A stretch of 64,000 nt of DNA from Chlorobiota bacterium (lineage in GTDB: Bacteria; Bacteroidota; Ignavibacteria; Kapaibacteriales; NICIL-2): the NCBI GenBank assembly GCA_026415505.1, contig JAOAGY010000032.1, forward strand, positions 1 to 64,000, given 5' to 3'. Shown here one piece after another: positions 1-64,000 of this stretch. The notes beneath the pieces were generated by a model, which was given only the letters and a program-made list of their open reading frames with translations, made no database searches and was not told where the DNA came from. Each line of letters opens with the position of its first letter. The stretch's first letter is position 1. The translations under genes and the position numbers were made by a program.

Positions 1-1
1 G

Positions 2-283
2 GAAGTCGTCGAAACCGACGACGATCTTGCATCGCATCTGCCGACGCCCGATCGCCAGCTCGAAGACGACGAGTTCATCGAGCGCTTCCATGCGATGCTT
101 GCAAAGCTTCCGCCGAAACAGCGCGAGACGTTCTACTTGCGTTACGTCGAGGGACTCAGCTACGAAGAAATTTCGGACATTCTCGGAACGAGCGTCAGCG
201 GATTGAAGGCGAATTACTACCACGCTGTTCGCAGAATCGCCGAGATGCTCGGACGTCCCATTCCCAAAGGAGCAAAGCGATGA
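2..283 (+). CDS. ECF RNA polymerase sigma factor, C-terminal part (5' truncated by window edge)
   Basis: Frame is open from base 2; sigma-70 region 4-like LAKLPPKQRETFYLRYVEGLSYEEISDILGTSVSGLKANYYHAVRRI. Confidence 0.85.
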   Translation, partial: EVVETDDDLASHLPTPDRQLEDDEFIERFHAMLAKLPPKQRETFYLRYVEGLSYEEISDILGTSVSGLKANYYHAVRRIAEMLGRPIPKGAKR

Positions 284-879
284 ACGCCGATCGCATTCGC
301 ACAATGCTACCGGATTACCTCGCCGGCAGGTTGACCGACGATGAACGTCGCGCAGTCGAAAAAGCGCTCAGCGAATCTGACGAGTTGCGCTGCGAGCTGG
401 ACGACATCCGCACAGTCTTCGAGGCGTTGCCGGTCGAGCGCATACGTGCCCTGATGCAACTGCGTGCACGGTATGTCAGCGTCGCTGTCGCCGAGCAGGT
501 CGCAGCGAGACGGCGATCGGTCCGGCACTGGTGGCGCTTGGGCATCGCCGGTGCGGTGACGGTTGCCGCTTTGGTTGCCATCGCTGTCCAGCCGAAGCCT
601 CCGGCGAGCCAGCAACTGCCGATCGTCGTGCTCGATTCGCTCCCGGAACTGGCTACCAGCGATACAGTGACGATCGTTGCAGAGCCGCTCGTCGGTACGT
701 ACCTGGCTGCACAGCCTCCGCTGCCGGCTCATTCCAGCGCTCCAGGCGACGAGACGGACGGCGACAGCAACGTGTATTCCTTCGATGCCGTTGCTGCGGC
801 CACATTCCCCTACAGTCAACTCGATTCTCAGTTTGTTCAACATTTCGTGGAGGTATTCAGCGATGCGTCGCTCGAATAA
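280..879 (+). CDS. putative anti-sigma factor, single TM
   Basis: Start overlaps the sigma factor stop (ATGA); N-terminal LPDYLAGRLTDDERRAVEKAL anti-sigma-like helix, one TM segment, periplasmic tail. Confidence 0.6.
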   Translation: MNADRIRTMLPDYLAGRLTDDERRAVEKALSESDELRCELDDIRTVFEALPVERIRALMQLRARYVSVAVAEQVAARRRSVRHWWRLGIAGAVTVAALVAIAVQPKPPASQQLPIVVLDSLPELATSDTVTIVAEPLVGTYLAAQPPLPAHSSAPGDETDGDSNVYSFDAVAAATFPYSQLDSQFVQHFVEVFSDASLE

Positions 880-1405
880 CGCGTGGGCGATTGCCCTCGC
901 TGCACTCGTGACCACAGCAGTCGTGGCTCAACCCCGACCGGAAGGTCCGCGCGAGAAAGGAGCCGAACGGCTTGCACAATTCAAAAAGCTCCGACTCATC
1001 GAAGTGCTCGATCTCGACGAGCAGACCGCCGAAAAGTTTTTTGTGCGCTACAACGAAGGGCAAAAGAAGATAGACCAGGCACGCAAAGATTTGCAGGAGG
1101 CTGTCGGTGAGCTGGAAGCTGCAGTGAAAGCGAAAGTCTCCGACGCCGAACTCAACGGCAAAAGCGAGCAGGTCGTCAAACGCATTCAGCAATTTTCGCA
1201 GGCGATAACGGAACGTCTCAACGCCGTGCGCCCGCTGTTGTCGCCGCAACAGTACGCCAAGCTCGTCGTCTTCGAGGTGCGCTTTACCGAAGCGCTCCAG
1301 CGTGCGCTCCTCCGACGCGGCGGTCCGGAAGGAGATGGTCCGGGAAAACGCGGTCCGGCTGAGCGGGATCGTCGTCGTGTGCCGCCGCTGGAGGAACCGG
1401 ACTAA
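863..1405 (+). CDS. Spy/CpxP-like periplasmic protein
   Basis: Signal peptide, then a helical region with LSPQQYAKLVVFEVRFTEALQRAL; follows the anti-sigma gene. Confidence 0.5.
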   Translation: MRRSNNAWAIALAALVTTAVVAQPRPEGPREKGAERLAQFKKLRLIEVLDLDEQTAEKFFVRYNEGQKKIDQARKDLQEAVGELEAAVKAKVSDAELNGKSEQVVKRIQQFSQAITERLNAVRPLLSPQQYAKLVVFEVRFTEALQRALLRRGGPEGDGPGKRGPAERDRRRVPPLEEPD

Positions 1406-2622
1406 CCGAGCAACGAGGCAATCGAAGCACTGAGCAGATTCGTCAGCGCACCGACCGCCATCGCACGCCAACCGAGCTGGACGATCTCGCTGCGCCGCTC
1501 GGGAGCAAGCGATCCGATGCCCCCGATTTGAATGGCGATCGAGCTGATGTTGGCAAAACCGCAGAGCGCGAACGTCGCTATCATCGCACCGCGCGGCGAG
1601 ATCGTCCCAGCATGAATCATCGTCGAAAGATCGGTGTACGCGACGAACTCGTTGGCGATGATTTTTGTGCCGAGCAGTTGCGCAACGCTCGCTGCATCGC
1701 TGCTCGGCACCCCGATGAGATACGCCAACGGCAGAAACGCCCAGCCGAGCAATTGCCGCAGCGAACCAGGCATCCACGGCAGCAGCGAGTGAAGCCACCC
1801 GAAACCAGCATCGAGCAACGCCATCAGCGCGATGAATGCCAGCAGCATCGCGATGACGTTCAGTGCGAGCATCAGTCCGTCGCGAGCACCGCTGGTGGCG
1901 GCGTCGAGCAGCGTCGTTGTCGTTCGCATCGTGCGGTAGGAGTCGAGCGAGCGTTCGGTTCCTGTCGGTGGCAGTGCGATCTTGGCGAGCATCAGTCCGC
2001 CGGGAGCAGAAAGGAGCGACGCAGTGATCAACGCCTGCGCCGAAATGCCGAGCTGGACGTATGCGCCGAGCACGGAGCCGGCTATCGTCGCAAAGCCACC
2101 GACCATGATGGCGTGAATTTCCGATATGCTCGCCGTTGCCAGATAGTGCCTGACCAGAATCGGCGCTTCCGTTTGCCCAAGGAAGATGTTCGCTGCTGCT
2201 GAGAGGGATTCCGGACCCGATGTGCCCATCGTCTTCGCCATGATCCATGCGACGGCGTACACGACGCGCTGGATGATGCCGAGATGGTACAGTATCGCAA
2301 TGACCGACGAAAAAAAGATGATCGTCGGCGCGATGATGAGCGCCACCTGCATGCCGAACGTACTGCGATATTCCGGCTTGACGAGATTGCCGAACAAGAA
2401 CTCGGCTCCCTTGTTGGCAAAGCCTAAAAATCCGGTGACAGCAGTGCCGACTTGCTGGAAAAGTGCCACGCCTGTGTCGCTTTTGAGGAGCCACACACCG
2501 AGCGTCAATTGCAGTCCCAAACCCCACGCTACGATGCGCCACGGAAAGCGACTTCCTCGCACAGCCAGCAGCCGTGCGCAAACGATGCAAGCGACGATGC
2601 CGCCGAGAGCTTCCCAGTGCAT
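1402..2622 (-). CDS. nupC: concentrative nucleoside transporter (NupC/CNT family)
   Basis: Multi-TM; FGNLVKPEYRSTFGMQVALIIAPTIIFFSS, SGPESLSAAANIFLGQTEAPILVRHYL, GFANISSIAIQIGGIGSLAPERR. Confidence 0.88.
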   Translation of the reverse strand: MHWEALGGIVACIVCARLLAVRGSRFPWRIVAWGLGLQLTLGVWLLKSDTGVALFQQVGTAVTGFLGFANKGAEFLFGNLVKPEYRSTFGMQVALIIAPTIIFFSSVIAILYHLGIIQRVVYAVAWIMAKTMGTSGPESLSAAANIFLGQTEAPILVRHYLATASISEIHAIMVGGFATIAGSVLGAYVQLGISAQALITASLLSAPGGLMLAKIALPPTGTERSLDSYRTMRTTTTLLDAATSGARDGLMLALNVIAMLLAFIALMALLDAGFGWLHSLLPWMPGSLRQLLGWAFLPLAYLIGVPSSDAASVAQLLGTKIIANEFVAYTDLSTMIHAGTISPRGAMIATFALCGFANISSIAIQIGGIGSLAPERRSEIVQLGWRAMAVGALTNLLSASIASLLG

Positions 2623-2628
2623 CGAGCG

Positions 2629-4461
2629 CTACTCGACGGTGACCGATTTGGCGAGATTGCGCGGCTTGTCCACGTCGCAACCGCGCGCGACAGCGATGTA
2701 GTACGCCAGCAGTTGCAGCGGTATCGTCGTCAGTATCGGCGTCAGAAGCGGGTGCGTCGCCGGAACGGAAATAACGTGATCGGCGAGCTCGGCGATGCGC
2801 TCGTCTCCCTCGGTCGCGATGGCGATGATGCGACCGCGGCGCGCTTTGACTTCCTGGATGTTCGACACGATTTTGTCGTAGATGTCGTCGCGCGTGGCGA
2901 TGAACACGACGGGCATGTTTCTGTCGATGAGCGCGATAGGACCGTGCTTCATTTCCGCTGCCGGATACCCTTCGGCGTGGACGTAGGAAATTTCCTTGAG
3001 CTTGAGTGCGCCTTCGAGTGCAACGGGATAATTGACGCCGCGACCCAAGTACAGCGCGTTGGTGCTGTCGGCGTATTCGAGCGCGATGCGTTCGATCGCC
3101 GCGGCATTGTCGAGTATGCGCGCGATGCGATCGGGAATGGCGCTCAATTCTTTTGCCAAGTGCCGACCCTCGCTTGGCGAAAGGTCGCGCTGACGACCCA
3201 AGTACAGCCCCAGCAATGCGAGCACTGCCAGTTGCGAGGTGAACGCTTTCGTCGAAGCGACGCCGATTTCCGGTCCAGCGTGGAGGTAAACGCCGGCATC
3301 GGTTTCGCGTGCGATCGTCGAACCGACGACGTTGACGATGCCGAGTATCGTCGCGCCTTTGAGTTTGGCTTCGCGGAGAGCAGCGAGCGTGTCGATCGTT
3401 TCGCCCGACTGAGATATGCCGATGACGATGTCGTCGGGATAGATCACCGGATTGCGGTAGCGGAGCTCCGATGCGTACTCGACTTCGACCGGAATACGGG
3501 CGAGCTGTTCGATGATGTACTCGCCGACGAGCGCCGAATGCCACGAGGTGCCGCAACCGGTCAAGATGATGCGGCGTGCAGCGCGGAGTTTATCGGCGAC
3601 GGGCGTCAGTCCGCCGAGCTTTGCATTGCCCTGTTCGACCAGCAGCCGCCCGCGTATCGAATCGCGAAACGTCGCCGGTTGCTCGAAGATTTCTTTGAGC
3701 ATGAAATGCGGAAAGTTGCCGCGCTGTATTTGCTCCAGCTCGAAGTCGAGTTCGTGAATTTCCGGCGAGATGAACTCATCGCTGATCGTTTTCGTCACGT
3801 AGCCGTCGCGGCGGAGAATCGCCATTTCGTCGTCGCGCAAATACACCACTCGCCGCGTGTGCGCCACGATCGCCGATGCATCGGATGCGACGATGTATTC
3901 GCCGTCGCCGATGCCGAGCACGATCGGCGAACCGCGACGCGCTGCAATCAGACAATCCGGATCGTCGCTCGAAAGGATCGCCAGACCGAACGTTCCCTCG
4001 ACTTCTTGCAGTGCGGTGCGGACTGCCAGCTCGAAATCGCCCAAGCGATCGTAGAGCATTCCGATGAAAACCGCGAGCACTTCCGTATCGGTCTCGGAGC
4101 GGAACGTGTACCCTTCGCGCTCGAGCTGCGTTTTGAGCACAGCGTAGTTCTCGATGATGCCGTTGTGAATGAGCACGATGCGTCCGGCTCGGTCGGTGTG
4201 CGGATGTGCATTGATGTCGGTCGGTTCGCCGTGGGTTGCCCAGCGCGTATGACCGATACCGAGCGTGCCGGGGAGATGCTCGTGTTCGAGATCGGCGGCA
4301 AGTTGGGCGACCTTGCCGGCACGTTTGCGAATGCGGATCGTTCGACCGTCGCCAATGGCGATGCCGGCAGAATCGTACCCGCGGTATTCCAAGTTCCGAA
4401 GCCCTTCGAGCACGATCGGGAGCGCCTCTCGAGAGCCGATGTATCCGATGATGCCGCACAT
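2629..4461 (-). CDS. glmS: glutamine--fructose-6-phosphate aminotransferase (isomerizing)
   Basis: N-terminus MCGIIGYIGSREALPIVLEGLRNLEYRGYDSAG; two SIS domains; C-terminus DVDKPRNLAKSVTVE. Confidence 0.97.
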   Translation of the reverse strand: MCGIIGYIGSREALPIVLEGLRNLEYRGYDSAGIAIGDGRTIRIRKRAGKVAQLAADLEHEHLPGTLGIGHTRWATHGEPTDINAHPHTDRAGRIVLIHNGIIENYAVLKTQLEREGYTFRSETDTEVLAVFIGMLYDRLGDFELAVRTALQEVEGTFGLAILSSDDPDCLIAARRGSPIVLGIGDGEYIVASDASAIVAHTRRVVYLRDDEMAILRRDGYVTKTISDEFISPEIHELDFELEQIQRGNFPHFMLKEIFEQPATFRDSIRGRLLVEQGNAKLGGLTPVADKLRAARRIILTGCGTSWHSALVGEYIIEQLARIPVEVEYASELRYRNPVIYPDDIVIGISQSGETIDTLAALREAKLKGATILGIVNVVGSTIARETDAGVYLHAGPEIGVASTKAFTSQLAVLALLGLYLGRQRDLSPSEGRHLAKELSAIPDRIARILDNAAAIERIALEYADSTNALYLGRGVNYPVALEGALKLKEISYVHAEGYPAAEMKHGPIALIDRNMPVVFIATRDDIYDKIVSNIQEVKARRGRIIAIATEGDERIAELADHVISVPATHPLLTPILTTIPLQLLAYYIAVARGCDVDKPRNLAKSVTVE

Positions 4462-4519
4462 TGAACGTCGTGTCGGTAGTGTTCGATTCAAAATTAGCGA
4501 TAGCCGCCAGCGCACCACA

Positions 4520-7066
4520 TCATTGAAACACCGGTGTGCTTCGCTTTTCGATCTTCAGGTCGCGCAGCACGCTGGCGATCGGGTTGAGCACGAGGTAAAA
4601 GCCGCTGTTGATCCCGACGGGATACCAGACGAAACTCAACGCCCAGCAGTGGAGCTGTTTGGTGATGCGAATGTTGATGCCGCTGAGCGTGCGGCTGATG
4701 GCGTCGTAGGCAAAACCGCACGAGGCATTCCACGTTCGTGTAAGCTGCACGTTCATCGCTGCCGAGAGGTTGAATTGCTCCGATGCCGGCAATGCTTCGA
4801 ACGGACGCGAGTAGGAGTACGATGCGTTGAGCGTGACGTCCCAGGGAAAACGCGGCGGCGACCATCCGGGTGAGTGCTGCCCCCAGATATCGGCAGCGGC
4901 TTGGTCGCTGTCGAGCCGCGCACGGAAACGCTCGCCGAGCTGTTCGGCGGTCGTGTCGTGCTGCGGTGTCGTCGGTTGCGATTGTGTCGGCGGGAGAATG
5001 CCGCTTTGGTTGAATGACGTCGAAAAGTTCAGCGAAAACGACGTGATGCGCAGCGCGCTGGCGATGCCGAGACGTTCCGCTCTCAACCGTGGAATCTGCC
5101 GATAGCCGGTGATGCGTCCGGTGTTGTCGTAGGTGGGCGCTTCGTCGTAGAGCGTCGTGCGCATCGAAGACGAGAGCGTCAGATTGGCGATCGTCGGAAA
5201 ACGGAACGTCCAGTTTTGGTCGCTTACGTTGAACGAATCGGCGACGAAGTTGTACGATCCGGAGACCGAAAAACGGAACAGCTCGATCTTTCGCGATGCG
5301 GTATCGCCGAAGAATTTGCCGTCGAGCGCGTTGTCGAGCGTGTAGTCGAGAGCCAGAGCGCGGCTGCGCGGTGCAATGCCGCCGCCATCGAGCGCAAAAC
5401 GCGAGTACTGCACGCGCTGCTCCGGACGAATCGAATCGGCTGGAATGGTGTACCAGTCGTAAAAACCGTGTCGTGGTGCGCCGAGGTCCGGCGTGATGCG
5501 GAGCGAAAGGGTCGGGATGATTGTGTGTCGCACGGCAAAGTCTTTGGTCAGAAACAGTGGCGTTCCGTACAACGTCGTTCGTGCCGAGACGGCTGCGCTG
5601 ATGGAGTATTCGTTGAAGACGCCGTACTCGATCTGGTCCACGGCTCGTCCCTGCGCCGCATTCCATGTCCGCGTGATGCGTCGTGGGTATGTATTTGCGC
5701 GCAGCGATAGCGACGGTGTGATGGCGAAATATCCCAGTCGCGGATTGATCGTGATGCTCGGCGCATGCTGGATGATTCCGCTCCACCGCGTCGAGTCGAA
5801 GGGGGTGGGGAGCGTTCCGACGTCGCGTGCGATCGTTGCTGCGGCATTGGCGGAATAACTCACCGTCAGCGTCGAAAGCCAGTTCGAACTCGGCAGCACG
5901 CTCCGAAGCGGCATCAACGACGGCACGGTCAGCGATAGCGTCGTGCGGTTGTCGTTCGATCCTGTCGTGATGCTTTGATTGCGGAGATAGTTGAGCGAAA
6001 CCCCGATGCCGCTTTCGAACGTGTGCGACAGTCCCGCGCTCGATGTGACATTGCCGAGAATGCGTTGGTCGAGTGTGAATTGTGTGTTGGCGATGTAGCC
6101 TTGCGAGAGAAAGTCGAGGTTCGCTGCAAAGGTCGTCACCGGCGAAATTGTGTGTTGATGGTTGAGGCGCACGCGATACTGCTGCGAGTACGGTTGGAGC
6201 GGATTGAGCCTGACGCTTGCCAGCGATACCGAGGCTTGCCCGGTGAACGAGTATCGCAGCGCGTAGTCCATCGTCGCGTTGAGTTCGTAGCCGCCTTTCG
6301 AAAAGTACGTGCCTGCCAGGAGCACGCCGACGTAATCGCTTGCCGCCCAGTAGTAGCCGAGATTTGCGAGCATCACACCGCGCTGTGCGGAAAATGCAGG
6401 GCGTGGCGTCAAAAAACCCGACTGCCGCCCACCACGATTAGGGAAGACCATCCCGATAGGCAAATAAAACACCGGCATGTCTTCGACGACGACCTCGATG
6501 TCCTGCAAAAACACGCGGTCGCCCGGCAAGACCTTCATGCGTGGCGATCGAAAGTAGAAGTGCGGATGCGGTGCGTCGCAGGTCGTATAGCAGCCATCGG
6601 CAACGTAGAGCGTGGTGCTATCGGCTTTGTGGATGGCTGAACCGAAGTAGTATCCGCTTTCGATCGACGTTTCGCCGAGCGTCACCGTGCCGCGACCGGT
6701 GGCGACGTTGTACGTCATTCGTTCGCCGGCGTAACGTTTGCCTTGGTCGGTCAGTATCGGATAGCCGCGTCGTTTGCCGAGCGAGTCGAGCATCCATCCG
6801 GCGCGGAGCGTTTTCGTGTCGAAGTCGATCTCGATCGTCGCAGCGTCGAGCGATTGTTGCTTGTGGTGAATGTGCGCATTGCCGTATAGGCGGAGCAATC
6901 GCGCCTGTGGTTCGAATACCGCCGAGTCGCGCGCTGTTGCAACGACGATGCTATCGGTTGCCGATCGCCGAGCGAGCGTATCGGCACCGATGCGCACTGT
7001 GTCGGATGGCTGTCCATAGGCAACCGACAAAGCCACTATCGCCAGAGCAGCAATACGCACGAGCAT
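4520..7066 (-). CDS. lptD: LptD/OstA-like outer membrane LPS assembly protein
   Basis: OstA-like N-terminus (LLRLYGNAHIHHKQQSLDAATIEID), VEDMPVFYLPIGMVFPNRGGRQSGFLTPR, then a long beta-strand-rich barrel. Confidence 0.85.
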   Translation of the reverse strand: MLVRIAALAIVALSVAYGQPSDTVRIGADTLARRSATDSIVVATARDSAVFEPQARLLRLYGNAHIHHKQQSLDAATIEIDFDTKTLRAGWMLDSLGKRRGYPILTDQGKRYAGERMTYNVATGRGTVTLGETSIESGYYFGSAIHKADSTTLYVADGCYTTCDAPHPHFYFRSPRMKVLPGDRVFLQDIEVVVEDMPVFYLPIGMVFPNRGGRQSGFLTPRPAFSAQRGVMLANLGYYWAASDYVGVLLAGTYFSKGGYELNATMDYALRYSFTGQASVSLASVRLNPLQPYSQQYRVRLNHQHTISPVTTFAANLDFLSQGYIANTQFTLDQRILGNVTSSAGLSHTFESGIGVSLNYLRNQSITTGSNDNRTTLSLTVPSLMPLRSVLPSSNWLSTLTVSYSANAAATIARDVGTLPTPFDSTRWSGIIQHAPSITINPRLGYFAITPSLSLRANTYPRRITRTWNAAQGRAVDQIEYGVFNEYSISAAVSARTTLYGTPLFLTKDFAVRHTIIPTLSLRITPDLGAPRHGFYDWYTIPADSIRPEQRVQYSRFALDGGGIAPRSRALALDYTLDNALDGKFFGDTASRKIELFRFSVSGSYNFVADSFNVSDQNWTFRFPTIANLTLSSSMRTTLYDEAPTYDNTGRITGYRQIPRLRAERLGIASALRITSFSLNFSTSFNQSGILPPTQSQPTTPQHDTTAEQLGERFRARLDSDQAAADIWGQHSPGWSPPRFPWDVTLNASYSYSRPFEALPASEQFNLSAAMNVQLTRTWNASCGFAYDAISRTLSGINIRITKQLHCWALSFVWYPVGINSGFYLVLNPIASVLRDLKIEKRSTPVFQ

Positions 7067-7843
7067 TTACTCGATGGTCTTCGGTCGGACACTCGAAGGC
7101 AATCGAAAGCGAAATGGGACGCGCACCGAGTCTTCGGCAATTGCATCGGGAACGAGAACGATTTCCATGTTGTGTTGCGGTGCGGCGAGTCGAACCTTCG
7201 CTGGATACACCGTCGCATCCCAGCTTCGATAGTCGCCGTATTCGATGGCAAAAAGCAAACGATTGTCGAGCGATTTCCGCTGGTACGCACGGAGCATTCC
7301 GCTTGCGTCCACCATTGCAAGATCGGCGATCGTCGAGTCACGATGGAGCAGGACAGCGGAGCCATCGGCACGGCGTTCGGCGACGATATAGCTCGAATCC
7401 GGTTTGGGTAGCTCGCAGCGAAGCAACGCGAACAGGTCTTCCTGTCGAATGGGGAACGACAGAAGCGACCGCAGTGGAAAACGCACGCGATATGCTTCCA
7501 TTGCCAGCGCATCGAAAACGAGCAGCTCGTCGCGCGTGCAGTACGATCGGGCAGCGAGGATACCGAGCGGTCCGTAAACAGTGCCTTGCAGCGAGTCGCG
7601 TCCAGCCAAGAGCAGTTTGAACGTGCCCTCGGCGCTGAGCTGCGGCGAGTGCACCTGGATTGTTCCGCTCATGGTGCAGTAGGTGCAAAACGATCGTCGA
7701 ACAGGCAGCGGCGGTGTGTGCGTTGCTGCCACAGTTGTTGTGTCGGTTCGCGCCCGATCGCTCTGCCCGGGTGGGGTCGGCGTGCGGCAACTGCCGAGCA
7801 GCACCACGATTGCCAGAAGGGGAACTATTGACCGTCGTATCAT
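7067..7843 (-). CDS. DUF4292-like lipoprotein
   Basis: Lipobox VLLGSC; length and placement next to lptD; ends against the lptD start. Confidence 0.6.
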   Translation of the reverse strand: MIRRSIVPLLAIVVLLGSCRTPTPPGQSDRARTDTTTVAATHTPPLPVRRSFCTYCTMSGTIQVHSPQLSAEGTFKLLLAGRDSLQGTVYGPLGILAARSYCTRDELLVFDALAMEAYRVRFPLRSLLSFPIRQEDLFALLRCELPKPDSSYIVAERRADGSAVLLHRDSTIADLAMVDASGMLRAYQRKSLDNRLLFAIEYGDYRSWDATVYPAKVRLAAPQHNMEIVLVPDAIAEDSVRVPFRFRLPSSVRPKTIE

Positions 7844-7894
7844 GTTCGGCTGCGTAGTTTGCACTTGGTTTGTCGCAATACTCTTCGATCGGCA

Positions 7895-8350
7895 ATGGTG
7901 TACGTCACGCGCCGAGCGACGTTTTCGGCGTCGCACCGATTGTACAATCCGCTCTTGAGCGACGACGAAAACGAACGGATTTTCGACAAATGCAACAATC
8001 CGCGCGGTCACGGTCACAATTACGTGCTCGAAGTTACGGTTCGCGGTATGCCCGATCCTGTCACCGGCTATGTGATCGATTTGAAGCGATTGCGGGACAT
8101 CGTCGAGGAGCACATCATCGCCAAAGTCGATCACAAGCACTTGAATGAAGACGTGGATTTTCTGCGCGGTATCATTCCGACTGCAGAAAACCTGGCATGG
8201 GCGTTCTGGCAAATTCTCGAAACGAAGATACCGTCGGGGACGTTGCATTCGATCAAGGTGTACGAATCCGAAAACAACTTCGTCGAATACCGCGGCGAGC
8301 CGATGGACGTACCGCGCTACAATGTCGAACAACTCCAGCATGCACAATGA
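7895..8350 (+). CDS. queD: 6-pyruvoyl-tetrahydropterin synthase / 6-carboxytetrahydropterin synthase (QueD-like)
   Basis: SASHRLYNPLLSDDENERIFDKCNNPRGHGHNYVLEVTVRG; start chosen at the ATG about 33 nt downstream of a TAGTTTG box. Confidence 0.85.
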   Translation: MVYVTRRATFSASHRLYNPLLSDDENERIFDKCNNPRGHGHNYVLEVTVRGMPDPVTGYVIDLKRLRDIVEEHIIAKVDHKHLNEDVDFLRGIIPTAENLAWAFWQILETKIPSGTLHSIKVYESENNFVEYRGEPMDVPRYNVEQLQHAQ

Positions 8351-9021
8351 CACCGCATTCGACCAACGGTAACGGCTGCGCTGCGGCGACAGACAAACGT
8401 CGTCTGGCGTTCGATGCCAATGGAAATATGCCGCTGACCGAAAGCGAGCTCGATGAAATGGTCGAACAACTCCAAACGAAATTCGCCGAGGTGATGGACA
8501 TTCTGCGGATCGACCGAGCCAGCGATCCGAACAGTCGAGAAACACCGCGGCGGCTGGCACGCATGTGGGTGCAAGAACTTTTCATCGGGCGTTATACACC
8601 GCCGCCACCGGTGACGATTTTTCCCAATCGCAAGCGCGTCAACGAGCTGGTCATCAGCAGGGGAATCGAGGTCATGTCCGTGTGTTCGCACCACTGGCAG
8701 CCGATCAGCGGCACGTGCACGATCGGCTACATGCCGGGCGAGTACATCATCGGCTTGAGCAAGCTCACGCGCATCGTCGAATGGTTTTCTCGGCGCGGTC
8801 AAATCCAAGAAGAAATGGGCGAGCAAATCGCCGATTATCTCGAACAGCTCCTCAAACCGCGGGCACTCGGCGTGATCATCAGCGCCAAGCATTACTGCAT
8901 GATCGCACGGGGTGTCGAAGCCGATCACGAACACAGCGACATGGTCACATCGGTCATGCGTGGGCTGCTCCAGACCGATGCCAATCTCCGCAACGAGTTC
9001 TTGCAACTGGCGAACATGTAG
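8347..9021 (+). CDS. folE: GTP cyclohydrolase I
   Basis: SRETPRRLARMWVQELF, VMSVCSHHWQPISGTCTIGYMPGEYIIGLSKLTRIVEWFSRRGQIQEEM, CMIARGV; start overlaps the preceding stop. Confidence 0.88.
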   Translation: MTPHSTNGNGCAAATDKRRLAFDANGNMPLTESELDEMVEQLQTKFAEVMDILRIDRASDPNSRETPRRLARMWVQELFIGRYTPPPPVTIFPNRKRVNELVISRGIEVMSVCSHHWQPISGTCTIGYMPGEYIIGLSKLTRIVEWFSRRGQIQEEMGEQIADYLEQLLKPRALGVIISAKHYCMIARGVEADHEHSDMVTSVMRGLLQTDANLRNEFLQLANM

Positions 9022-9022
9022 C

Positions 9023-9652
9023 ATGGCTTCGACCGAACTGGAAGAGCCGTTCTGGTCGAGCGGGCAGCTCCTGGCTGGTGTGGACGAAGCTGGGCGCGGC
9101 TGCCTGGCAGGTCCGGTGGTAGCTGCTGCTGTCGTGCTTTCTCCTGTGGACCGCGAGCTGTGCGATGCCGTCGGCGATTCGAAACAGCTCTCCGAACGCG
9201 AGCGCGAGCGTCTCTATGCGACGATCGTCGAATCGGCGGTCGCGTGGGCTGTCGGAATCGCCGACGTCGCGACGATCGAATCTCGGAACATCCTGGGAGC
9301 GACGATGGATGCGATGGCGTGTGCCGTCGAACAGCTTCGATGCCGCATCGCATGCGTGCTCGTGGACGGACCGCGAGTACCTCCGCAGTTGCGCATCGCA
9401 GCTCGTGCTGTCGTTGGGGGAGATCGGCGTTCGGCTTCGATTGCGGCAGCATCGATCGTCGCCAAAGTCACACGCGATCGCATCATGAACGAGCTTGCCG
9501 CCGAGTATCCCCGCTACGGATTCGAACGACACAAAGGATATCCGACCGCCGAGCATTTCCGTGCGCTCGATCGCTGGGGACCGTCGCCCGTCCATCGTCG
9601 AGTGTTTCTGCGCAAGTGGCACCAGCGGAACGCCAGCCAGCGCTTGCTGTAA
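9023..9652 (+). CDS. rnhB: ribonuclease HII
   Basis: LLAGVDEAGRGCLAGPVVAAAVVL, DSKQLSERERERLY, SIAAASIVAKVTRDR, YGFERHKGYPTAEH. Confidence 0.96.
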   Translation: MASTELEEPFWSSGQLLAGVDEAGRGCLAGPVVAAAVVLSPVDRELCDAVGDSKQLSERERERLYATIVESAVAWAVGIADVATIESRNILGATMDAMACAVEQLRCRIACVLVDGPRVPPQLRIAARAVVGGDRRSASIAAASIVAKVTRDRIMNELAAEYPRYGFERHKGYPTAEHFRALDRWGPSPVHRRVFLRKWHQRNASQRLL

Positions 9653-9683
9653 TTTGCGTGCCCGAGTTTACCCCCATTCACCG

Positions 9684-10967
9684 ATGGACATTCTCTTCGA
9701 GCGCATCCGTATCGTCAGCCCCCTGGAGCGACGCAACGAGGTCGGTTACCTGTGGATACGCGACGGTACGATCGTCCACAGCGCAGCAGAGCCACCGACC
9801 GACGTACCGCCGACGACACGCCGGATCGATGCCGATGGTTGGATGGCTGCGCCGGGATTCGTGGACATGCACGTGCACCTTCGCGAACCGGGACAGACGC
9901 ACAAAGAAACGATTGAGACCGGAACAGCCGCTGCAGCGAACGGTGGCTTTACCGACGTTGTCTGCATGCCGAACACCGAGCCGGCGCTCGATTCGCCGAT
10001 GGCGATCGAATACGTTCGACATCGTGCGGCGGGACTTGTCGCCGTGCACGTCTGTGCTGCGATCACGCTCGGGCGACGCGGTGAACTTCTCACGCCAATG
10101 CATCAGCTCATCGAAGCAGGTGCAGTGATGTTTTCCGACGATGGCTCGTGTGTCCGCAGTGCGGAGATGATGCGTCGTGCGTTCGAATACGTTGCTCCGT
10201 TCGATGCGTTGCTGAGCCAGCATTGCGAAGAGCACTCGATGACCGAAGGATTCGACGTCAACGAAGGTGCCGTCGCAGCAAAACTCGGATTGCGAGGCTA
10301 TCCGAGCGTGGCTGAAGACATCATCGTCGCACGCGACATCTTGCTCGCCGAGTATTGCGGCAATCGGCGCTATCACGTCTCGCACCTGAGCACACGCGGA
10401 GCAGTGCGATTGGTGCGGCTTGCAAAGTCGTGGGGCTTGCGTGTCAGTGCCGAAGTGACACCGCACCATTTTACGCTCACCGAAGAAGCAGCCGACGGAT
10501 TCAATGCCAATGCCAAGATGAATCCGCCGCTCCGCACACGCGCCGATGTGGATGCGATCGTCGAGGCACTCGCCGATGGTACGATTGATGCGATTGCAAC
10601 CGATCACGCACCGCACACACGCGAAGAAAAAAGCCAGCTCTTTTCGCACGCTCCCAACGGCATCATCGGTCTGGAAACGGCAGTAGGGCTGACGCTGACG
10701 CGGCTCTACCGCGAGCATCGCTTTTCGCTCGAACGCATCGTCGAGTTACTGAGCATCGGTCCGCGTCGAGTGTTGGGTCTGGAGCAGCCGCGTCTTGCAG
10801 CGGGGCAGCCAGCGACGGTGACGATCGTCGCACTCGACCAGGAGTGGACAGTCGAGCCGGAGCGCTTCCGCAGCAAGTCGCGCAACACGCCGTTCGCGGG
10901 CTGGCACCTGGTCGGCAAACCGCGCTTTGTCTTCAATCGCGGAGCGATGTGGGAATGTCAGCTTTAG
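9684..10967 (+). CDS. pyrC: dihydroorotase
   Basis: APGFVDMHVHLREPGQTHKETIETGTAAAANGGFTDVVCMPNTEPALD; ATDHAPHTREEK. Confidence 0.95.
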   Translation: MDILFERIRIVSPLERRNEVGYLWIRDGTIVHSAAEPPTDVPPTTRRIDADGWMAAPGFVDMHVHLREPGQTHKETIETGTAAAANGGFTDVVCMPNTEPALDSPMAIEYVRHRAAGLVAVHVCAAITLGRRGELLTPMHQLIEAGAVMFSDDGSCVRSAEMMRRAFEYVAPFDALLSQHCEEHSMTEGFDVNEGAVAAKLGLRGYPSVAEDIIVARDILLAEYCGNRRYHVSHLSTRGAVRLVRLAKSWGLRVSAEVTPHHFTLTEEAADGFNANAKMNPPLRTRADVDAIVEALADGTIDAIATDHAPHTREEKSQLFSHAPNGIIGLETAVGLTLTRLYREHRFSLERIVELLSIGPRRVLGLEQPRLAAGQPATVTIVALDQEWTVEPERFRSKSRNTPFAGWHLVGKPRFVFNRGAMWECQL

Positions 10968-10997
10968 GAGCATGCGGTGTGATTCTGCTCGGTCGTG

Positions 10998-11005
10998 TAA
11001 TTTTG
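10998..11005 (+). promoter_or_regulatory. putative -7 box (TAATTTTG) upstream of the cytochrome c/ACIII cluster
   Basis: Matches TAnnTTTG; shares GTAATTTTGCG with the boxes upstream of ispE and tRNA-Ser; weak -33 element. Confidence 0.45.
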
Positions 11006-11043
11006 CGCAGCAACCATCGCCCATTTCTCCGAGTGCACGTTCT

Positions 11044-11565
11044 ATGCGAATACTCACGACGGCTTTGTGTGCTGGAATACTCGCGCTGACACTTGTCGCA
11101 TGCAACATTCGCGGCTTTTTTATTTCGCAAACCGACGATCCCGTTTGGAACGGTCCGAGCGAGGAGCAAAGTGCCGGCGATCAAAATCAATCGCTCGGTG
11201 CGAAACTCTTCAACAAAAATTGCGCGTCGTGTCACCAAACAACAGGGAAAGGGATAACTGGGAGCATACCGCCGCTTGCCGGATCGGCATTGGCAAACAG
11301 CGAGGATGTCACCAAGCCGATCCGTATCGTTCTGCACGGCTTTCGCGGTGCGATCGTTCGCAACGGCGTCAAGTACAACGGCGTGATGCAGCCGTGGCAT
11401 TCGGTGTTCACCGATGAAGAAATCGCTGCGATTTTGACGCACGTTCGCACCAGTTGGGGGAACACCGGCGGCGAAGTCAAACCGGAAGACGTCGCACGTG
11501 TTCGCGAAGCGACCAAATCACGCACGACGCAGTACACCGAAGCTGAACTCGAGCAACCCCTCTGA
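11044..11565 (+). CDS. c-type cytochrome lipoprotein (monoheme)
   Basis: Lipobox TLVAC; heme motif NCASCHQTTGKG; distal MQPWHSVFTDEEIAAILTHVR. Confidence 0.88.
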   Translation: MRILTTALCAGILALTLVACNIRGFFISQTDDPVWNGPSEEQSAGDQNQSLGAKLFNKNCASCHQTTGKGITGSIPPLAGSALANSEDVTKPIRIVLHGFRGAIVRNGVKYNGVMQPWHSVFTDEEIAAILTHVRTSWGNTGGEVKPEDVARVREATKSRTTQYTEAELEQPL

Positions 11566-12488
11566 TGCAGACCACCGTAGCACCGATGGTTTCGGCTTCG
11601 ACCGAGCAGCTCGCGCCGGATCGCTCGCTGCGATGGCGCGCGGTGCTGGAACTGTCGAAGCCGGGCATCACACTCATGGAAGTCGTCACTGCAGCGGTGG
11701 GCTTTTTGGTCGCAACACCATGGGTGCGATTCGACGTATGGGAATTGGTGCTGCGCTTGGCGGAGTTGTCGGTCGGTGTGCTGTTGCTCGGCGCGAGCGC
11801 GGGTACTTTCAACCACATCCTCGAGCGGCACAGCGATGCGACGATGCAACGCACTGCGTTGCGTCCATTGCCGGCGGGACGTGTTTCCGTTCGTGGGGCG
11901 CAGTTCTATGCGTGGACGACACTGGCGATTGGTACCGCAGCTTTGGTTTTGCTCGATCCGATCGTTGCTGTGCTCGGCGTGGCGACAGTCGTGCTCTACG
12001 CACTCGCGTACACGCCGCTCAAACCGCGCTCTGCTGCAGCGCTGTTCGTCGGAGGAATACCGGGTGCGTTGCCGGTCGTCGGTGGATGGGTCACCGGCGG
12101 TGGTCATCTCGTATCGGCGGAAGCGTTGATTCTCGGCGCGATCATGTTTTGGTGGCAGTTGCCGCACTTCCTCGCACTGGCGATCATGTACGCCGATGAT
12201 TACCGTCGCGGCGGGATCGTATTGCTTGCCGATGGTCGCGCGTCGGCTCTGGCATGGCATACGCTCGTGTATTCGGTGCTCTTGGTGGTATCGGGCGTCA
12301 CCTGGTTTTTCTACGGTCGCGGCGGCATGCTCTACGCTGTCGGAACTGCTGCTCTCAGCGTGTGGTTGTTAGTGCAGTGTGTGCGATTGGTTCGCCAGCC
12401 GACGTCGGCACATGCCAGACGTGTACTGCTGGCGACGTACATGTTCCTGATGGGTTTGTTTCTCCTGGCTGCGGTGGACATCCGATGA
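11565..12488 (+). CDS. ctaB: protoheme IX farnesyltransferase
   Basis: ELSKPGITLMEVVTA, AGTFNHILERHSDATMQRTALRPLPAGRVS, WWQLPHFLALAIMYADDYRRGG. Confidence 0.93.
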   Translation: MQTTVAPMVSASTEQLAPDRSLRWRAVLELSKPGITLMEVVTAAVGFLVATPWVRFDVWELVLRLAELSVGVLLLGASAGTFNHILERHSDATMQRTALRPLPAGRVSVRGAQFYAWTTLAIGTAALVLLDPIVAVLGVATVVLYALAYTPLKPRSAAALFVGGIPGALPVVGGWVTGGGHLVSAEALILGAIMFWWQLPHFLALAIMYADDYRRGGIVLLADGRASALAWHTLVYSVLLVVSGVTWFFYGRGGMLYAVGTAALSVWLLVQCVRLVRQPTSAHARRVLLATYMFLMGLFLLAAVDIR

Positions 12489-13075
12489 AACGGCGTGCAC
12501 TGACAGTCGGAACGTTCGTTTGTGTCGTTGCGGCACTGTCGGCTTGCAGCGGCGAGCGACCACAGGCTGCGTGGGATGAGCTGCCACGTATCAAGGCGGC
12601 GCCAACGTTTGCGGTTACCAACTACGACGGCACGCGACTGGTGAGCGATTCGCTCCGCGGTCGTCCGTGGGTGGCATCGTTCATGTTCGCTACGTGCCAA
12701 GGCGTCTGTCCGGTGATGAACTCGCATGTCGCATCGCTGCAGCGTCAGTTCGGCGACCGTGTGCGATTCGTTTCGTTCAGCGTCGATCCTGAAACCGACA
12801 GTTTACCGGTGCTGGCAGCCTATGCACGCGACTACGGCGCACGTCCGGGTGTGTGGTACATCGTGCGAACCACGCTCGATTCGGTTCGGACGCTCTCGCG
12901 CGATGGCTTCCTGCTCAGCGATCCGAAGACGCCCGATTTGCACAGCTCGCGACTGGTACTGGTGGATGCCGACGGCATGATTCGCGGCTATTTCAACAGT
13001 CTCGATTCGAACGACGTAACGAAGTTGCGTTCACTTCTGGCAGCGTATGTCGAACAACGCCAGGAGGTGCAATGA
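12485..13075 (+). CDS. SCO1/SenC family cytochrome oxidase assembly protein
   Basis: Lipobox; FMFATCQGVCPVMNSHVASLQ copper motif CxxxC; SVDPETDSLPVLAAYA. Confidence 0.93.
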   Translation: MKRRALTVGTFVCVVAALSACSGERPQAAWDELPRIKAAPTFAVTNYDGTRLVSDSLRGRPWVASFMFATCQGVCPVMNSHVASLQRQFGDRVRFVSFSVDPETDSLPVLAAYARDYGARPGVWYIVRTTLDSVRTLSRDGFLLSDPKTPDLHSSRLVLVDADGMIRGYFNSLDSNDVTKLRSLLAAYVEQRQEVQ

Positions 13076-13620
13076 TTCGACTGATCCGGTCGTTGTCCGA
13101 TGAGACGCTCCGTGTGCTTATTTACGCGATCGCTATCATCGTCAGTGCGCTGGTTGCGTTCATCGTGCTCAATCCTGGCATGCTGCGTCTGGGAAGGCTC
13201 GATGTCTCGTATGCGCCGCCGTTTCACGCGTTCATCAATGGCACGGTCGCGGTGCTGCTCAGCGCTGGCTACGCAGCGATTCGCAGGCGGAAAGTTGCCG
13301 TGCACCGAGCGCTGATGCTCAGCGCGTTCGTGCTTTCGACGCTATTTTTGATTTCGTACGTGATCTATCACACGCAGAAAGCCGAGCCGGTGTATTTCAC
13401 TGGCACGGGGCTTGTGCGGGCAGTGTACTTGTTCATACTCGTCACACACATCGTGCTGGCAGCGGTGATCGTGCCGCTTGCACTTTTTACGATCGTGCGA
13501 GCATGGCGGAACCAGGTAGCACAACATCGTCGCATCGCGCGATGGACGCTCCCGCTGTGGTTGTATGTGGCAGTGACGGGTGTTTTGGTGTACGTCATGC
13601 TCTACGCATGGCGTTCGTAG
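13072..13620 (+). CDS. DUF420 family membrane protein (CtaM-like)
   Basis: Four or five TM segments; PPFHAFINGTVAVLLSAGYAAIRRRKVAVHRALMLSAFVLSTLFLISYVIYH; located after sco1. Confidence 0.88.
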   Translation: MIRLIRSLSDETLRVLIYAIAIIVSALVAFIVLNPGMLRLGRLDVSYAPPFHAFINGTVAVLLSAGYAAIRRRKVAVHRALMLSAFVLSTLFLISYVIYHTQKAEPVYFTGTGLVRAVYLFILVTHIVLAAVIVPLALFTIVRAWRNQVAQHRRIARWTLPLWLYVAVTGVLVYVMLYAWRS

Positions 13621-13642
13621 TCGAACCATCGTTCGAAGCATC

Positions 13643-14398
13643 ATGTTCTCACAGCGTACCGATCGCAGACTGAAACTCGGCATCATCGGTGGCGGCACGG
13701 CGCTCGCCATCGGTGCTTTGGTGTTGTATTTCGGCATGCGCAACGACGTCTCGGACGTCGGCTATCGTCCGCAGCAACCGGTGCCGTTTTCGCACAAACT
13801 GCACGTGGGAGAGTTGCAGATTCACTGTCAGTATTGCCACGCGGGTGTCGAGCAATCCGAACACTCGCCGATACCGACGACGAGCACGTGCATGGGATGT
13901 CACATCGTCATCAAAGCCGAAAGTCCGAAGCTGCAGCTTGTGCGGGATAGCTGGGAGAAAGGCATACCGATCCAGTGGCGACGCGTGCACAAGCTGCCCG
14001 ATTACGTGCACTTCAACCACGCGCGGCACATTCGTGCGCAAATCGACTGCCAGTCGTGTCATGGGAACGTCGAAATTCAAGGCGTGATCGCCCAGAACAA
14101 GCCGCTCTCGATGGGCTGGTGTCTCGATTGCCACCGCAATCCCGAAAAGAGGATCGTCCCGGCACGACCGATTTCGGGCATTTTCACCGGCGAACGTTTG
14201 CCGGAGAATTTCCGCGATCATTTGTTCGAGCCTGTCAATTCGAATCTCGTTGCGGGTGTGTCTGCACGCGTGCGACCGATAACGTCGCCGCAGTTCGGCG
14301 CATGGGAAACCGATATTCCAAAGCCGGAAATCGCAGGCATCCCGCATCCGAAGCTACCGGGCTTCGGTCCGGAGAATTGTTCCGCGTGTCACTACTGA
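13643..14398 (+). CDS. actA: alternative complex III subunit ActA, pentaheme cytochrome c
   Basis: Five CxxCH motifs (CQYCH, CMGCH, CQSCH, CLDCH, CSACH) and N-terminal anchor; followed by actB-F. Confidence 0.93.
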   Translation: MFSQRTDRRLKLGIIGGGTALAIGALVLYFGMRNDVSDVGYRPQQPVPFSHKLHVGELQIHCQYCHAGVEQSEHSPIPTTSTCMGCHIVIKAESPKLQLVRDSWEKGIPIQWRRVHKLPDYVHFNHARHIRAQIDCQSCHGNVEIQGVIAQNKPLSMGWCLDCHRNPEKRIVPARPISGIFTGERLPENFRDHLFEPVNSNLVAGVSARVRPITSPQFGAWETDIPKPEIAGIPHPKLPGFGPENCSACHY

Positions 14399-17300
14399 TG
14401 GCAACTCAGCACATGGCAACACAGGTACCTTCCGAGTTGATGCAGGAAAGCATGGCGCATTTTGCCGCCATCGTCGGAGAAGAATCCGGCGAGCAAGAGC
14501 ACGTCCCGCCGATTCTCGACAGTCCGCTGTCGCGTCGTTCGTTCATGGCGATGCTGTCGGCTGCAATGGCGGTGACGGCGGCTGCGTGCCGGCGTCCCGA
14601 CTACAAACTCGTGCCGGCTGTCAAGAATCCCGAATACGCAATCCCGGGTGTGCCGCTCTACTACAGCACGTGCTACATGCACAAAAACGTGGTGCATCCG
14701 CTGCTGGTGCGCGTGCGCGAAGGGCGACCGGTCAAAGTCGAAGGAAACGACCTTCATCCGATCGTCGGCGGCAAATCGAGTGCGTTGATTCAGGCGACGC
14801 TGTTCGAGCTTTACGATCCCGAACGAATTCGTCCGATCATCGTCGGTCGCCGTCCAGGTGTGACGCCGAGCGGCAACTACTCGACGCCCGCCAATGCGAT
14901 CGCGCAAATCGCCAAAGCGATACGCGAAACGGCAGCCGATGGAAAGCAGGTTCGCATTCTGCTCGACGAACACTGCTCGCCGATGCTGGCAACACTGGCA
15001 CAGATGGTCGAGCAGCACGTGCCGAACACGGCGGTCGTCGTTTTCCCGTGGGCGATTGCCGACGGTGCTGCCGAGGCGACGAAAGCGATGGCTGGTAGCG
15101 ACGGCGTGCTCGTGCCGAACCTCGAACGTGCCGATGTCATCGTCTCGTGCGACGCAGATTTTCTCGGTGCCGATCGGAACGCGGTGTATCTCACGCGCGG
15201 CTTTGCATCGCGTCGGCGCCCGACAGAGGACAATCCCACGATGAGCCGCTTTATCGCCGTCGAGGGGCGCTTTTCGCAAACCGGCGCAGCAGCCGATCGG
15301 CGGGTCGTCGTTCATCCCAGCCAGTACGAAGGCTTTCTGACGGCGCTATACAACGAGATTGCACGTGCAAAAGGCGCCGCGACGCTGTCGCATCCGGTAG
15401 CTGCTGCCGATGCCGCTGCGTCGGTCGCGCGCGAGCTATTGGCGGCGGGCGAGCGCGGTTGCGTGCTCGTCGGCGAGCATTTGTCGAGCTACGCACACGC
15501 GGTCGGGCTGGCGATCAACGCCTTGCTCGGCAGCATCGGGCAGGGTAAAGTTTTCGAGCATGTTTTGCCGATGAGTGGCGCCAAACGCCCGGCGGTCGAA
15601 GCATTGCGCGACGATCTCCGCAGCGAGCGTGTCGGCGCAGTGCTGTTCAGCGGCGTCAATCCGGAATACACCGCCGACGACGAATTGCGAACATTGCTCC
15701 GACGTGTACCGCATCGTTTCGCGCACAGCCTCATTGACGACGAAACTGCTCAACAATGTACGATCACGATACCGGCTGCCCACCAGTACGAGAGCTGGGG
15801 CGATGCCGTCGCATTCGATGGTTCGTACTGCATTCAACAACCGCTCATTGCGCCGCTGCCGATCAATGCGCTTTCGACGGGTGAATTGCTTTTCGGATTG
15901 ATCAAAGAGTTCGCACCCGATGCCGTGGGCGGTGCAGAAAAGTACTTCGACTTTTTCAAGCAGCAAGTGCTCCGCCGTGTCGGAGGCGAAAGCCAGTGGG
16001 AGCAGCTCCTTCGCAAAGGCTTCGTCGAAGGAACGCCGACGACTGTGGGACAAGTGAATCTTTCGGCGCTGGCAAGCTTCCGCCCGACGATGCAAGCGAG
16101 CGATCTGGCAGTGCTCGTCGTGCCGAGCAGCTCGGTGTACGACGGCTCGCATGCGAACAATCCTTGGTTGCTCGAATGCCCCGATCCCGTCACTAAGCAC
16201 ACGTGGGAAAACGTCGCCGTCATGTCGAAGGGCACAGCCGAAAAGCTCGGCGTCGGCGATGAAGATGTCGTAACCGTCACCGTCGGTGGTAAGGCGATCG
16301 AACTGCCGGTGCTCACGCAGTACGGCATGCACGATGGCGTCGTCGTCACCACGCTCGGTTATGGGCGCAACGCCGGAAAAGTCGCAGCAGGGTACGGGCA
16401 GAATGCGTATGCACTGCTGGCGAGCGGCACTGTCGGCTACTATGCAGCGACGGTGACGCGCACAGGCAAACGCTCGCCGATCGCGCGAACGCAGAAATAC
16501 TTCCACGCGCAATTCACCAAACAGTGGGAGCCGGATGCGCCGGAGGACAAATTCCGTCCGATCGTTCACGAATTGACGCTCGACGAATTCAAACGCGGCA
16601 AACAACCGAAAGGACTGGAATTCCCCAGCACCGGTAGCGACGGGCGATTCGAGATACCGCTCAACATCGTCGAAGGCTACCAGTACAAAGGGCACAAGTG
16701 GGGCATGGTCATCGACCTATCGGCATGCACTGGCTGCAATGCATGCGTGGTCGCGTGCGAGAGCGAGAACAACATTCCGCCGGTCGGCAAAGATCAAGTC
16801 ATGCGCGGTCGGGTGATGCACTGGATTCGACTCGACCGATACTATCTCGGCACGCCGGACGATCCGCGCAGCGTCGTCGAGCCGATGCTCTGCCAGCATT
16901 GCGAGAATGCCCCGTGCGAAAACGTTTGTCCCGTTGCCGCGACCGTGCATTCGCCGGAAGGACTCAACGAGATGGTCTATAACCGCTGTGTCGGTACGCG
17001 TTACTGCTTGAACAACTGTCCGTACAAAGTGCGGCGCTTCAACTTTCTGGCGTATTTCCGCCGCTTCTACGAAGAGAAACTCGGTACCGACCAGCCGCAT
17101 CCACTGGATTTGGCGATGAACCCGGACGTGACCGTGCGCATGCGCGGTGTGATGGAAAAATGCACCTTCTGCGTTCAGCGCATCAACGAAGCCAAGTACC
17201 ACGCCAAAGATGCCGGTCATTCGCGCGTTCCGGACGGTGCGTTCCAAACCGCATGCGAACAAGCATGCCCGGCATCGGCGATCACGTTCGGCAATCTCAA

Positions 17301-17430
17301 CGATTCCAACAGCCGCGTTTCGAAGCTTCGTACCAGTCAGCGATCGTTCCTCGTATTGGAAGAACTCAACGTCCGTCCGTCGGTCACGTACCTTGCGAAA
17401 GTTCGTAACACCACTACCGTGACGGCATAG
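14398..17430 (+). CDS. actB: alternative complex III subunit ActB (molybdopterin-oxidoreductase-like domain fused to Fe-S domain)
   Basis: Tat motif [10 protein letters not shown]-terminal Fe-S motifs [50 protein letters not shown]. Confidence 0.95.
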
Positions 17431-17432
17431 CC

Positions 17433-18869
17433 ATGGCAACAACTGTAGCACATCACGTTCAGCATGCCGGCTTGCGTCAGGAACGCGAGCCGCTGGTGCT
17501 CGGCGAACCGACCCTGCACGACATTACTGCCAAGATTGCCAGTATCGCCGAAGAAAAGCCATCGCCGAAGTATTTGCTCGCACTCAGCTTCACTGCTGCC
17601 ATCGCTGCGTGGGGCGTCGGGTGCATCCTCTACACGATTCTGACCGGCATCGGTGTGTGGGGGCTGAACAATCCCATCGGCTGGGGCTGGGACATCACCA
17701 ACTTCGTGTTCTGGATCGGAATCGGTCATGCCGGCACGCTTATCTCGGCGATTTTGTTTCTCTTTCGCCAGAAATGGCGTACCGCGATCAATCGCTCTGC
17801 CGAGGCGATGACCATCTTCGCGGTGATTTGTGCAGGGCTGTTCCCGCTCATTCACGTCGGTCGGATTTGGTTCGCCTACTGGCTCATTCCGTATCCCAAC
17901 CAGATGCAGATGTGGACGAACTTCCGCTCGCCGCTCGAGTGGGACGTCTTTGCGGTTTCGACGTACTTGACCGTGTCGCTGATCTTCTGGTTCTTGGGGA
18001 TGGTGCCGGACTTGGCGACGCTGCGCGATGTGGTCAAAAACAAACTCGCAAAGCGGCTCTACGGCTTATTCTCGCTCGGCTGGAGCGGCTCGATGCGTCA
18101 CTGGCACCACTACGAAATGGCATATTTGATTTTGGCGGGTCTTTCCACGCCGCTGGTGCTTTCGGTGCACTCGGTCGTGTCGCTCGACTTTACCGCTGGA
18201 ATTTTGCCCGGCTGGCACACGACGATCTTCCCACCGTACTTCGTCGCTGGAGCGATCTTCTCCGGTTTTGCGATGGTGATGACGCTTCTGGTCATTGCAC
18301 GCGAAGTGCTCGACCTGAAAGAGTACATCACGCTCAAACACTTGGAGAACATGAACAAGATCATCCTTGCCACGGGCATGATGGTCGGCTATGCCTATGC
18401 GATGGAGTTTTTTATCGCGCAATATTCGGGGAATCCCTACGAGTCGTTCGTGTTCATCAATCGCGCGACGGGTGATTACGCATGGGCATACTGGACGATG
18501 GTGCTCTGCAATGTCGTCTCGCCGCAAGTGTTCTGGTTCAAAAAGCTCCGCCGTAATGTGCCGCTGATGTTCATCGTTTCGATCCTGGTCAACATCGGCA
18601 TGTGGTTCGAGCGCTTCACGATCATCGCCACGAGCTTGCATCACGACTTCCTGCCGGCGAGCTGGGGCTACTACACACCGACATGGGTCGAGGTATCCAT
18701 CTTCGCCGGTACGTTCGGGATTTTCCTGACGCTGTTCCTGTTGTTCGCAAAGTACATTCCCGTCATCGCGATCGCGGAAGTGAAGGCGATTTTGCCGACG
18801 GCGCAACCGCATCACCACGCGACGCATACCGCAATGCATGCTCACGTCGAACATTCTCACGGCTCGTAA
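17433..18869 (+). CDS. actC: alternative complex III subunit ActC (NrfD-like integral membrane protein)
   Basis: [62 protein letters not shown]. Confidence 0.95.
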
Positions 18870-18870
18870 C

Positions 18871-19437
18871 ATGGAAGCGAAACCGATTGCGACAGTCGCA
18901 GAATTTCACGATCCGAACGCAGTGCTCGCTGCGGCGCGCGCTGTGCGCGAGCGTGGCTACACCGAGTTCGATTGCTACACACCGTATCCCGTTCACGGTC
19001 TCGATCGAGCGATGGGCATCCGTCGGACGATTCTGCCGTACATCTCGTTCGCTGGAGGTCTGACGGGGCTTGCCAGCGCATTGCTCCTGCAATGGTGGAC
19101 GGGCGGCTTCGACTACAAACTCAACATTGGCGGCAAACCATTTTTCGCAATTCAGTTTTCCGTTCCTGTTGACTTCGAACTCACCGTGCTCATCTGCGCA
19201 TTTTTCACGTTGTTCGGATTGCTTCATCTGTGCCGACTTCCGACGTGGTGGCATCCGCTGCAGGATGACCCGTCGTTTCGTCGCGCAACCGACGATACGT
19301 TCGTTGTGGCGATCTTCGCCAGCGATCCGCGATACACGACGAGTGGCACGCAGGAGTTGCTGCGCTCGGTGGGTGGAACCAATGTCCACGTCCACACCGC
19401 CTCGCAGGAAGATCAGCAGGCAGTCACCGTAGACTAA
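18871..19437 (+). CDS. actD: alternative complex III subunit ActD (DUF3341)
   Basis: AVRERGYTEFDCYTPYPVHGLDRAMGIRRTILPYISFAGGLTG; two TM segments. Confidence 0.92.
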   Translation: MEAKPIATVAEFHDPNAVLAAARAVRERGYTEFDCYTPYPVHGLDRAMGIRRTILPYISFAGGLTGLASALLLQWWTGGFDYKLNIGGKPFFAIQFSVPVDFELTVLICAFFTLFGLLHLCRLPTWWHPLQDDPSFRRATDDTFVVAIFASDPRYTTSGTQELLRSVGGTNVHVHTASQEDQQAVTVD

Positions 19438-19455
19438 CGATTCACACGAAGAACG

Positions 19456-20112
19456 ATGAGTACAGCTTGGAAAATCACACTGGCGATCGTCGCTGCCGTG
19501 CTGGCGACGTTTACGATCGGTGTTCTCTCGGGCAAGATTTGGTGGTTCAGTGAAGAACCGCCGCTGATGGTCGTTCCAGATATGGACGATCAATTCCACC
19601 TCAAGCCGCAAGGCGAAGCACGCTTTTTTGCCGACAATCGTGCCCAGCGCGATCCAGTCGAAGGGGCGCTTCCGCGTGTGGGGCGTGCATATCCGTTCGC
19701 GATGGGCGATGTGGATTCGGCAGAAAAGTACTTCGCAGCCGGCAATCCACTTCCGAGAACCGATTTCGTTCTTGCGCGTGGGCAGAACCGCTTCAACACG
19801 TACTGCTCGCCGTGCCACAATTATACCGGCACAGGCGACGGGCTCGTCCAAAAACGCGGTTTCGGCAATCAAGAGACGATGAACTTGACACGTGAGCAGG
19901 CACGTGCATACAGCGATGCGAAAATCTTTCACGTGATCAGCGCCGGGCAGAACATCATGCCACCGTATGCCGATCGGATTTCGGAAACTGACCGCTGGGC
20001 GATCGTGCACTACGTGCGTGAGCTGCAGCAAAAGGCAGCCGCTGGTTCGACACAGCCCAACGGCATGGCAGCAGCAGCACAAGGTTCCACTCATTCGAAA
20101 GACATGCAATGA
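19456..20112 (+). CDS. actE: alternative complex III subunit ActE (monoheme cytochrome c)
   Basis: YCSPCHNYTGTGDG heme motif; IMPPYADRISETDRWAIVHYVRELQ. Confidence 0.92.
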   Translation: MSTAWKITLAIVAAVLATFTIGVLSGKIWWFSEEPPLMVVPDMDDQFHLKPQGEARFFADNRAQRDPVEGALPRVGRAYPFAMGDVDSAEKYFAAGNPLPRTDFVLARGQNRFNTYCSPCHNYTGTGDGLVQKRGFGNQETMNLTREQARAYSDAKIFHVISAGQNIMPPYADRISETDRWAIVHYVRELQQKAAAGSTQPNGMAAAAQGSTHSKDMQ

Positions 20113-21332
20113 GCACATATCGAATCATGCTCGCCGATACACCGTTCCCACGATCGTTGCGCCGTACCGGCGGGATCATGCTCGCGATCGGTGCGATCGT
20201 GTTCCTCCTCGGAGGATTAGGACATCCGCAGTACTGGTGGGGTGGGTATCTGCTCGGTTTTGTTTATGCGATGGGATTGAGCGTCACGCTCGTATTCTTT
20301 TCGGCGCTATCGTATTTGGTCAATGCCGGCTGGGTCGCAGCGATACGGCGCATACCGGAGTTGCTTTCGACGTTCGTCGTGTTTCTTCCGATTGCAGCCG
20401 TTCCGCTCGTCGTCGGTGCGCTCGGCGGAAATCTCTACGAGTGGATGCATTCGACCGATGAGCATCTCCACCATGGCTTCAAAGGTTTTTATCTGAGCCA
20501 GCCGTTTTTCTGGGCACGGCTGGTGTTCTACGCGCTGGTGTGGTACACGATGTATCGGGTGATCGTCGGCAATTCGATTCGCCAGGACACTGCCAGCGAC
20601 ATCGAGCCGACCAAGCGCGCATGGAAGCTTTCGGCGCCGATGGTATTGCTCTATGCGCTGACGATTACCTTCGCTTCGTTCGATTTGGTCATGACGCTCG
20701 AACCGCATTGGTTCAGCACCATTTTCGGCGTGTATTCCTTCGCGGGGCATTTCGTCGCTGCACTTTCTCTGACGATGATCACCATGCGGATGCTCGATCG
20801 TGGCGGGTATCTCGGTGGAATCATCTCGCGCGAACACTACCACGACGTCGGCAAGCTGATGTTTGCGTTCACGATTTTCTGGACATACGTCGCGTTCTCG
20901 CAGTACTTCATCATCTGGTACGGCAATTTGCCGGAAGAGACGGTCTTTTTCGCAAAGCGTTTGCAGAACGGCTGGGAAATATTCGGGTGGTCGTCGCTCT
21001 TTGTGCATTTCATCGTGCCGTTCTTGTTCTTGCTACGTCAGGACGTCAAGCGAAAACCGCAGCTTGTCACACTCGGTGCGATTCTTCTCCTCGTTGCGCA
21101 TGCGATCGATTTGAGCTGGGTGATTTTGCCGGTTTTCTCTGCAGCGCACGGTGAACCGTATCGTCTTTCGTGGGCACTCGTCGCCAGCGGTTGGGGAGCG
21201 ATTGTCGCTATGCTCGGTGTACTTCTAATCGTTGCTGCATGGGCATTTTCGCGGCATTCGGCAGTCGCCTACAACGACCCCTACCTCCACGAGTCGCTCG
21301 AATACCACACTGGCGCGTACGATCCCATCTGA
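20109..21332 (+). CDS. actF: alternative complex III subunit ActF (quinol:cytochrome c oxidoreductase membrane subunit)
   Basis: Multi-TM; TFASFDLVMTLEPHWFSTIFGVYSFAGHFVAALSLTMI; last gene of the act cluster. Confidence 0.92.
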   Translation: MSTYRIMLADTPFPRSLRRTGGIMLAIGAIVFLLGGLGHPQYWWGGYLLGFVYAMGLSVTLVFFSALSYLVNAGWVAAIRRIPELLSTFVVFLPIAAVPLVVGALGGNLYEWMHSTDEHLHHGFKGFYLSQPFFWARLVFYALVWYTMYRVIVGNSIRQDTASDIEPTKRAWKLSAPMVLLYALTITFASFDLVMTLEPHWFSTIFGVYSFAGHFVAALSLTMITMRMLDRGGYLGGIISREHYHDVGKLMFAFTIFWTYVAFSQYFIIWYGNLPEETVFFAKRLQNGWEIFGWSSLFVHFIVPFLFLLRQDVKRKPQLVTLGAILLLVAHAIDLSWVILPVFSAAHGEPYRLSWALVASGWGAIVAMLGVLLIVAAWAFSRHSAVAYNDPYLHESLEYHTGAYDPI

Positions 21333-21357
21333 GTAAAAACGCCGGCAGTTTTTCAGC

Positions 21358-21388
21358 AGCGGCATCTCCCTGGAGCGGGGATGCCGCT
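21358..21388 (+). terminator. putative terminator hairpin after actF
   Basis: AGCGGCATCTCC-CTGGAGC-GGGGATGCCGCT: 12-bp stem (one T-G wobble), 7-nt loop, about 25 nt after the actF stop; only a weak U-tract. Confidence 0.55.
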
Positions 21389-21456
21389 CGTTGTAACAAT
21401 TGCAGCCTGTCCACGTAGTTTGCACGTGTATGTTCGATTCACAGGCGGTGACCCAA

Positions 21457-21915
21457 ATGAAAGAACGACTCTATCGCTCCAGAACCGACCGCAAAATCGC
21501 TGGCGTCTGCGGTGGTATCGCCACGTATTTCGACGTGGATCCGTCGCTGGTGCGAATCGCCTTTGTCGTGCTCGTTTTTTTCAATGGCTTCGGGCTGATT
21601 GCATATCTGGTGTGTTGGCTCGTGTTGCCCGAAGAGCCGCTCGAACTGTCGAGCAGTGCGCCCGCTGCCGAGGCAGAGACGGCGTCGTTCGATGTCGAGT
21701 CAACCATATCCAATCGTTCGAAACGCTGGGCAACGGGCATCGGTGTGCTCTTGATTGCTGTCGGATTTGCGATTCTCATCGAACGACTTGTCCCGTGGCT
21801 CGATGTCGGCGATCTTTTGCCGTATGCGTTCATCGTCGCTGGCATACTGCTGCTGTATCGCGGCTGGCGCGACAACCGTCGTCATCGCACAGATAGCTTC
21901 ACGATCGGTCAGTAG
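21457..21915 (+). CDS. PspC domain protein
   Basis: MKERLYRSRTDRKIAGVCGGIATYFDVDPSLVRIAFVVLVFFNGFGLIAYLVCWLVLPEE. Confidence 0.92.
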   Translation: MKERLYRSRTDRKIAGVCGGIATYFDVDPSLVRIAFVVLVFFNGFGLIAYLVCWLVLPEEPLELSSSAPAAEAETASFDVESTISNRSKRWATGIGVLLIAVGFAILIERLVPWLDVGDLLPYAFIVAGILLLYRGWRDNRRHRTDSFTIGQ

Positions 21916-21919
21916 CATC

Positions 21920-22306
21920 ATGAAACGCACTCATGCATTTTGGGGTGCTCTGCTCGTTGTGTTTGGTGTGTCGCTCCTTGCACACAACGAACTCCGTGCA
22001 CTCGAGCAATTGAAAACGCTTTCGGGCATCGCAATCGGAGCTGGAGCAATGCTGCTCGGCGTCGCCGTCGTTGTGCGACAGCGGATGGCTGCATGGGTTG
22101 CGGCGTTGCTTGCTGGGATGTGCATCGGCTTCTACGTCGGCGCAGCGATCGCCGCCCCGCAAAAAGTTTTGAGCGACCGCGTGCTTCTATCGTGCAACGT
22201 TTCCGATTTTGATGACGACCACGTAATATCCGACGATACGACCAGCACTGGCGATCAATCTCTACCGCCGGATACAGCAGGTCGCCGCTCACAACCGGTC
22301 TATTGA
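21920..22306 (+). CDS. hypothetical membrane protein
   Basis: Short multi-TM ORF directly after the PspC gene; overlaps the lysA start. Confidence 0.5.
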   Translation: MKRTHAFWGALLVVFGVSLLAHNELRALEQLKTLSGIAIGAGAMLLGVAVVVRQRMAAWVAALLAGMCIGFYVGAAIAAPQKVLSDRVLLSCNVSDFDDDHVISDDTTSTGDQSLPPDTAGRRSQPVY

Positions 22307-23610
22307 CAACGTACTCAGCGATGGAGATGGAACCACACGATCGTTGGCAACCCAGCCACGTGCAGGGCATTGCGCTCGTCGAGCTGGCACGTCAGTTCGG
22401 CACTCCGCTTTATGTGTACGACGGCGAATACATCGTCCAGCAGTATCGGCGCTTTGTGTCGGCGTTCGATCCTGAGGTTCGGCTCGGTGTAAAGTTCGCA
22501 TGCAAGGCGCTGCCGAGTCTTGCGATCGTCGAATTGCTCGGCTCGGTCGGTTGCGGCGTCGATGCCGTATCGATCGAAGAAGTCGAGATAGCACTTCGCG
22601 CCGGAATACCAGCCGGTGCAATTTGCTTTACGCCGAATTGTGTCGGTTTCGACGAAATACGGCGCGCTGTGGAACTCGGTGTCGTCGTCAACATCGACGA
22701 TCTGTCGTTGCTCGAGCGTTTTGGACATGAATACGGCGACAGCGTCGGGTGCGGTATCCGCATCAATCCGCATATCGTCGCCGGTGGCAATCCGCACATT
22801 CAAGTGGGGCACATAGACTCGAAGTTCGGTATCTCGATTTTGCAAGTGCGCCACTTGCTCCGCATCGTCGAAAGCTACGGCATTCGCGTCGTCGGTCTCC
22901 ACATGCACACTGGTTCGGACATTCACGATGCCGGAGTGTTCGTCGAAGCAGCCCGTGTGCTATTCGATCTCGCCGAGCATTTCCCGGACTTGGAATTCCT
23001 CGACTTGGGCAGTGGCTTCAAGGTCGCATACAAGCCGGACGACATCGAAACGGACATCGCCGAATTCGGTGCAACGATGAGCCGTGCATTTACCGAGTTC
23101 TGCCAGCGCTATGGACGCACCCTCCAACTTTGGTTCGAGCCGGGAAAGTATCTGGTCAGTCGTGCGGGGTACTTGTTGGTCGAAGTGACTGTCGTCAAGC
23201 AAACGGTATCGTCGCTCTTTGCAGGCGTCAATTCCGGTTTGAATCACCTGATTCGCCCGATGCTTTACGATGCCTATCATCACATCGTCAATCTGTCGAA
23301 CCCGACCGGGAAGCCGCGTATTTACTCGGTCGTCGGGTATATCTGCGAAACGGACACGCTGGCGTGGGACCGTCCGATCGCCGAGATTCGCCCCGGCGAC
23401 ATTCTCTGCATCATGAATGCCGGAGCATACGGATTCGCGATGAGCTCGAACTACAACGCGCGCGTGCGTCCAGCCGAAGTGCTCGTGTGGGAAGGGCAGC
23501 CCCTCGTGATTCGGCGCCGAGAGACGCTCGACGATCTTCTTGCCACGCAGAAAACGCTGCACGAAGCGATCGCCGACAGTCGCATTCGCAGCGATGGCGC
23601 GTTAGGATGA
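22303..23610 (+). CDS. lysA: diaminopimelate decarboxylase
   Basis: [84 protein letters not shown]. Confidence 0.94.
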
Positions 23611-25674
23611 CGATTCTTCGAGTTGCAGAGCCAGTTGCAACCGTTGAATTTCGTCGCGGAGCTCGGCTGCACGTTCGAAGTCGAGATCGCGTGCTGCCTG
23701 CTTCATCTGAGCAAACAGCTCTTCGATGAGCTGCCGGAGTTGCTCGCGCGAGAGCTTTTCGACGAGCGGTTCGACGCGTTTGAGTTGGCGGATCGCGTCG
23801 GCTTCTTGTTTCCGACGTTGCCGCTGCAGTTTGACGTCGGCGACGGTCGTTGCTTTCAGAATTTCGTCGAGCGATTTGTACACCGTCCGTGGATTGATGC
23901 CGTGTCGGCGGTTGTATTCTTCCTGCAACCGTCGGCGACGATTGGTTTCGTCGATGACCCGCTGCATCGAGCCGGTGATCGTGTCGGCATAGAGGATGAC
24001 CATGCCGTCTTCGTTGCGTGCGGTGCGACCGGCGATCTGGAGAAGCGAACGCTCGCTACGCAAGAATCCTTCTTTGTCGGCATCGAGAATCGCCACCAGC
24101 GATACTTCGGGCATGTCGAGTCCTTCGCGCAAGAGATTGACGCCGACGAGAACGTCGAATTCACCCAACCGCAGTTTGCGGATGATCTCGACGCGATCGA
24201 GGGATTCGATTTCGCTGTGGATGTAGGCGACGCGGATGCCGAGATTGCCCAGAAAGTCGGCTAAATCCTCCGCCATGCGTTTGGTGAGTGTGGTGACCAG
24301 CACGCGCTGTTTTCGTTCGATACGAATGCGGATTTCTTCGAGCAGGTCGTCGATTTGATTGCGAACCGGACGCACTTCGATTTTCGGGTCGAGCAAGCCG
24401 GTGGGGCGAATGATTTGCTCGACGACGACACCACCGCATTTTTCGAGTTCGTAGTCGCCCGGTGTGGCACTGACGAAGATTGCTTGGTTGATGAGCGATT
24501 CGAACTCTTCGAATTTGAGCGGACGATTTTCCAGTGCCGAGGGCAGACGGAATCCGTATTCGACGAGGATTTCCTTGCGGTGACGGTCGCCGTTGTACAT
24601 GGCACGGATTTGAGGGATCGTCACGTGGCTTTCGTCGATGATGAGCAAGTAATCGTCGGGGAAGTAATCGATCAGCGTCGTCGGACGTTCGCCGAATGTG
24701 CGACCCGAAAGGTGCATGGAGTAGTTTTCGATCCCCGAACAGTAGCCGACCTCTTTGAGCATCTCGATGTCGTAGAGAGTGCGTTGTTCGAGCCGTTGTG
24801 CTTCGACGTATTTGCCTTGCGCATTGAGTTCTTTGAGGCGCTGATACAGCTCGTCTTTGATGGCTGCGATGGCTCGGTGCAGATTGGCGCTGGTTGTGAC
24901 GAACTGCCGAGCGGGGTAGAGCGTGAAACTGTCGTATTCTTCGATCGTCGCTGAATCCACGAGTCGAACGAGCGACAGTCGCTCGATGGTGTCGTCCCAC
25001 AGCTCGATGCGGAGAGCGACATCGTCTTCATAGGCAGGGACGACGTCGACGACGTCGCCGCGAACTCGGTAGCAGCCGCGTTGGAGATCGCTGTCGTTGC
25101 GGCTGAAGAGCAGCTCGTTGAGCCGTTCGAGCAGATGCTTGCGTTTGATTATCATGCCGACGCGAAGGGGAAAAATCATCGCCGCGAACTCGTCTTTCGA
25201 GCCGATGCCGTAGATGCAGCTAACCGATGCGACGACGATCACGTCCCGGCGACCCTCGACGAGCGCTGAAGTCGCACGAAGCCGAAGACGATCTATTTCG
25301 TCGTTGATGGCGATGTCTTTTTCGATGTACGTGTCGGTCGCGGGAAGGTAGGCTTCAGGTTGGTAGTAGTCGTAGTAGCTGATGAAGAATTCGACGGCAT
25401 TGCGCGGAAAAAAGCTTTTGAACTCGCCGTAGAGTTGAGCAGCGAGCGTTTTGTTCGGCGAGATGACGAGCGTTGGTCGTTGTACCTGTGCGATGACGTT
25501 GCTGATGGTGAACGTTTTGCCGGAGCCGGTCACGCCGAGCAGAGTTTGGAATCGCTCGCCGCGCTCGATGCCGGCGACGAGTTCGGCGATTGCTTTCGGT
25601 TGATCCCCGGCGGGAGAATACGGCGTCACCAGTTCGAACGTATCAGGTCGAGCGGGCATCGGAATGGCTTGCAC
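23602..25674 (-). CDS. uvrB: excinuclease ABC subunit B
   Basis: [64 protein letters not shown]-terminal UVR motif. Confidence 0.97.
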
Positions 25675-25676
25675 GG

Positions 25677-25708
25677 TTTGCGGTCACTGTTGCAATGCTG
25701 TACTTTTG
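25677..25708 (+). promoter_or_regulatory. Bacteroidota-type promoter of queA
   Basis: TTTG (25677-25680), N20, TACTTTTG (25701-25708); about 31 nt from the queA ATG. Confidence 0.6.
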
Positions 25709-25739
25709 CAACTTGTAAAGTTACGACGTTCCCTACACT

Positions 25740-26798
25740 ATGGCTCCTGCTACGGTCAAGCTCTCCGATTTGAAGGTCAACATTCCAGCAGCAGCGATCG
25801 CCCAACATCCGCTTCCCAAGCGCGAGAATGCTCGAATGTTGGTGCTCGAACGCTCGACAGGTCAAATTGCCGACGAGAAATTCAAGAATATCGTCAAGCA
25901 CTTCCAGAAGGGGGATGTGCTCGTGCTCAACGATACGAAAGCCTTTCCAGCACATCTGATCGGCACAAAAGAAAAAGGCGACATACGTATTGACGTGTAC
26001 CTTTTGCGCGAGTTACGGCGTGAAGAACGGCTCTGGGACATTGTCGTCGAGCCGGCTCGCAAGGTGCGTATCGGCAACAAAATCTTCTTCGACAACGGGC
26101 GATTCTATTGCGAGATTATCGAGAACACCACCACACGAGGACGGATCGCGCGTTTTTCCTACGAGGGCGACCTGATGCCGGTTCTCAATCGCATCGGACA
26201 AATGGCACTGCCACCGTATATCACCCGCGAACATACCGACGATGACCGCGAACGATTCCAGACTGTCTTTGCCGATCCAGCGAAAAAATTCGCCATTGCT
26301 CCACCGACGGCGGGGCTACATTTTACCAAGGAATTGCTCAAAGCTATCGCCAAACAGGGTGTCAGCATCGTGTACGTGACGCTTCACATCGGTCAGTGTG
26401 TTCTCGAGCCAGTCGAGGTCGAAGACATCAGCAAGCACCGGATGTATAGCGAGTACTTCGAGGTCAGTCGCGATACAGCCGAGGTGATCAACAAAGCGCT
26501 CAAATCCCGGAAGAATGTGTACGTAGTCGGGTGCTCGACATTGAGGGCACTCGAATCGAGCATACTGACGACGAACATGATCAAGCCGAATCGAGGATGG
26601 ACCGACAAGTACATTTTCCCGCCGTACGACTTCAAGTTCGGTTTTCGCTTGTTGACCAATTTCCACCCTTACGGCTCTTCGTCGCTCGTGCTGACCAGTG
26701 CTGTTGCTGGACCCACTGCGCTGGTCAAGGCATATCAGCACGCGGTCAAACAGGGATATCGCTTCTTTGCTTATGGTGATGCGATGCTGATTGTGTAG
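25740..26798 (+). CDS. queA: S-adenosylmethionine:tRNA ribosyltransferase-isomerase
   Basis: KGDVLVLNDTKAFPAHLIG, ATPPTAGLHFT-type motif (APPTAGLHFTKELL), YVTLHIGQCVLEPV, NFHPYGSSSLVLTSAV. Confidence 0.95.
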   Translation: MAPATVKLSDLKVNIPAAAIAQHPLPKRENARMLVLERSTGQIADEKFKNIVKHFQKGDVLVLNDTKAFPAHLIGTKEKGDIRIDVYLLRELRREERLWDIVVEPARKVRIGNKIFFDNGRFYCEIIENTTTRGRIARFSYEGDLMPVLNRIGQMALPPYITREHTDDDRERFQTVFADPAKKFAIAPPTAGLHFTKELLKAIAKQGVSIVYVTLHIGQCVLEPVEVEDISKHRMYSEYFEVSRDTAEVINKALKSRKNVYVVGCSTLRALESSILTTNMIKPNRGWTDKYIFPPYDFKFGFRLLTNFHPYGSSSLVLTSAVAGPTALVKAYQHAVKQGYRFFAYGDAMLIV

Positions 26799-26810
26799 GG
26801 GTGACGCGCA

Positions 26811-29372
26811 ATGGAAGTTCGCCCGCTCAAAATATTCACAGTCAGCTCGGTCATCCCCGGAGAATTATCGTTTCTCGAACGACTGGCATACAATTTTTGG
26901 TGGTCGTGGAACCGAAAGGCAGAATCTCTGTTTTCGACGATTGATCCGACCCGTTGGGAGCGATTACGACGGAATCCGGTGCGCCTGCTCAAGGAAACAT
27001 CGCAAGAACGATTCCGGCAATTGGTCAACGATGGAGCGTATCGGCGAGCGATCGAGGAGGTCGAACGTGAATTCGACTCGTATCTCAACGCTCAGCCTGC
27101 CGTCGTATGGAAGCATAGCGGACCGATCGCATATTTCTGTGCCGAGTACGGTATCAGCGAGTGTTTCCAGAATTACAGCGGTGGTCTCGGGGTCCTTGCT
27201 GGGGATCATCTCAAAACCGCATCCGATGTTGGGCTGCCGATGGTAGCTATCGGCTTGCTTTATCAGCAGGGGTATTTTCATCAGCATGTGACCTACAATG
27301 GGTGGCAGCAGGAAAATTTTCTCGATTACGACTTTTCGTTGTTGCCGATCGTTCGAGTTGCTGACTCTGAAGGGAAGCCGCTCAAAGTTCGTGTCGAATT
27401 GCCCGATGGTGATGTCGTCGCGCAAGTTTGGAAAGCTGACGTCGGTCGTGTGCCGTTGTATTTGCTCGATACAAATATCGCCGATAACCACGACAATCCC
27501 TCGTACCAGAACATTACAGACCAGCTTTACGGGGGAACGCACGAAACCCGCATCATGCAAGAGATGCTCCTTGGTATCGGAGGTATGAGAGTACTGAGTG
27601 CGCTCGGCATCGAGCCATCGGTCATTCACGTCAACGAGGGACACGCTGCATTCTGCACGATCGAGCGAACTCGGCAACTTTCCAGGCAGTTTCGGATATC
27701 GTTTTACGACGCTGCTGAAATCGTTCGAGCACAGACGTGCTTTACCACACACACGCCTGTGCCAGCGGGCAACGAAATTTTTTCGTTGGAGTTGATGGAG
27801 ACATACTTCGCGCGCTACCGACCACTTCTGGGAATCGAGTGGGATGATTTGTTCAGGCTTGGGCAATCCAATGGCGGACATCGGGAGGAAGGGTTTTCCA
27901 TGACGATCCTCGGCTTACGGATGAGCAATCATCGCAACGGTGTCAGCCGGCTCCATGGTGCCGTTGCCCGTGCGATGTGGCATGGGCTGTGGGATCACGT
28001 TCCGACCGACGAAGTCCCCATCGCCAGCATCACCAACGGTGTTCACGCACTGACGTGGACATCGAGCGATTTTGCGGCGCTCTACGATCGCGTTCTCGGT
28101 CTGCAGTGGCGCGAACGCCCTCACGATCCCACACTCTGGGAAGCGATTGCAGCGATTCCTGACGCTGAAGTGTGGTCGGTCCATACTCGACGCCGCTTGC
28201 GGTTGCTGGAATCTGTGCGCCAACATATTGCTCAGCGCAGTGGATATTACGACGACGAACACCGGCAACGAGCGATCGCGGCGTTGCATCCGAATTGTTT
28301 GATCATAGGTTTTGCACGGCGCTTTGCAACCTACAAACGCTCGGATCTGCTTTTCCGGAACTGGGAACGGTTGGCTTCCATCGTTCGAAATCCATCTCGT
28401 CCGGTGGTTATTCTCCTTGCTGGTAAAGCGCATCCCCAGGATATCGCCAGCAAGGAGATGATGCAGCGGATTCTGTCGGGTATCCGATCGGCTGGATTGG
28501 AAAATCATATCATTTTTCTGGAAGATTACGATCTCGGCATTGCTCGTGCACTCGTCAAAGGCGTTGATGTGTGGCTCAACACGCCGCGCCGCCCCTACGA
28601 AGCATCGGGTACGAGCGGCATGAAAGCGGCACTCAACGGCGTACTCCATTGCAGCGTTCTCGATGGATGGTGGGCGGAAGCAGCGTCCGGCGACAATGGC
28701 TTCACGATCGGTGGCGAAGAAACGTTCGCATCTACCGATGAGCAGGATATGCACGAGAGTGAAAGCCTCTATCAACTGCTCGAAAACGACATAGTTCCTA
28801 TGTTCTACGAACGCGATGCAGCAGGTGTCCCGCGGCGCTGGGTGCAGCGAATGAAAACAGCAATAGCTACGCTTGCGGCGCAGTACACATCGCACAGGAT
28901 GCTGGACGAATACCGTCTTGCGTTCTACGACCCTGCAGCAGAACTCGGTACTGAACTATCGAAAGAGCAGGGGCGTGCTGCACAGGAGCTCTACAAGTGG
29001 AAATCGGAATTACCGAGTCGCTGGAAAGCACTGCGGCTTGTTGCGCTCGATATTCCCGATACCGACTTCTGTCATGTCGGTGAGCCGATCCCGGTTCGAT
29101 TAGTGCTCGATTGTGGGTCGATGAAACCAGACGAGCTGCTCGTGCAGGTTTACTATGGTCCGATTTCGTCTCACGGCAAGTTTCTACGTGCGTACACAAC
29201 CAATTTACCGTGTGTCCAGATGGATGGAAAAGTGGCAACCTTCGAAGGCACCTACACAGTTTCCGAAAGTGGTCAGCATGGTGTTGCGATTCGTGTATTG
29301 CCTCGCCACAAACATGTCCCCAATCCTGTTGACCTACGGCTCGTCTTTTGGGTGCAGCACGATGTCCACTGA
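26811..29372 (+). CDS. glgP: alpha-glucan (glycogen) phosphorylase with N-terminal DUF3417-like region
   Basis: IAYFCAEYGISECFQNYSGGLGVLAGDHLKTASDVGLPMVAIGLLYQQGYF; NTPRRPYEASGTSGMKAALNG. Confidence 0.95.
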   Translation: MEVRPLKIFTVSSVIPGELSFLERLAYNFWWSWNRKAESLFSTIDPTRWERLRRNPVRLLKETSQERFRQLVNDGAYRRAIEEVEREFDSYLNAQPAVVWKHSGPIAYFCAEYGISECFQNYSGGLGVLAGDHLKTASDVGLPMVAIGLLYQQGYFHQHVTYNGWQQENFLDYDFSLLPIVRVADSEGKPLKVRVELPDGDVVAQVWKADVGRVPLYLLDTNIADNHDNPSYQNITDQLYGGTHETRIMQEMLLGIGGMRVLSALGIEPSVIHVNEGHAAFCTIERTRQLSRQFRISFYDAAEIVRAQTCFTTHTPVPAGNEIFSLELMETYFARYRPLLGIEWDDLFRLGQSNGGHREEGFSMTILGLRMSNHRNGVSRLHGAVARAMWHGLWDHVPTDEVPIASITNGVHALTWTSSDFAALYDRVLGLQWRERPHDPTLWEAIAAIPDAEVWSVHTRRRLRLLESVRQHIAQRSGYYDDEHRQRAIAALHPNCLIIGFARRFATYKRSDLLFRNWERLASIVRNPSRPVVILLAGKAHPQDIASKEMMQRILSGIRSAGLENHIIFLEDYDLGIARALVKGVDVWLNTPRRPYEASGTSGMKAALNGVLHCSVLDGWWAEAASGDNGFTIGGEETFASTDEQDMHESESLYQLLENDIVPMFYERDAAGVPRRWVQRMKTAIATLAAQYTSHRMLDEYRLAFYDPAAELGTELSKEQGRAAQELYKWKSELPSRWKALRLVALDIPDTDFCHVGEPIPVRLVLDCGSMKPDELLVQVYYGPISSHGKFLRAYTTNLPCVQMDGKVATFEGTYTVSESGQHGVAIRVLPRHKHVPNPVDLRLVFWVQHDVH

Positions 29373-29496
29373 GTAAAGCGCTGGAAGGAGCTGCACAGTA
29401 TCGCATCAGCGATATTCACATGTCGCTGCGCCAGCCGAGAGAGCATGGTATATTGCATTTTGTACGTTCGTTGAACAATCGATAGCTTTCGATCGA

Positions 29497-31068
29497 ATGG
29501 CTTCGTCGCTACTGTTGGTCGTCCTCTTTCTACCGTTGGTAGTGGCACTGATACTGCTTGGTATCCGTTCCGAGCGTGTCGGTGTCCATCGCTGGGTGTC
29601 ACTTGCAACGGCACTTGTTACGTTCGTTCTGTCAGTGCCTCTCTATTGGTTCGTTGACCATGGGCGGAGTGATTTTCAGCTCTTGACCAGTGCACGGTGG
29701 ATACCATCTCTCGATGCAGGATTTCGCATTGGGCTCGATGGGATGAGCTTGTTGCTTGTGCTGCTCACCACGTTTACGATGCCGATAGCTATCGGGGCTT
29801 CGATCGGTGTCGTCACGAAGCGGGAAAAAGAGTACTACGTGATGATGCTGCTGCTCGAAACGGCGATGATCGGTGTTTTTGTCGCGCTCGATATGTTTTT
29901 GTTTTACGTGTTTTGGGAGCTGATACTGATTCCGATGTACTTCATCATCGGGATTTGGGGCGGTCAAGATCGAATCTATGCTGCAGTGAAATTTTTCCTC
30001 TACACGGTTGTCGGTTCGCTGCTGATGCTGGTTGCGATTGTCTGGCTGGGGTGGTACGCGCAGACAATGACAGGGCATTTCACGACGGATTTTGTCAAGC
30101 TCCGCGAGCTGGCGCCGCACATACCGCTCGACGTCCAACGGTGGTTGTTCGCAGCGTTTGCACTCTCGTTTGCCATCAAAGTACCGATTTTCCCGCTCCA
30201 CACGTGGCTGCCGGATGCACACGTGCAGGCACCGACTGCAGGCTCGGTGATTCTGGCGGGCATACTTCTGAAGTTGGGTACCTACGGACTCATTCGATTC
30301 AACCTCGACTTCTTCCCGCAATCGGCGATCGAGTATGCACCAGTCTTGGCTGTGTTGGCTGTCATCGGAATCATTTATGGCGCACTCGTCGCAATGGTCC
30401 AGCCTGACATGAAGAAGCTCGTCGCATATTCTTCGGTCAGCCACCTTGGCTTCGTTGTGCTTGGCATTGCCTCGATGACCCACGAAGGTATCCAAGGTGC
30501 GGTCATTCAAATGGTCAATCATGGACTTTCGACAGGGATGCTGTTTCTCTGTGTCGGTGTCCTCTATGAGAGACGGCATACGCGCGATATTGCCGAATAT
30601 GGCGGCGTTGCCTCTGTGATGCCACGATTTGCAGTTCTGTTCGCGCTGGCAATGCTCGCATCGGTCGGGCTGCCGGGACTCAACGGATTCGTCGGGGAGT
30701 TCCTGACGCTCATCGGTGGCTTTCGCTCGCCGTATTTGAATACGTGGGCATACAGTGTCGTTGCTGCAAGTGGAGTGATATTTGCCGCTGTGTACCTATT
30801 GTGGATGTTCCAACGTGTCATGTACGGAAAGCTTGCCAATCCAGCCAACGAAAGTTTACCCGATGTCTCGCGGCAAGAGCTGTGGACGCTCGTCCCGATT
30901 GTCGTATTCCTGGTGTGGATCGGTGTGTATCCGCGTCCGTTCTTGCAAGCGAGCGCTGCATCGTCGCGGGCGACAGTCGAAAAGGTTTTGTACTATTCCG
31001 TTCCCCAAAAGGTCGCTCACGACCATCGCCAGAGGATTCCGGTAACCACAATCAGTGAACGTCCATGA
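29497..31068 (+). CDS. nuoM: NADH-quinone oxidoreductase subunit M
   Basis: FWELILIPMYFIIGIWGGQDRIYAAVKFFLYT, AFALSFAIKVPIFPLHTWLPDAHVQAPTAGSVILAGILLKLGTYG. Confidence 0.96.
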   Translation: MASSLLLVVLFLPLVVALILLGIRSERVGVHRWVSLATALVTFVLSVPLYWFVDHGRSDFQLLTSARWIPSLDAGFRIGLDGMSLLLVLLTTFTMPIAIGASIGVVTKREKEYYVMMLLLETAMIGVFVALDMFLFYVFWELILIPMYFIIGIWGGQDRIYAAVKFFLYTVVGSLLMLVAIVWLGWYAQTMTGHFTTDFVKLRELAPHIPLDVQRWLFAAFALSFAIKVPIFPLHTWLPDAHVQAPTAGSVILAGILLKLGTYGLIRFNLDFFPQSAIEYAPVLAVLAVIGIIYGALVAMVQPDMKKLVAYSSVSHLGFVVLGIASMTHEGIQGAVIQMVNHGLSTGMLFLCVGVLYERRHTRDIAEYGGVASVMPRFAVLFALAMLASVGLPGLNGFVGEFLTLIGGFRSPYLNTWAYSVVAASGVIFAAVYLLWMFQRVMYGKLANPANESLPDVSRQELWTLVPIVVFLVWIGVYPRPFLQASAASSRATVEKVLYYSVPQKVAHDHRQRIPVTTISERP

Positions 31069-32501
31069 TGCACGAATGGCTTCAGGCTTCACCGCTTGTT
31101 CTCCTTTCGATAGCTGCAGTCGTCGCGTTGATCGTTGATGCACTGACGCCACACAGCGAGCGGTACACGTATCGGTTTTCACTGGCTGCGTTGATTGCTG
31201 CTGCTGCCGCCGCGATTGCCACGATACCGTTCGGTGGTATCGCATTCGGTTCGATGATCAGAACCGGCGGAGTATCCTCGGTTTTCGATCTTGTGTTCGC
31301 TATCGGTGGGATACTGACGCTCATCGCAGCCCGCCCCTACATTGCGGCACGAAACTTCGAACACGACGAGTTCTATACACTCGTGCTATACTCTGCCGCG
31401 GGCATGATGCTGATCGCGCACGCTCAGAACCTGTTGATCACGTTCATTGGGATCGAGGTCATGTCGCTGAGCTTTTATGTCTTGGCGGGTTATTTCCGCC
31501 AGACGGTCAGCTCGATCGAGAGTGCCCTCAAGTATTTTTTGCTCGGTGCATTCGCAACGGGATTTTTGGTGTTCGGGATCGCTCTGGTGTACGGAGCCAG
31601 TGGAAGTTTCGACTTCTCTGCTATCGCAGGAGCTATTAGTAAAGGGACACTTCATTTTCCGCGCTTGTTACCGATCGGTATTGCATTGGTAATCGTCGGA
31701 CTCGGATTCAAAGTTGCCGTCTTCCCATTCCACCAATGGGCGCCAGATGTGTACGATGGTGCACCGACAGTCGTTACCGGTTTTATGAGCACAGCAGGCA
31801 AGGCTGCTGCATTGAGCGCATTTCTACCGCTGGTGTCGAGCGTGTTTCCCGCCGCAGCCGACAACGTGCGTACTGTACTGGCGCTGAGCGCTGCAGCAAC
31901 CATTCTCATCGGCAATGTCGCCGCTGTCGTTCAACAGCGTCTCAAGCGCATGCTCGCATATTCATCGGTCGCACACGCTGGCTACATGTTCATCGGATTG
32001 GTGGCAGGAAACATGCGCGGATTGACGGCGGTTGTATTCTATGCCGCAGCGTACCTATTCATGCAACTCGGTGCATTCGCAATCGTTGCGATTCTCGAAC
32101 GCGATGTCGAACGCAGCCTTCAGTTGGAAGATTGCCGAGGATTGAGTGCCCGCCATCCGATGCTGGCAGCACTGATGGCGCTGTTCATGTTCTCGCTGGC
32201 TGGCATTCCACCGATGGCAGGTTTTTTCGGCAAGTACTATCTGTTCGCCGCTGCGATCGAATCGGGCTATACCTGGCTGGCGATCGTCGGTGTTATCGGC
32301 TCGATGATTTCGGTGTACTACTACATCGGAGTTGTCGTGTTCATGTACTTCAAGGATGCGGCAGAGACAGCCGTGTCGTCAGAACCAGAGCAAATCGAGA
32401 GAGCTGCTCGTGTTCCGCTCATTGTAAGTGCTGCGTTCGTTCTTCTTCTCGGCATAGTGCCGACGGTGCTCGAGTCATGGTTGGCGAATCTGTGGAAATA
32501 G
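31065..32501 (+). CDS. nuoN: NADH-quinone oxidoreductase subunit N
   Basis: FIGIEVMSLSFYVLAGYFRQTVSSIESALKYFLLGAFATGFLVFGIALVYG, FPFHQWAPDVYDGAPTVVTGFMSTAGKAA. Confidence 0.95.
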   Translation: MMHEWLQASPLVLLSIAAVVALIVDALTPHSERYTYRFSLAALIAAAAAAIATIPFGGIAFGSMIRTGGVSSVFDLVFAIGGILTLIAARPYIAARNFEHDEFYTLVLYSAAGMMLIAHAQNLLITFIGIEVMSLSFYVLAGYFRQTVSSIESALKYFLLGAFATGFLVFGIALVYGASGSFDFSAIAGAISKGTLHFPRLLPIGIALVIVGLGFKVAVFPFHQWAPDVYDGAPTVVTGFMSTAGKAAALSAFLPLVSSVFPAAADNVRTVLALSAAATILIGNVAAVVQQRLKRMLAYSSVAHAGYMFIGLVAGNMRGLTAVVFYAAAYLFMQLGAFAIVAILERDVERSLQLEDCRGLSARHPMLAALMALFMFSLAGIPPMAGFFGKYYLFAAAIESGYTWLAIVGVIGSMISVYYYIGVVVFMYFKDAAETAVSSEPEQIERAARVPLIVSAAFVLLLGIVPTVLESWLANLWK

Positions 32502-32529
32502 TCCGTTCAACTGTCGAGCGACGATTGCT

Positions 32530-34734
32530 GTGAAGGCTGCTTTCGTCTGCTGGTGCGTCATTGCAAGTGCACTTGCAGCATCAGCGCAGGACAGCGTCGC
32601 GATTTTTTTCGATTTGCAAAACAGAACAGCCGATACGCTCGATTTCGGATACGTGCTGGCAGGGGACTCGGTAGTGCAACAGTTGTTCATCGAAAATGAG
32701 ACGGGGCGGGAGGCAGTAGTGCCGCAGGGAACTCGTCCGTATATGTGGATAACACCATCGCCTCCGTATCGGGATAACGACCCGGAAGAATTTCCACTGG
32801 AGGCACTGTTCCCATTTCGGATCGGTAGTGGCGAAACGCGCGGCTATCCTCTTCGCTACACGGCAACACTCTTTCAACAGCATCCAGAAGGGCGCCACCA
32901 AGTCGCGCTGATAGTTTCCGTCAGGGAAAGCGACGATACATCGCGCGTACTCGGTCAACGACGAATCGTTCTGCGCGCGACCAAATCGTTTCGCCCGCTG
33001 TGGACCGATACGCCGGTGCTCTCATTGGATTCGGTGTATGTCGGTTCGCCGCTTGTGCGTTCGTTGCCACTCGTGGTGCGCAATGTGAGTCGTGCAGTCG
33101 TTCCTGCTCGCATCGTCCGAAGTGGCGATAGTCGGAGCATGTCGGCGCTGACGCTCGATGTAGCTGCGAGCGATGTATTCGCCAGCGAGGAAATCAAAAA
33201 CTATCGTGTTCAGTTCGAGCCAACGGTGGCTGGCAGTTTTGCACTCGATGTCTCGTTTGTGCATCCGTCACCGTTGCGAAGTGGCAGGGACGATACGACG
33301 ACGGTGCAGTTGCGCGGAGTGGGGGTGATCCAGCAGCTCGAGTGTCGCCAGGTGATCGCCCGAAATGCGAGTATCTCTGGTGATACGGTCAAGCTGCGAT
33401 ACCGGCGGGTAAGCATACCCGACACGGTTATGCTGGTGTTTCAGAATACCGGCAACATTCCTATCGGTACGGTTGACTTGCGTTTGATCGAGCAAGGAAC
33501 GCTATCGGAGTTTGCCGTGCTCCGTTCGTTCCGTACAACGGCAGCGTTGCAACCACAACAACTCGACACGGTGATACTTGTTGTTCGTTCGCTTCGAGCC
33601 GGCATAGCTTCTGCGACGCTCGAGGTCGTGACCGATTTGCTTCAACGCCCGATTTTCGGTGCGCCGGCTGTAGCCGCACAGCCTCGTTTTGTTGTAATGG
33701 TCGAAAGTCAACCGCAACGGCTTGTTCCGCTGCATACTCATCTGGATTTCGGTAGCATTCTCGCCTTGGGCAATTGTCAGGAGCAACGTTGCGACACGCT
33801 GCAACTGGTCAATAGAGGAAGCGAGCCGGTTACTGTCACAACGATTGTTACACCGCCTCCATTTACGACCTTGCAAGCTCTGCCGCTGACCGTCGAGCCG
33901 GGGCAAACAGTTTCATTGCCGATCGCTGTTGCGATGATTGACACTGTGGGCGAGATCAGCGGCTATGTACGCATCGAAACGAACGATACCGCCTATTCAC
34001 CACTGGAAATTCCGGTCAGTGTGCAGTTGGTTGCGCCAGTTCAGCCGAAACTCCGCTTAGCTGCAAGCCAATACACACCCGGCAGCGATGCATATGTGGC
34101 TGTGCTGTGCGATTCGTCCGTGTGGCGGTATTCTGCAATTGTGTTCGATGTATCGTTCGACCTGACGATGGCAGAGCTCCGAGGAAGTGTCACTAGTGGG
34201 ACTGCTGCCAGTGGGGGGCACGTCCGCATCGAGTCCATCGGCAACGGTCGTTATCGTGTCTCGGTCGTCTCGGACAGAGGAATGATGGCTCGCGACACGT
34301 TGGTCATTCTTGTGCTGCGAACGTATCTCGGTGAGCTACCATCGGCACCGATGTCTCTGACCAGCGTTGCAGCGGGAACGCTCACGTGTCCCGATGCGGT
34401 TGCCGGCGATGGTTACGGAGCACTGTTGAGTGTGCTACCGTTTTGTGGTATGTCGTACAAGTTTCCAGTTGTTCTACCGCAGCTGGTGATAAGTTCAGCG
34501 CAGGTGCTGCCCGATGGTACGCTTTTGCTCGACTGTTGGTCGGATGTCGCCCGGCGATGTACGATCGAGGTGTATGCCCAAGACGGCAGAGCAATCGCTA
34601 CGTACCCGGTAGAATTGGCTGCTGGCAGGCAATCGGTCGCGATTCCGTTCGACGAACTGCCCGGCGCATACGCGTTGCAGCTTCGTAGTCGTTCGTCCGA
34701 TGAGGTTGCCCGTCGTGTGGTCATTGTACGCTAA
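32530..34734 (+). CDS. secreted HYDIN/choice-of-anchor D-type protein with T9SS-like C-terminal tail
   Basis: Signal peptide; repeated Ig-like segments (VTTIVTPPPFTTLQALPLTVEPGQTVSLPIAVA); C-term TIEVYAQDGRAIATYPVELAAGRQSVAIPFDELPGAYALQLRSRSSDEVARRVVIVR. Confidence 0.65.
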   Translation: MKAAFVCWCVIASALAASAQDSVAIFFDLQNRTADTLDFGYVLAGDSVVQQLFIENETGREAVVPQGTRPYMWITPSPPYRDNDPEEFPLEALFPFRIGSGETRGYPLRYTATLFQQHPEGRHQVALIVSVRESDDTSRVLGQRRIVLRATKSFRPLWTDTPVLSLDSVYVGSPLVRSLPLVVRNVSRAVVPARIVRSGDSRSMSALTLDVAASDVFASEEIKNYRVQFEPTVAGSFALDVSFVHPSPLRSGRDDTTTVQLRGVGVIQQLECRQVIARNASISGDTVKLRYRRVSIPDTVMLVFQNTGNIPIGTVDLRLIEQGTLSEFAVLRSFRTTAALQPQQLDTVILVVRSLRAGIASATLEVVTDLLQRPIFGAPAVAAQPRFVVMVESQPQRLVPLHTHLDFGSILALGNCQEQRCDTLQLVNRGSEPVTVTTIVTPPPFTTLQALPLTVEPGQTVSLPIAVAMIDTVGEISGYVRIETNDTAYSPLEIPVSVQLVAPVQPKLRLAASQYTPGSDAYVAVLCDSSVWRYSAIVFDVSFDLTMAELRGSVTSGTAASGGHVRIESIGNGRYRVSVVSDRGMMARDTLVILVLRTYLGELPSAPMSLTSVAAGTLTCPDAVAGDGYGALLSVLPFCGMSYKFPVVLPQLVISSAQVLPDGTLLLDCWSDVARRCTIEVYAQDGRAIATYPVELAAGRQSVAIPFDELPGAYALQLRSRSSDEVARRVVIVR

Positions 34735-35473
34735 GCCGGCGGTCGTGATATTGGTGGTAGTGTGCCGTCTCGGTGCACAGGATTTCGATTGGGCACCGAC
34801 GTACATGCTTCCGTTCCGTATTCCGACGCTTTATGCGACGGTCGGGGTGCAGGCTTCAATTGCCAGCATGCACGACACTCGCGTTGTGGACGAGGGTGCT
34901 CGTACATGCGCCACCTACGGCGATGGTACTGGATTTATCGGGGCGGTGACTTTTGGGGGTGAGTGGTGGGCATTCCCCGATGCTGCATGTGCTGCATCCA
35001 TACGCCTTGGTTGGTCGAACGCGACCTACCTTGCTCCTGGAACAGTCGCGCCGCTCGTTACTGGCGAGACACTTCGGACGGAATATGTCCTGTCAACGTC
35101 TCGGTTCATGGTCGGTGTCCAAGCTGCCGCGAAAAAGCGAGCGGTCAGGCGCTATGGCTGGGTTGGTGTCGGTACAGAGATCACAGCATTCTTGACACCG
35201 ACGATGGTGCAACGTGAGCGCGTCGTCGAACCGCAGTGGTATTCATTTGCGACCGATCCACCGAGCCGAGAAGTGCGACTTACAACGGCAACTGCTGGCG
35301 GGACCAATGTCCACGTGTCGCTGACAGTCGCAGTCGGGTACGATTTGTCGTTGGGCGTTGGACTCTACTGCTCACCAGCGGTGGAAATCAGCGTACCGCT
35401 CACGCTCAATCTGACCGATTTTCGTCTATGGCGGGCGGGTCTTGCGATACCGATCGCTTTTTCGGTGCGATAA
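34700..35473 (+). CDS. hypothetical secreted or outer-membrane beta-barrel-like protein
   Basis: Signal-like N-terminus and beta-rich sequence; overlaps the upstream gene by about 35 nt; start uncertain. Confidence 0.5.
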   Translation: MRLPVVWSLYAKPAVVILVVVCRLGAQDFDWAPTYMLPFRIPTLYATVGVQASIASMHDTRVVDEGARTCATYGDGTGFIGAVTFGGEWWAFPDAACAASIRLGWSNATYLAPGTVAPLVTGETLRTEYVLSTSRFMVGVQAAAKKRAVRRYGWVGVGTEITAFLTPTMVQRERVVEPQWYSFATDPPSREVRLTTATAGGTNVHVSLTVAVGYDLSLGVGLYCSPAVEISVPLTLNLTDFRLWRAGLAIPIAFSVR

Positions 35474-35498
35474 TGTTTCACCCTTTTGGTTGTTAGCC

Positions 35499-36215
35499 AT
35501 GTTTCGAATTGCCTCGTTGTCAGTGCTCGTGACTGTTGCGGTTGTCGTCGCGTCTGCTCAACCCAAGCTCGAAGTTGTCGGTGGTGATACCTACAACTGG
35601 GGACAGGTCAAACCTACGGTCAATCCCCTCAAAGGCACGCTCCGCCTCAAAAACGTTGGCAATCAACCGCTCGAAATCAAGTCCGTCAAGCCGAGTTGTG
35701 GCTGCACGGCAACAAAACTCGATAAAGACGTTCTCCAACCGGGCGAAGTCGCCTCGGTCGATGTGTCGCTCAATATTGGCTCGGCTACCGGTCCGGTGAC
35801 GAAAACGATTACAATCACGTCAAACGATCCATCTGCGGAGACCAAGATCGTATGGCTCAAAGCCGAGGTCGTCCGAGCACTTCAACTTTCGATGCCATAC
35901 ATTGCCTTTAGCGATTTGAGCCTCGGCAAACAATCATCGGCGAGCATCATGGTCAAGAACAATTCGCCCGATAATATCACCTGCTTTGGGTTCGAAGGCA
36001 CGTCCGGTATCGTCGTTACCCCGAAGGGCAAAATCGAACTCAAGCCGGGCGAAGAGTTCAAGCTTACCGCGACGTATGTCCCAGAAGCTGAGGGGTACTT
36101 CAGTGGGACGGTGAAGTTCTCGACGTCGCATCCTGATTTTCCGACGGTCGAAGTTCCTGTCTATGGCAATGTGATGAAGCCGTCGTCGCCGGTTTTCCAG
36201 CCGGGTCGTCCGTAG
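35499..36215 (+). CDS. DUF1573 domain protein
   Basis: GTLRLKNVGNQPLEIKSVKPSCGCTATKLDKDVLQPGEVASVDVSLN (SCGCTxxxxxK signature). Confidence 0.88.
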   Translation: MFRIASLSVLVTVAVVVASAQPKLEVVGGDTYNWGQVKPTVNPLKGTLRLKNVGNQPLEIKSVKPSCGCTATKLDKDVLQPGEVASVDVSLNIGSATGPVTKTITITSNDPSAETKIVWLKAEVVRALQLSMPYIAFSDLSLGKQSSASIMVKNNSPDNITCFGFEGTSGIVVTPKGKIELKPGEEFKLTATYVPEAEGYFSGTVKFSTSHPDFPTVEVPVYGNVMKPSSPVFQPGRP

Positions 36216-36222
36216 AATTTTC

Positions 36223-37698
36223 TTACATCGAACGTCCGATTTTTTCCAGTGCCCAGCCGAATACTGCCAAATACTGCTGGGCACTTTTTGTCGCTGAAAA
36301 ATCCTGTTGCATCCCGTTGATGCGAACACGATCCCAGTGGAGCGGGTGGCGATAGTAGCTGAGACCGCGTTCGATGGCACGAGCGAAAGCCGCGACGGAG
36401 TACTCGCCGAACGTAAAACCGGTACCGATGCCAGATACTGGATCGTACTCGGCGACTGTGTCGGCAAGTCCACCTGTCGAACGAACGACTGGGACTGTTC
36501 CATAGCGGAGGGCGTAGAGCTGCGTCAGTCCGCATGGTTCGAAAAGCGATGGCATGAGCAAGAAATCCGAACTGGCGATGACATGATGAGACAATGCAGC
36601 GTTGTATCCAGTGAACACCATGACTCGCGTCGGATAGCGGCGTCCGAGCAATCGAAGCGCATGCTCGTATCTCGGCTCACCACTGCCGAGTATCGCAAAA
36701 CGTGCCTGTCCACTGCGGACGAACTGCTCGATGCAACCGAGGAGAAGGTCTATCCCTTTTTGCGATGTCAATCGCGAGACCATACCGAAAAGAGGCACTT
36801 CGAGAATGCGGTCATGAGGTGGAACGGAATCTTCCAGTAATGCCGCTTTGTTTTTTACTTTGTCGGCGAGTGTCTCGACGGTGTATTGCATTGGGATGTA
36901 GGGATCGGTAGCGGGGTCCCACTCGGTATAGTCTGCGCCATTGAGAATGCCGAGAAAGTCAGCCCCGCGTAAGTTGAGATAGGGTTGCATACCCATGCCT
37001 GCGCTCGTCCAACGGATCTCGCGGGCATAAGTCGGGCTGACAGTCGTGATTTTATCAGCGAACATGATGCCCGTTTTCATCATGTTCACAACTCCGTCGT
37101 GTTCGAACCATGAGCCGCGAAACTCTTCTATTCGGAAACCCGCTAACGGTATAATCCTGTGTGGATCGCTTTGCCCTTGGTAAGCAATGTTGTGAATGGT
37201 GAATACGCCTGCTGTCCGTGCAAAATGAGGGTGATAGCGATAGTGCGATTTCAAGAATGCCATCGTAAATGCTGTGTGCCAGTCATGCGCGTGGACAATG
37301 TCGGGGGTGAAGTCTGTAGCTGCCGCTACTTCGAACGCGGCGCGCGAGAGAAAGAGAAAGCGGCGATCGTTATCAGGATAGCCTTCTGGTTCACCGTAAA
37401 TACCGTGGCGATCGAAATAGTCTCGCGATTCGAGGAAATACACTGGAATGTCCGTTCCGGGCAACTCACCTCGCCAGAGCCTGGCGTATTCGTGCCACCA
37501 GCCGATGGGGACCGCCGTCACTAATTGGGTCGGTCGAATGTTCCACCGATCGGTATCTATCGTTCCATACCGTGGCATCACGATACGTACCGAATGCCCC
37601 AGTGCTCTCCAATGTTTTGCCAAAGCTGCGACGACATCGGCTAATCCGCCTACCTTCGCAAACGGTGTGCATTCAGCTGCAACGGCGAGAATATTCAT
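36223..37698 (-). CDS. glgA: glycogen synthase
   Basis: MNILAVAAECTPFAKVGGLADVVAALAKHWRALGHSVRIVMPRYG; FLLMPSLFEPCGLTQLYALRYGTVPVVRSTGGLADTV. Confidence 0.97.
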   Translation of the reverse strand: MNILAVAAECTPFAKVGGLADVVAALAKHWRALGHSVRIVMPRYGTIDTDRWNIRPTQLVTAVPIGWWHEYARLWRGELPGTDIPVYFLESRDYFDRHGIYGEPEGYPDNDRRFLFLSRAAFEVAAATDFTPDIVHAHDWHTAFTMAFLKSHYRYHPHFARTAGVFTIHNIAYQGQSDPHRIIPLAGFRIEEFRGSWFEHDGVVNMMKTGIMFADKITTVSPTYAREIRWTSAGMGMQPYLNLRGADFLGILNGADYTEWDPATDPYIPMQYTVETLADKVKNKAALLEDSVPPHDRILEVPLFGMVSRLTSQKGIDLLLGCIEQFVRSGQARFAILGSGEPRYEHALRLLGRRYPTRVMVFTGYNAALSHHVIASSDFLLMPSLFEPCGLTQLYALRYGTVPVVRSTGGLADTVAEYDPVSGIGTGFTFGEYSVAAFARAIERGLSYYRHPLHWDRVRINGMQQDFSATKSAQQYLAVFGWALEKIGRSM

Positions 37699-38552
37699 CG
37701 GCTATAGTCCACTGTGGTGAGTGTCTGTGTCACGAATGTGCGGCAATCGGGAAATCGCACGGCAGCAGAAATTGCCGTATTCCGATCGTCGAAGAATCCG
37801 AACAATGCCGAGCCGGAGCCTGTGAGCGATGCATATGTCGCACCAGCGGCATAGAGAGCCTCTTTGATCTCTGCTAAGCGCGGATATGCAGCGAACACGA
37901 TCTGCTCGAAATCGTTGGTGCAGACCGAGCGAAGGAGTTCGTCACTCGATTCACTCGTCAGCAATGCGTCGCGGAGAAGTCGAGGGCGGACGTGCTCCGA
38001 ATGCGATTTCACTTGTGCATATGCCCACGCTGTGGAAATATGGATCGAAGGGGCGACCACCAGTACCGTTCGCTGTTTCATCGGCGGGAGAGTGGTGAGT
38101 AGCTCTCCTCGTCCTTCGGCGTATGTCGGTCGTGGATCGAGAAAATATGGAACGTCGCTGCCGAGCTGAAGAGCGAGTTCCGACAGCTCATCGCGAGACA
38201 GTGCACAGTCCCACAGCCGGCACAATCCGAGAAGCGACGTTGCAGCATCGGAGCTGCCGCCGCCGAGTCCACTGCCAGTGGGGATGTGTTTCGTGATAGT
38301 TATCTTTGCGCCCGTTCTGATGCCCGCTGCATCGCGCAACAGCCGCGCCGCGCGATAGGCGAGATTGTCGGTTTCGGCAATCCCGAGCGATGGACGCATG
38401 AGGACGCTGATGGTGTCGGCAGCTTCAATCGTCACGGCGTCGTATAGCTCGATCGGAAGGAATACTGTCGCGATCGCGTGGTAGCCGTCAGCGCGTTTCC
38501 CCAGAACGTGCAATCCGACGTTGATTTTGGCAACGGCACGGTAGGTGTGCAT
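37695..38552 (-). CDS. ispE: 4-diphosphocytidyl-2-C-methyl-D-erythritol kinase
   Basis: AVAKINVGLHVLGKRADGYHAIATVF, KHIPTGSGLGGGSSDAATSLLGL, LGSDVPYFLDPRPTYAEGRGE. Confidence 0.94.
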   Translation of the reverse strand: MHTYRAVAKINVGLHVLGKRADGYHAIATVFLPIELYDAVTIEAADTISVLMRPSLGIAETDNLAYRAARLLRDAAGIRTGAKITITKHIPTGSGLGGGSSDAATSLLGLCRLWDCALSRDELSELALQLGSDVPYFLDPRPTYAEGRGELLTTLPPMKQRTVLVVAPSIHISTAWAYAQVKSHSEHVRPRLLRDALLTSESSDELLRSVCTNDFEQIVFAAYPRLAEIKEALYAAGATYASLTGSGSALFGFFDDRNTAISAAVRFPDCRTFVTQTLTTVDYSR

Positions 38553-39252
38553 GAGCACTCGAACGGTTGAACAAAACGCAAAATTACCGTTTCTGCACCG
38601 AGCCGACGACATCTCGTTCGGTGCGGAACTGCTGCGCAAGGGTATTCACTTGCTTTCGCTTTCGATTCCGATCGGTTATGCGTTGATGTCGAAAGGACGA
38701 GCTCTGTCAATTCTAATCCCGCTGACTTTGGTTTTTGTCATTGCCGATGTACTCATTCACTGGAGCGAGCCGGTGCGCTCACTTGCGATGCGGATAGTCG
38801 GTCCACTGCTGCGCCCCCACGAACGCCGTCAAGATCGAATGTTGCTCAACGGTGCTTCGTATGTGCTCATCGGTGCATGTATCACGATTGCCATCTTTCC
38901 GAAACTCATCGCAGTGACCGCATTGGCAATTTTGATCGTCAGCGACATCAGTGCAGCTATAATCGGGCGGCGGTACGGTCGGCACCGATTGTTCGATAAG
39001 ACGCTCGAAGGAACTCTCGCATTTTTTGTCGCTGCGTTGATCGTCATCGGTGTTATCGGGTCGCTCTACCGGTTGGCAGCGGTGTATTACATCGTCGCAG
39101 CAATTGCTGCTGCTGTCGGTGCGATTGTCGAGAATATTTCGATCCGATTGAAAATGGACGACAACATTTCGATTCCGCTCAGCATCGGCATCGTCATGTG
39201 GGCGGTGGCGGAGTGGCTTCCTTCGGGTGAACATTTGCTCGGCATCCAATGA
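38551..39252 (+). CDS. dolichol kinase / phosphatidate cytidylyltransferase-like (SEC59-like) membrane protein
   Basis: ELLRKGIHLLSLSIPIGYALM, LIVSDISAAIIGRRYGRHRLFDKTLEGTLAFF. Confidence 0.75.
   Translation: MSTRTVEQNAKLPFLHRADDISFGAELLRKGIHLLSLSIPIGYALMSKGRALSILIPLTLVFVIADVLIHWSEPVRSLAMRIVGPLLRPHERRQDRMLLNGASYVLIGACITIAIFPKLIAVTALAILIVSDISAAIIGRRYGRHRLFDKTLEGTLAFFVAALIVIGVIGSLYRLAAVYYIVAAIAAAVGAIVENISIRLKMDDNISIPLSIGIVMWAVAEWLPSGEHLLGIQ
38577..38587 (-). promoter_or_regulatory. putative ispE promoter -7 box (GTAATTTTGCG), inside the divergent kinase ORF
   Basis: Minus-strand GTAATTTTGCG about 26 nt upstream of the ispE ATG; identical 11-mer upstream of tRNA-Ser and of the ACIII cluster. 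Confidence 0.5.
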
Positions 39253-39782
39253 CTCGACATTCCTGGTCTTTAGGTGCCGTTGCAAGCGCCGCTGTAATAC
39301 TGGTCGTGGTGGGGACAGCGATACTGTCCATGTCCGTTGAAACACCGCCTGTACCGACCATGCGAACCACCGACGTATTCGACACGACACTTGCCAATGG
39401 TCTGCGGTGGGTCGTCGCAAGTGTCGAAACGAACGTGTATGACTCGCTATTGATTGCGCGCTATACGACGATGCTTTACCATCGTCTGATTCCCCAACCT
39501 CTCGACGACACGGGAGCGGTGCGACTCGAAGTGTACGTCTTCGATCCATCGGCTCGGCGGCTACTCGAGCCACACGATGCCGCAATCTTGGCACGGAACA
39601 ATCCAGCAATCGTAGATCGGTTGATGAAACTGAGCGTCGTTGACAGTGCCTATGTTGCAGTGCGCTTGTCTGCACCGTGGATGCTGTTGGGGCAAGATAC
39701 ACTGACGGTTTTTCGTTCACGCATTTACGTACCGAGAAAGCCTTATCGCTGGTCGTCGTTGATTCGTCGCCAGCGGTCATGA
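39249..39782 (+). CDS. hypothetical membrane-anchored protein
   Basis: Start overlaps upstream stop; N-terminal TM; no recognised family. Confidence 0.5.
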   Translation: MTRHSWSLGAVASAAVILVVVGTAILSMSVETPPVPTMRTTDVFDTTLANGLRWVVASVETNVYDSLLIARYTTMLYHRLIPQPLDDTGAVRLEVYVFDPSARRLLEPHDAAILARNNPAIVDRLMKLSVVDSAYVAVRLSAPWMLLGQDTLTVFRSRIYVPRKPYRWSSLIRRQRS

Positions 39783-39804
39783 TGTTTCACATAGGAGCTG
39801 CCGC

Positions 39805-40632
39805 ATGAATAAAGAACAGTGCTACGCGCTGATACTGGGAGCGTCCAGCGGATTCGGTCGCGCCACAGCGCTGGCTTTGGCAGCAGAAGGCTTCCCCATC
39901 ATAGGAGTGCATCTTGATCGTGCTGCGGCACTGCCGGCAGTCGAAGAACTCAAACGCAAGATTCAGTCCTATGGTGTACGGACGCTGTTTTTCAATGCCA
40001 ATGCTGCCGATGACACGCGTCGCGCCGAAATCATCGCTGCGCTCCGCGAGGAATTTGCTGAGCGTCCGGGAAGCGGGGTATATCTGTTGCTTCATTCTCT
40101 CGCTTTCGGAACCCTGCGTTTGCTCGTTTCACCCGATCGAAACGAAGCTATCACGAAGAATCAGCTCGAAATGACGCTCGATGTGATGGCGAATTCGCTC
40201 GTCTATTGGGTCCAGGACCTCTATGCGGAAGGGCTGTTTCTGCGACGCGGCCGCATTCTTTCGTTGACGAGCGCAGGGAGTCATCGGAATCTGCCGATGT
40301 ACGGTGCAGTTTCTGCAGCGAAAGCAGCCCTCGAATCCTATACGCGGCAATTGGCGCTTGAGTTGGCGCCGATGGAAATCACCGTCAATTCGATTCGTGC
40401 CGGTGTTACCGATACTCCAGCCCTGCGCAAAATTCCAGGCAACGATCGGTTGATCGCCAATGCCATCATGCGCAATCCCAACCATCGTTTGACGACACCG
40501 GAGGATGTCGCCAAAATCATCACACTGCTTGCTCGACCCGAAGCTCAGTGGATCAATGCTCACGTCCTCGGTGCCGACGGTGGGGAAGATGCAATTGACA
40601 TCACATGGTGGGATGCTCCTTCGATGCCGTAA
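39805..40632 (+). CDS. FabL/FabI-like SDR, probable enoyl-ACP reductase
   Basis: LILGASSGFGRATALALAAEGFPI; Yx6K motif YGAVSAAKAALESYTRQLALELAPMEITVNSIRAGVTDT. Confidence 0.75.
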   Translation: MNKEQCYALILGASSGFGRATALALAAEGFPIIGVHLDRAAALPAVEELKRKIQSYGVRTLFFNANAADDTRRAEIIAALREEFAERPGSGVYLLLHSLAFGTLRLLVSPDRNEAITKNQLEMTLDVMANSLVYWVQDLYAEGLFLRRGRILSLTSAGSHRNLPMYGAVSAAKAALESYTRQLALELAPMEITVNSIRAGVTDTPALRKIPGNDRLIANAIMRNPNHRLTTPEDVAKIITLLARPEAQWINAHVLGADGGEDAIDITWWDAPSMP

Positions 40633-41227
40633 ACGAATCGAGCAGGCTCTCGTTGCCGTTGGAGTCTGCCTGACAATCGTGAGCGGAATGGGATGTTTGC
40701 GTTCCCTGCGCCCGCCTGTGGAATTGCCGATGGCGACCGTCGTCGAGCGATCGAGTCGAGCCGAGCCGGTTCGATTCAGCGATACGGTGACAGTTGCCGT
40801 CGATGCGCTACAGCACACCGCAGCTCCCGCCCCGGCGATGCATTCGACGTCGTCGGGGCTTTCGCTCGATTCAGCAGTGAGAGCATGCGAGAAATCCGAC
40901 AATCTCCCTGCAGCGACAGCGGCGTTGCTGGAAGCCGCCGAGAAATACTCCGAGGACGATTCGCTACACTGGGAGGCATTGTACCTGCTCGGCGATTGTT
41001 ATGCGCTTGCTAAAGAGTACGATCGAGCTGTTCGTCTTCTCGGAGAAGTTGCCTATCGAAGCAATGGGGTTCCTCCCGATGTTCACCAACGTGCGATTGT
41101 GCGCCTCGGTCATGTGTACTGTGTGCTCGGCGATGTGCGCCGTGCAACTGCCCAATTCGATCGACTCCGACAGCTCTATCGGCGTAGTCCCTATCTCGCG
41201 ATTGCCGATTGCGGCGTCATACGGTGA
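40613..41227 (+). CDS. TPR-like lipoprotein
   Basis: Lipobox-like VSGMGC; ALYLLGDCYALAKEYDRAVRLLGEVAYRS helical repeats; overlaps upstream stop. Confidence 0.6.
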   Translation: MLLRCRKRIEQALVAVGVCLTIVSGMGCLRSLRPPVELPMATVVERSSRAEPVRFSDTVTVAVDALQHTAAPAPAMHSTSSGLSLDSAVRACEKSDNLPAATAALLEAAEKYSEDDSLHWEALYLLGDCYALAKEYDRAVRLLGEVAYRSNGVPPDVHQRAIVRLGHVYCVLGDVRRATAQFDRLRQLYRRSPYLAIADCGVIR

Positions 41228-41229
41228 TG

Positions 41230-41847
41230 CTACTGTTGCTTCCGTGCGCGATAAGCGCGGAACATCCATCGTGCAAGTGCGATGACAACGACTGCGGCAA
41301 TTGCGATCGTGATCGCATTACCGTACGTACGAAAGTAATCCTCGACGACACGCCAGTTTTGTCCGAGCTTCGCACCCGCGGTGAGTAGGAGCCAGTTCCA
41401 CACCAGTGCACTTAGCCCACAGAGGATTGTCGTTCGCACAGGCTCCAAGTGAGACATCCCCGCAAAGAGCGAGATGACAGATCGTGTTCCCGACAAGAAG
41501 CGATTGACGACGATGACGTAATATCCCCAGCGTTGGAACCATTGCTCGGCACGCACGAGAGCATCGAGCGGAAAGAGCTTGCCCAACCGCGATTGCATCA
41601 AACGATCGCCGAACACGCGACCGATCATGAACATCGTGTAGAAACCTGCAACGCTACCGAGCGTCGCCAAAAGCAGCGTCGCGCCGAAGCTGGTGCCGTT
41701 TAGACCGATCAACGTTCCGATGAACACCAACAAGACGTCGCTGGGCGATGGCGGGAGAATGTTTTCGAGATACGTTATCGCGAAAGCTGCCAGCATAATA
41801 CCCCACGGTGGGAGCGACGAAATTGTTTCGATGAAATGTTCCAGCAT
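41230..41847 (-). CDS. DedA family membrane protein
   Basis: AFAITYLENILPPSPSDVLLVFIGTLIG; FLSGTRSVISLFAGMSHLEPVRTTILCGLSALVWN. Confidence 0.88.
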   Translation of the reverse strand: MLEHFIETISSLPPWGIMLAAFAITYLENILPPSPSDVLLVFIGTLIGLNGTSFGATLLLATLGSVAGFYTMFMIGRVFGDRLMQSRLGKLFPLDALVRAEQWFQRWGYYVIVVNRFLSGTRSVISLFAGMSHLEPVRTTILCGLSALVWNWLLLTAGAKLGQNWRVVEDYFRTYGNAITIAIAAVVVIALARWMFRAYRARKQQ

Positions 41848-41854
41848 AGCTTTG
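41847..41854 (+). promoter_or_regulatory. putative -7 box (TAGCTTTG) for the XRE-cupin gene
   Basis: TAnnTTTG about 32 nt upstream of ATG 41887; TTG 21 nt further upstream. Confidence 0.45.
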
Positions 41855-41886
41855 CACTTGTGGCTGAACAATCGCAAGTTTACGTC

Positions 41887-42489
41887 ATGAACGACGATCG
41901 TGCAGTCCAGCGGCAGGAGCTGATCGGAGCGAACTTGCGTGCCTTGCGCTTGAAACACGGCATTACGCTCGACGATGCTGCACGGGCGGCAGGACTTTCG
42001 CTGTCACATCTGGCGAATGTCGAAAGCGGGCGGCGGTGCATCGGTGGAGAACAGCTTCGCCGAGTTCTCAATCTCTATGGCTATTCGTTAGCTGTATTCT
42101 TGTCCCACATCGAATCGTTTGTCGTCAACGATGGACGAGAGCACTATGAGCAAGCGACAGCATCACACGAACCGATACCGCTTGTCGGTCGTTCCGAGAG
42201 CGGTGCTCGACTTCTTTTGCTCGAACCTGTGTTGTCAGTCGATCGCCCAGCTTACATGTTGTTGATCCTGCCGCCTGGTAGCGAACTATGGCAACCTCAT
42301 ATTGTCCTTCCTTGCTGTTGTCGGGTGGGAGTCGCTCGTGGCGAGTTGCTGATCGAGACTCCACAACGGGAATACGTACTGGCTGAAAGTCAGTATCTGT
42401 CCATTGCTGCCTCGGTACCGCATCGGTTCCGCAACCACACGACTTCGGAGTCCCGTGCCTATATTTGGAGCGAAACGGCGTGTGTATAG
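41887..42489 (+). CDS. XRE-family HTH regulator with C-terminal cupin domain
   Basis: GANLRALRLKHGITLDDAARAAGLSLSHLANVESGRRC; ILPPGSELWQPHIV, SIAASVPHRFRNHT. Confidence 0.82.
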   Translation: MNDDRAVQRQELIGANLRALRLKHGITLDDAARAAGLSLSHLANVESGRRCIGGEQLRRVLNLYGYSLAVFLSHIESFVVNDGREHYEQATASHEPIPLVGRSESGARLLLLEPVLSVDRPAYMLLILPPGSELWQPHIVLPCCCRVGVARGELLIETPQREYVLAESQYLSIAASVPHRFRNHTTSESRAYIWSETACV

Positions 42490-42490
42490 C

Positions 42491-44353
42491 ATGAACGAAG
42501 AAAACCGGACAGTACTGCGCATTCTCTGTATCGAAGACAATCCGCTCGATCGTGAGTTGTTGCGGCGACAGCTCGATCGCGAACTCGGTTGGGACGATCT
42601 TCGCTTCGAGCTACACTTTGCAGGGACGCTCGGAGAAGCAATCATGTATGCGCGCAGCCAGGCAGTGGATGTCTGTGTCGTGGATTTGGTGTTGCCTGAC
42701 AGCCGCGGTGTCGAAACCCTTCATGCGATCCGGAGCGTTATGCCGAACGTTGCCGTCGTTGTCGTTACAGGGGATACCGATCTGTTGACCGTTCGGCAAT
42801 CGATGTATGCGAATGTACACGGCTACTTGGTCAAGGGAGAGTTTGCGTCGAGTGCTCTCGTTCGGACGGTGCTGGCGGCGTGGGAACGCTCGTTGTTGGA
42901 GCGACGACTTGCCGAGACGATGGATCAATTCCGTCGGTTGCAGGCGCAGTACCGTGCGCTGCTGGAGTTCTTGCCCGATGCGGTCATCATGACCGATGCG
43001 GAGGAACGAATTCTCTACCTGAACCCAGCGGCACAGGAACTGCTCGGTCGCAGTGCCGGGGAGCTTCTCGGACAAGTACTGCCACACACGTTCGGAGGAC
43101 ACAGCAGCGACGTCGTTATTCCTCATCGCGATGGTCGCCTTCGCTATGCGGTGTTGCGAACCGAGCGTGCTATCGTCGAAGGGCAACCCGTTGTGCTGTA
43201 CTTTCTCCATGACGTAACAGACCGTCGGGCTGTCGAGCTGGAACAGCGACAACGAGAGCGATCCGAACTGCTCGGTCTGCTCGCCAGCGGGATTGCACAC
43301 GATCTCAACAACCTGCTCTCACCGATCATGCTCGGAGTACAGACGCTCCTCCGATTGGACAGCGACGAACGTGTGCAGAAAGTCCTCATGATGATCGAGC
43401 AATCGGCAAAGCGTAGCGCCGAATTGATTCGCCAAGTGCTCAGCTACGCTCGCACGAACGACACCGATCTACAGGCTGTCCGACCCTACGACGTGGTCGA
43501 GGATGCTGTTCGATCTTTCCGTTCTTCGATCCCACCGACGATCGAGCTCAACGTGAGCGGTGGCGATCCATCGATACCTCCCATCTATGCCGATCGGCTG
43601 CAGCTCTTTCAGCTACTGCTCAATTTGCTCCGCAATGCACGCGAAGCGATCGGCAGTAGCGGAGGCTCCATCAGTGTCTCTGTGACGACGGCGAATCCCG
43701 ATGATCCGCGGCTAATGGGGAGAGGGATCGCTCAGACAAAGTATGTTGTTTTTCAAGTCAGCGACACGGGATGTGGTATTCCCGAACACATCCGTCCGCA
43801 TATCTTCGAGCCGTTCTTTACGACCAAACCCAAAGGAGAGGGAACCGGCTTGGGTCTTTACACCGTGTTGACGATCGTCAAGCGACACCGCGGCACAATT
43901 CACATCGACAGCGCTGTCGGACTCGGCACGACTGTGAGTGTCTTCCTTCCTCAAGTGGAAACGACTGCAAACAACGCACGAGCAGTGCTAATTGTGTCGC
44001 CGAGCGCGACTCTTCGCCAGTTGGTCGGTGCAACGCTCGGCGCAGTCGGCTTCGATATCGTTGAGGCGAGTTCGGTGTCGGAAGCGCTCGGTATGTTCAT
44101 CAATGCCGTCGGCAACATCGAGATTGTCGTCGCCGACGACGATCGTTTACTCGATGGCATCGAAAAAATCCGCACGATCAAAGAACTCAAGCCAGAGATC
44201 CGAATCGTCCTGCTCTGTAGCATGTTGGCGCAGCAATCCATTGCCGAATTGGAGAGCACTGTCATTGATCGCTTCGTCGCTAAACCGTTCACCGATCAGA
44301 TGCTGCTGGAGGCGGTCGGATCGTTGGTCGGTCACCATTGGAGCGAGCCGTAA
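42491..44353 (+). CDS. hybrid sensor histidine kinase (REC-PAS-HisKA-HATPase-degenerate REC)
   Basis: [72 protein letters not shown]-terminal REC-like fold. Confidence 0.88.
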
Positions 44354-44358
44354 CTTTG
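44351..44358 (+). promoter_or_regulatory. putative -7 box (TAACTTTG) for pruA
   Basis: TAnnTTTG about 30 nt upstream of ATG 44389. Confidence 0.45.
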
Positions 44359-44388
44359 TATTACGTACAACAAGCATTTCACCACGCA

Positions 44389-45936
44389 ATGAAAGAATTC
44401 CGCAACGAACCAGTTCTCGATTTCGCCGATCTGGGCAACATTCGCAAGCAACGAGCCGCCATTGATGCGGTGCGCAAAAAGTTCAACAAGGAATACCCGA
44501 ACATCATAGGTGGCAAGAAGGTGTATTCCGAGGAGAAGACGATCTCTCGCAATCCTGCTCGTCCGAACGAGGTTGTCGGTATTTTTCAGAAAAGTGGGAC
44601 CGAACACGCCGAGCGCGCGATTGCGGCTGCACTCAAAGCGTTCGAGACGTGGAAGCTCGTACCGGCGAAACAGCGAGCTCAGTATTTGTTCAAGGCGGCA
44701 CGCGAAATACGACGGCGTCGCTTCGAGATCAATGCGTGGATGATAAGCGAAGTGGGCAAGAACTATGCCGAAGCCGATGCCGATACGTGCGAGGCGATCG
44801 ACTTTCTCGAATTCTACGGACGAGAAATGCTGCGATATGCAGAACAGCAACCGGTTACGCCGGTTCCTGGTGAAGCCAACGAGCTGTTCTACATCCCGCT
44901 GGGCGTCGGTGTGATTTTGCCGCCGTGGAATTTCCCTTTCGCCATCCTTGTCGGTATGACCAGCGCTGCAATCGTGACGGGCAATACCGTCGTACTCAAA
45001 CCATCGAGTGATTCGCCGATGATGGGCTGGTTGTTTGCCGACATCATGCGCTCGGTTGGATTGCCGAGTGGCGTCCTCAACTTTCTGGTTGCCAGCGGTG
45101 CCGAAACCGGAGACTATCTGGTGGCTCACCCGAAGACGCGCTTTATTGCCTTTACTGGTTCGATGGAAGTCGGCTTGCACATCAACGAATTAGCGGCAAA
45201 GCCACAGCCGGGACAAATCTGGATCAAACGCGTTATTGCCGAGATGGGTGGCAAAGACGCAATCATCGTTGACAGTGAAGCCGATCTGGATGAAGCTGTC
45301 AAGGGGGTGGTTGTTTCGGCGTTCGGATTTCAGGGACAAAAATGTTCAGCCTGTTCGCGTGCGATCGTTGACAGAGCGGTGTACAAAGAATTCGTCGCTA
45401 AGCTCCGCGAGGCGGTCGCGGCATTACGTGTCGGTCCGCCGGAAGACAACTTCCCTGTAGGTCCTGTCGTCAGCCAGCGTCAGATGAACACGGTGTTACG
45501 CTACATCGAGATCGGCAAAAGCGAAGGGAAATTGCTCACCGGCGGAAACGCTATCGCCGACGACAGTGGGGGGTACTACATCGAGCCGACAGTCTTCGTT
45601 GATGTCAAGCCGAACGCACGGATTGCGCAAGAGGAAATCTTCGGTCCTGTATTGTCGGTGATCAAAGCGCGCGATTTCGACGATGCTCTTCGCATCGCCA
45701 ATGGCACGATCTATGGGCTTACCGGTTCGGTCTATTCGCGCAACAGGAAAAAGCTCGATCGTGCACGGATTGAATTCCACGTCGGTAATCTCTATTTCAA
45801 CCGCAAGTGTACCGGAGCACTCGTCGGTGGTCATCCCTTCGGTGGGTTCAACATGAGCGGTACTGACTCGAAAGCGGGCGGTCGCGATTACTTGTTACTC
45901 TTCCTGCAAGCGAAAAGCGTTTCGCGTAAGCTCTAA
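44389..45936 (+). CDS. pruA: L-glutamate gamma-semialdehyde dehydrogenase
   Basis: NEPVLDFADLGNIRKQRAAIDAVRKKFNKEYPNIIGGKKV; GFQGQKCSACSRAIV; GGHPFGGFNMSGTDSKAGGRDYLLLFLQAK. Confidence 0.92.
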   Translation: MKEFRNEPVLDFADLGNIRKQRAAIDAVRKKFNKEYPNIIGGKKVYSEEKTISRNPARPNEVVGIFQKSGTEHAERAIAAALKAFETWKLVPAKQRAQYLFKAAREIRRRRFEINAWMISEVGKNYAEADADTCEAIDFLEFYGREMLRYAEQQPVTPVPGEANELFYIPLGVGVILPPWNFPFAILVGMTSAAIVTGNTVVLKPSSDSPMMGWLFADIMRSVGLPSGVLNFLVASGAETGDYLVAHPKTRFIAFTGSMEVGLHINELAAKPQPGQIWIKRVIAEMGGKDAIIVDSEADLDEAVKGVVVSAFGFQGQKCSACSRAIVDRAVYKEFVAKLREAVAALRVGPPEDNFPVGPVVSQRQMNTVLRYIEIGKSEGKLLTGGNAIADDSGGYYIEPTVFVDVKPNARIAQEEIFGPVLSVIKARDFDDALRIANGTIYGLTGSVYSRNRKKLDRARIEFHVGNLYFNRKCTGALVGGHPFGGFNMSGTDSKAGGRDYLLLFLQAKSVSRKL

Positions 45937-45946
45937 GGCAGTGGTA

Positions 45947-46696
45947 CTACAAATTCGACGCTACCCACAATCGAACGACCGTCTGCGTTGGAACTCGGCT
46001 TCCAGGCGCCGGTTCTTGCCGCAGCACGGTGCCGGGCGCAAATGTCTCGTCATACTGCATGATCACTTCGCCCAACTGGAGATTAGCCTGCAGGAGCATG
46101 CTCTCGGCATCGTTGCGAGAGCGGTAAATCAGGTTCGGTACAATGGTGGTGCTTGTCGAATCATGGCAGATCGTCAGCTCGACAGTCGTGCCCGTTCGGA
46201 CAGCGACGGTCGCTGCAGGAATTTGTGCGACCACTTGGCCGCTGTTACTCATCGAATCGCAGGCAACTGTCTGAACGCGCCCGAGCTGCAATCCCGCTCT
46301 GAGCAGCTCCAGTTGAGCTTGGCGCAGTGGCATGCCGTACAACGATGGGACGCGAACGACTTCGTAACCGCGGCTGACGACCAAATACACTCGCCGACCT
46401 TGACGGATAGTCGCGCCGGCGTAGGGGGATTGGAGAATAATCCGACCTGCCGGCTGACTCGAATCGAATTGTTGCTGTATGTCCTGAATCCGCAGCCCAC
46501 GTTGTTGCAACAGTGCTACTGCTTGTTCCTGCGGCATTCCGACGACCGATGGCATGGTAATCGTTCCTCGGCTATGAACGATCCAAGGAATGACGATCTG
46601 ATCGAGTGCGATGCTGACAACAATCACAATGACGATTGTCAATGCGACCCGAAGTCGCCTACGACTTTTGAAGACGAAGTGAAGCGGCGATGCCAT
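45947..46696 (-). CDS. membrane-anchored PASTA domain protein
   Basis: One TM then three PASTA-like repeats (MPSVVGMPQEQAVALLQQRGLRI..., VPSLYGMPLRQAQLELLRAGLQLG..., VPNLIYRSRNDAESMLLQANLQLG...); no kinase domain. Confidence 0.88.
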   Translation of the reverse strand: MASPLHFVFKSRRRLRVALTIVIVIVVSIALDQIVIPWIVHSRGTITMPSVVGMPQEQAVALLQQRGLRIQDIQQQFDSSQPAGRIILQSPYAGATIRQGRRVYLVVSRGYEVVRVPSLYGMPLRQAQLELLRAGLQLGRVQTVACDSMSNSGQVVAQIPAATVAVRTGTTVELTICHDSTSTTIVPNLIYRSRNDAESMLLQANLQLGEVIMQYDETFAPGTVLRQEPAPGSRVPTQTVVRLWVASNL

Positions 46697-46723
46697 AGTT
46701 CCGACACAATTCGATGACGACTG

Positions 46724-46731
46724 CAAACATA
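46724..46731 (-). promoter_or_regulatory. putative -7 box (TATGTTTG) for the PASTA gene
   Basis: Minus-strand TAnnTTTG 27 nt upstream of ATG 46696. Confidence 0.45.
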
Positions 46732-46744
46732 CCGTACACGCGCA

Positions 46745-47101
46745 ATGCCTGAGGCACGCGAGTACTTTATCGTTGCGATCTCGGTATCAACTGTACTCAT
46801 ACTGGCTCTGTGCGCTGCCGTTGCGTTCATACGCTCGAGTGCGGGGCACTGGGAGTTCAGAACTGCTACTGCTGGCGCAGCGGTAGCCGCTCTGGTCGTC
46901 GGCTATTGGCTGCTGCTCTACAAAGCATTGCCGCTGGGGTGGGGACGCAATAGCGGCAGACGTTCGAACGTAGCAAACGGCATTGCATCAGCGGCAGGTA
47001 TCGTCGTCCCCGCGTGGCTGTTAGCCAGTGTGCCGCTACGAATCGGCGCACCACCGGAAGTTACTGTCATCACTCTGCGGAAATCGAATGCAACACGATG
47101 A
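46745..47101 (+). CDS. hypothetical membrane protein
   Basis: Three TM segments; divergent from the PASTA gene, overlaps the nrnA start. Confidence 0.5.
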   Translation: MPEAREYFIVAISVSTVLILALCAAVAFIRSSAGHWEFRTATAGAAVAALVVGYWLLLYKALPLGWGRNSGRRSNVANGIASAAGIVVPAWLLASVPLRIGAPPEVTVITLRKSNATR

Positions 47102-48119
47102 GTTCCGACATTATGCAGAATCGGCTCGCAAAATAGCACGCCTACTCGAGAGCAGCGATTCCATCGTCATCACTACCCACGTCCGTCCAGATGGCGATGC
47201 CGTCGGCTCGATGCTCGGTTTGAGCAATGCCTTGCGGATGCTCGGCAAGTCGCCGCGTTCAATCGTTTCATCGCCTGTGCCAGCGTTCCTGCGTTTTCTG
47301 CCGCACTGCGATACGATAGAGCAGTACAACCCGCTCTCCCACGATGGCGTAATCGCAACAGCAGATATCATCGTGTGCGTGGATTTCAACCATCTTTCAC
47401 GCATCGAATCTATGGAGCCGATCGTTGCTTCCTCGACTGCTCGACGCGTTCTGATCGATCATCACCTCGACCCGGAAGATGGCTTCGCTGCTGCATTGCA
47501 CGATACCGAGGTAGCTTCGACTGCCGAGCTTGTTTTCGCTCTTTTAGCGCTCGAATATCCAGCAACTGTAGACGGAGATGTCGCTATTCCACTTTACGTG
47601 GGCATTGTCACCGATACCGGGAGTTTCCGTTTTCCACGTGTTACGTCACGTACTCACCGGATAGTGGCAGCGTTGCTCGATCGCGGCGTTGATCCCCCAG
47701 CGATTCACCAAGCGCTCTTCGACACGAACACACCTGCACGCATGCGTTTGCTCGGCGAAGTACTTCGTTCGCTCGATGTCGTCTGCGATGGTCGTTGTGC
47801 GATATTGACAGTGACGCGAAGTGCTCTGCAAGCCGTAAATGCAACAATGGACGATACCGAAGGATTCGTTCAGCATACCCTCACGATCGAGGGTGTGCAA
47901 ATCGGCGTGTTCTTGAGCGAAATGTTCGAGCGCGATGCAGTGAAAATCTCGATGCGTTCGAAAGGCAATGCCGATGTGCGTCTGATTGCTGAACGATTCG
48001 GTGGCGGTGGGCATCTCAATGCTGCGGGTGCTATCGCCGAAGGAATGACGATCGAGCAGGTCAAAGCACAAATCATCGTGCTTGCTACTGAGCTCCTGAG
48101 CGCTCGGCGTAACGATTGA
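47088..48119 (+). CDS. nrnA: DHH/DHHA1 family phosphoesterase (NrnA-like oligoribonuclease)
   Basis: SIVITTHVRPDGDAVGSMLGLSNALRMLGK, VLIDHHLDPEDGF, ERFGGGGHLNAAGAI. Confidence 0.92.
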   Translation: MQHDEFRHYAESARKIARLLESSDSIVITTHVRPDGDAVGSMLGLSNALRMLGKSPRSIVSSPVPAFLRFLPHCDTIEQYNPLSHDGVIATADIIVCVDFNHLSRIESMEPIVASSTARRVLIDHHLDPEDGFAAALHDTEVASTAELVFALLALEYPATVDGDVAIPLYVGIVTDTGSFRFPRVTSRTHRIVAALLDRGVDPPAIHQALFDTNTPARMRLLGEVLRSLDVVCDGRCAILTVTRSALQAVNATMDDTEGFVQHTLTIEGVQIGVFLSEMFERDAVKISMRSKGNADVRLIAERFGGGGHLNAAGAIAEGMTIEQVKAQIIVLATELLSARRND

Positions 48120-48897
48120 AAGTCTCGGAATCAAGAAACGCTTTGCGCGCATGATCGGGAAGAAACATCGCCAACGTATAGCGCGTCAACACCGGTACCG
48201 AGCCACGAGCGATCAGCTTCGCAGCTTCGAGCTGGAGCATATCCAACTGGCGAGTTCGATCGAGCAACGCTTGCAACTGCTGTGCAATCGGGAGCCACAC
48301 GAAATTCGACGTGACCAATCCCCAGAGTGTCGCGCTGAATGCAAAGCCAATTCGATGGAGGAGTGCCGTTGGGGTATCTCCGCTGTGTCCCAGTGCTGAC
48401 GCCAGACCGATCACTGTGCCGATGATGCCCATCGTTGGTGCATATCCTGCAAGGCGACGGAAGAAGCCGATCGCTCGTTCGAACGATGCACGTTGTGACG
48501 CCAACAGTTTCTCGGACAGTTGCGCAATCGTATCGGCATCGAAACCATCGGCGCACAACTGCGCAATCGCAGCGGCAGACGAACAAGGCGCACGCGCAAT
48601 CATCGTACCGAGAGCGGTGATGCCGTCCCGTCGCCAACGAAGATTCAGCTCCAACCACCATTGTGCCACATGCACCGCATCGGGTGTTTTTTGCCACAGC
48701 AACCGGACACGAGACAGTGCCTCGATGGTATCAGCCGACGGTGTACCCGCAACGGTTGCGATGATCGAGCCGATAACGACGATTGCTATCGCGTCGAGAT
48801 TCCCAATGAACGCGAATGTTCCTGTTGCAACCACCGCGACGGCAACGACGAAGATTATCCCCACAGCGAAGGGAGTAAGCGTGCCCAGTTGCTTCAT
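48085..48897 (-). CDS. motA: MotA-like flagellar stator protein
   Basis: YAPTMGIIGTVIGLASAL, ATLWGLVTSNFVWLPIAQQL, RRDGITAL; overlaps the flgL stop (ATGA). Confidence 0.8.
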   Translation of the reverse strand: MKQLGTLTPFAVGIIFVVAVAVVATGTFAFIGNLDAIAIVVIGSIIATVAGTPSADTIEALSRVRLLWQKTPDAVHVAQWWLELNLRWRRDGITALGTMIARAPCSSAAAIAQLCADGFDADTIAQLSEKLLASQRASFERAIGFFRRLAGYAPTMGIIGTVIGLASALGHSGDTPTALLHRIGFAFSATLWGLVTSNFVWLPIAQQLQALLDRTRQLDMLQLEAAKLIARGSVPVLTRYTLAMFLPDHARKAFLDSETFNRYAERSGAQ

Positions 48898-49889
48898 TGC
48901 AGGAAATCGAAGAGCGAAATGCTGAGCAGTTTTGCTCCCACTTTGAGGCTGTATTCGTAGGCGATCTGATCGCGTTGGAGCTGCATCGTTGCTTCAGCGA
49001 CGTCGGTATCGCTGAGTTGCGAAAGAAAATCACGCTGCCGGGTGATGTCTTCGGCGAGCTGGTCATGTTGGCGTGTCATTCGTTCGGTGCGAATGCCGAC
49101 ATCGGCTGCTGCTTGGTTCACCACAGTCGTTGCATCGGCAATTTGTTTGACCAGCGCAGCGACAGCGTCGAGCTGCTCAGGCGTAGGATGTTGACCGTCG
49201 CCGCGAGGTGTGCCGTCGGCATTGAAGGCGAGAGTGTTGTACAAGGCAATCAGCGTATCGAAGACGGCAGTCCCACCGCTGCCGAAAACTTTGTCGGCAG
49301 TCGTCGAAACCTGCTCGGTGGATGCGTCGCCGGTTTGGACGTATCGAGGCTCGGTGTTCCCCTTGAAGCGCACCTGCAATCCAGAAGGGTTCGTAGGAGT
49401 CGGTGCGGTGGTAACCAATTCGTATGGTGTCGAGTCCTTCTCTGGTGGTGTCGTTGTCAGTGCAGAGGCAGTGTTTTTCGTACCTGCGAAGACGAAGATG
49501 TCACCGTGAGTCGCATTAGCAGACGCGATCACATCGCGAATCTTCGAGAGGACATTCTGCGCGAACACCGACCACTTGTCTTGATTGGCGATTTGGAGCG
49601 CATCGGTTCCGAGTGTGCGCACATCTGCCAGTGTTGTCCCGATCGCGTCGAGTGCCGTACTGGTTGTCTCTTGCTCGGCGAGCGCGCCGTCGAGCGTGTC
49701 CGAATAGCGTTGCATGCGTGATATAGTGCTGCGAAACGATGCGATATCCGCCATATCGGTGGGTGCGTCCGAAAGGTGCAGTATGCGTTGTCCTGTCGCC
49801 AGGCGCATCTGTTGTGCTGCTTGGCGAGCAGTAAGCTCGGTGAGCGTCGATTGAATCGAGCTACTGAGTGATTGCAAAGTCACACGCAT
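48894..49889 (-). CDS. flgL: flagellar hook-associated protein 3 (FlgL)
   Basis: MRVTLQSLSSSIQSTLTELTARQAAQQMRLATGQRILHLSDAPTDMADIASFRSTI; flagellin-like ends. Confidence 0.88.
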   Translation of the reverse strand: MRVTLQSLSSSIQSTLTELTARQAAQQMRLATGQRILHLSDAPTDMADIASFRSTISRMQRYSDTLDGALAEQETTSTALDAIGTTLADVRTLGTDALQIANQDKWSVFAQNVLSKIRDVIASANATHGDIFVFAGTKNTASALTTTPPEKDSTPYELVTTAPTPTNPSGLQVRFKGNTEPRYVQTGDASTEQVSTTADKVFGSGGTAVFDTLIALYNTLAFNADGTPRGDGQHPTPEQLDAVAALVKQIADATTVVNQAAADVGIRTERMTRQHDQLAEDITRQRDFLSQLSDTDVAEATMQLQRDQIAYEYSLKVGAKLLSISLFDFLQ

Positions 49890-49900
49890 AGCGTCTCCGG

Positions 49901-51340
49901 TTATCGTCCGAGATTGATTACTGTCGCGAGCATGTCGGATGTTGCAGTAACGATGCGAGCTGCCGCCTCGAACGAGCGTTGATATGTGATGAGATTGGTC
50001 GCCTCTTCGTCGAGGTTGACGCCACTGAGCGATTCACGCTCCGAGTTGACCTGCTCTAAGATCGTTTTTGCTGCCGAGAGCCGATCGTTTGTGCTCGCTC
50101 CCATTTGTGCCAATCGCGATGCGATCGAGCCGTAGTAACCTTCGGGAGTCATCGAGTCGAGGAAGGTGCCGTCGGTAGCCAGCGCGGCAATGGCTGTGAT
50201 GATGTCGCTGTTGCCCGGTGTGTTCGGTGTCGCCGATGTCGGGACCGCAGCAGGGTCGGTCACAAGGAGAGAATTGATGCTGATCGTGGATGCTGTTATC
50301 GTGCTCCCCGACGATGGAACGAAAATCGCGCGTGCCGGCGGAGTCGGACCCGTATCGTTCAAGCCATAGCCACCCGCAGCAATTGCATTGACGCGATCGG
50401 CAAAGGTTCGCGCGAGTCGGTCCAATTCGCGTGCGATCGAAAAACCGCTGCTCGTTGTCAGCGGATTGAGCGTGATGTTGTAGTGTTCTGCCAGCGATGC
50501 CAGCTCGCCGCTACGAGGCACGAGTGAACCGACTGTTGTGCCGTCGGGCTTCTCAACGGAGAATGCAAGAGTCGTTTCTCCGGTAGCACTATCGAGATTT
50601 TTCTGCACGCGGAGGGAAAGTGCTGTATCGAGAGACACAAGAACCATCCCGTTGCTTGAGACAGTGAGGCTTCCGCTGTCGTCGCGGGCAGCAGTGACGT
50701 CGAGATACTTCGACAATTCCTGCAATGCCTGGGTTTGTTCATCGGTCAGTGAGGGTGCAGTCTGCCCGCTTGCATTGCCACTGCCAGCGATGCGCCGGTT
50801 CAGGCTTGCGATCGTGGAAAGCAGTTGGTTGACGCGCTCGACGTCTTGCGTCGTTCGAACAAATGTACTTGAGCGGATGTCCTCGATAGCGAGGCTGCTG
50901 CGGTTGAATTGTGCTGCAAGGTCCGATGCTCGCGCGACGAACAATTGCCGGTCAGATAACCTCGAAGGATTCGCTGCAAGTTGACTGGCTGCGTCGAAAA
51001 ATCGCTGCATCGCTGTCTGCAGCGTTTGATCTCCGGGTTCGCCGAGTGCTTGTTCGATCTGAGCCAGGATCGTTGCATCTTGCTGGTAGCGATTCTGCGC
51101 TGCTGTGTAGGTACGCCAGTCACGCTCGATCAACGAATCTCGAAACTGACGAATACCAGCGGTGAGTACACCCATTCCGATCATCGTTCCGCCGAGGGAT
51201 ACTGTCTCTCCCGGACGAAGCATCAACGCTTGCCGTGAATAGCCAGCTGTGTTGACGTTGGCGATGTTGTTGGAAGTGACATCCAATCCGCGCTGGCTCG
51301 CCAGGAGGGCACGTTTGCCGATTTCGAGCGATGGGATCAT
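49901..51340 (-). CDS. flgK: flagellar hook-associated protein 1 (FlgK)
   Basis: MIPSLEIGKRALLASQRGLDVTSNNIANVNTAGYSRQ; C-term SGVNLDEEATNLITYQRSFEAAARIVTATSDMLATVINLGR. Confidence 0.95.
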   Translation of the reverse strand: MIPSLEIGKRALLASQRGLDVTSNNIANVNTAGYSRQALMLRPGETVSLGGTMIGMGVLTAGIRQFRDSLIERDWRTYTAAQNRYQQDATILAQIEQALGEPGDQTLQTAMQRFFDAASQLAANPSRLSDRQLFVARASDLAAQFNRSSLAIEDIRSSTFVRTTQDVERVNQLLSTIASLNRRIAGSGNASGQTAPSLTDEQTQALQELSKYLDVTAARDDSGSLTVSSNGMVLVSLDTALSLRVQKNLDSATGETTLAFSVEKPDGTTVGSLVPRSGELASLAEHYNITLNPLTTSSGFSIARELDRLARTFADRVNAIAAGGYGLNDTGPTPPARAIFVPSSGSTITASTISINSLLVTDPAAVPTSATPNTPGNSDIITAIAALATDGTFLDSMTPEGYYGSIASRLAQMGASTNDRLSAAKTILEQVNSERESLSGVNLDEEATNLITYQRSFEAAARIVTATSDMLATVINLGR

Positions 51341-51351
51341 GGCGCACACCT

Positions 51352-51852
51352 TTAGAGCGATGTGTTGATAGCGTGAAGTCCCTGTTCGCGCACGAACGAT
51401 AGCGTCGTTGCGATGCTGTTCTTGCCTCTCAATGCGAGCATGCGATTGATGCCGTTAGCCAGCTGCAACTGCCAGAGACGAGTGCGGAGAGAGTCTGCAA
51501 GCGTTTCGAGTGTGTCACGCGTGTCGGAAGGAAGCTGCTGGCAGATTTCTGACAGTGTAAGTTGGCGCGCTCGGTCCGCAGAGATGCCGAGCAACGTTGC
51601 AAGCAGTGCGATGCGCTGCTCTTCCATCCGACCGACTTGTTCGATGAGCGATTCCTGCTCCCGTGTCGAACGCTCGATACCGGAAGTGTCGAAGTGGACC
51701 AAGCACTCTTGCAAACGATGGGCGAGGGCGAGCATGGCTTCGATCGCTGCTGCTTGGCGATGCAGCAACTCGATCAATTCGTTCGTGACATCGGCACGGC
51801 AATCCATTGCGCAAGTTCCGATGGTGAGGATATCCGTCCAAAGTATCGGCAT
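51352..51852 (-). CDS. flgN: FlgN-like flagellar export chaperone
   Basis: Helical protein of FlgN length between flgJ and flgK; position-based. Confidence 0.6.
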   Translation of the reverse strand: MPILWTDILTIGTCAMDCRADVTNELIELLHRQAAAIEAMLALAHRLQECLVHFDTSGIERSTREQESLIEQVGRMEEQRIALLATLLGISADRARQLTLSEICQQLPSDTRDTLETLADSLRTRLWQLQLANGINRMLALRGKNSIATTLSFVREQGLHAINTSL

Positions 51853-51870
51853 TCACTGAGAAAACTGAAA

Positions 51871-52758
51871 TCATGTTCGCGAGCGGAACTGCTGCGCGAA
51901 TTGCTGAACTCGTTGCACGTAGTTCCGCGTTTCAGTGAATGGCGGAATGCCGCCGTGCCGCAACACAGCACCGGGACCGGCATTGTAGGCAGCCAATGCC
52001 AACGGTACGGAACCGAAACGATCGAGCATCATCCTGAGATACCGTGTTCCTCCGTCAATGTTTTCTTCTGGGTCGAAGACGTCACGAACACCGAGGTCGG
52101 CGGCTGTACCGTCCATGAGTTGCATCAGTCCTTTTGCACCAGCAGGAGACACTGCTTCCGGAACTCCGGCTGATTCGGCAGCGATGACTGCCTTGATGAG
52201 CCACGATGGAACGCGATAACGCGAGGCTGCGTTTTCGATGACTGTATCGAAGCGCTCTAACCGTGATTGGAGCTTTGCGTTTTTTTCTGGCGAGGGCGCT
52301 GGATCGGCAGGTGCGTGGGGTTGTGAGGTTTCGTGCGTTGTTGCGGGTAGTTTCGACAACTCGAGCGGCGTAGTGCGTGTCGTCACTAACGGCAATGCCG
52401 ATTCGCCTGTCAGGTGGCGGTACACCATTTCTGCGATACCGATGCCACGTCCCGATTGTGAAAGCTGGTCGGCAAGCTGCATCCCGCTCAGTGCGTCGAG
52501 CGCGTCAGCACCAAAACTCAGCTCGCCGTCGTTGTCGTCGTGTTCGTCGAGCATCGCCTGTCGCATCGTTTTGTACAGCTCGTGAATGAAGAGTGCTTCG
52601 AAACCACGAGCGACTTTTGCAGCTTGTTCGTGAGATATCGCGTTCGACGGTTGGGAGTTTTGTAGCACCTGTCCAAGCGATCGCCCTGCACTCTGCGATT
52701 GCAGTGCAACAGTCGCTCGATCGAGTGCGTCCGAACCAAGCGAAATGTCCATCGTCAT
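51871..52758 (-). CDS. flgJ: FlgJ-type rod-binding domain fused to SLT lytic transglycosylase domain
   Basis: N-term [24 protein letters not shown]...[26 protein letters not shown]-term [38 protein letters not shown]...[13 protein letters not shown]. Confidence 0.9.
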
Positions 52759-53852
52759 TGGATGATGAGTTCTGCTTGCAAGGAACCTGCCTGTTTGAGC
52801 GCTTGGAAAATAGCCACCAAATCGCGCGGGGAGACCTTCAGCGAATTGAGCGCATTTGCCAGGTCCTGTACGGTCGCCGTCGCCGGTAGCGCGACTGCAG
52901 GATTGCTCTGTTCTTGAGTGCGGACGAACGCATTCGAGACACGTGCTGTCGTGCCGATCGTAAAGGGTGCTGGCTGAACGACGGTGTTGAGCTGTTGGAT
53001 CTCGATTTCCAATCCACCATGCGCAACGACAGCGGGGAGCAATCGTACATTCCCACCGACGACGACGGTGCCTGTACGCTCGTTGATGACGACTTTGCCG
53101 GCGACGTCAACGCTTACCTCCGCCGATTCGATACGAGAGATGTACTCGATCGCCTGGGCTTGAGTTGTGCCTGTCGGAAACCGGACGACGACGGTTGCAG
53201 GATCGAGTGCCTGTGCCGTATTGGTGAGTCCTTCGAGCGCATTGATCGCCGTTGCGATTCGCGTTGCGGTGGTGTAGTCGGGATGATTCAAGACGATGCG
53301 AACCTCGCTACTCACCTTCGTCGAGTTTTCGACATTTCGTTCGAGCAGCAGTCCTGCTGGAACGCGCCCGGTGTTGGTCATGTTCTTTCCGGACCGCGAG
53401 CCGAGCGAGCTGACATCGTAGCCTCCGACACTCACCGGACCTTGAGCCATGCCATAGACGGTGCCGTCGGTAGCGACAAGCGGTGTCATGATCAGTGTTC
53501 CGCCCTGAAGTGAACGTGCATCTCCCAGACTGGAAACGGTGACATCTACTTTCGTGCCGGCACGTGCGAATGCGGGGATCGTTGCCGTCACCATGACCGC
53601 AGCAACATTCTGAGTACGCTGGAGAAAAATGTTCTGCTGCGGCGTGATGCCGAAGCGTTTGAGCATGTTCAAGACCGATTGAATCGTGAAATTCGAGCGT
53701 GGCGAGTCGCCCGTATTGTTGAGCCCCGTGACCAAACCATAGCCGACGACTTGGATACCTCCGCTGCCTTCGATCGTCGCAATGTCTTTGATGCGATCGG
53801 CAGACGCTCCGGTAATTGCCAGGGCAAGCAGCAGTATGATTCGTCGAGCCAT
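52755..53852 (-). CDS. flgI: flagellar P-ring protein
   Basis: [77 protein letters not shown]. Confidence 0.95.
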
Positions 53853-53865
53853 CGTCGTGGAATCC

Positions 53866-54429
53866 TCAGAACAAGAATCGCAAGAATTTGGTGAAGAGTC
53901 CCGGCTCCTGCGCCTTTGAGATGACGCCGTCGCCGTTGTAGATGAGAACAAGATCGGCAATTTGATACGAGTAAACGGTGTTGTCCGGCGAGATGTCCAC
54001 AAAACGAACGAAGCCGCGGAGCGTGATTGTTTGTGTCTCGCCGTTGATGCTCACTGTTCGTGTCCCTTCGATACGAAGTGCATTGAGATTACTCGCATCG
54101 GTGATACGTGCGGTGAGCTTTGCGCGGACACTCTCGGATCGGTTCGTTGTCCCTTGCCCGCTGAACGAGTTTTTCGTTCCGATACCCACGCCGGCACTGC
54201 CTTGGTTGTTGCCGAGCGAGCCGCTGGCTTGAGCGCTCAAATCGGTCGTCGTATTGTTTTGTGTTGTTGCTCGGTTGTCAGCTTGAGCGTCCTCGACGAT
54301 CAAGATGGTGACGACATCGCCCGTGCGGAATGCCTTGACGTCCGAATAGAGCGAGCGTGTGGCGCTCTCGGTGAATTGAGCCAGGCACCCAACGACTGCT
54401 GACATCAGGAGTACGATAGAGCATCTCAT
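53866..54429 (-). CDS. flgH: flagellar L-ring protein
   Basis: RSLYSDVKAFRTGDVVTILIVEDAQADNRATTQNNTTTDLS; FVRFVDISPDNTVYSYQIADLVLIYNGDGVI. Confidence 0.93.
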   Translation of the reverse strand: MRCSIVLLMSAVVGCLAQFTESATRSLYSDVKAFRTGDVVTILIVEDAQADNRATTQNNTTTDLSAQASGSLGNNQGSAGVGIGTKNSFSGQGTTNRSESVRAKLTARITDASNLNALRIEGTRTVSINGETQTITLRGFVRFVDISPDNTVYSYQIADLVLIYNGDGVISKAQEPGLFTKFLRFLF

Positions 54430-55190
54430 GGTGCTTGTCCGATTGGTTGCGATTGGTGAGAGTTGAGCTCGACGATGACGGTTCGGCGATCGGCGAGCGT
54501 ACCGACCAACACAGCGCCCGTATCGGAACGACGTACTTTCACGCGATCGCCGGGTTCGGCGTTTTGGAGGACATTTGCTGTTGTACGAATGGAGATCGCT
54601 CCGCTGCGGAGGATGAGATTGACGCTTTCGCCACTGCGAATACTGCCACCGCCGACGACATAGGTGCGGAGCAGGGGAGTGCCTGCTGCAATGCTCTGTG
54701 CCGCGCGCAGTCCGATGACTGAGTCGGGCAGTAGCTCCATGAAGCCGGTGGCATCGCGCAGCTCGTAGATGACGTCGCTCGATTCGATAGTTTCACCGCG
54801 TTGGAGTGGTCGCTTGGCGACGGGTACCATCCTGCGTGGTGTGATCTTGATCGGAACGCGCAGACGACGAAGTTCTTCTCCGTCAGCTTGAAACGATACT
54901 TCGACAACCGTCCGTCCCCATATCCGATCGTCGGGCAAACGGCAGTACGCAACGACGAAAGGACGATCGAAACGGACCTCGTCGAGCGGCGCAAGGATGC
55001 TGATCTCGTCGCTGTCGCCGATCCGTTCGCGCAGGAATGCTTCGATACCGCGCTGGAGCGTCGCAGGCGAGAACCGTGCTTCTTGCGGCTGCCCGAGAGC
55101 CGTTGACGAAATCGCCAACGATGTCGCCAGTACAGTTACCGCGGCGAGCATGCACGTTCCGTATCGCACACGTTCGATGAGCGTTCGCAT
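54426..55190 (-). CDS. flgA: flagellar basal-body P-ring formation chaperone (FlgA, SAF domain)
   Basis: PVAKRPLQRGETIESSDVIYELRDATGFMELLPDSVIGLRAAQSIAAGTPLL. Confidence 0.88.
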   Translation of the reverse strand: MRTLIERVRYGTCMLAAVTVLATSLAISSTALGQPQEARFSPATLQRGIEAFLRERIGDSDEISILAPLDEVRFDRPFVVAYCRLPDDRIWGRTVVEVSFQADGEELRRLRVPIKITPRRMVPVAKRPLQRGETIESSDVIYELRDATGFMELLPDSVIGLRAAQSIAAGTPLLRTYVVGGGSIRSGESVNLILRSGAISIRTTANVLQNAEPGDRVKVRRSDTGAVLVGTLADRRTVIVELNSHQSQPIGQAP

Positions 55191-55192
55191 CG

Positions 55193-55984
55193 TTACCGTT
55201 TGAGATTGACTGCAGTGCCGAGGATGTTGTCAGCTGTCTGTACGGACTTCGAGTTGATTTCGTATGCGCGCTGAGCGATGATCATGCTGACCATTTCTTG
55301 CACCAGGTCAACATTGGACGACTCCAGATGCCCTTGGATGAGTTCACCGGTGTTGTTTGTGCCGGGTTGCTCTTCGATCGGCAGACCCGATGCGGTCGTC
55401 GCGACGAAGAGATTGTCGCCGACCGAACGCAAACCAGCAGGATTGACGAATCGAACGAGCGTGATGCGTCCGATTTCTTGTTCGTCGGTTTGATTGTTAC
55501 CGAACACAGCAGTGACGATGCCATCGCGACTTATGCGGACCGTCGTTGCGTTGTCGGGGATCGTGATACGAGGTTCGAGAAAGTAACCCTGCGAAGTCAC
55601 GATTTCGCCATTGCGGTTGACAGTAAACGAGCCGTCGCGTGTGTAGGCAATGGTGTTGTCGGGACGGAGCACCTGGAAAAAACCTTCGCCATTGATTGCA
55701 AGGTCGAGCATGTTGCCGGTCTCGGTCACGGTGCCTTGCGAGAATTGCCGTGTCGTCGCGACGAGTTCAGTGCCGCTGCCGACCTGCACGTCCGGTAACG
55801 GCTCGATCCCAGCAGCAGCCGTTGTGCCCATGGGTCGCACCGTTTCATAGAGCAGGTCCTGGAATTCAGGACGCACACGCTTGTAGCCGGTCGTATTGAC
55901 GTTCGCCAAATTGTTGGCGATGATTTCGACAAATCGCTGCTGTGCACTCAAGCCGGTTGCGGCTGTGGTCAATGTTTTGTCCAT
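55193..55984 (-). CDS. flgG: flagellar distal rod protein FlgG
   Basis: TTAATGLSAQQRFVEIIANNLANVNTTGYKRVRPEFQDLLYETVRP; C-term LESSNVDLVQEMVSMIIAQRAYEINSKSVQTADNILGTAVNLKR. Confidence 0.95.
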   Translation of the reverse strand: MDKTLTTAATGLSAQQRFVEIIANNLANVNTTGYKRVRPEFQDLLYETVRPMGTTAAAGIEPLPDVQVGSGTELVATTRQFSQGTVTETGNMLDLAINGEGFFQVLRPDNTIAYTRDGSFTVNRNGEIVTSQGYFLEPRITIPDNATTVRISRDGIVTAVFGNNQTDEQEIGRITLVRFVNPAGLRSVGDNLFVATTASGLPIEEQPGTNNTGELIQGHLESSNVDLVQEMVSMIIAQRAYEINSKSVQTADNILGTAVNLKR

Positions 55985-56005
55985 GCTTGGAACCTCATGC
56001 TATGG

Positions 56006-56788
56006 TTAGGCAGTGAATCGTCCTATGTCGATCGAGCGATCGAGAGTCGAGTCGTTGGTCTGGATGACCTTCTGTCCTAACTCGAACATCCGTTGAAGTT
56101 GGATCATCGTGACCATCTCGCTGACAATATTCACATTGGATGCTTCGAGATAGCCTTGTTGAACGGCGATTCTTGTCGGGTCGAGTTCGACGATTTCTGT
56201 TGTGTCGGTCGGGACGAAGCTCGTCGCGCTCGAACGCTGTAGCGACTGGGGATTGGCGACTTCGACGACGCGTAGTTGAGCGACGTACTGCCCGTTGAGT
56301 TGAACTTCGCCTTGTGGCGAGATTTGGATCTGTCGTGCGATACGATCGTTGGATGGTGTATCGCCGAACGCCGGCAGCTCGATTTGGAGCGGACCGCTCG
56401 TCGAAAGGAGGTATCGTCCGTCGGCGGTGACGACGTAACCGCGATCATCGAGTGTGAAATGCCCCGCTCTTGTGAGATGCTCTGTCCCGTCAGTGTCGGC
56501 GACGACGAAAAATGTTGCATTTCCGTCGAGTGCAACATCGAGCGGGTTACCGGTCTTTTGAATTGCACCTGGACGGAAGTCGATGTACTGGCTGAGGGGG
56601 AGGTCTTCGGTTTCGGCATCGCCGCGAACGTTGAGCAAGTTCTCCCGCGCTTCGATGAGCGATTGTTCGAAAATACCGCCGCGTTTGAAGCCGACTGTAT
56701 TGGCATTGGCGAGGTTGTTGGCGGTGATTTCCAACCTCGTTTGCTGCGGCAACATGCCGAGTGCGGCAGTGTAGAGTTCCTTGAGCAT
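56006..56788 (-). CDS. flgF: flagellar hook-basal body rod protein (FlgF-like)
   Basis: LYTAALGMLPQQTRLEITANNLANANTVGFKRGGIFEQSL; EASNVNIVSEMVTMIQLQRMFELGQKVIQTNDSTLDRSIDIGRF. Confidence 0.85.
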   Translation of the reverse strand: MLKELYTAALGMLPQQTRLEITANNLANANTVGFKRGGIFEQSLIEARENLLNVRGDAETEDLPLSQYIDFRPGAIQKTGNPLDVALDGNATFFVVADTDGTEHLTRAGHFTLDDRGYVVTADGRYLLSTSGPLQIELPAFGDTPSNDRIARQIQISPQGEVQLNGQYVAQLRVVEVANPQSLQRSSATSFVPTDTTEIVELDPTRIAVQQGYLEASNVNIVSEMVTMIQLQRMFELGQKVIQTNDSTLDRSIDIGRFTA

Positions 56789-56830
56789 CCGTGCTACCGT
56801 CGAAAGTCCTGCATCCTACTCACTAATGCC

Positions 56831-56845
56831 GCAAGATGTGTGCCA
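56831..56845 (-). promoter_or_regulatory. sigma-54 (-24/-12) promoter of the flagellar operon
   Basis: Minus-strand TGGCACACATCTTGC: GG-N10-GC spacing, close to TGGCACGN4TTGCW; about 42 nt upstream of the flgF ATG. Confidence 0.65.
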
Positions 56846-56850
56846 ATAGC

Positions 56851-56894
56851 AGTGAACAAAAACGAAGCGGGTGAACCGCAAAGGCTCACCCGCT
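56851..56894 (-). terminator. intrinsic terminator of the VWA/HYDIN gene
   Basis: Minus strand AGCGGGTGA-loop-TCACCCGCT (9-bp perfect stem) followed by TCGTTTTTGTTC. Confidence 0.75.
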
Positions 56895-56918
56895 GCAATG
56901 TCGAGCGCCCTACTATCG

Positions 56919-59900
56919 TTAGCGAGTTATCACTACCGGCTCGACAATCGAGCGCAGAGGCGTCAACAGCCTGACGAAATAGGTACCGCTTGGAATACTG
57001 CCGGTCGGTACAACATACGTGAACTCGCCACGACTATTCCCCTCAGCAATGCGGAGTACTTCTGTACCGAGCGGTGAAAACAGTTCGAGCTTGTACGGAA
57101 TGTCTTCGCCGATGGTGACCGAGAGAACAAGATCGCTCGTTGCCGATTGCCCGGTCGAAATCGCGGTTGGTTCAGTGATCGTTACACGGCGCACCTGCTG
57201 TGCACAGTAGTAAGGCGTTGTAACCAGACCGTCGGTGCTCCGGACAACGATGCAGGGGTAATCGTTGGCATTGAGCAGCGTGGCACGGATAGTCTGCACC
57301 ATCGCATCGGTAACGAATGTCGTCACTGGAATTTGTACATCGAGTGTACCCGTCATGATGCCCAAAGCACTGGTACCATCGAGAATTGTTCCAGTCGGTA
57401 GATGTTGGAGCGACCATGTCCAGCCGTTCTGAAGCGATTGGAAGCTGGCGTCGTCAATTTCGATTGCTGTGATCGAATAGTCGAGCTGAAGCCGTAATCG
57501 TCGTACAAGAGATCCGGCGTCTGGCGATGTTACAAGCTTGATTGTAATCGGTTTCGTCTGTCCGACATCGATCGTGGCATTGCCGACTGCGATATCGAGG
57601 GTACGTGTTACGCCTGTTGCTGTAAAGGTTGCTCGAAATGGCTGTGCCAGTGCTGGCGATGATATCGTCACGACAATTGTGCGTGTGCCCGCGACCGGAG
57701 TGTACCGAATGGTAATGGTTGTAGAGCCGCCGGCGGGCACGACGGAATCGCTTGCCGTCACGACAAAGTCTGCGACGTCACCTTGTGTAGCGATCGTGAA
57801 AGGTTCAGTTTGAGTGCCCGGATTGCTGAGAGTTATCGTTCGAGTGACAACGGATTCGCACAAGAGAATCTCGCCGAAATCTTGCGGTGTTGTGATCGAG
57901 AGGGCAAGACCGATGCCACTCACTGTGACCGTTGTTGTAGCGTCGGGATCGGTTTGAGGACCTGGCGCAGCGTCGGATACAATTGTGATACGAGCGACGT
58001 TGGGTCCGGCTTGCCGTGGCTGGAATCGCATCGGCAATACCAGCGAATCACCGATCGGAATTGTTACGTTCGATTGCGGTGGCGCGGTGAACGAGAAACT
58101 TGCGTCATCGGGATCGCTGATGCGCTTGACGACCAGTGGAGCGGTCGTGCTCGTATTGCGGATGACCAGCGGCACAACCTCTGGCGAGAGATCGCCGACC
58201 GGCCAGGGCGAGAAGGTCACATCTGGTGCTTCGATCTTGGGCAGCGTTCCTATGCCGGTTGTGCGTGCTGCAATTGGTCCGCCGAGACCTTGGACGGAAA
58301 CCTCGATCCATTCACCGAGATTGCCTTCGTTCTGTGGCGAGAACGTGACATCGAAAGAACGCTCTTGACCGGCTGGCAGAGTAAACGGCGTTGCAGGAAG
58401 GTTCCCAAGCTGGAAGTCCCCGCTGGGACTACGGAGCCGAATACTTGTAATCACCGCGTCGAGCGAGTCGTTGGTGTTGCGGATGCGCGCCGGCATTGTT
58501 GTTGTCGTCAGCAGGCGATGGGGTCCGAATTGCGGGACTTGTAGCTCCACTTCCGATGGTAAGGCGATACCGGTGATCGTCTGTTGTTGTGTACCGCCGC
58601 ATTTATCGGGTAATTCGATAACGAAGGATGCTGTCTGTTGTCCTGCGACACTCGGCAGAAAACCGATATCCACGACCAAGCATTGTCCCGGTGCGAGGTC
58701 GAACGGACATCCAGTTGTGGCATCGAGCGTACAACCGGTTGCCGGAATTGTCGCGCTGAAGGCGTTTGTGGGATCGTTCGCAAGTTTGATTGTGCCGGAC
58801 AACGCTTCGTTGCCTGTGTTGCGCAACAAGCAATGATTGCTGAGCTGGCGGAGAACGCCGACACTGGTCGTAATTGGTGGTGGGGCGGTGATCGTGTACT
58901 TGCACGGTGGCAACCCCAGTCCGGTCACAGCGACTGTTGCAGGGTTGCCACAGTTGCCTTGTACCGTGAGTGTCGCATTGTGTATTCCTTCGGCTGCTGG
59001 TAGGAACAATAGCTCGATGCTCACACACTCTCCCGGTTTGAGTACGTAGTCTTTCCAATTGGAGACGAGCTGGAATTGTGCGGCGTTCGGTCCGCTAAAG
59101 CTCATGGTCGTGATGATGATCGGAATTTCTCCATCGTTGCAGAGCACACCACTGAAAACACGCGACGTCGTTTCCCCTGCCGCAATGGAGCCGACGTCGA
59201 GTGTTGGCACGCGGAATCGGATGAGCGGAGATTGAACTCGGAAGGTTGTATCGCTGACGTCTTCGGAGCCAGGGATAAAGCCGAATTTGCGCAGATAGAC
59301 GTCGGTTCCGCCACGACTGGTCAACGTAATCGAGCCGCTTCGAAGCTGAGTGTCGAATCCGCCGGTTTCATAGCGGTTACCGTCGTTGTCTCGAATGCTC
59401 GGTTTCGTGTACGGTGCGGCGATGTAGCGCTTCTGGAGACTGGTGACGGTCAGCGATGTATTGAAAATGGCTGTGAAGGGATCGAAAACATTCGCGTTGG
59501 TGCTATTGATCGAGATGGAGGGTGTCGTGTTGAATTGCAATTTGCCTTTGAACCATCCATAAAGGTAAATCGAGCCACCGGTGAACGCAATGGAGTCCAC
59601 TCGTACTTCGGTGGCACCTGTACCGCCTCCTCCTCCGACTGCAACTTGAATCGCATTACCGCTCGGCGAATAGACAGCTATGAACGCATTGTTGACATCG
59701 AGTGCGTTCGACTTGCTGACCGTTGCACTACCGAACTGCGCCGTACTGCTGCGGAACGTCCCTGCCACGTAGAGATTGTCGTTGTTGTCAATTGCCAGGC
59801 AACAGCCAACATCGGTTCGGTTGCCGCCACCATTGCGTGCCCAGATCAAATTCCCATCCGTGTCAAAGCGGGCAACGAACATATCGCTTTCGCCGTACCC

Positions 59901-61541
59901 GGTGAGTGTCGTCCCATTGATTGTAGCGGTGTTGGTGAACGTTCCTGCGATGTGGACGTACATCTGCCGCGAATCGAGCACTACCGACCGGCATGTATCG
60001 AAACTCGATCCGCCGATCTGCTGCGCCCATTGATAGGCTGAATCAGGAGGAACAACGACTCGAATACGATAGTTCTGCCCAGCCTGTGGTGGCTTCCAAC
60101 GGAATGAATAACCCGTTGCTTGCCTGGTGATGAGCTGCCATGTTGGTGTTGGGCGATTGCCGTCTGCTGCGTAGTAAATATCAACGCCCTGATTCGGTTC
60201 GACACCTGCCCAGCGGATAATTACCGAATCACACGTCGAAAACAACTCCCCACCGTTCGGCGAGACGACCAGTGCACGCGATAGACCGCCGATAAGCGTG
60301 ACGGACGTTGGACAAGGATTCCCATCGAGCGTCAGCGTTGCTTGACGGAATTGCTTTGAACCCTGTTGCGTGAATTGAACGGTCGGCTCCCATGTTTCGC
60401 CCGGTTGTAGCGTGAACGGCAGCGTCTTGCCTGCCATGTCCACGATTGTGTAAAAACCGGTAGGAACAATCGGCAGTGCCGTAATCTGCATCGGTGCGTT
60501 GACTGCTCTGATTGTCAGTTTGACGGTTGTCGAAATGCCGGGATTGGGGTTGCCGAAGTATGCTACCGAAGGAGTGATGTCCAGCCGTGCTACAGACTGT
60601 GGCGGTGCGACATACTGCAGCGATGATGACGTCGGAGGTGTCGTTCGCAAGAACGATGCGTTGACGTTTCTGATGCGTTCTTGTTCGGAACAGCTCCATG
60701 GTGCCGTCCATTCCAGGAAGCATTTTTCACGCATGGTCGTCTCCAATGCGATGAGGCGGTAGATGTCTTTGAGCCGTTCTTTTGTGAACACTGCATATGA
60801 CTTGCCGCCTGTAGTCCGTGCGATTCGATCGAGATCGGCGTTCATACTCAAACCGACCGTGATTGCGTAAAAAGTGATCGCTTCCCGGCGGCACCGTGCG
60901 ATGATCGTATCTGTCTGCGGAGGGTTGTCGGGTTGACCATCGGTCAAGAAGATGACGATACGACGAATCGTGCGTGGCATCAACGATAGAAGTTTGATGG
61001 CGCCGAACGATGTGTCGAGCATCGGTGGATCGTACTTTGTCGAGCCGTCAGGGCGAATCTTGTTGAGCGAGTCGAGAATCGGTTGAGCCGTCGTCTTGAA
61101 CGGGCATGTCAACTCTGCGACCCCACCGAAAGTTACAAGCGCAACAGAGGACGGAGGATTGAACGGGAACTGCCGCAAGAATTCAGCAACTCCAGCTTTG
61201 ACCCAATCCCACCGGGTTTCCCGTGTACTGCCGTCAACGATCTCCAGCATAGAGGCGCTACGATCGACAACAAGGACAACGTTGGCTTTGGGATCTTCTT
61301 GGCTCAATTCGCAGACGACTTGTAAGGTCGCCTGCATCGAACGTCCATTTTCAATGACCGAAAAATCGTTCGGTTGCAAGTTCGTGTACGGGTTGCCCCA
61401 TTGATCAGAGGCGATAAATTGCGATCGAACGCGCGGGTAATTACTGAGGTCAACATCAACGAGCGTGAACGTCTGTGTTTTTGCAAGCTCAGGTACAAGG
61501 AGCAGTGTTGCGGCAACTGCAAGCGTAGCTAACCGATTCAT
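56919..61541 (-). CDS. 1540-aa secreted VWA domain / beta-propeller-like / HYDIN-type protein with T9SS-like C-terminal domain
   Basis: Signal peptide; VWA core VVLVVDRSASMLEI...IVIFLTDGQPDNPPQT; propeller-like DMFVARFDTDGNLIWARNGGGNRTDVGCCLAIDNNDNLYVAGTF; HYDIN-type repeats; C-term LELFSPLGTEVLRIAEGNSRGEFTYVVPTGSIPSGTYFVRLLTPLRSIVEPVVITR. Confidence 0.8.
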   Translation of the reverse strand: MNRLATLAVAATLLLVPELAKTQTFTLVDVDLSNYPRVRSQFIASDQWGNPYTNLQPNDFSVIENGRSMQATLQVVCELSQEDPKANVVLVVDRSASMLEIVDGSTRETRWDWVKAGVAEFLRQFPFNPPSSVALVTFGGVAELTCPFKTTAQPILDSLNKIRPDGSTKYDPPMLDTSFGAIKLLSLMPRTIRRIVIFLTDGQPDNPPQTDTIIARCRREAITFYAITVGLSMNADLDRIARTTGGKSYAVFTKERLKDIYRLIALETTMREKCFLEWTAPWSCSEQERIRNVNASFLRTTPPTSSSLQYVAPPQSVARLDITPSVAYFGNPNPGISTTVKLTIRAVNAPMQITALPIVPTGFYTIVDMAGKTLPFTLQPGETWEPTVQFTQQGSKQFRQATLTLDGNPCPTSVTLIGGLSRALVVSPNGGELFSTCDSVIIRWAGVEPNQGVDIYYAADGNRPTPTWQLITRQATGYSFRWKPPQAGQNYRIRVVVPPDSAYQWAQQIGGSSFDTCRSVVLDSRQMYVHIAGTFTNTATINGTTLTGYGESDMFVARFDTDGNLIWARNGGGNRTDVGCCLAIDNNDNLYVAGTFRSSTAQFGSATVSKSNALDVNNAFIAVYSPSGNAIQVAVGGGGGTGATEVRVDSIAFTGGSIYLYGWFKGKLQFNTTPSISINSTNANVFDPFTAIFNTSLTVTSLQKRYIAAPYTKPSIRDNDGNRYETGGFDTQLRSGSITLTSRGGTDVYLRKFGFIPGSEDVSDTTFRVQSPLIRFRVPTLDVGSIAAGETTSRVFSGVLCNDGEIPIIITTMSFSGPNAAQFQLVSNWKDYVLKPGECVSIELLFLPAAEGIHNATLTVQGNCGNPATVAVTGLGLPPCKYTITAPPPITTSVGVLRQLSNHCLLRNTGNEALSGTIKLANDPTNAFSATIPATGCTLDATTGCPFDLAPGQCLVVDIGFLPSVAGQQTASFVIELPDKCGGTQQQTITGIALPSEVELQVPQFGPHRLLTTTTMPARIRNTNDSLDAVITSIRLRSPSGDFQLGNLPATPFTLPAGQERSFDVTFSPQNEGNLGEWIEVSVQGLGGPIAARTTGIGTLPKIEAPDVTFSPWPVGDLSPEVVPLVIRNTSTTAPLVVKRISDPDDASFSFTAPPQSNVTIPIGDSLVLPMRFQPRQAGPNVARITIVSDAAPGPQTDPDATTTVTVSGIGLALSITTPQDFGEILLCESVVTRTITLSNPGTQTEPFTIATQGDVADFVVTASDSVVPAGGSTTITIRYTPVAGTRTIVVTISSPALAQPFRATFTATGVTRTLDIAVGNATIDVGQTKPITIKLVTSPDAGSLVRRLRLQLDYSITAIEIDDASFQSLQNGWTWSLQHLPTGTILDGTSALGIMTGTLDVQIPVTTFVTDAMVQTIRATLLNANDYPCIVVRSTDGLVTTPYYCAQQVRRVTITEPTAISTGQSATSDLVLSVTIGEDIPYKLELFSPLGTEVLRIAEGNSRGEFTYVVPTGSIPSGTYFVRLLTPLRSIVEPVVITR

Positions 61542-61634
61542 GATTGAAATCCTCCAAATGTAGATGCCATCGTACTGACGAAAAATTTTACACATGCATT
61601 GCACAACAATAACACTCAGGCAAGCTATCTTGTA

Positions 61635-62669
61635 TCATAACTGATTGGCGACGGATGCCTCGATGATGCGCACCGTTCGACGCTGGGCGTCGAGTCGAGC
61701 GATAACACCGATCGGCAGTGTGACCTTGCTCCGGACGTGACCGATCGGGAAATTGGCAAGGACCGGGATATTGCGAGGGGCGCAATGCTCGGCAACGATA
61801 GTCGCGATCGCTTGTCCTGTATTGCCGCTATCGGATTCGATCGTTCGCGGCGACTGCTTCGTAAATGCTCCCAAAATTACGCCGCGAACTCCGTCGAATT
61901 TACCTGCGAGTTCGAGCTGCATAAACATGCGGTCGATTTTGTACGGTTCTTCGCTGACATCTTCGAAAAACAAAATGCAGTCGCGCGTGTCTGGTTCGAA
62001 GGGTGTTCCCAGCAGAGAACAAAACACGCTCAAATTGCCGCCGAGCAAACGTCCCTCTCCAATTCCTTCGACGACGGGGAGAAATGTCTGGTCCGTGTAA
62101 CTAAGCTGGGTCTCTGCAGGTGTGGGGTGTTCTGACTCGAATTGAAACAACGTTGCGATCAGCGAGCCTGCTGTTGTCGGATCGAATTCGCTCGATGCCA
62201 TAGGACCGTGGAAGGTGACAAGTCCAGTTCGTTGATACAATGCGATCAGAAGCGCGGTAATGTCGCTGTAGCCGACGACTGGTTTCGTGCTTCGGCTGAG
62301 TGCTGAAAAGTCCAGCAATGGGAGTATGCGCAGCACGCCATAGCCCCCTCGCGCGCACACGACAGCGTCAATGTCGGGGCTGAGGAGGAACTCGGTCAGC
62401 TCGGCAGCTCGATCACTGTCGGGTGCAGCCAGATAGCCGGTCCCGCTGTTCAAGTACCGCCCCAGGACGACACGGAGTCCGAGTGACTCGAAGAATTCGA
62501 TGCCAGTGCGTAATTGGCGTGGGTGGACAGGACTGGCAGGTGCGACGATCCCGACTGTCATCCCTTGCCGCAGTGCGTGCGGACGGCGAATATCGGTGCG
62601 CGGACGTGCGAAGCTGGCTCCGAGTCCGATGGCGGTGATTGCTTGTAAAAACTCGCGTCGGCTTTGCAT
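61635..62669 (-). CDS. S66 family LD-carboxypeptidase with Tat signal
   Basis: MQSRREFLQAITAIGLGASFA; TVGIVAPASPV, VVCARGGYGVLRILPLLDF, KPVVGYSDITALLIALYQRTGLVTFHGPM; start at 62669 preferred over 62681 given the promoter box spacing. Confidence 0.88.
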   Translation of the reverse strand: MQSRREFLQAITAIGLGASFARPRTDIRRPHALRQGMTVGIVAPASPVHPRQLRTGIEFFESLGLRVVLGRYLNSGTGYLAAPDSDRAAELTEFLLSPDIDAVVCARGGYGVLRILPLLDFSALSRSTKPVVGYSDITALLIALYQRTGLVTFHGPMASSEFDPTTAGSLIATLFQFESEHPTPAETQLSYTDQTFLPVVEGIGEGRLLGGNLSVFCSLLGTPFEPDTRDCILFFEDVSEEPYKIDRMFMQLELAGKFDGVRGVILGAFTKQSPRTIESDSGNTGQAIATIVAEHCAPRNIPVLANFPIGHVRSKVTLPIGVIARLDAQRRTVRIIEASVANQL

Positions 62670-62694
62670 CGTGTCGTGCACAAAAGTCGAAGAA

Positions 62695-62702
62695 CAAATT
62701 TA
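62695..62702 (-). promoter_or_regulatory. putative -7 box (TAAATTTG) for the LD-carboxypeptidase gene
   Basis: Minus-strand TAnnTTTG 25 nt upstream of ATG 62669. Confidence 0.4.
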
Positions 62703-62703
62703 G

Positions 62704-62730
62704 TTGCCGATCCCAAGACCAGTAATTTTG
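62704..62730 (+). promoter_or_regulatory. putative tRNA-Ser promoter (TTG-N16-TAATTTTG)
   Basis: TTG at 62704-62706 and TAATTTTG at 62723-62730, 9 nt before the tRNA. Confidence 0.5.
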
Positions 62731-62739
62731 CGTCCGAAC

Positions 62740-62827
62740 GGAAGGATGCAGGAGTGGCTTAACTGGCACGCCTGGAAAGCGTGTGTACCCGATGAGGGTA
62801 CCGAGGGTTCGAATCCCTCTCCTTCCG
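62740..62827 (+). tRNA. tRNA-Ser (GGA)
   Basis: Acceptor GGAAGGA/TCCTTCC, anticodon arm CACGC-CTGGAAA-GCGTG, long variable arm GTACCCGATGAGGGTAC, T-arm GAGGGTTCGAATCCCTC. Confidence 0.95.
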
Positions 62828-62856
62828 CACATTTCGACGACGACATTGGCTATCGT

Positions 62857-63468
62857 ATGAGCGATGAACGTCCCGCTCGCACACCGTCAGACCAAGAAGA
62901 TATTGCAATCGTCCGTGCTGTACTGGAGGGAGACACCAATGCATTTGCGCTTCTGGACCGAAAGTACCGGCGCAAGCTTTACGGCTTGATCAGAGCCATC
63001 GTCGGTAACGATGACGATGCCGAAGACCTTCTCCAAGACACGTTGTTGAAAGCATATCGTGCATTGGGATCGTTCAAGGTCGAATACTCGTTCGAAAAGT
63101 GGCTCTTCAAAATTGCATCGAATACTTGCATAGACTACCTCCGTCGGTTGCGATTCGCTCACGAGTCGCTCGACCTCGATGAAACCGACGATGATGCTCC
63201 CAAGCGACAATTCGCAGATACCTCGGTTCTCCAGCCCGACGAACAAATGATCAAGAGCGAGCGACATGAAATTCTCTCGGCTGCAATCGCATCGCTCCCG
63301 GATAAATACCGCATCGTCATCGAACTACGACACAAAGAGGAACTCGACTATACCGAGATCGCCGAGCGTTTAGATTTGCCGCTCGGGACAGTCAAAGCAC
63401 ATTTGTTCCGAGCGCGGCAACTCTTGCTGAAGAAACTCGAACCGTATCGTCATCTTTTCGAGCCATGA
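62857..63468 (+). CDS. ECF RNA polymerase sigma factor (RpoE-like)
   Basis: AFALLDRKYRRKLYGLIRAIVGNDDDAEDLLQDTLLKAYRALGSF; LPDKYRIVIELRHKEELDYTEIAERLDLPLGTVKAHLFRARQLL. Confidence 0.93.
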   Translation: MSDERPARTPSDQEDIAIVRAVLEGDTNAFALLDRKYRRKLYGLIRAIVGNDDDAEDLLQDTLLKAYRALGSFKVEYSFEKWLFKIASNTCIDYLRRLRFAHESLDLDETDDDAPKRQFADTSVLQPDEQMIKSERHEILSAAIASLPDKYRIVIELRHKEELDYTEIAERLDLPLGTVKAHLFRARQLLLKKLEPYRHLFEP

Positions 63469-64000
63469 GACATTCGATTCGCATGCTGCATACTGCGATA
63501 GTGCTTGTCGCTGTCGCTATTCTGTTTGGTGGATGCACTCGGCACGAGCCGTCGGAGCCGGTCCTCCGTGTCTGGCATTTTTGGAGCGCGCCTCATCACA
63601 TTCGAGTGTTGCAATCGCTCGTTGCGGAATTCGAGCACCGCCGCCACTGCCGAGTCGAATTGACACCACTGAGCTGGAGCGAAGGCAAAACGAAGCTCAT
63701 GGCGGCATTCAGCTCGGGTACCGCGCCCGACGTACTCGAGCTCGGCTCGGATTGGATTGCACAGTTTTCATCCAGTGGTGTGCTTGCAGAACTGCCGCCA
63801 CAGACGGTTCAGCCAGAGCGTTGGCTCGATTGGGCGTTGCCGCCATGCCGATGGAAGGGGCGCTACTATGCCATGCCATGGGTCGTTGATACCCGCGTGC
63901 TGTTCGTCAACACGGCGCTGCTCGGCAAAGCTGGAGCGGCGCTGCCGACGACGCTCGATGAACTGCTCCAAGCGAGTATTGCCGTTCAGGAACGAACCGA
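63465..64000 (+). CDS. extracellular solute-binding lipoprotein of an ABC sugar transporter (truncated by window edge)
   Basis: My translation from ATG 63465: lipobox ILFGGC; VLRVWHFWSAPHHIRVLQSLVAEFEHRRHCRVELTPLSWSEGKTKLMAAFSSGTAPDVLELGSDWIAQFSSSGVL; open to the window end. Confidence 0.85.
   Translation, partial: MRHSIRMLHTAIVLVAVAILFGGCTRHEPSEPVLRVWHFWSAPHHIRVLQSLVAEFEHRRHCRVELTPLSWSEGKTKLMAAFSSGTAPDVLELGSDWIAQFSSSGVLAELPPQTVQPERWLDWALPPCRWKGRYYAMPWVVDTRVLFVNTALLGKAGAALPTTLDELLQASIAVQERT

Follow-up and report, generated by a model that had tools for sequence, protein, structure and literature searches.

The window, by which we mean the whole 64,000 nt stretch of DNA analysed here, from an uncultured Kapabacteria/Ignavibacteria-type bacterium, carries on its minus strand a run of ten genes, from 56788 to 48085, in the order flgF-flgG-flgA-flgH-flgI-SLT/rod-binding-flgN-flgK-flgL-MotA/ExbB (Table 1). 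Gene order and family matches support the ten-gene flagellar run proposed in the initial annotation of this DNA, which also placed a terminator and a near-consensus sigma-54 promoter ahead of flgF. Upstream lies a gene for a VWA/HYDIN-Ig protein, which by its sequence is predicted to be secreted and to end in a type IX-like C-terminal tail. The stop codon of this gene at 56919 and the ATG of flgF at 56788, both on the minus strand, enclose a gap of 130 nt, exactly as annotated.

Table 1. Features of the flagellar run, the gap ahead of it and the upstream gene, with window coordinates.
Feature	Position	Strand	Basis or remark
VWA/HYDIN-Ig protein gene, upstream	56919..61604	minus	start codon uncertain
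VWA gene intrinsic terminator hairpin	56866..56894	minus	12 pairs (8 GC); U-tract directly after
Predicted sigma-54 promoter TTGGCACACATCTTGCG	56830..56846	minus	direct reading, matrix rank, order-wide conservation
-24 element TTGGCAC	56846-56840	minus	part of TTGGCACACATCTTGCG
-12 element TTGC	56834-56831	minus	part of TTGGCACACATCTTGCG
Predicted transcription start, +1	56819	minus	12 nt downstream of the -12 C; predicted from sigma-54 geometry
Predicted flgF leader, 31 nt	56789..56819	minus	predicted from the +1 position
flgF, first in operon	56006..56788	minus	best family FlgEFG; TIGR02490 flgF just below cut-off
flgG	55193..55984	minus	TIGR02488 above cut-off
flgA	54426..55190	minus	family match
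flgH	53866..54429	minus	E 1e-37, below curated cut-off
flgI	52755..54002	minus	family match; true start probably downstream of the listed one
FlgJ-like rod-binding protein with SLT transglycosylase domain	51871..52758	minus	family match
flgN	51352..51852	minus	family match
flgK	49901..51349	minus	family match
flgL	48894..49889	minus	family match
MotA/TolQ/ExbB-type protein, final gene of run	48085..48897	minus	family match

The annotated terminator of the VWA gene is borne out: a GC-rich hairpin at 56894-56866 is followed just 3' by the U-tract TCGTTTTTGT, the combination that marks an intrinsic terminator, and the 69 nt around it have a folding energy of -29.8 kcal/mol (z = -3.9). A hairpin lies 5' of the promoter in 6/6 same-genus genomes, with unrelated hairpin sequences and, in one genome (G005), a weak U-tract. 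Since the hairpin is kept despite this change of sequence, insulation of the promoter seems to be maintained within the genus.

Read directly on the minus strand from 56846 to 56830, the putative promoter consists of T, TGGCAC, A, CATC, TTGC and G, in which GG (56844-56843) and GC (56832-56831) are separated by exactly N10. Relative to YTGGCACG-N4-TTGCW there are two mismatches (G to A and W to G), so that both the spacing and the number of departures from consensus originally given hold on direct reading. If C56831 is taken as the -12 base, transcription would start at 56819 and flgF would have a leader of 31 nt. The pattern TGGCACN5TTGC occurs without mismatch only once in the 64-kb window, at this site, with a chance expectation for YTGGCAC-N5-TTGC of 0.05 in the window and about 4e-5 per 100-nt single-strand gap. 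A sigma-54 weight matrix also ranks the site first in the window, and it alone among the top matrix sites lies outside genes. Genome-wide, the pattern with one mismatch is found 261 times, as compared with 266 for a reversed-pattern control, and five of 17 exact matches, including the flgF site, are clear of called genes. Given that the genome-wide counts do not exceed those of the reversed control, resemblance alone is weak, and it is position and conservation that carry the evidence.

Conservation at flgF orthologues, a check set beforehand, was assessed by scanning the 800 nt that precede flgF for GGCA-N6-TTG in each of 54 genomes of the order. The motif is present on the coding strand in 49 of them; with any of eleven other spacings between the half-sites the count falls to 2-8, and the reverse strand gives 0-7. 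Another flagellar operon behaves alike, with the motif upstream of flgB in 51/54 genomes (controls 0-11); one of the three misses offers only 144 nt of upstream sequence to scan. The five genomes of the 54 without the flgF motif all belong to one flagellated genus (g7 of family f5; G020, G027, G033, G038 and G043). They also lack the C41-type activator described below, and four of the five retain the flgB site.

Unbiased motif discovery by expectation-maximisation, using one genome per genus and, for flgB, the non-coding upstream part, returned a sigma-54-type motif in 28/29 genera for flgF and 31/31 for flgB. TGGCA and TTG are near-invariant in the discovered motifs, and the -12 C stands at 15% (flgF) and 7% (flgB). 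No other motif shared upstream of flgF is as strong as this type of site. Its distance to flgF ranges from about 45 to 530 nt among relatives and its spacer letters vary, so the conservation is not flanking homology. In many relatives the distance is 200-530 nt because a short gene intervenes between site and flgF (L221 in G014, where it encodes an FlhB C-terminal-domain protein, L134 in G016, L141 in G029 and L151 in G060 are examples); the window's own genus lacks it and the promoter abuts flgF.

Several other features of these upstream regions were observed in passing. In one genome (G082, contig C29; L191 and L137) rpoN itself is found some 2 kb ahead of flgF, and in most genomes of family f1 a short block near TATCGGC stands just 5' of the flgB -24 element. 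In Candidatus Kapabacteria KatS3mg040 (G004; L048 and L227) only the first 73 matching residues of flgF are left, and a FlgC search gave no match; the flgF sigma-54 site is nonetheless intact. Flagellar loss is possibly in progress in this genome.

The initial annotation regarded GG-N10-GC as the diagnostic spacing and expected it to be conserved upstream of flgF. The GG, the spacing and the TTG are indeed kept, but the C is not the rule: most relatives have GG-N10-GT or GG-N10-GA, so that a scan restricted to GC would miss them. By genome, the -12 base is C in 13, T in 22 and A in 14 at flgF (n=49), and C in 8, T in 27, A in 11 and G in 3 at flgB (n=49); by genus, C is found in 4/28 and 3/28, respectively, with usually T or A in its place. 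The -12 C used as a diagnostic is thus a minority state across the order. At flagellar loci of other phyla matching the same pattern, which are not all upstream of flgF or flgB, C occupies -12 in 20/24 non-coding sites and A in the remaining four (order versus other phyla, Fisher p 8e-7 for flgF and 1e-7 for flgB). Read by eye, two Rhodothermales have GG-N10-GA and GG-N10-GT upstream of flgF.

The genome encodes a single rpoN (C32:7509-7982, E 2.8e-54) with a full DNA-binding domain, and the gene is present in 97/99 genomes of the order, so the objection that the sigma factor might be absent fails. With rpoN present and the site conserved at flgF, the sigma-54 promoter first proposed for this operon is well supported. 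All 26 sequences from the order have an unaltered RpoN box, ARRTVAKYREQ. The first helix-turn-helix reads MHESTISR in E. coli-type RpoN as opposed to LDISTVCR or close variants in this lineage. Published structures attribute recognition of the -12 GC to H377, S379 and R383 (PMC9770992), and crosslinks to promoter DNA are reported for E378 and R383 (PMC5505868). When aligned to solved sigma-54 chains (E. coli numbering), the equivalents of H377-E378 are D-I or D-V in 26/26 RpoN of the order and D-I/V in all 70 copies sampled from the phylum; R383 is kept, as is S379 save in a few sequences (genus g24, for example, has A). The canonical -12 recognition helix (H377, S379 and R383 with E378) is therefore not what RpoN carries in the order or the phylum sample, and the occurrence of D-I/V in 70/70 phylum copies indicates that the residue change is older and wider than the order. 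From these sequences we infer that recognition of the -12 element has become relaxed in this lineage, in connection with the altered helix.

We place a probability of roughly 80% on the explanation as a whole, namely an RpoN-driven promoter for flgF to flgL, part of an order-wide middle-flagellar regulon with altered reading of the -12 element. RpoN-containing RNA polymerase would form a closed complex at TTGGCAC (-24) and TTGC (-12), and a sigma-54 activator would then open this complex using ATP. The hairpin would block readthrough from the VWA gene, so that the flagellar genes would answer mainly to the sigma-54 promoter. As flgB and probably fliJ-flgD-flgE share this kind of promoter, the middle flagellar genes would form a sigma-54 regulon across the order. 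The altered helix, with D-I/V for H377-E378, would read a -12 element in which TTG is needed and the following C is dispensable. The motif and its conservation, the changed -12 base, the changed residues, and the presence of rpoN and activators are read directly from the sequences; we infer the use of RpoN at this site in the cell, the position of the start site and the causal step from helix to base. A broader form of the last point, which we put forward tentatively and at somewhat under even odds, is that the phylum-wide helix change drops the need for the -12 C, leaving promoters of the form GG-N10-G, most of which standard scans would miss, order-wide flagellar regulons included. This link between helix and base is a correlation of one phylum against the rest, with flagellar promoters as the only sites read within the phylum.

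The strongest competing explanation is that this is an ordinary sigma-54 promoter, RpoN recognition is unchanged and AT-rich genomes have lost the -12 C through mutational drift or a weakening of the promoter. Upstream regions are AT-rich in many relatives, the four A-bearing sites show that other phyla also depart from C, and the window's own genus retains C at flgF. On the other hand, GGCA and TTG are near-invariant in the very same sites, the residues that contact the -12 GC have changed, and the own genus is split, with A in all four readable flgB sites versus C in 6/6 flgF sites; on balance we consider drift rather unlikely. It is distinctly improbable that flgF is transcribed mainly from another promoter, whether of the housekeeping sigma factor or by readthrough from the VWA gene, with the sigma-54-like site secondary. 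A hairpin parts the two genes in 6/6 same-genus genomes and the sigma-54-type site is the strongest motif that the region shares; no sigma-70-type site was found in the gap with an E. coli-type scan, from whose targets the Bacteroidota housekeeping promoters (TAnnTTTG, PMC9723704) differ. Chance resemblance without function, to which the lack of genome-wide excess and the location of most other exact matches inside genes might have pointed, is already refuted by conservation at two unlinked operons (49/54 and 51/54) under spacing and strand controls, and its likelihood is negligible.

Other flagellar promoters of this genome fit an RpoN-driven middle-flagellar regulon. The genome's own flgB site, CTGGCACAGAACTTGAG, has A at -12 and lies about 39 nt upstream of the ATG, and a site in the fliI-fliJ gap, TTGGCGCATTTGTTGCG, precedes fliJ, a MotE-like gene, a probable fliK, flgD and flgE, where it is probably a sigma-54 promoter for fliJ-flgD-flgE. 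The flagellin gene fliC (contig C39) has instead a sigma-28-like TAAAGTTT-N12-GCCGATAC (L169, ~10912-10940, minus, own genome G000). Taken together, the predicted flagellar promoters resemble a cascade from sigma-54 to sigma-28, the sigma-28 part being the reading of one site. Flagellin-like fragments are also present at four contig ends of this genome (C10, C12, C35 and C41; L158-L161), those of C35 and C41 with matching coordinates, which suggests that fliC copies are repeated and broken by assembly.

Three strong PF00158 sigma-54 activators are encoded in the genome: an AAA-HTH protein without a receiver domain (C17), a receiver-AAA regulator (C34) and a receiver-AAA-HTH protein (C41). The expectation of NtrC-type activators is therefore upheld, but none of the three is demonstrably of the flagellar FlrC/FlgR-like type, and no dedicated flagellar activator or kinase was found beside the flagellar genes. 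The C34 regulator (L003/L166), which has no C-terminal HTH in Pfam and no family above its NCBIfam cut-off, is missing from the non-flagellated family f2 (23/23 genomes) and is encoded by almost every flagellated genome; it is also kept in the non-flagellated genera g9, g25 and g22. It is the best candidate for the flagellar activator, with a partial phyletic fit that falls short of identification. By the same phyletic profile, the C17 protein was rejected as near-universal, including in the non-flagellated family, and the C41 protein as widespread yet absent from f5. A candidate dyad, GTGCAGGATGCAC, is perfect in the flgF leader of one relative and near-perfect upstream of the genome's own flgB; it was discarded as an activator site, being absent from other same-genus genomes. 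On C41, an intergenic TTGGCACTGGGTTTGCC (L167, 3914-3930, minus) lies 36 nt upstream of a gene for a PAS-PAS histidine kinase, near a flagellin fragment; the kinase might pair with a sigma-54 response regulator.

Flagellar genes under sigma-54 are well known from other bacteria, and in Vibrio, Pseudomonas, Campylobacter and Helicobacter the middle flagellar genes are sigma-54-dependent within FlrC/FleR/FlgR-type cascades. As in these systems, the genome studied here has -24/-12 promoters ahead of rod, ring and hook genes, encodes RpoN and NtrC-type activators, and has a sigma-28-like promoter before fliC; it differs in phylum and in a -12 element that usually lacks C across the order. The flgF promoter itself thus belongs to a well-known kind, and what is unexpected is the order-wide loss of the -12 C together with the changed helix. 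Within the phylum as delimited by GTDB, Flavobacterium psychrophilum has a sigma-54 regulon (motif SM4) backed by transcription start sites and promoter mutagenesis, which controls chaperones and gliding genes from promoters described as typical -24/-12 (PMC9723704). Three PF00158 activators are common to both organisms, but the genes concerned here are flagellar. A class-level survey (PMC12316311) and Francke et al. 2011 (PMC3162934), in the portions available, connect sigma-54 with flagella and with the cell exterior in different phyla, with motility enrichment mainly in Pseudomonadota and Thermodesulfobacteriota. Ignavibacteria were not found mentioned in the available portion of the 2025 survey text (PMC12316311), and nothing relevant was found in the literature on sigma-54 and flagella in Ignavibacteria or Kapabacteria.

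The present analysis would add a flagellated branch near Chlorobi/Bacteroidota, for which we found no description, to the lineages with a sigma-54 flagellar programme. It also provides a matched pair of changes, in one promoter base and two sigma-factor residues, open to direct testing in vitro. Should the helix indeed account for the base, the GG-N10-GC rule would undercount sigma-54 regulons in the phylum.
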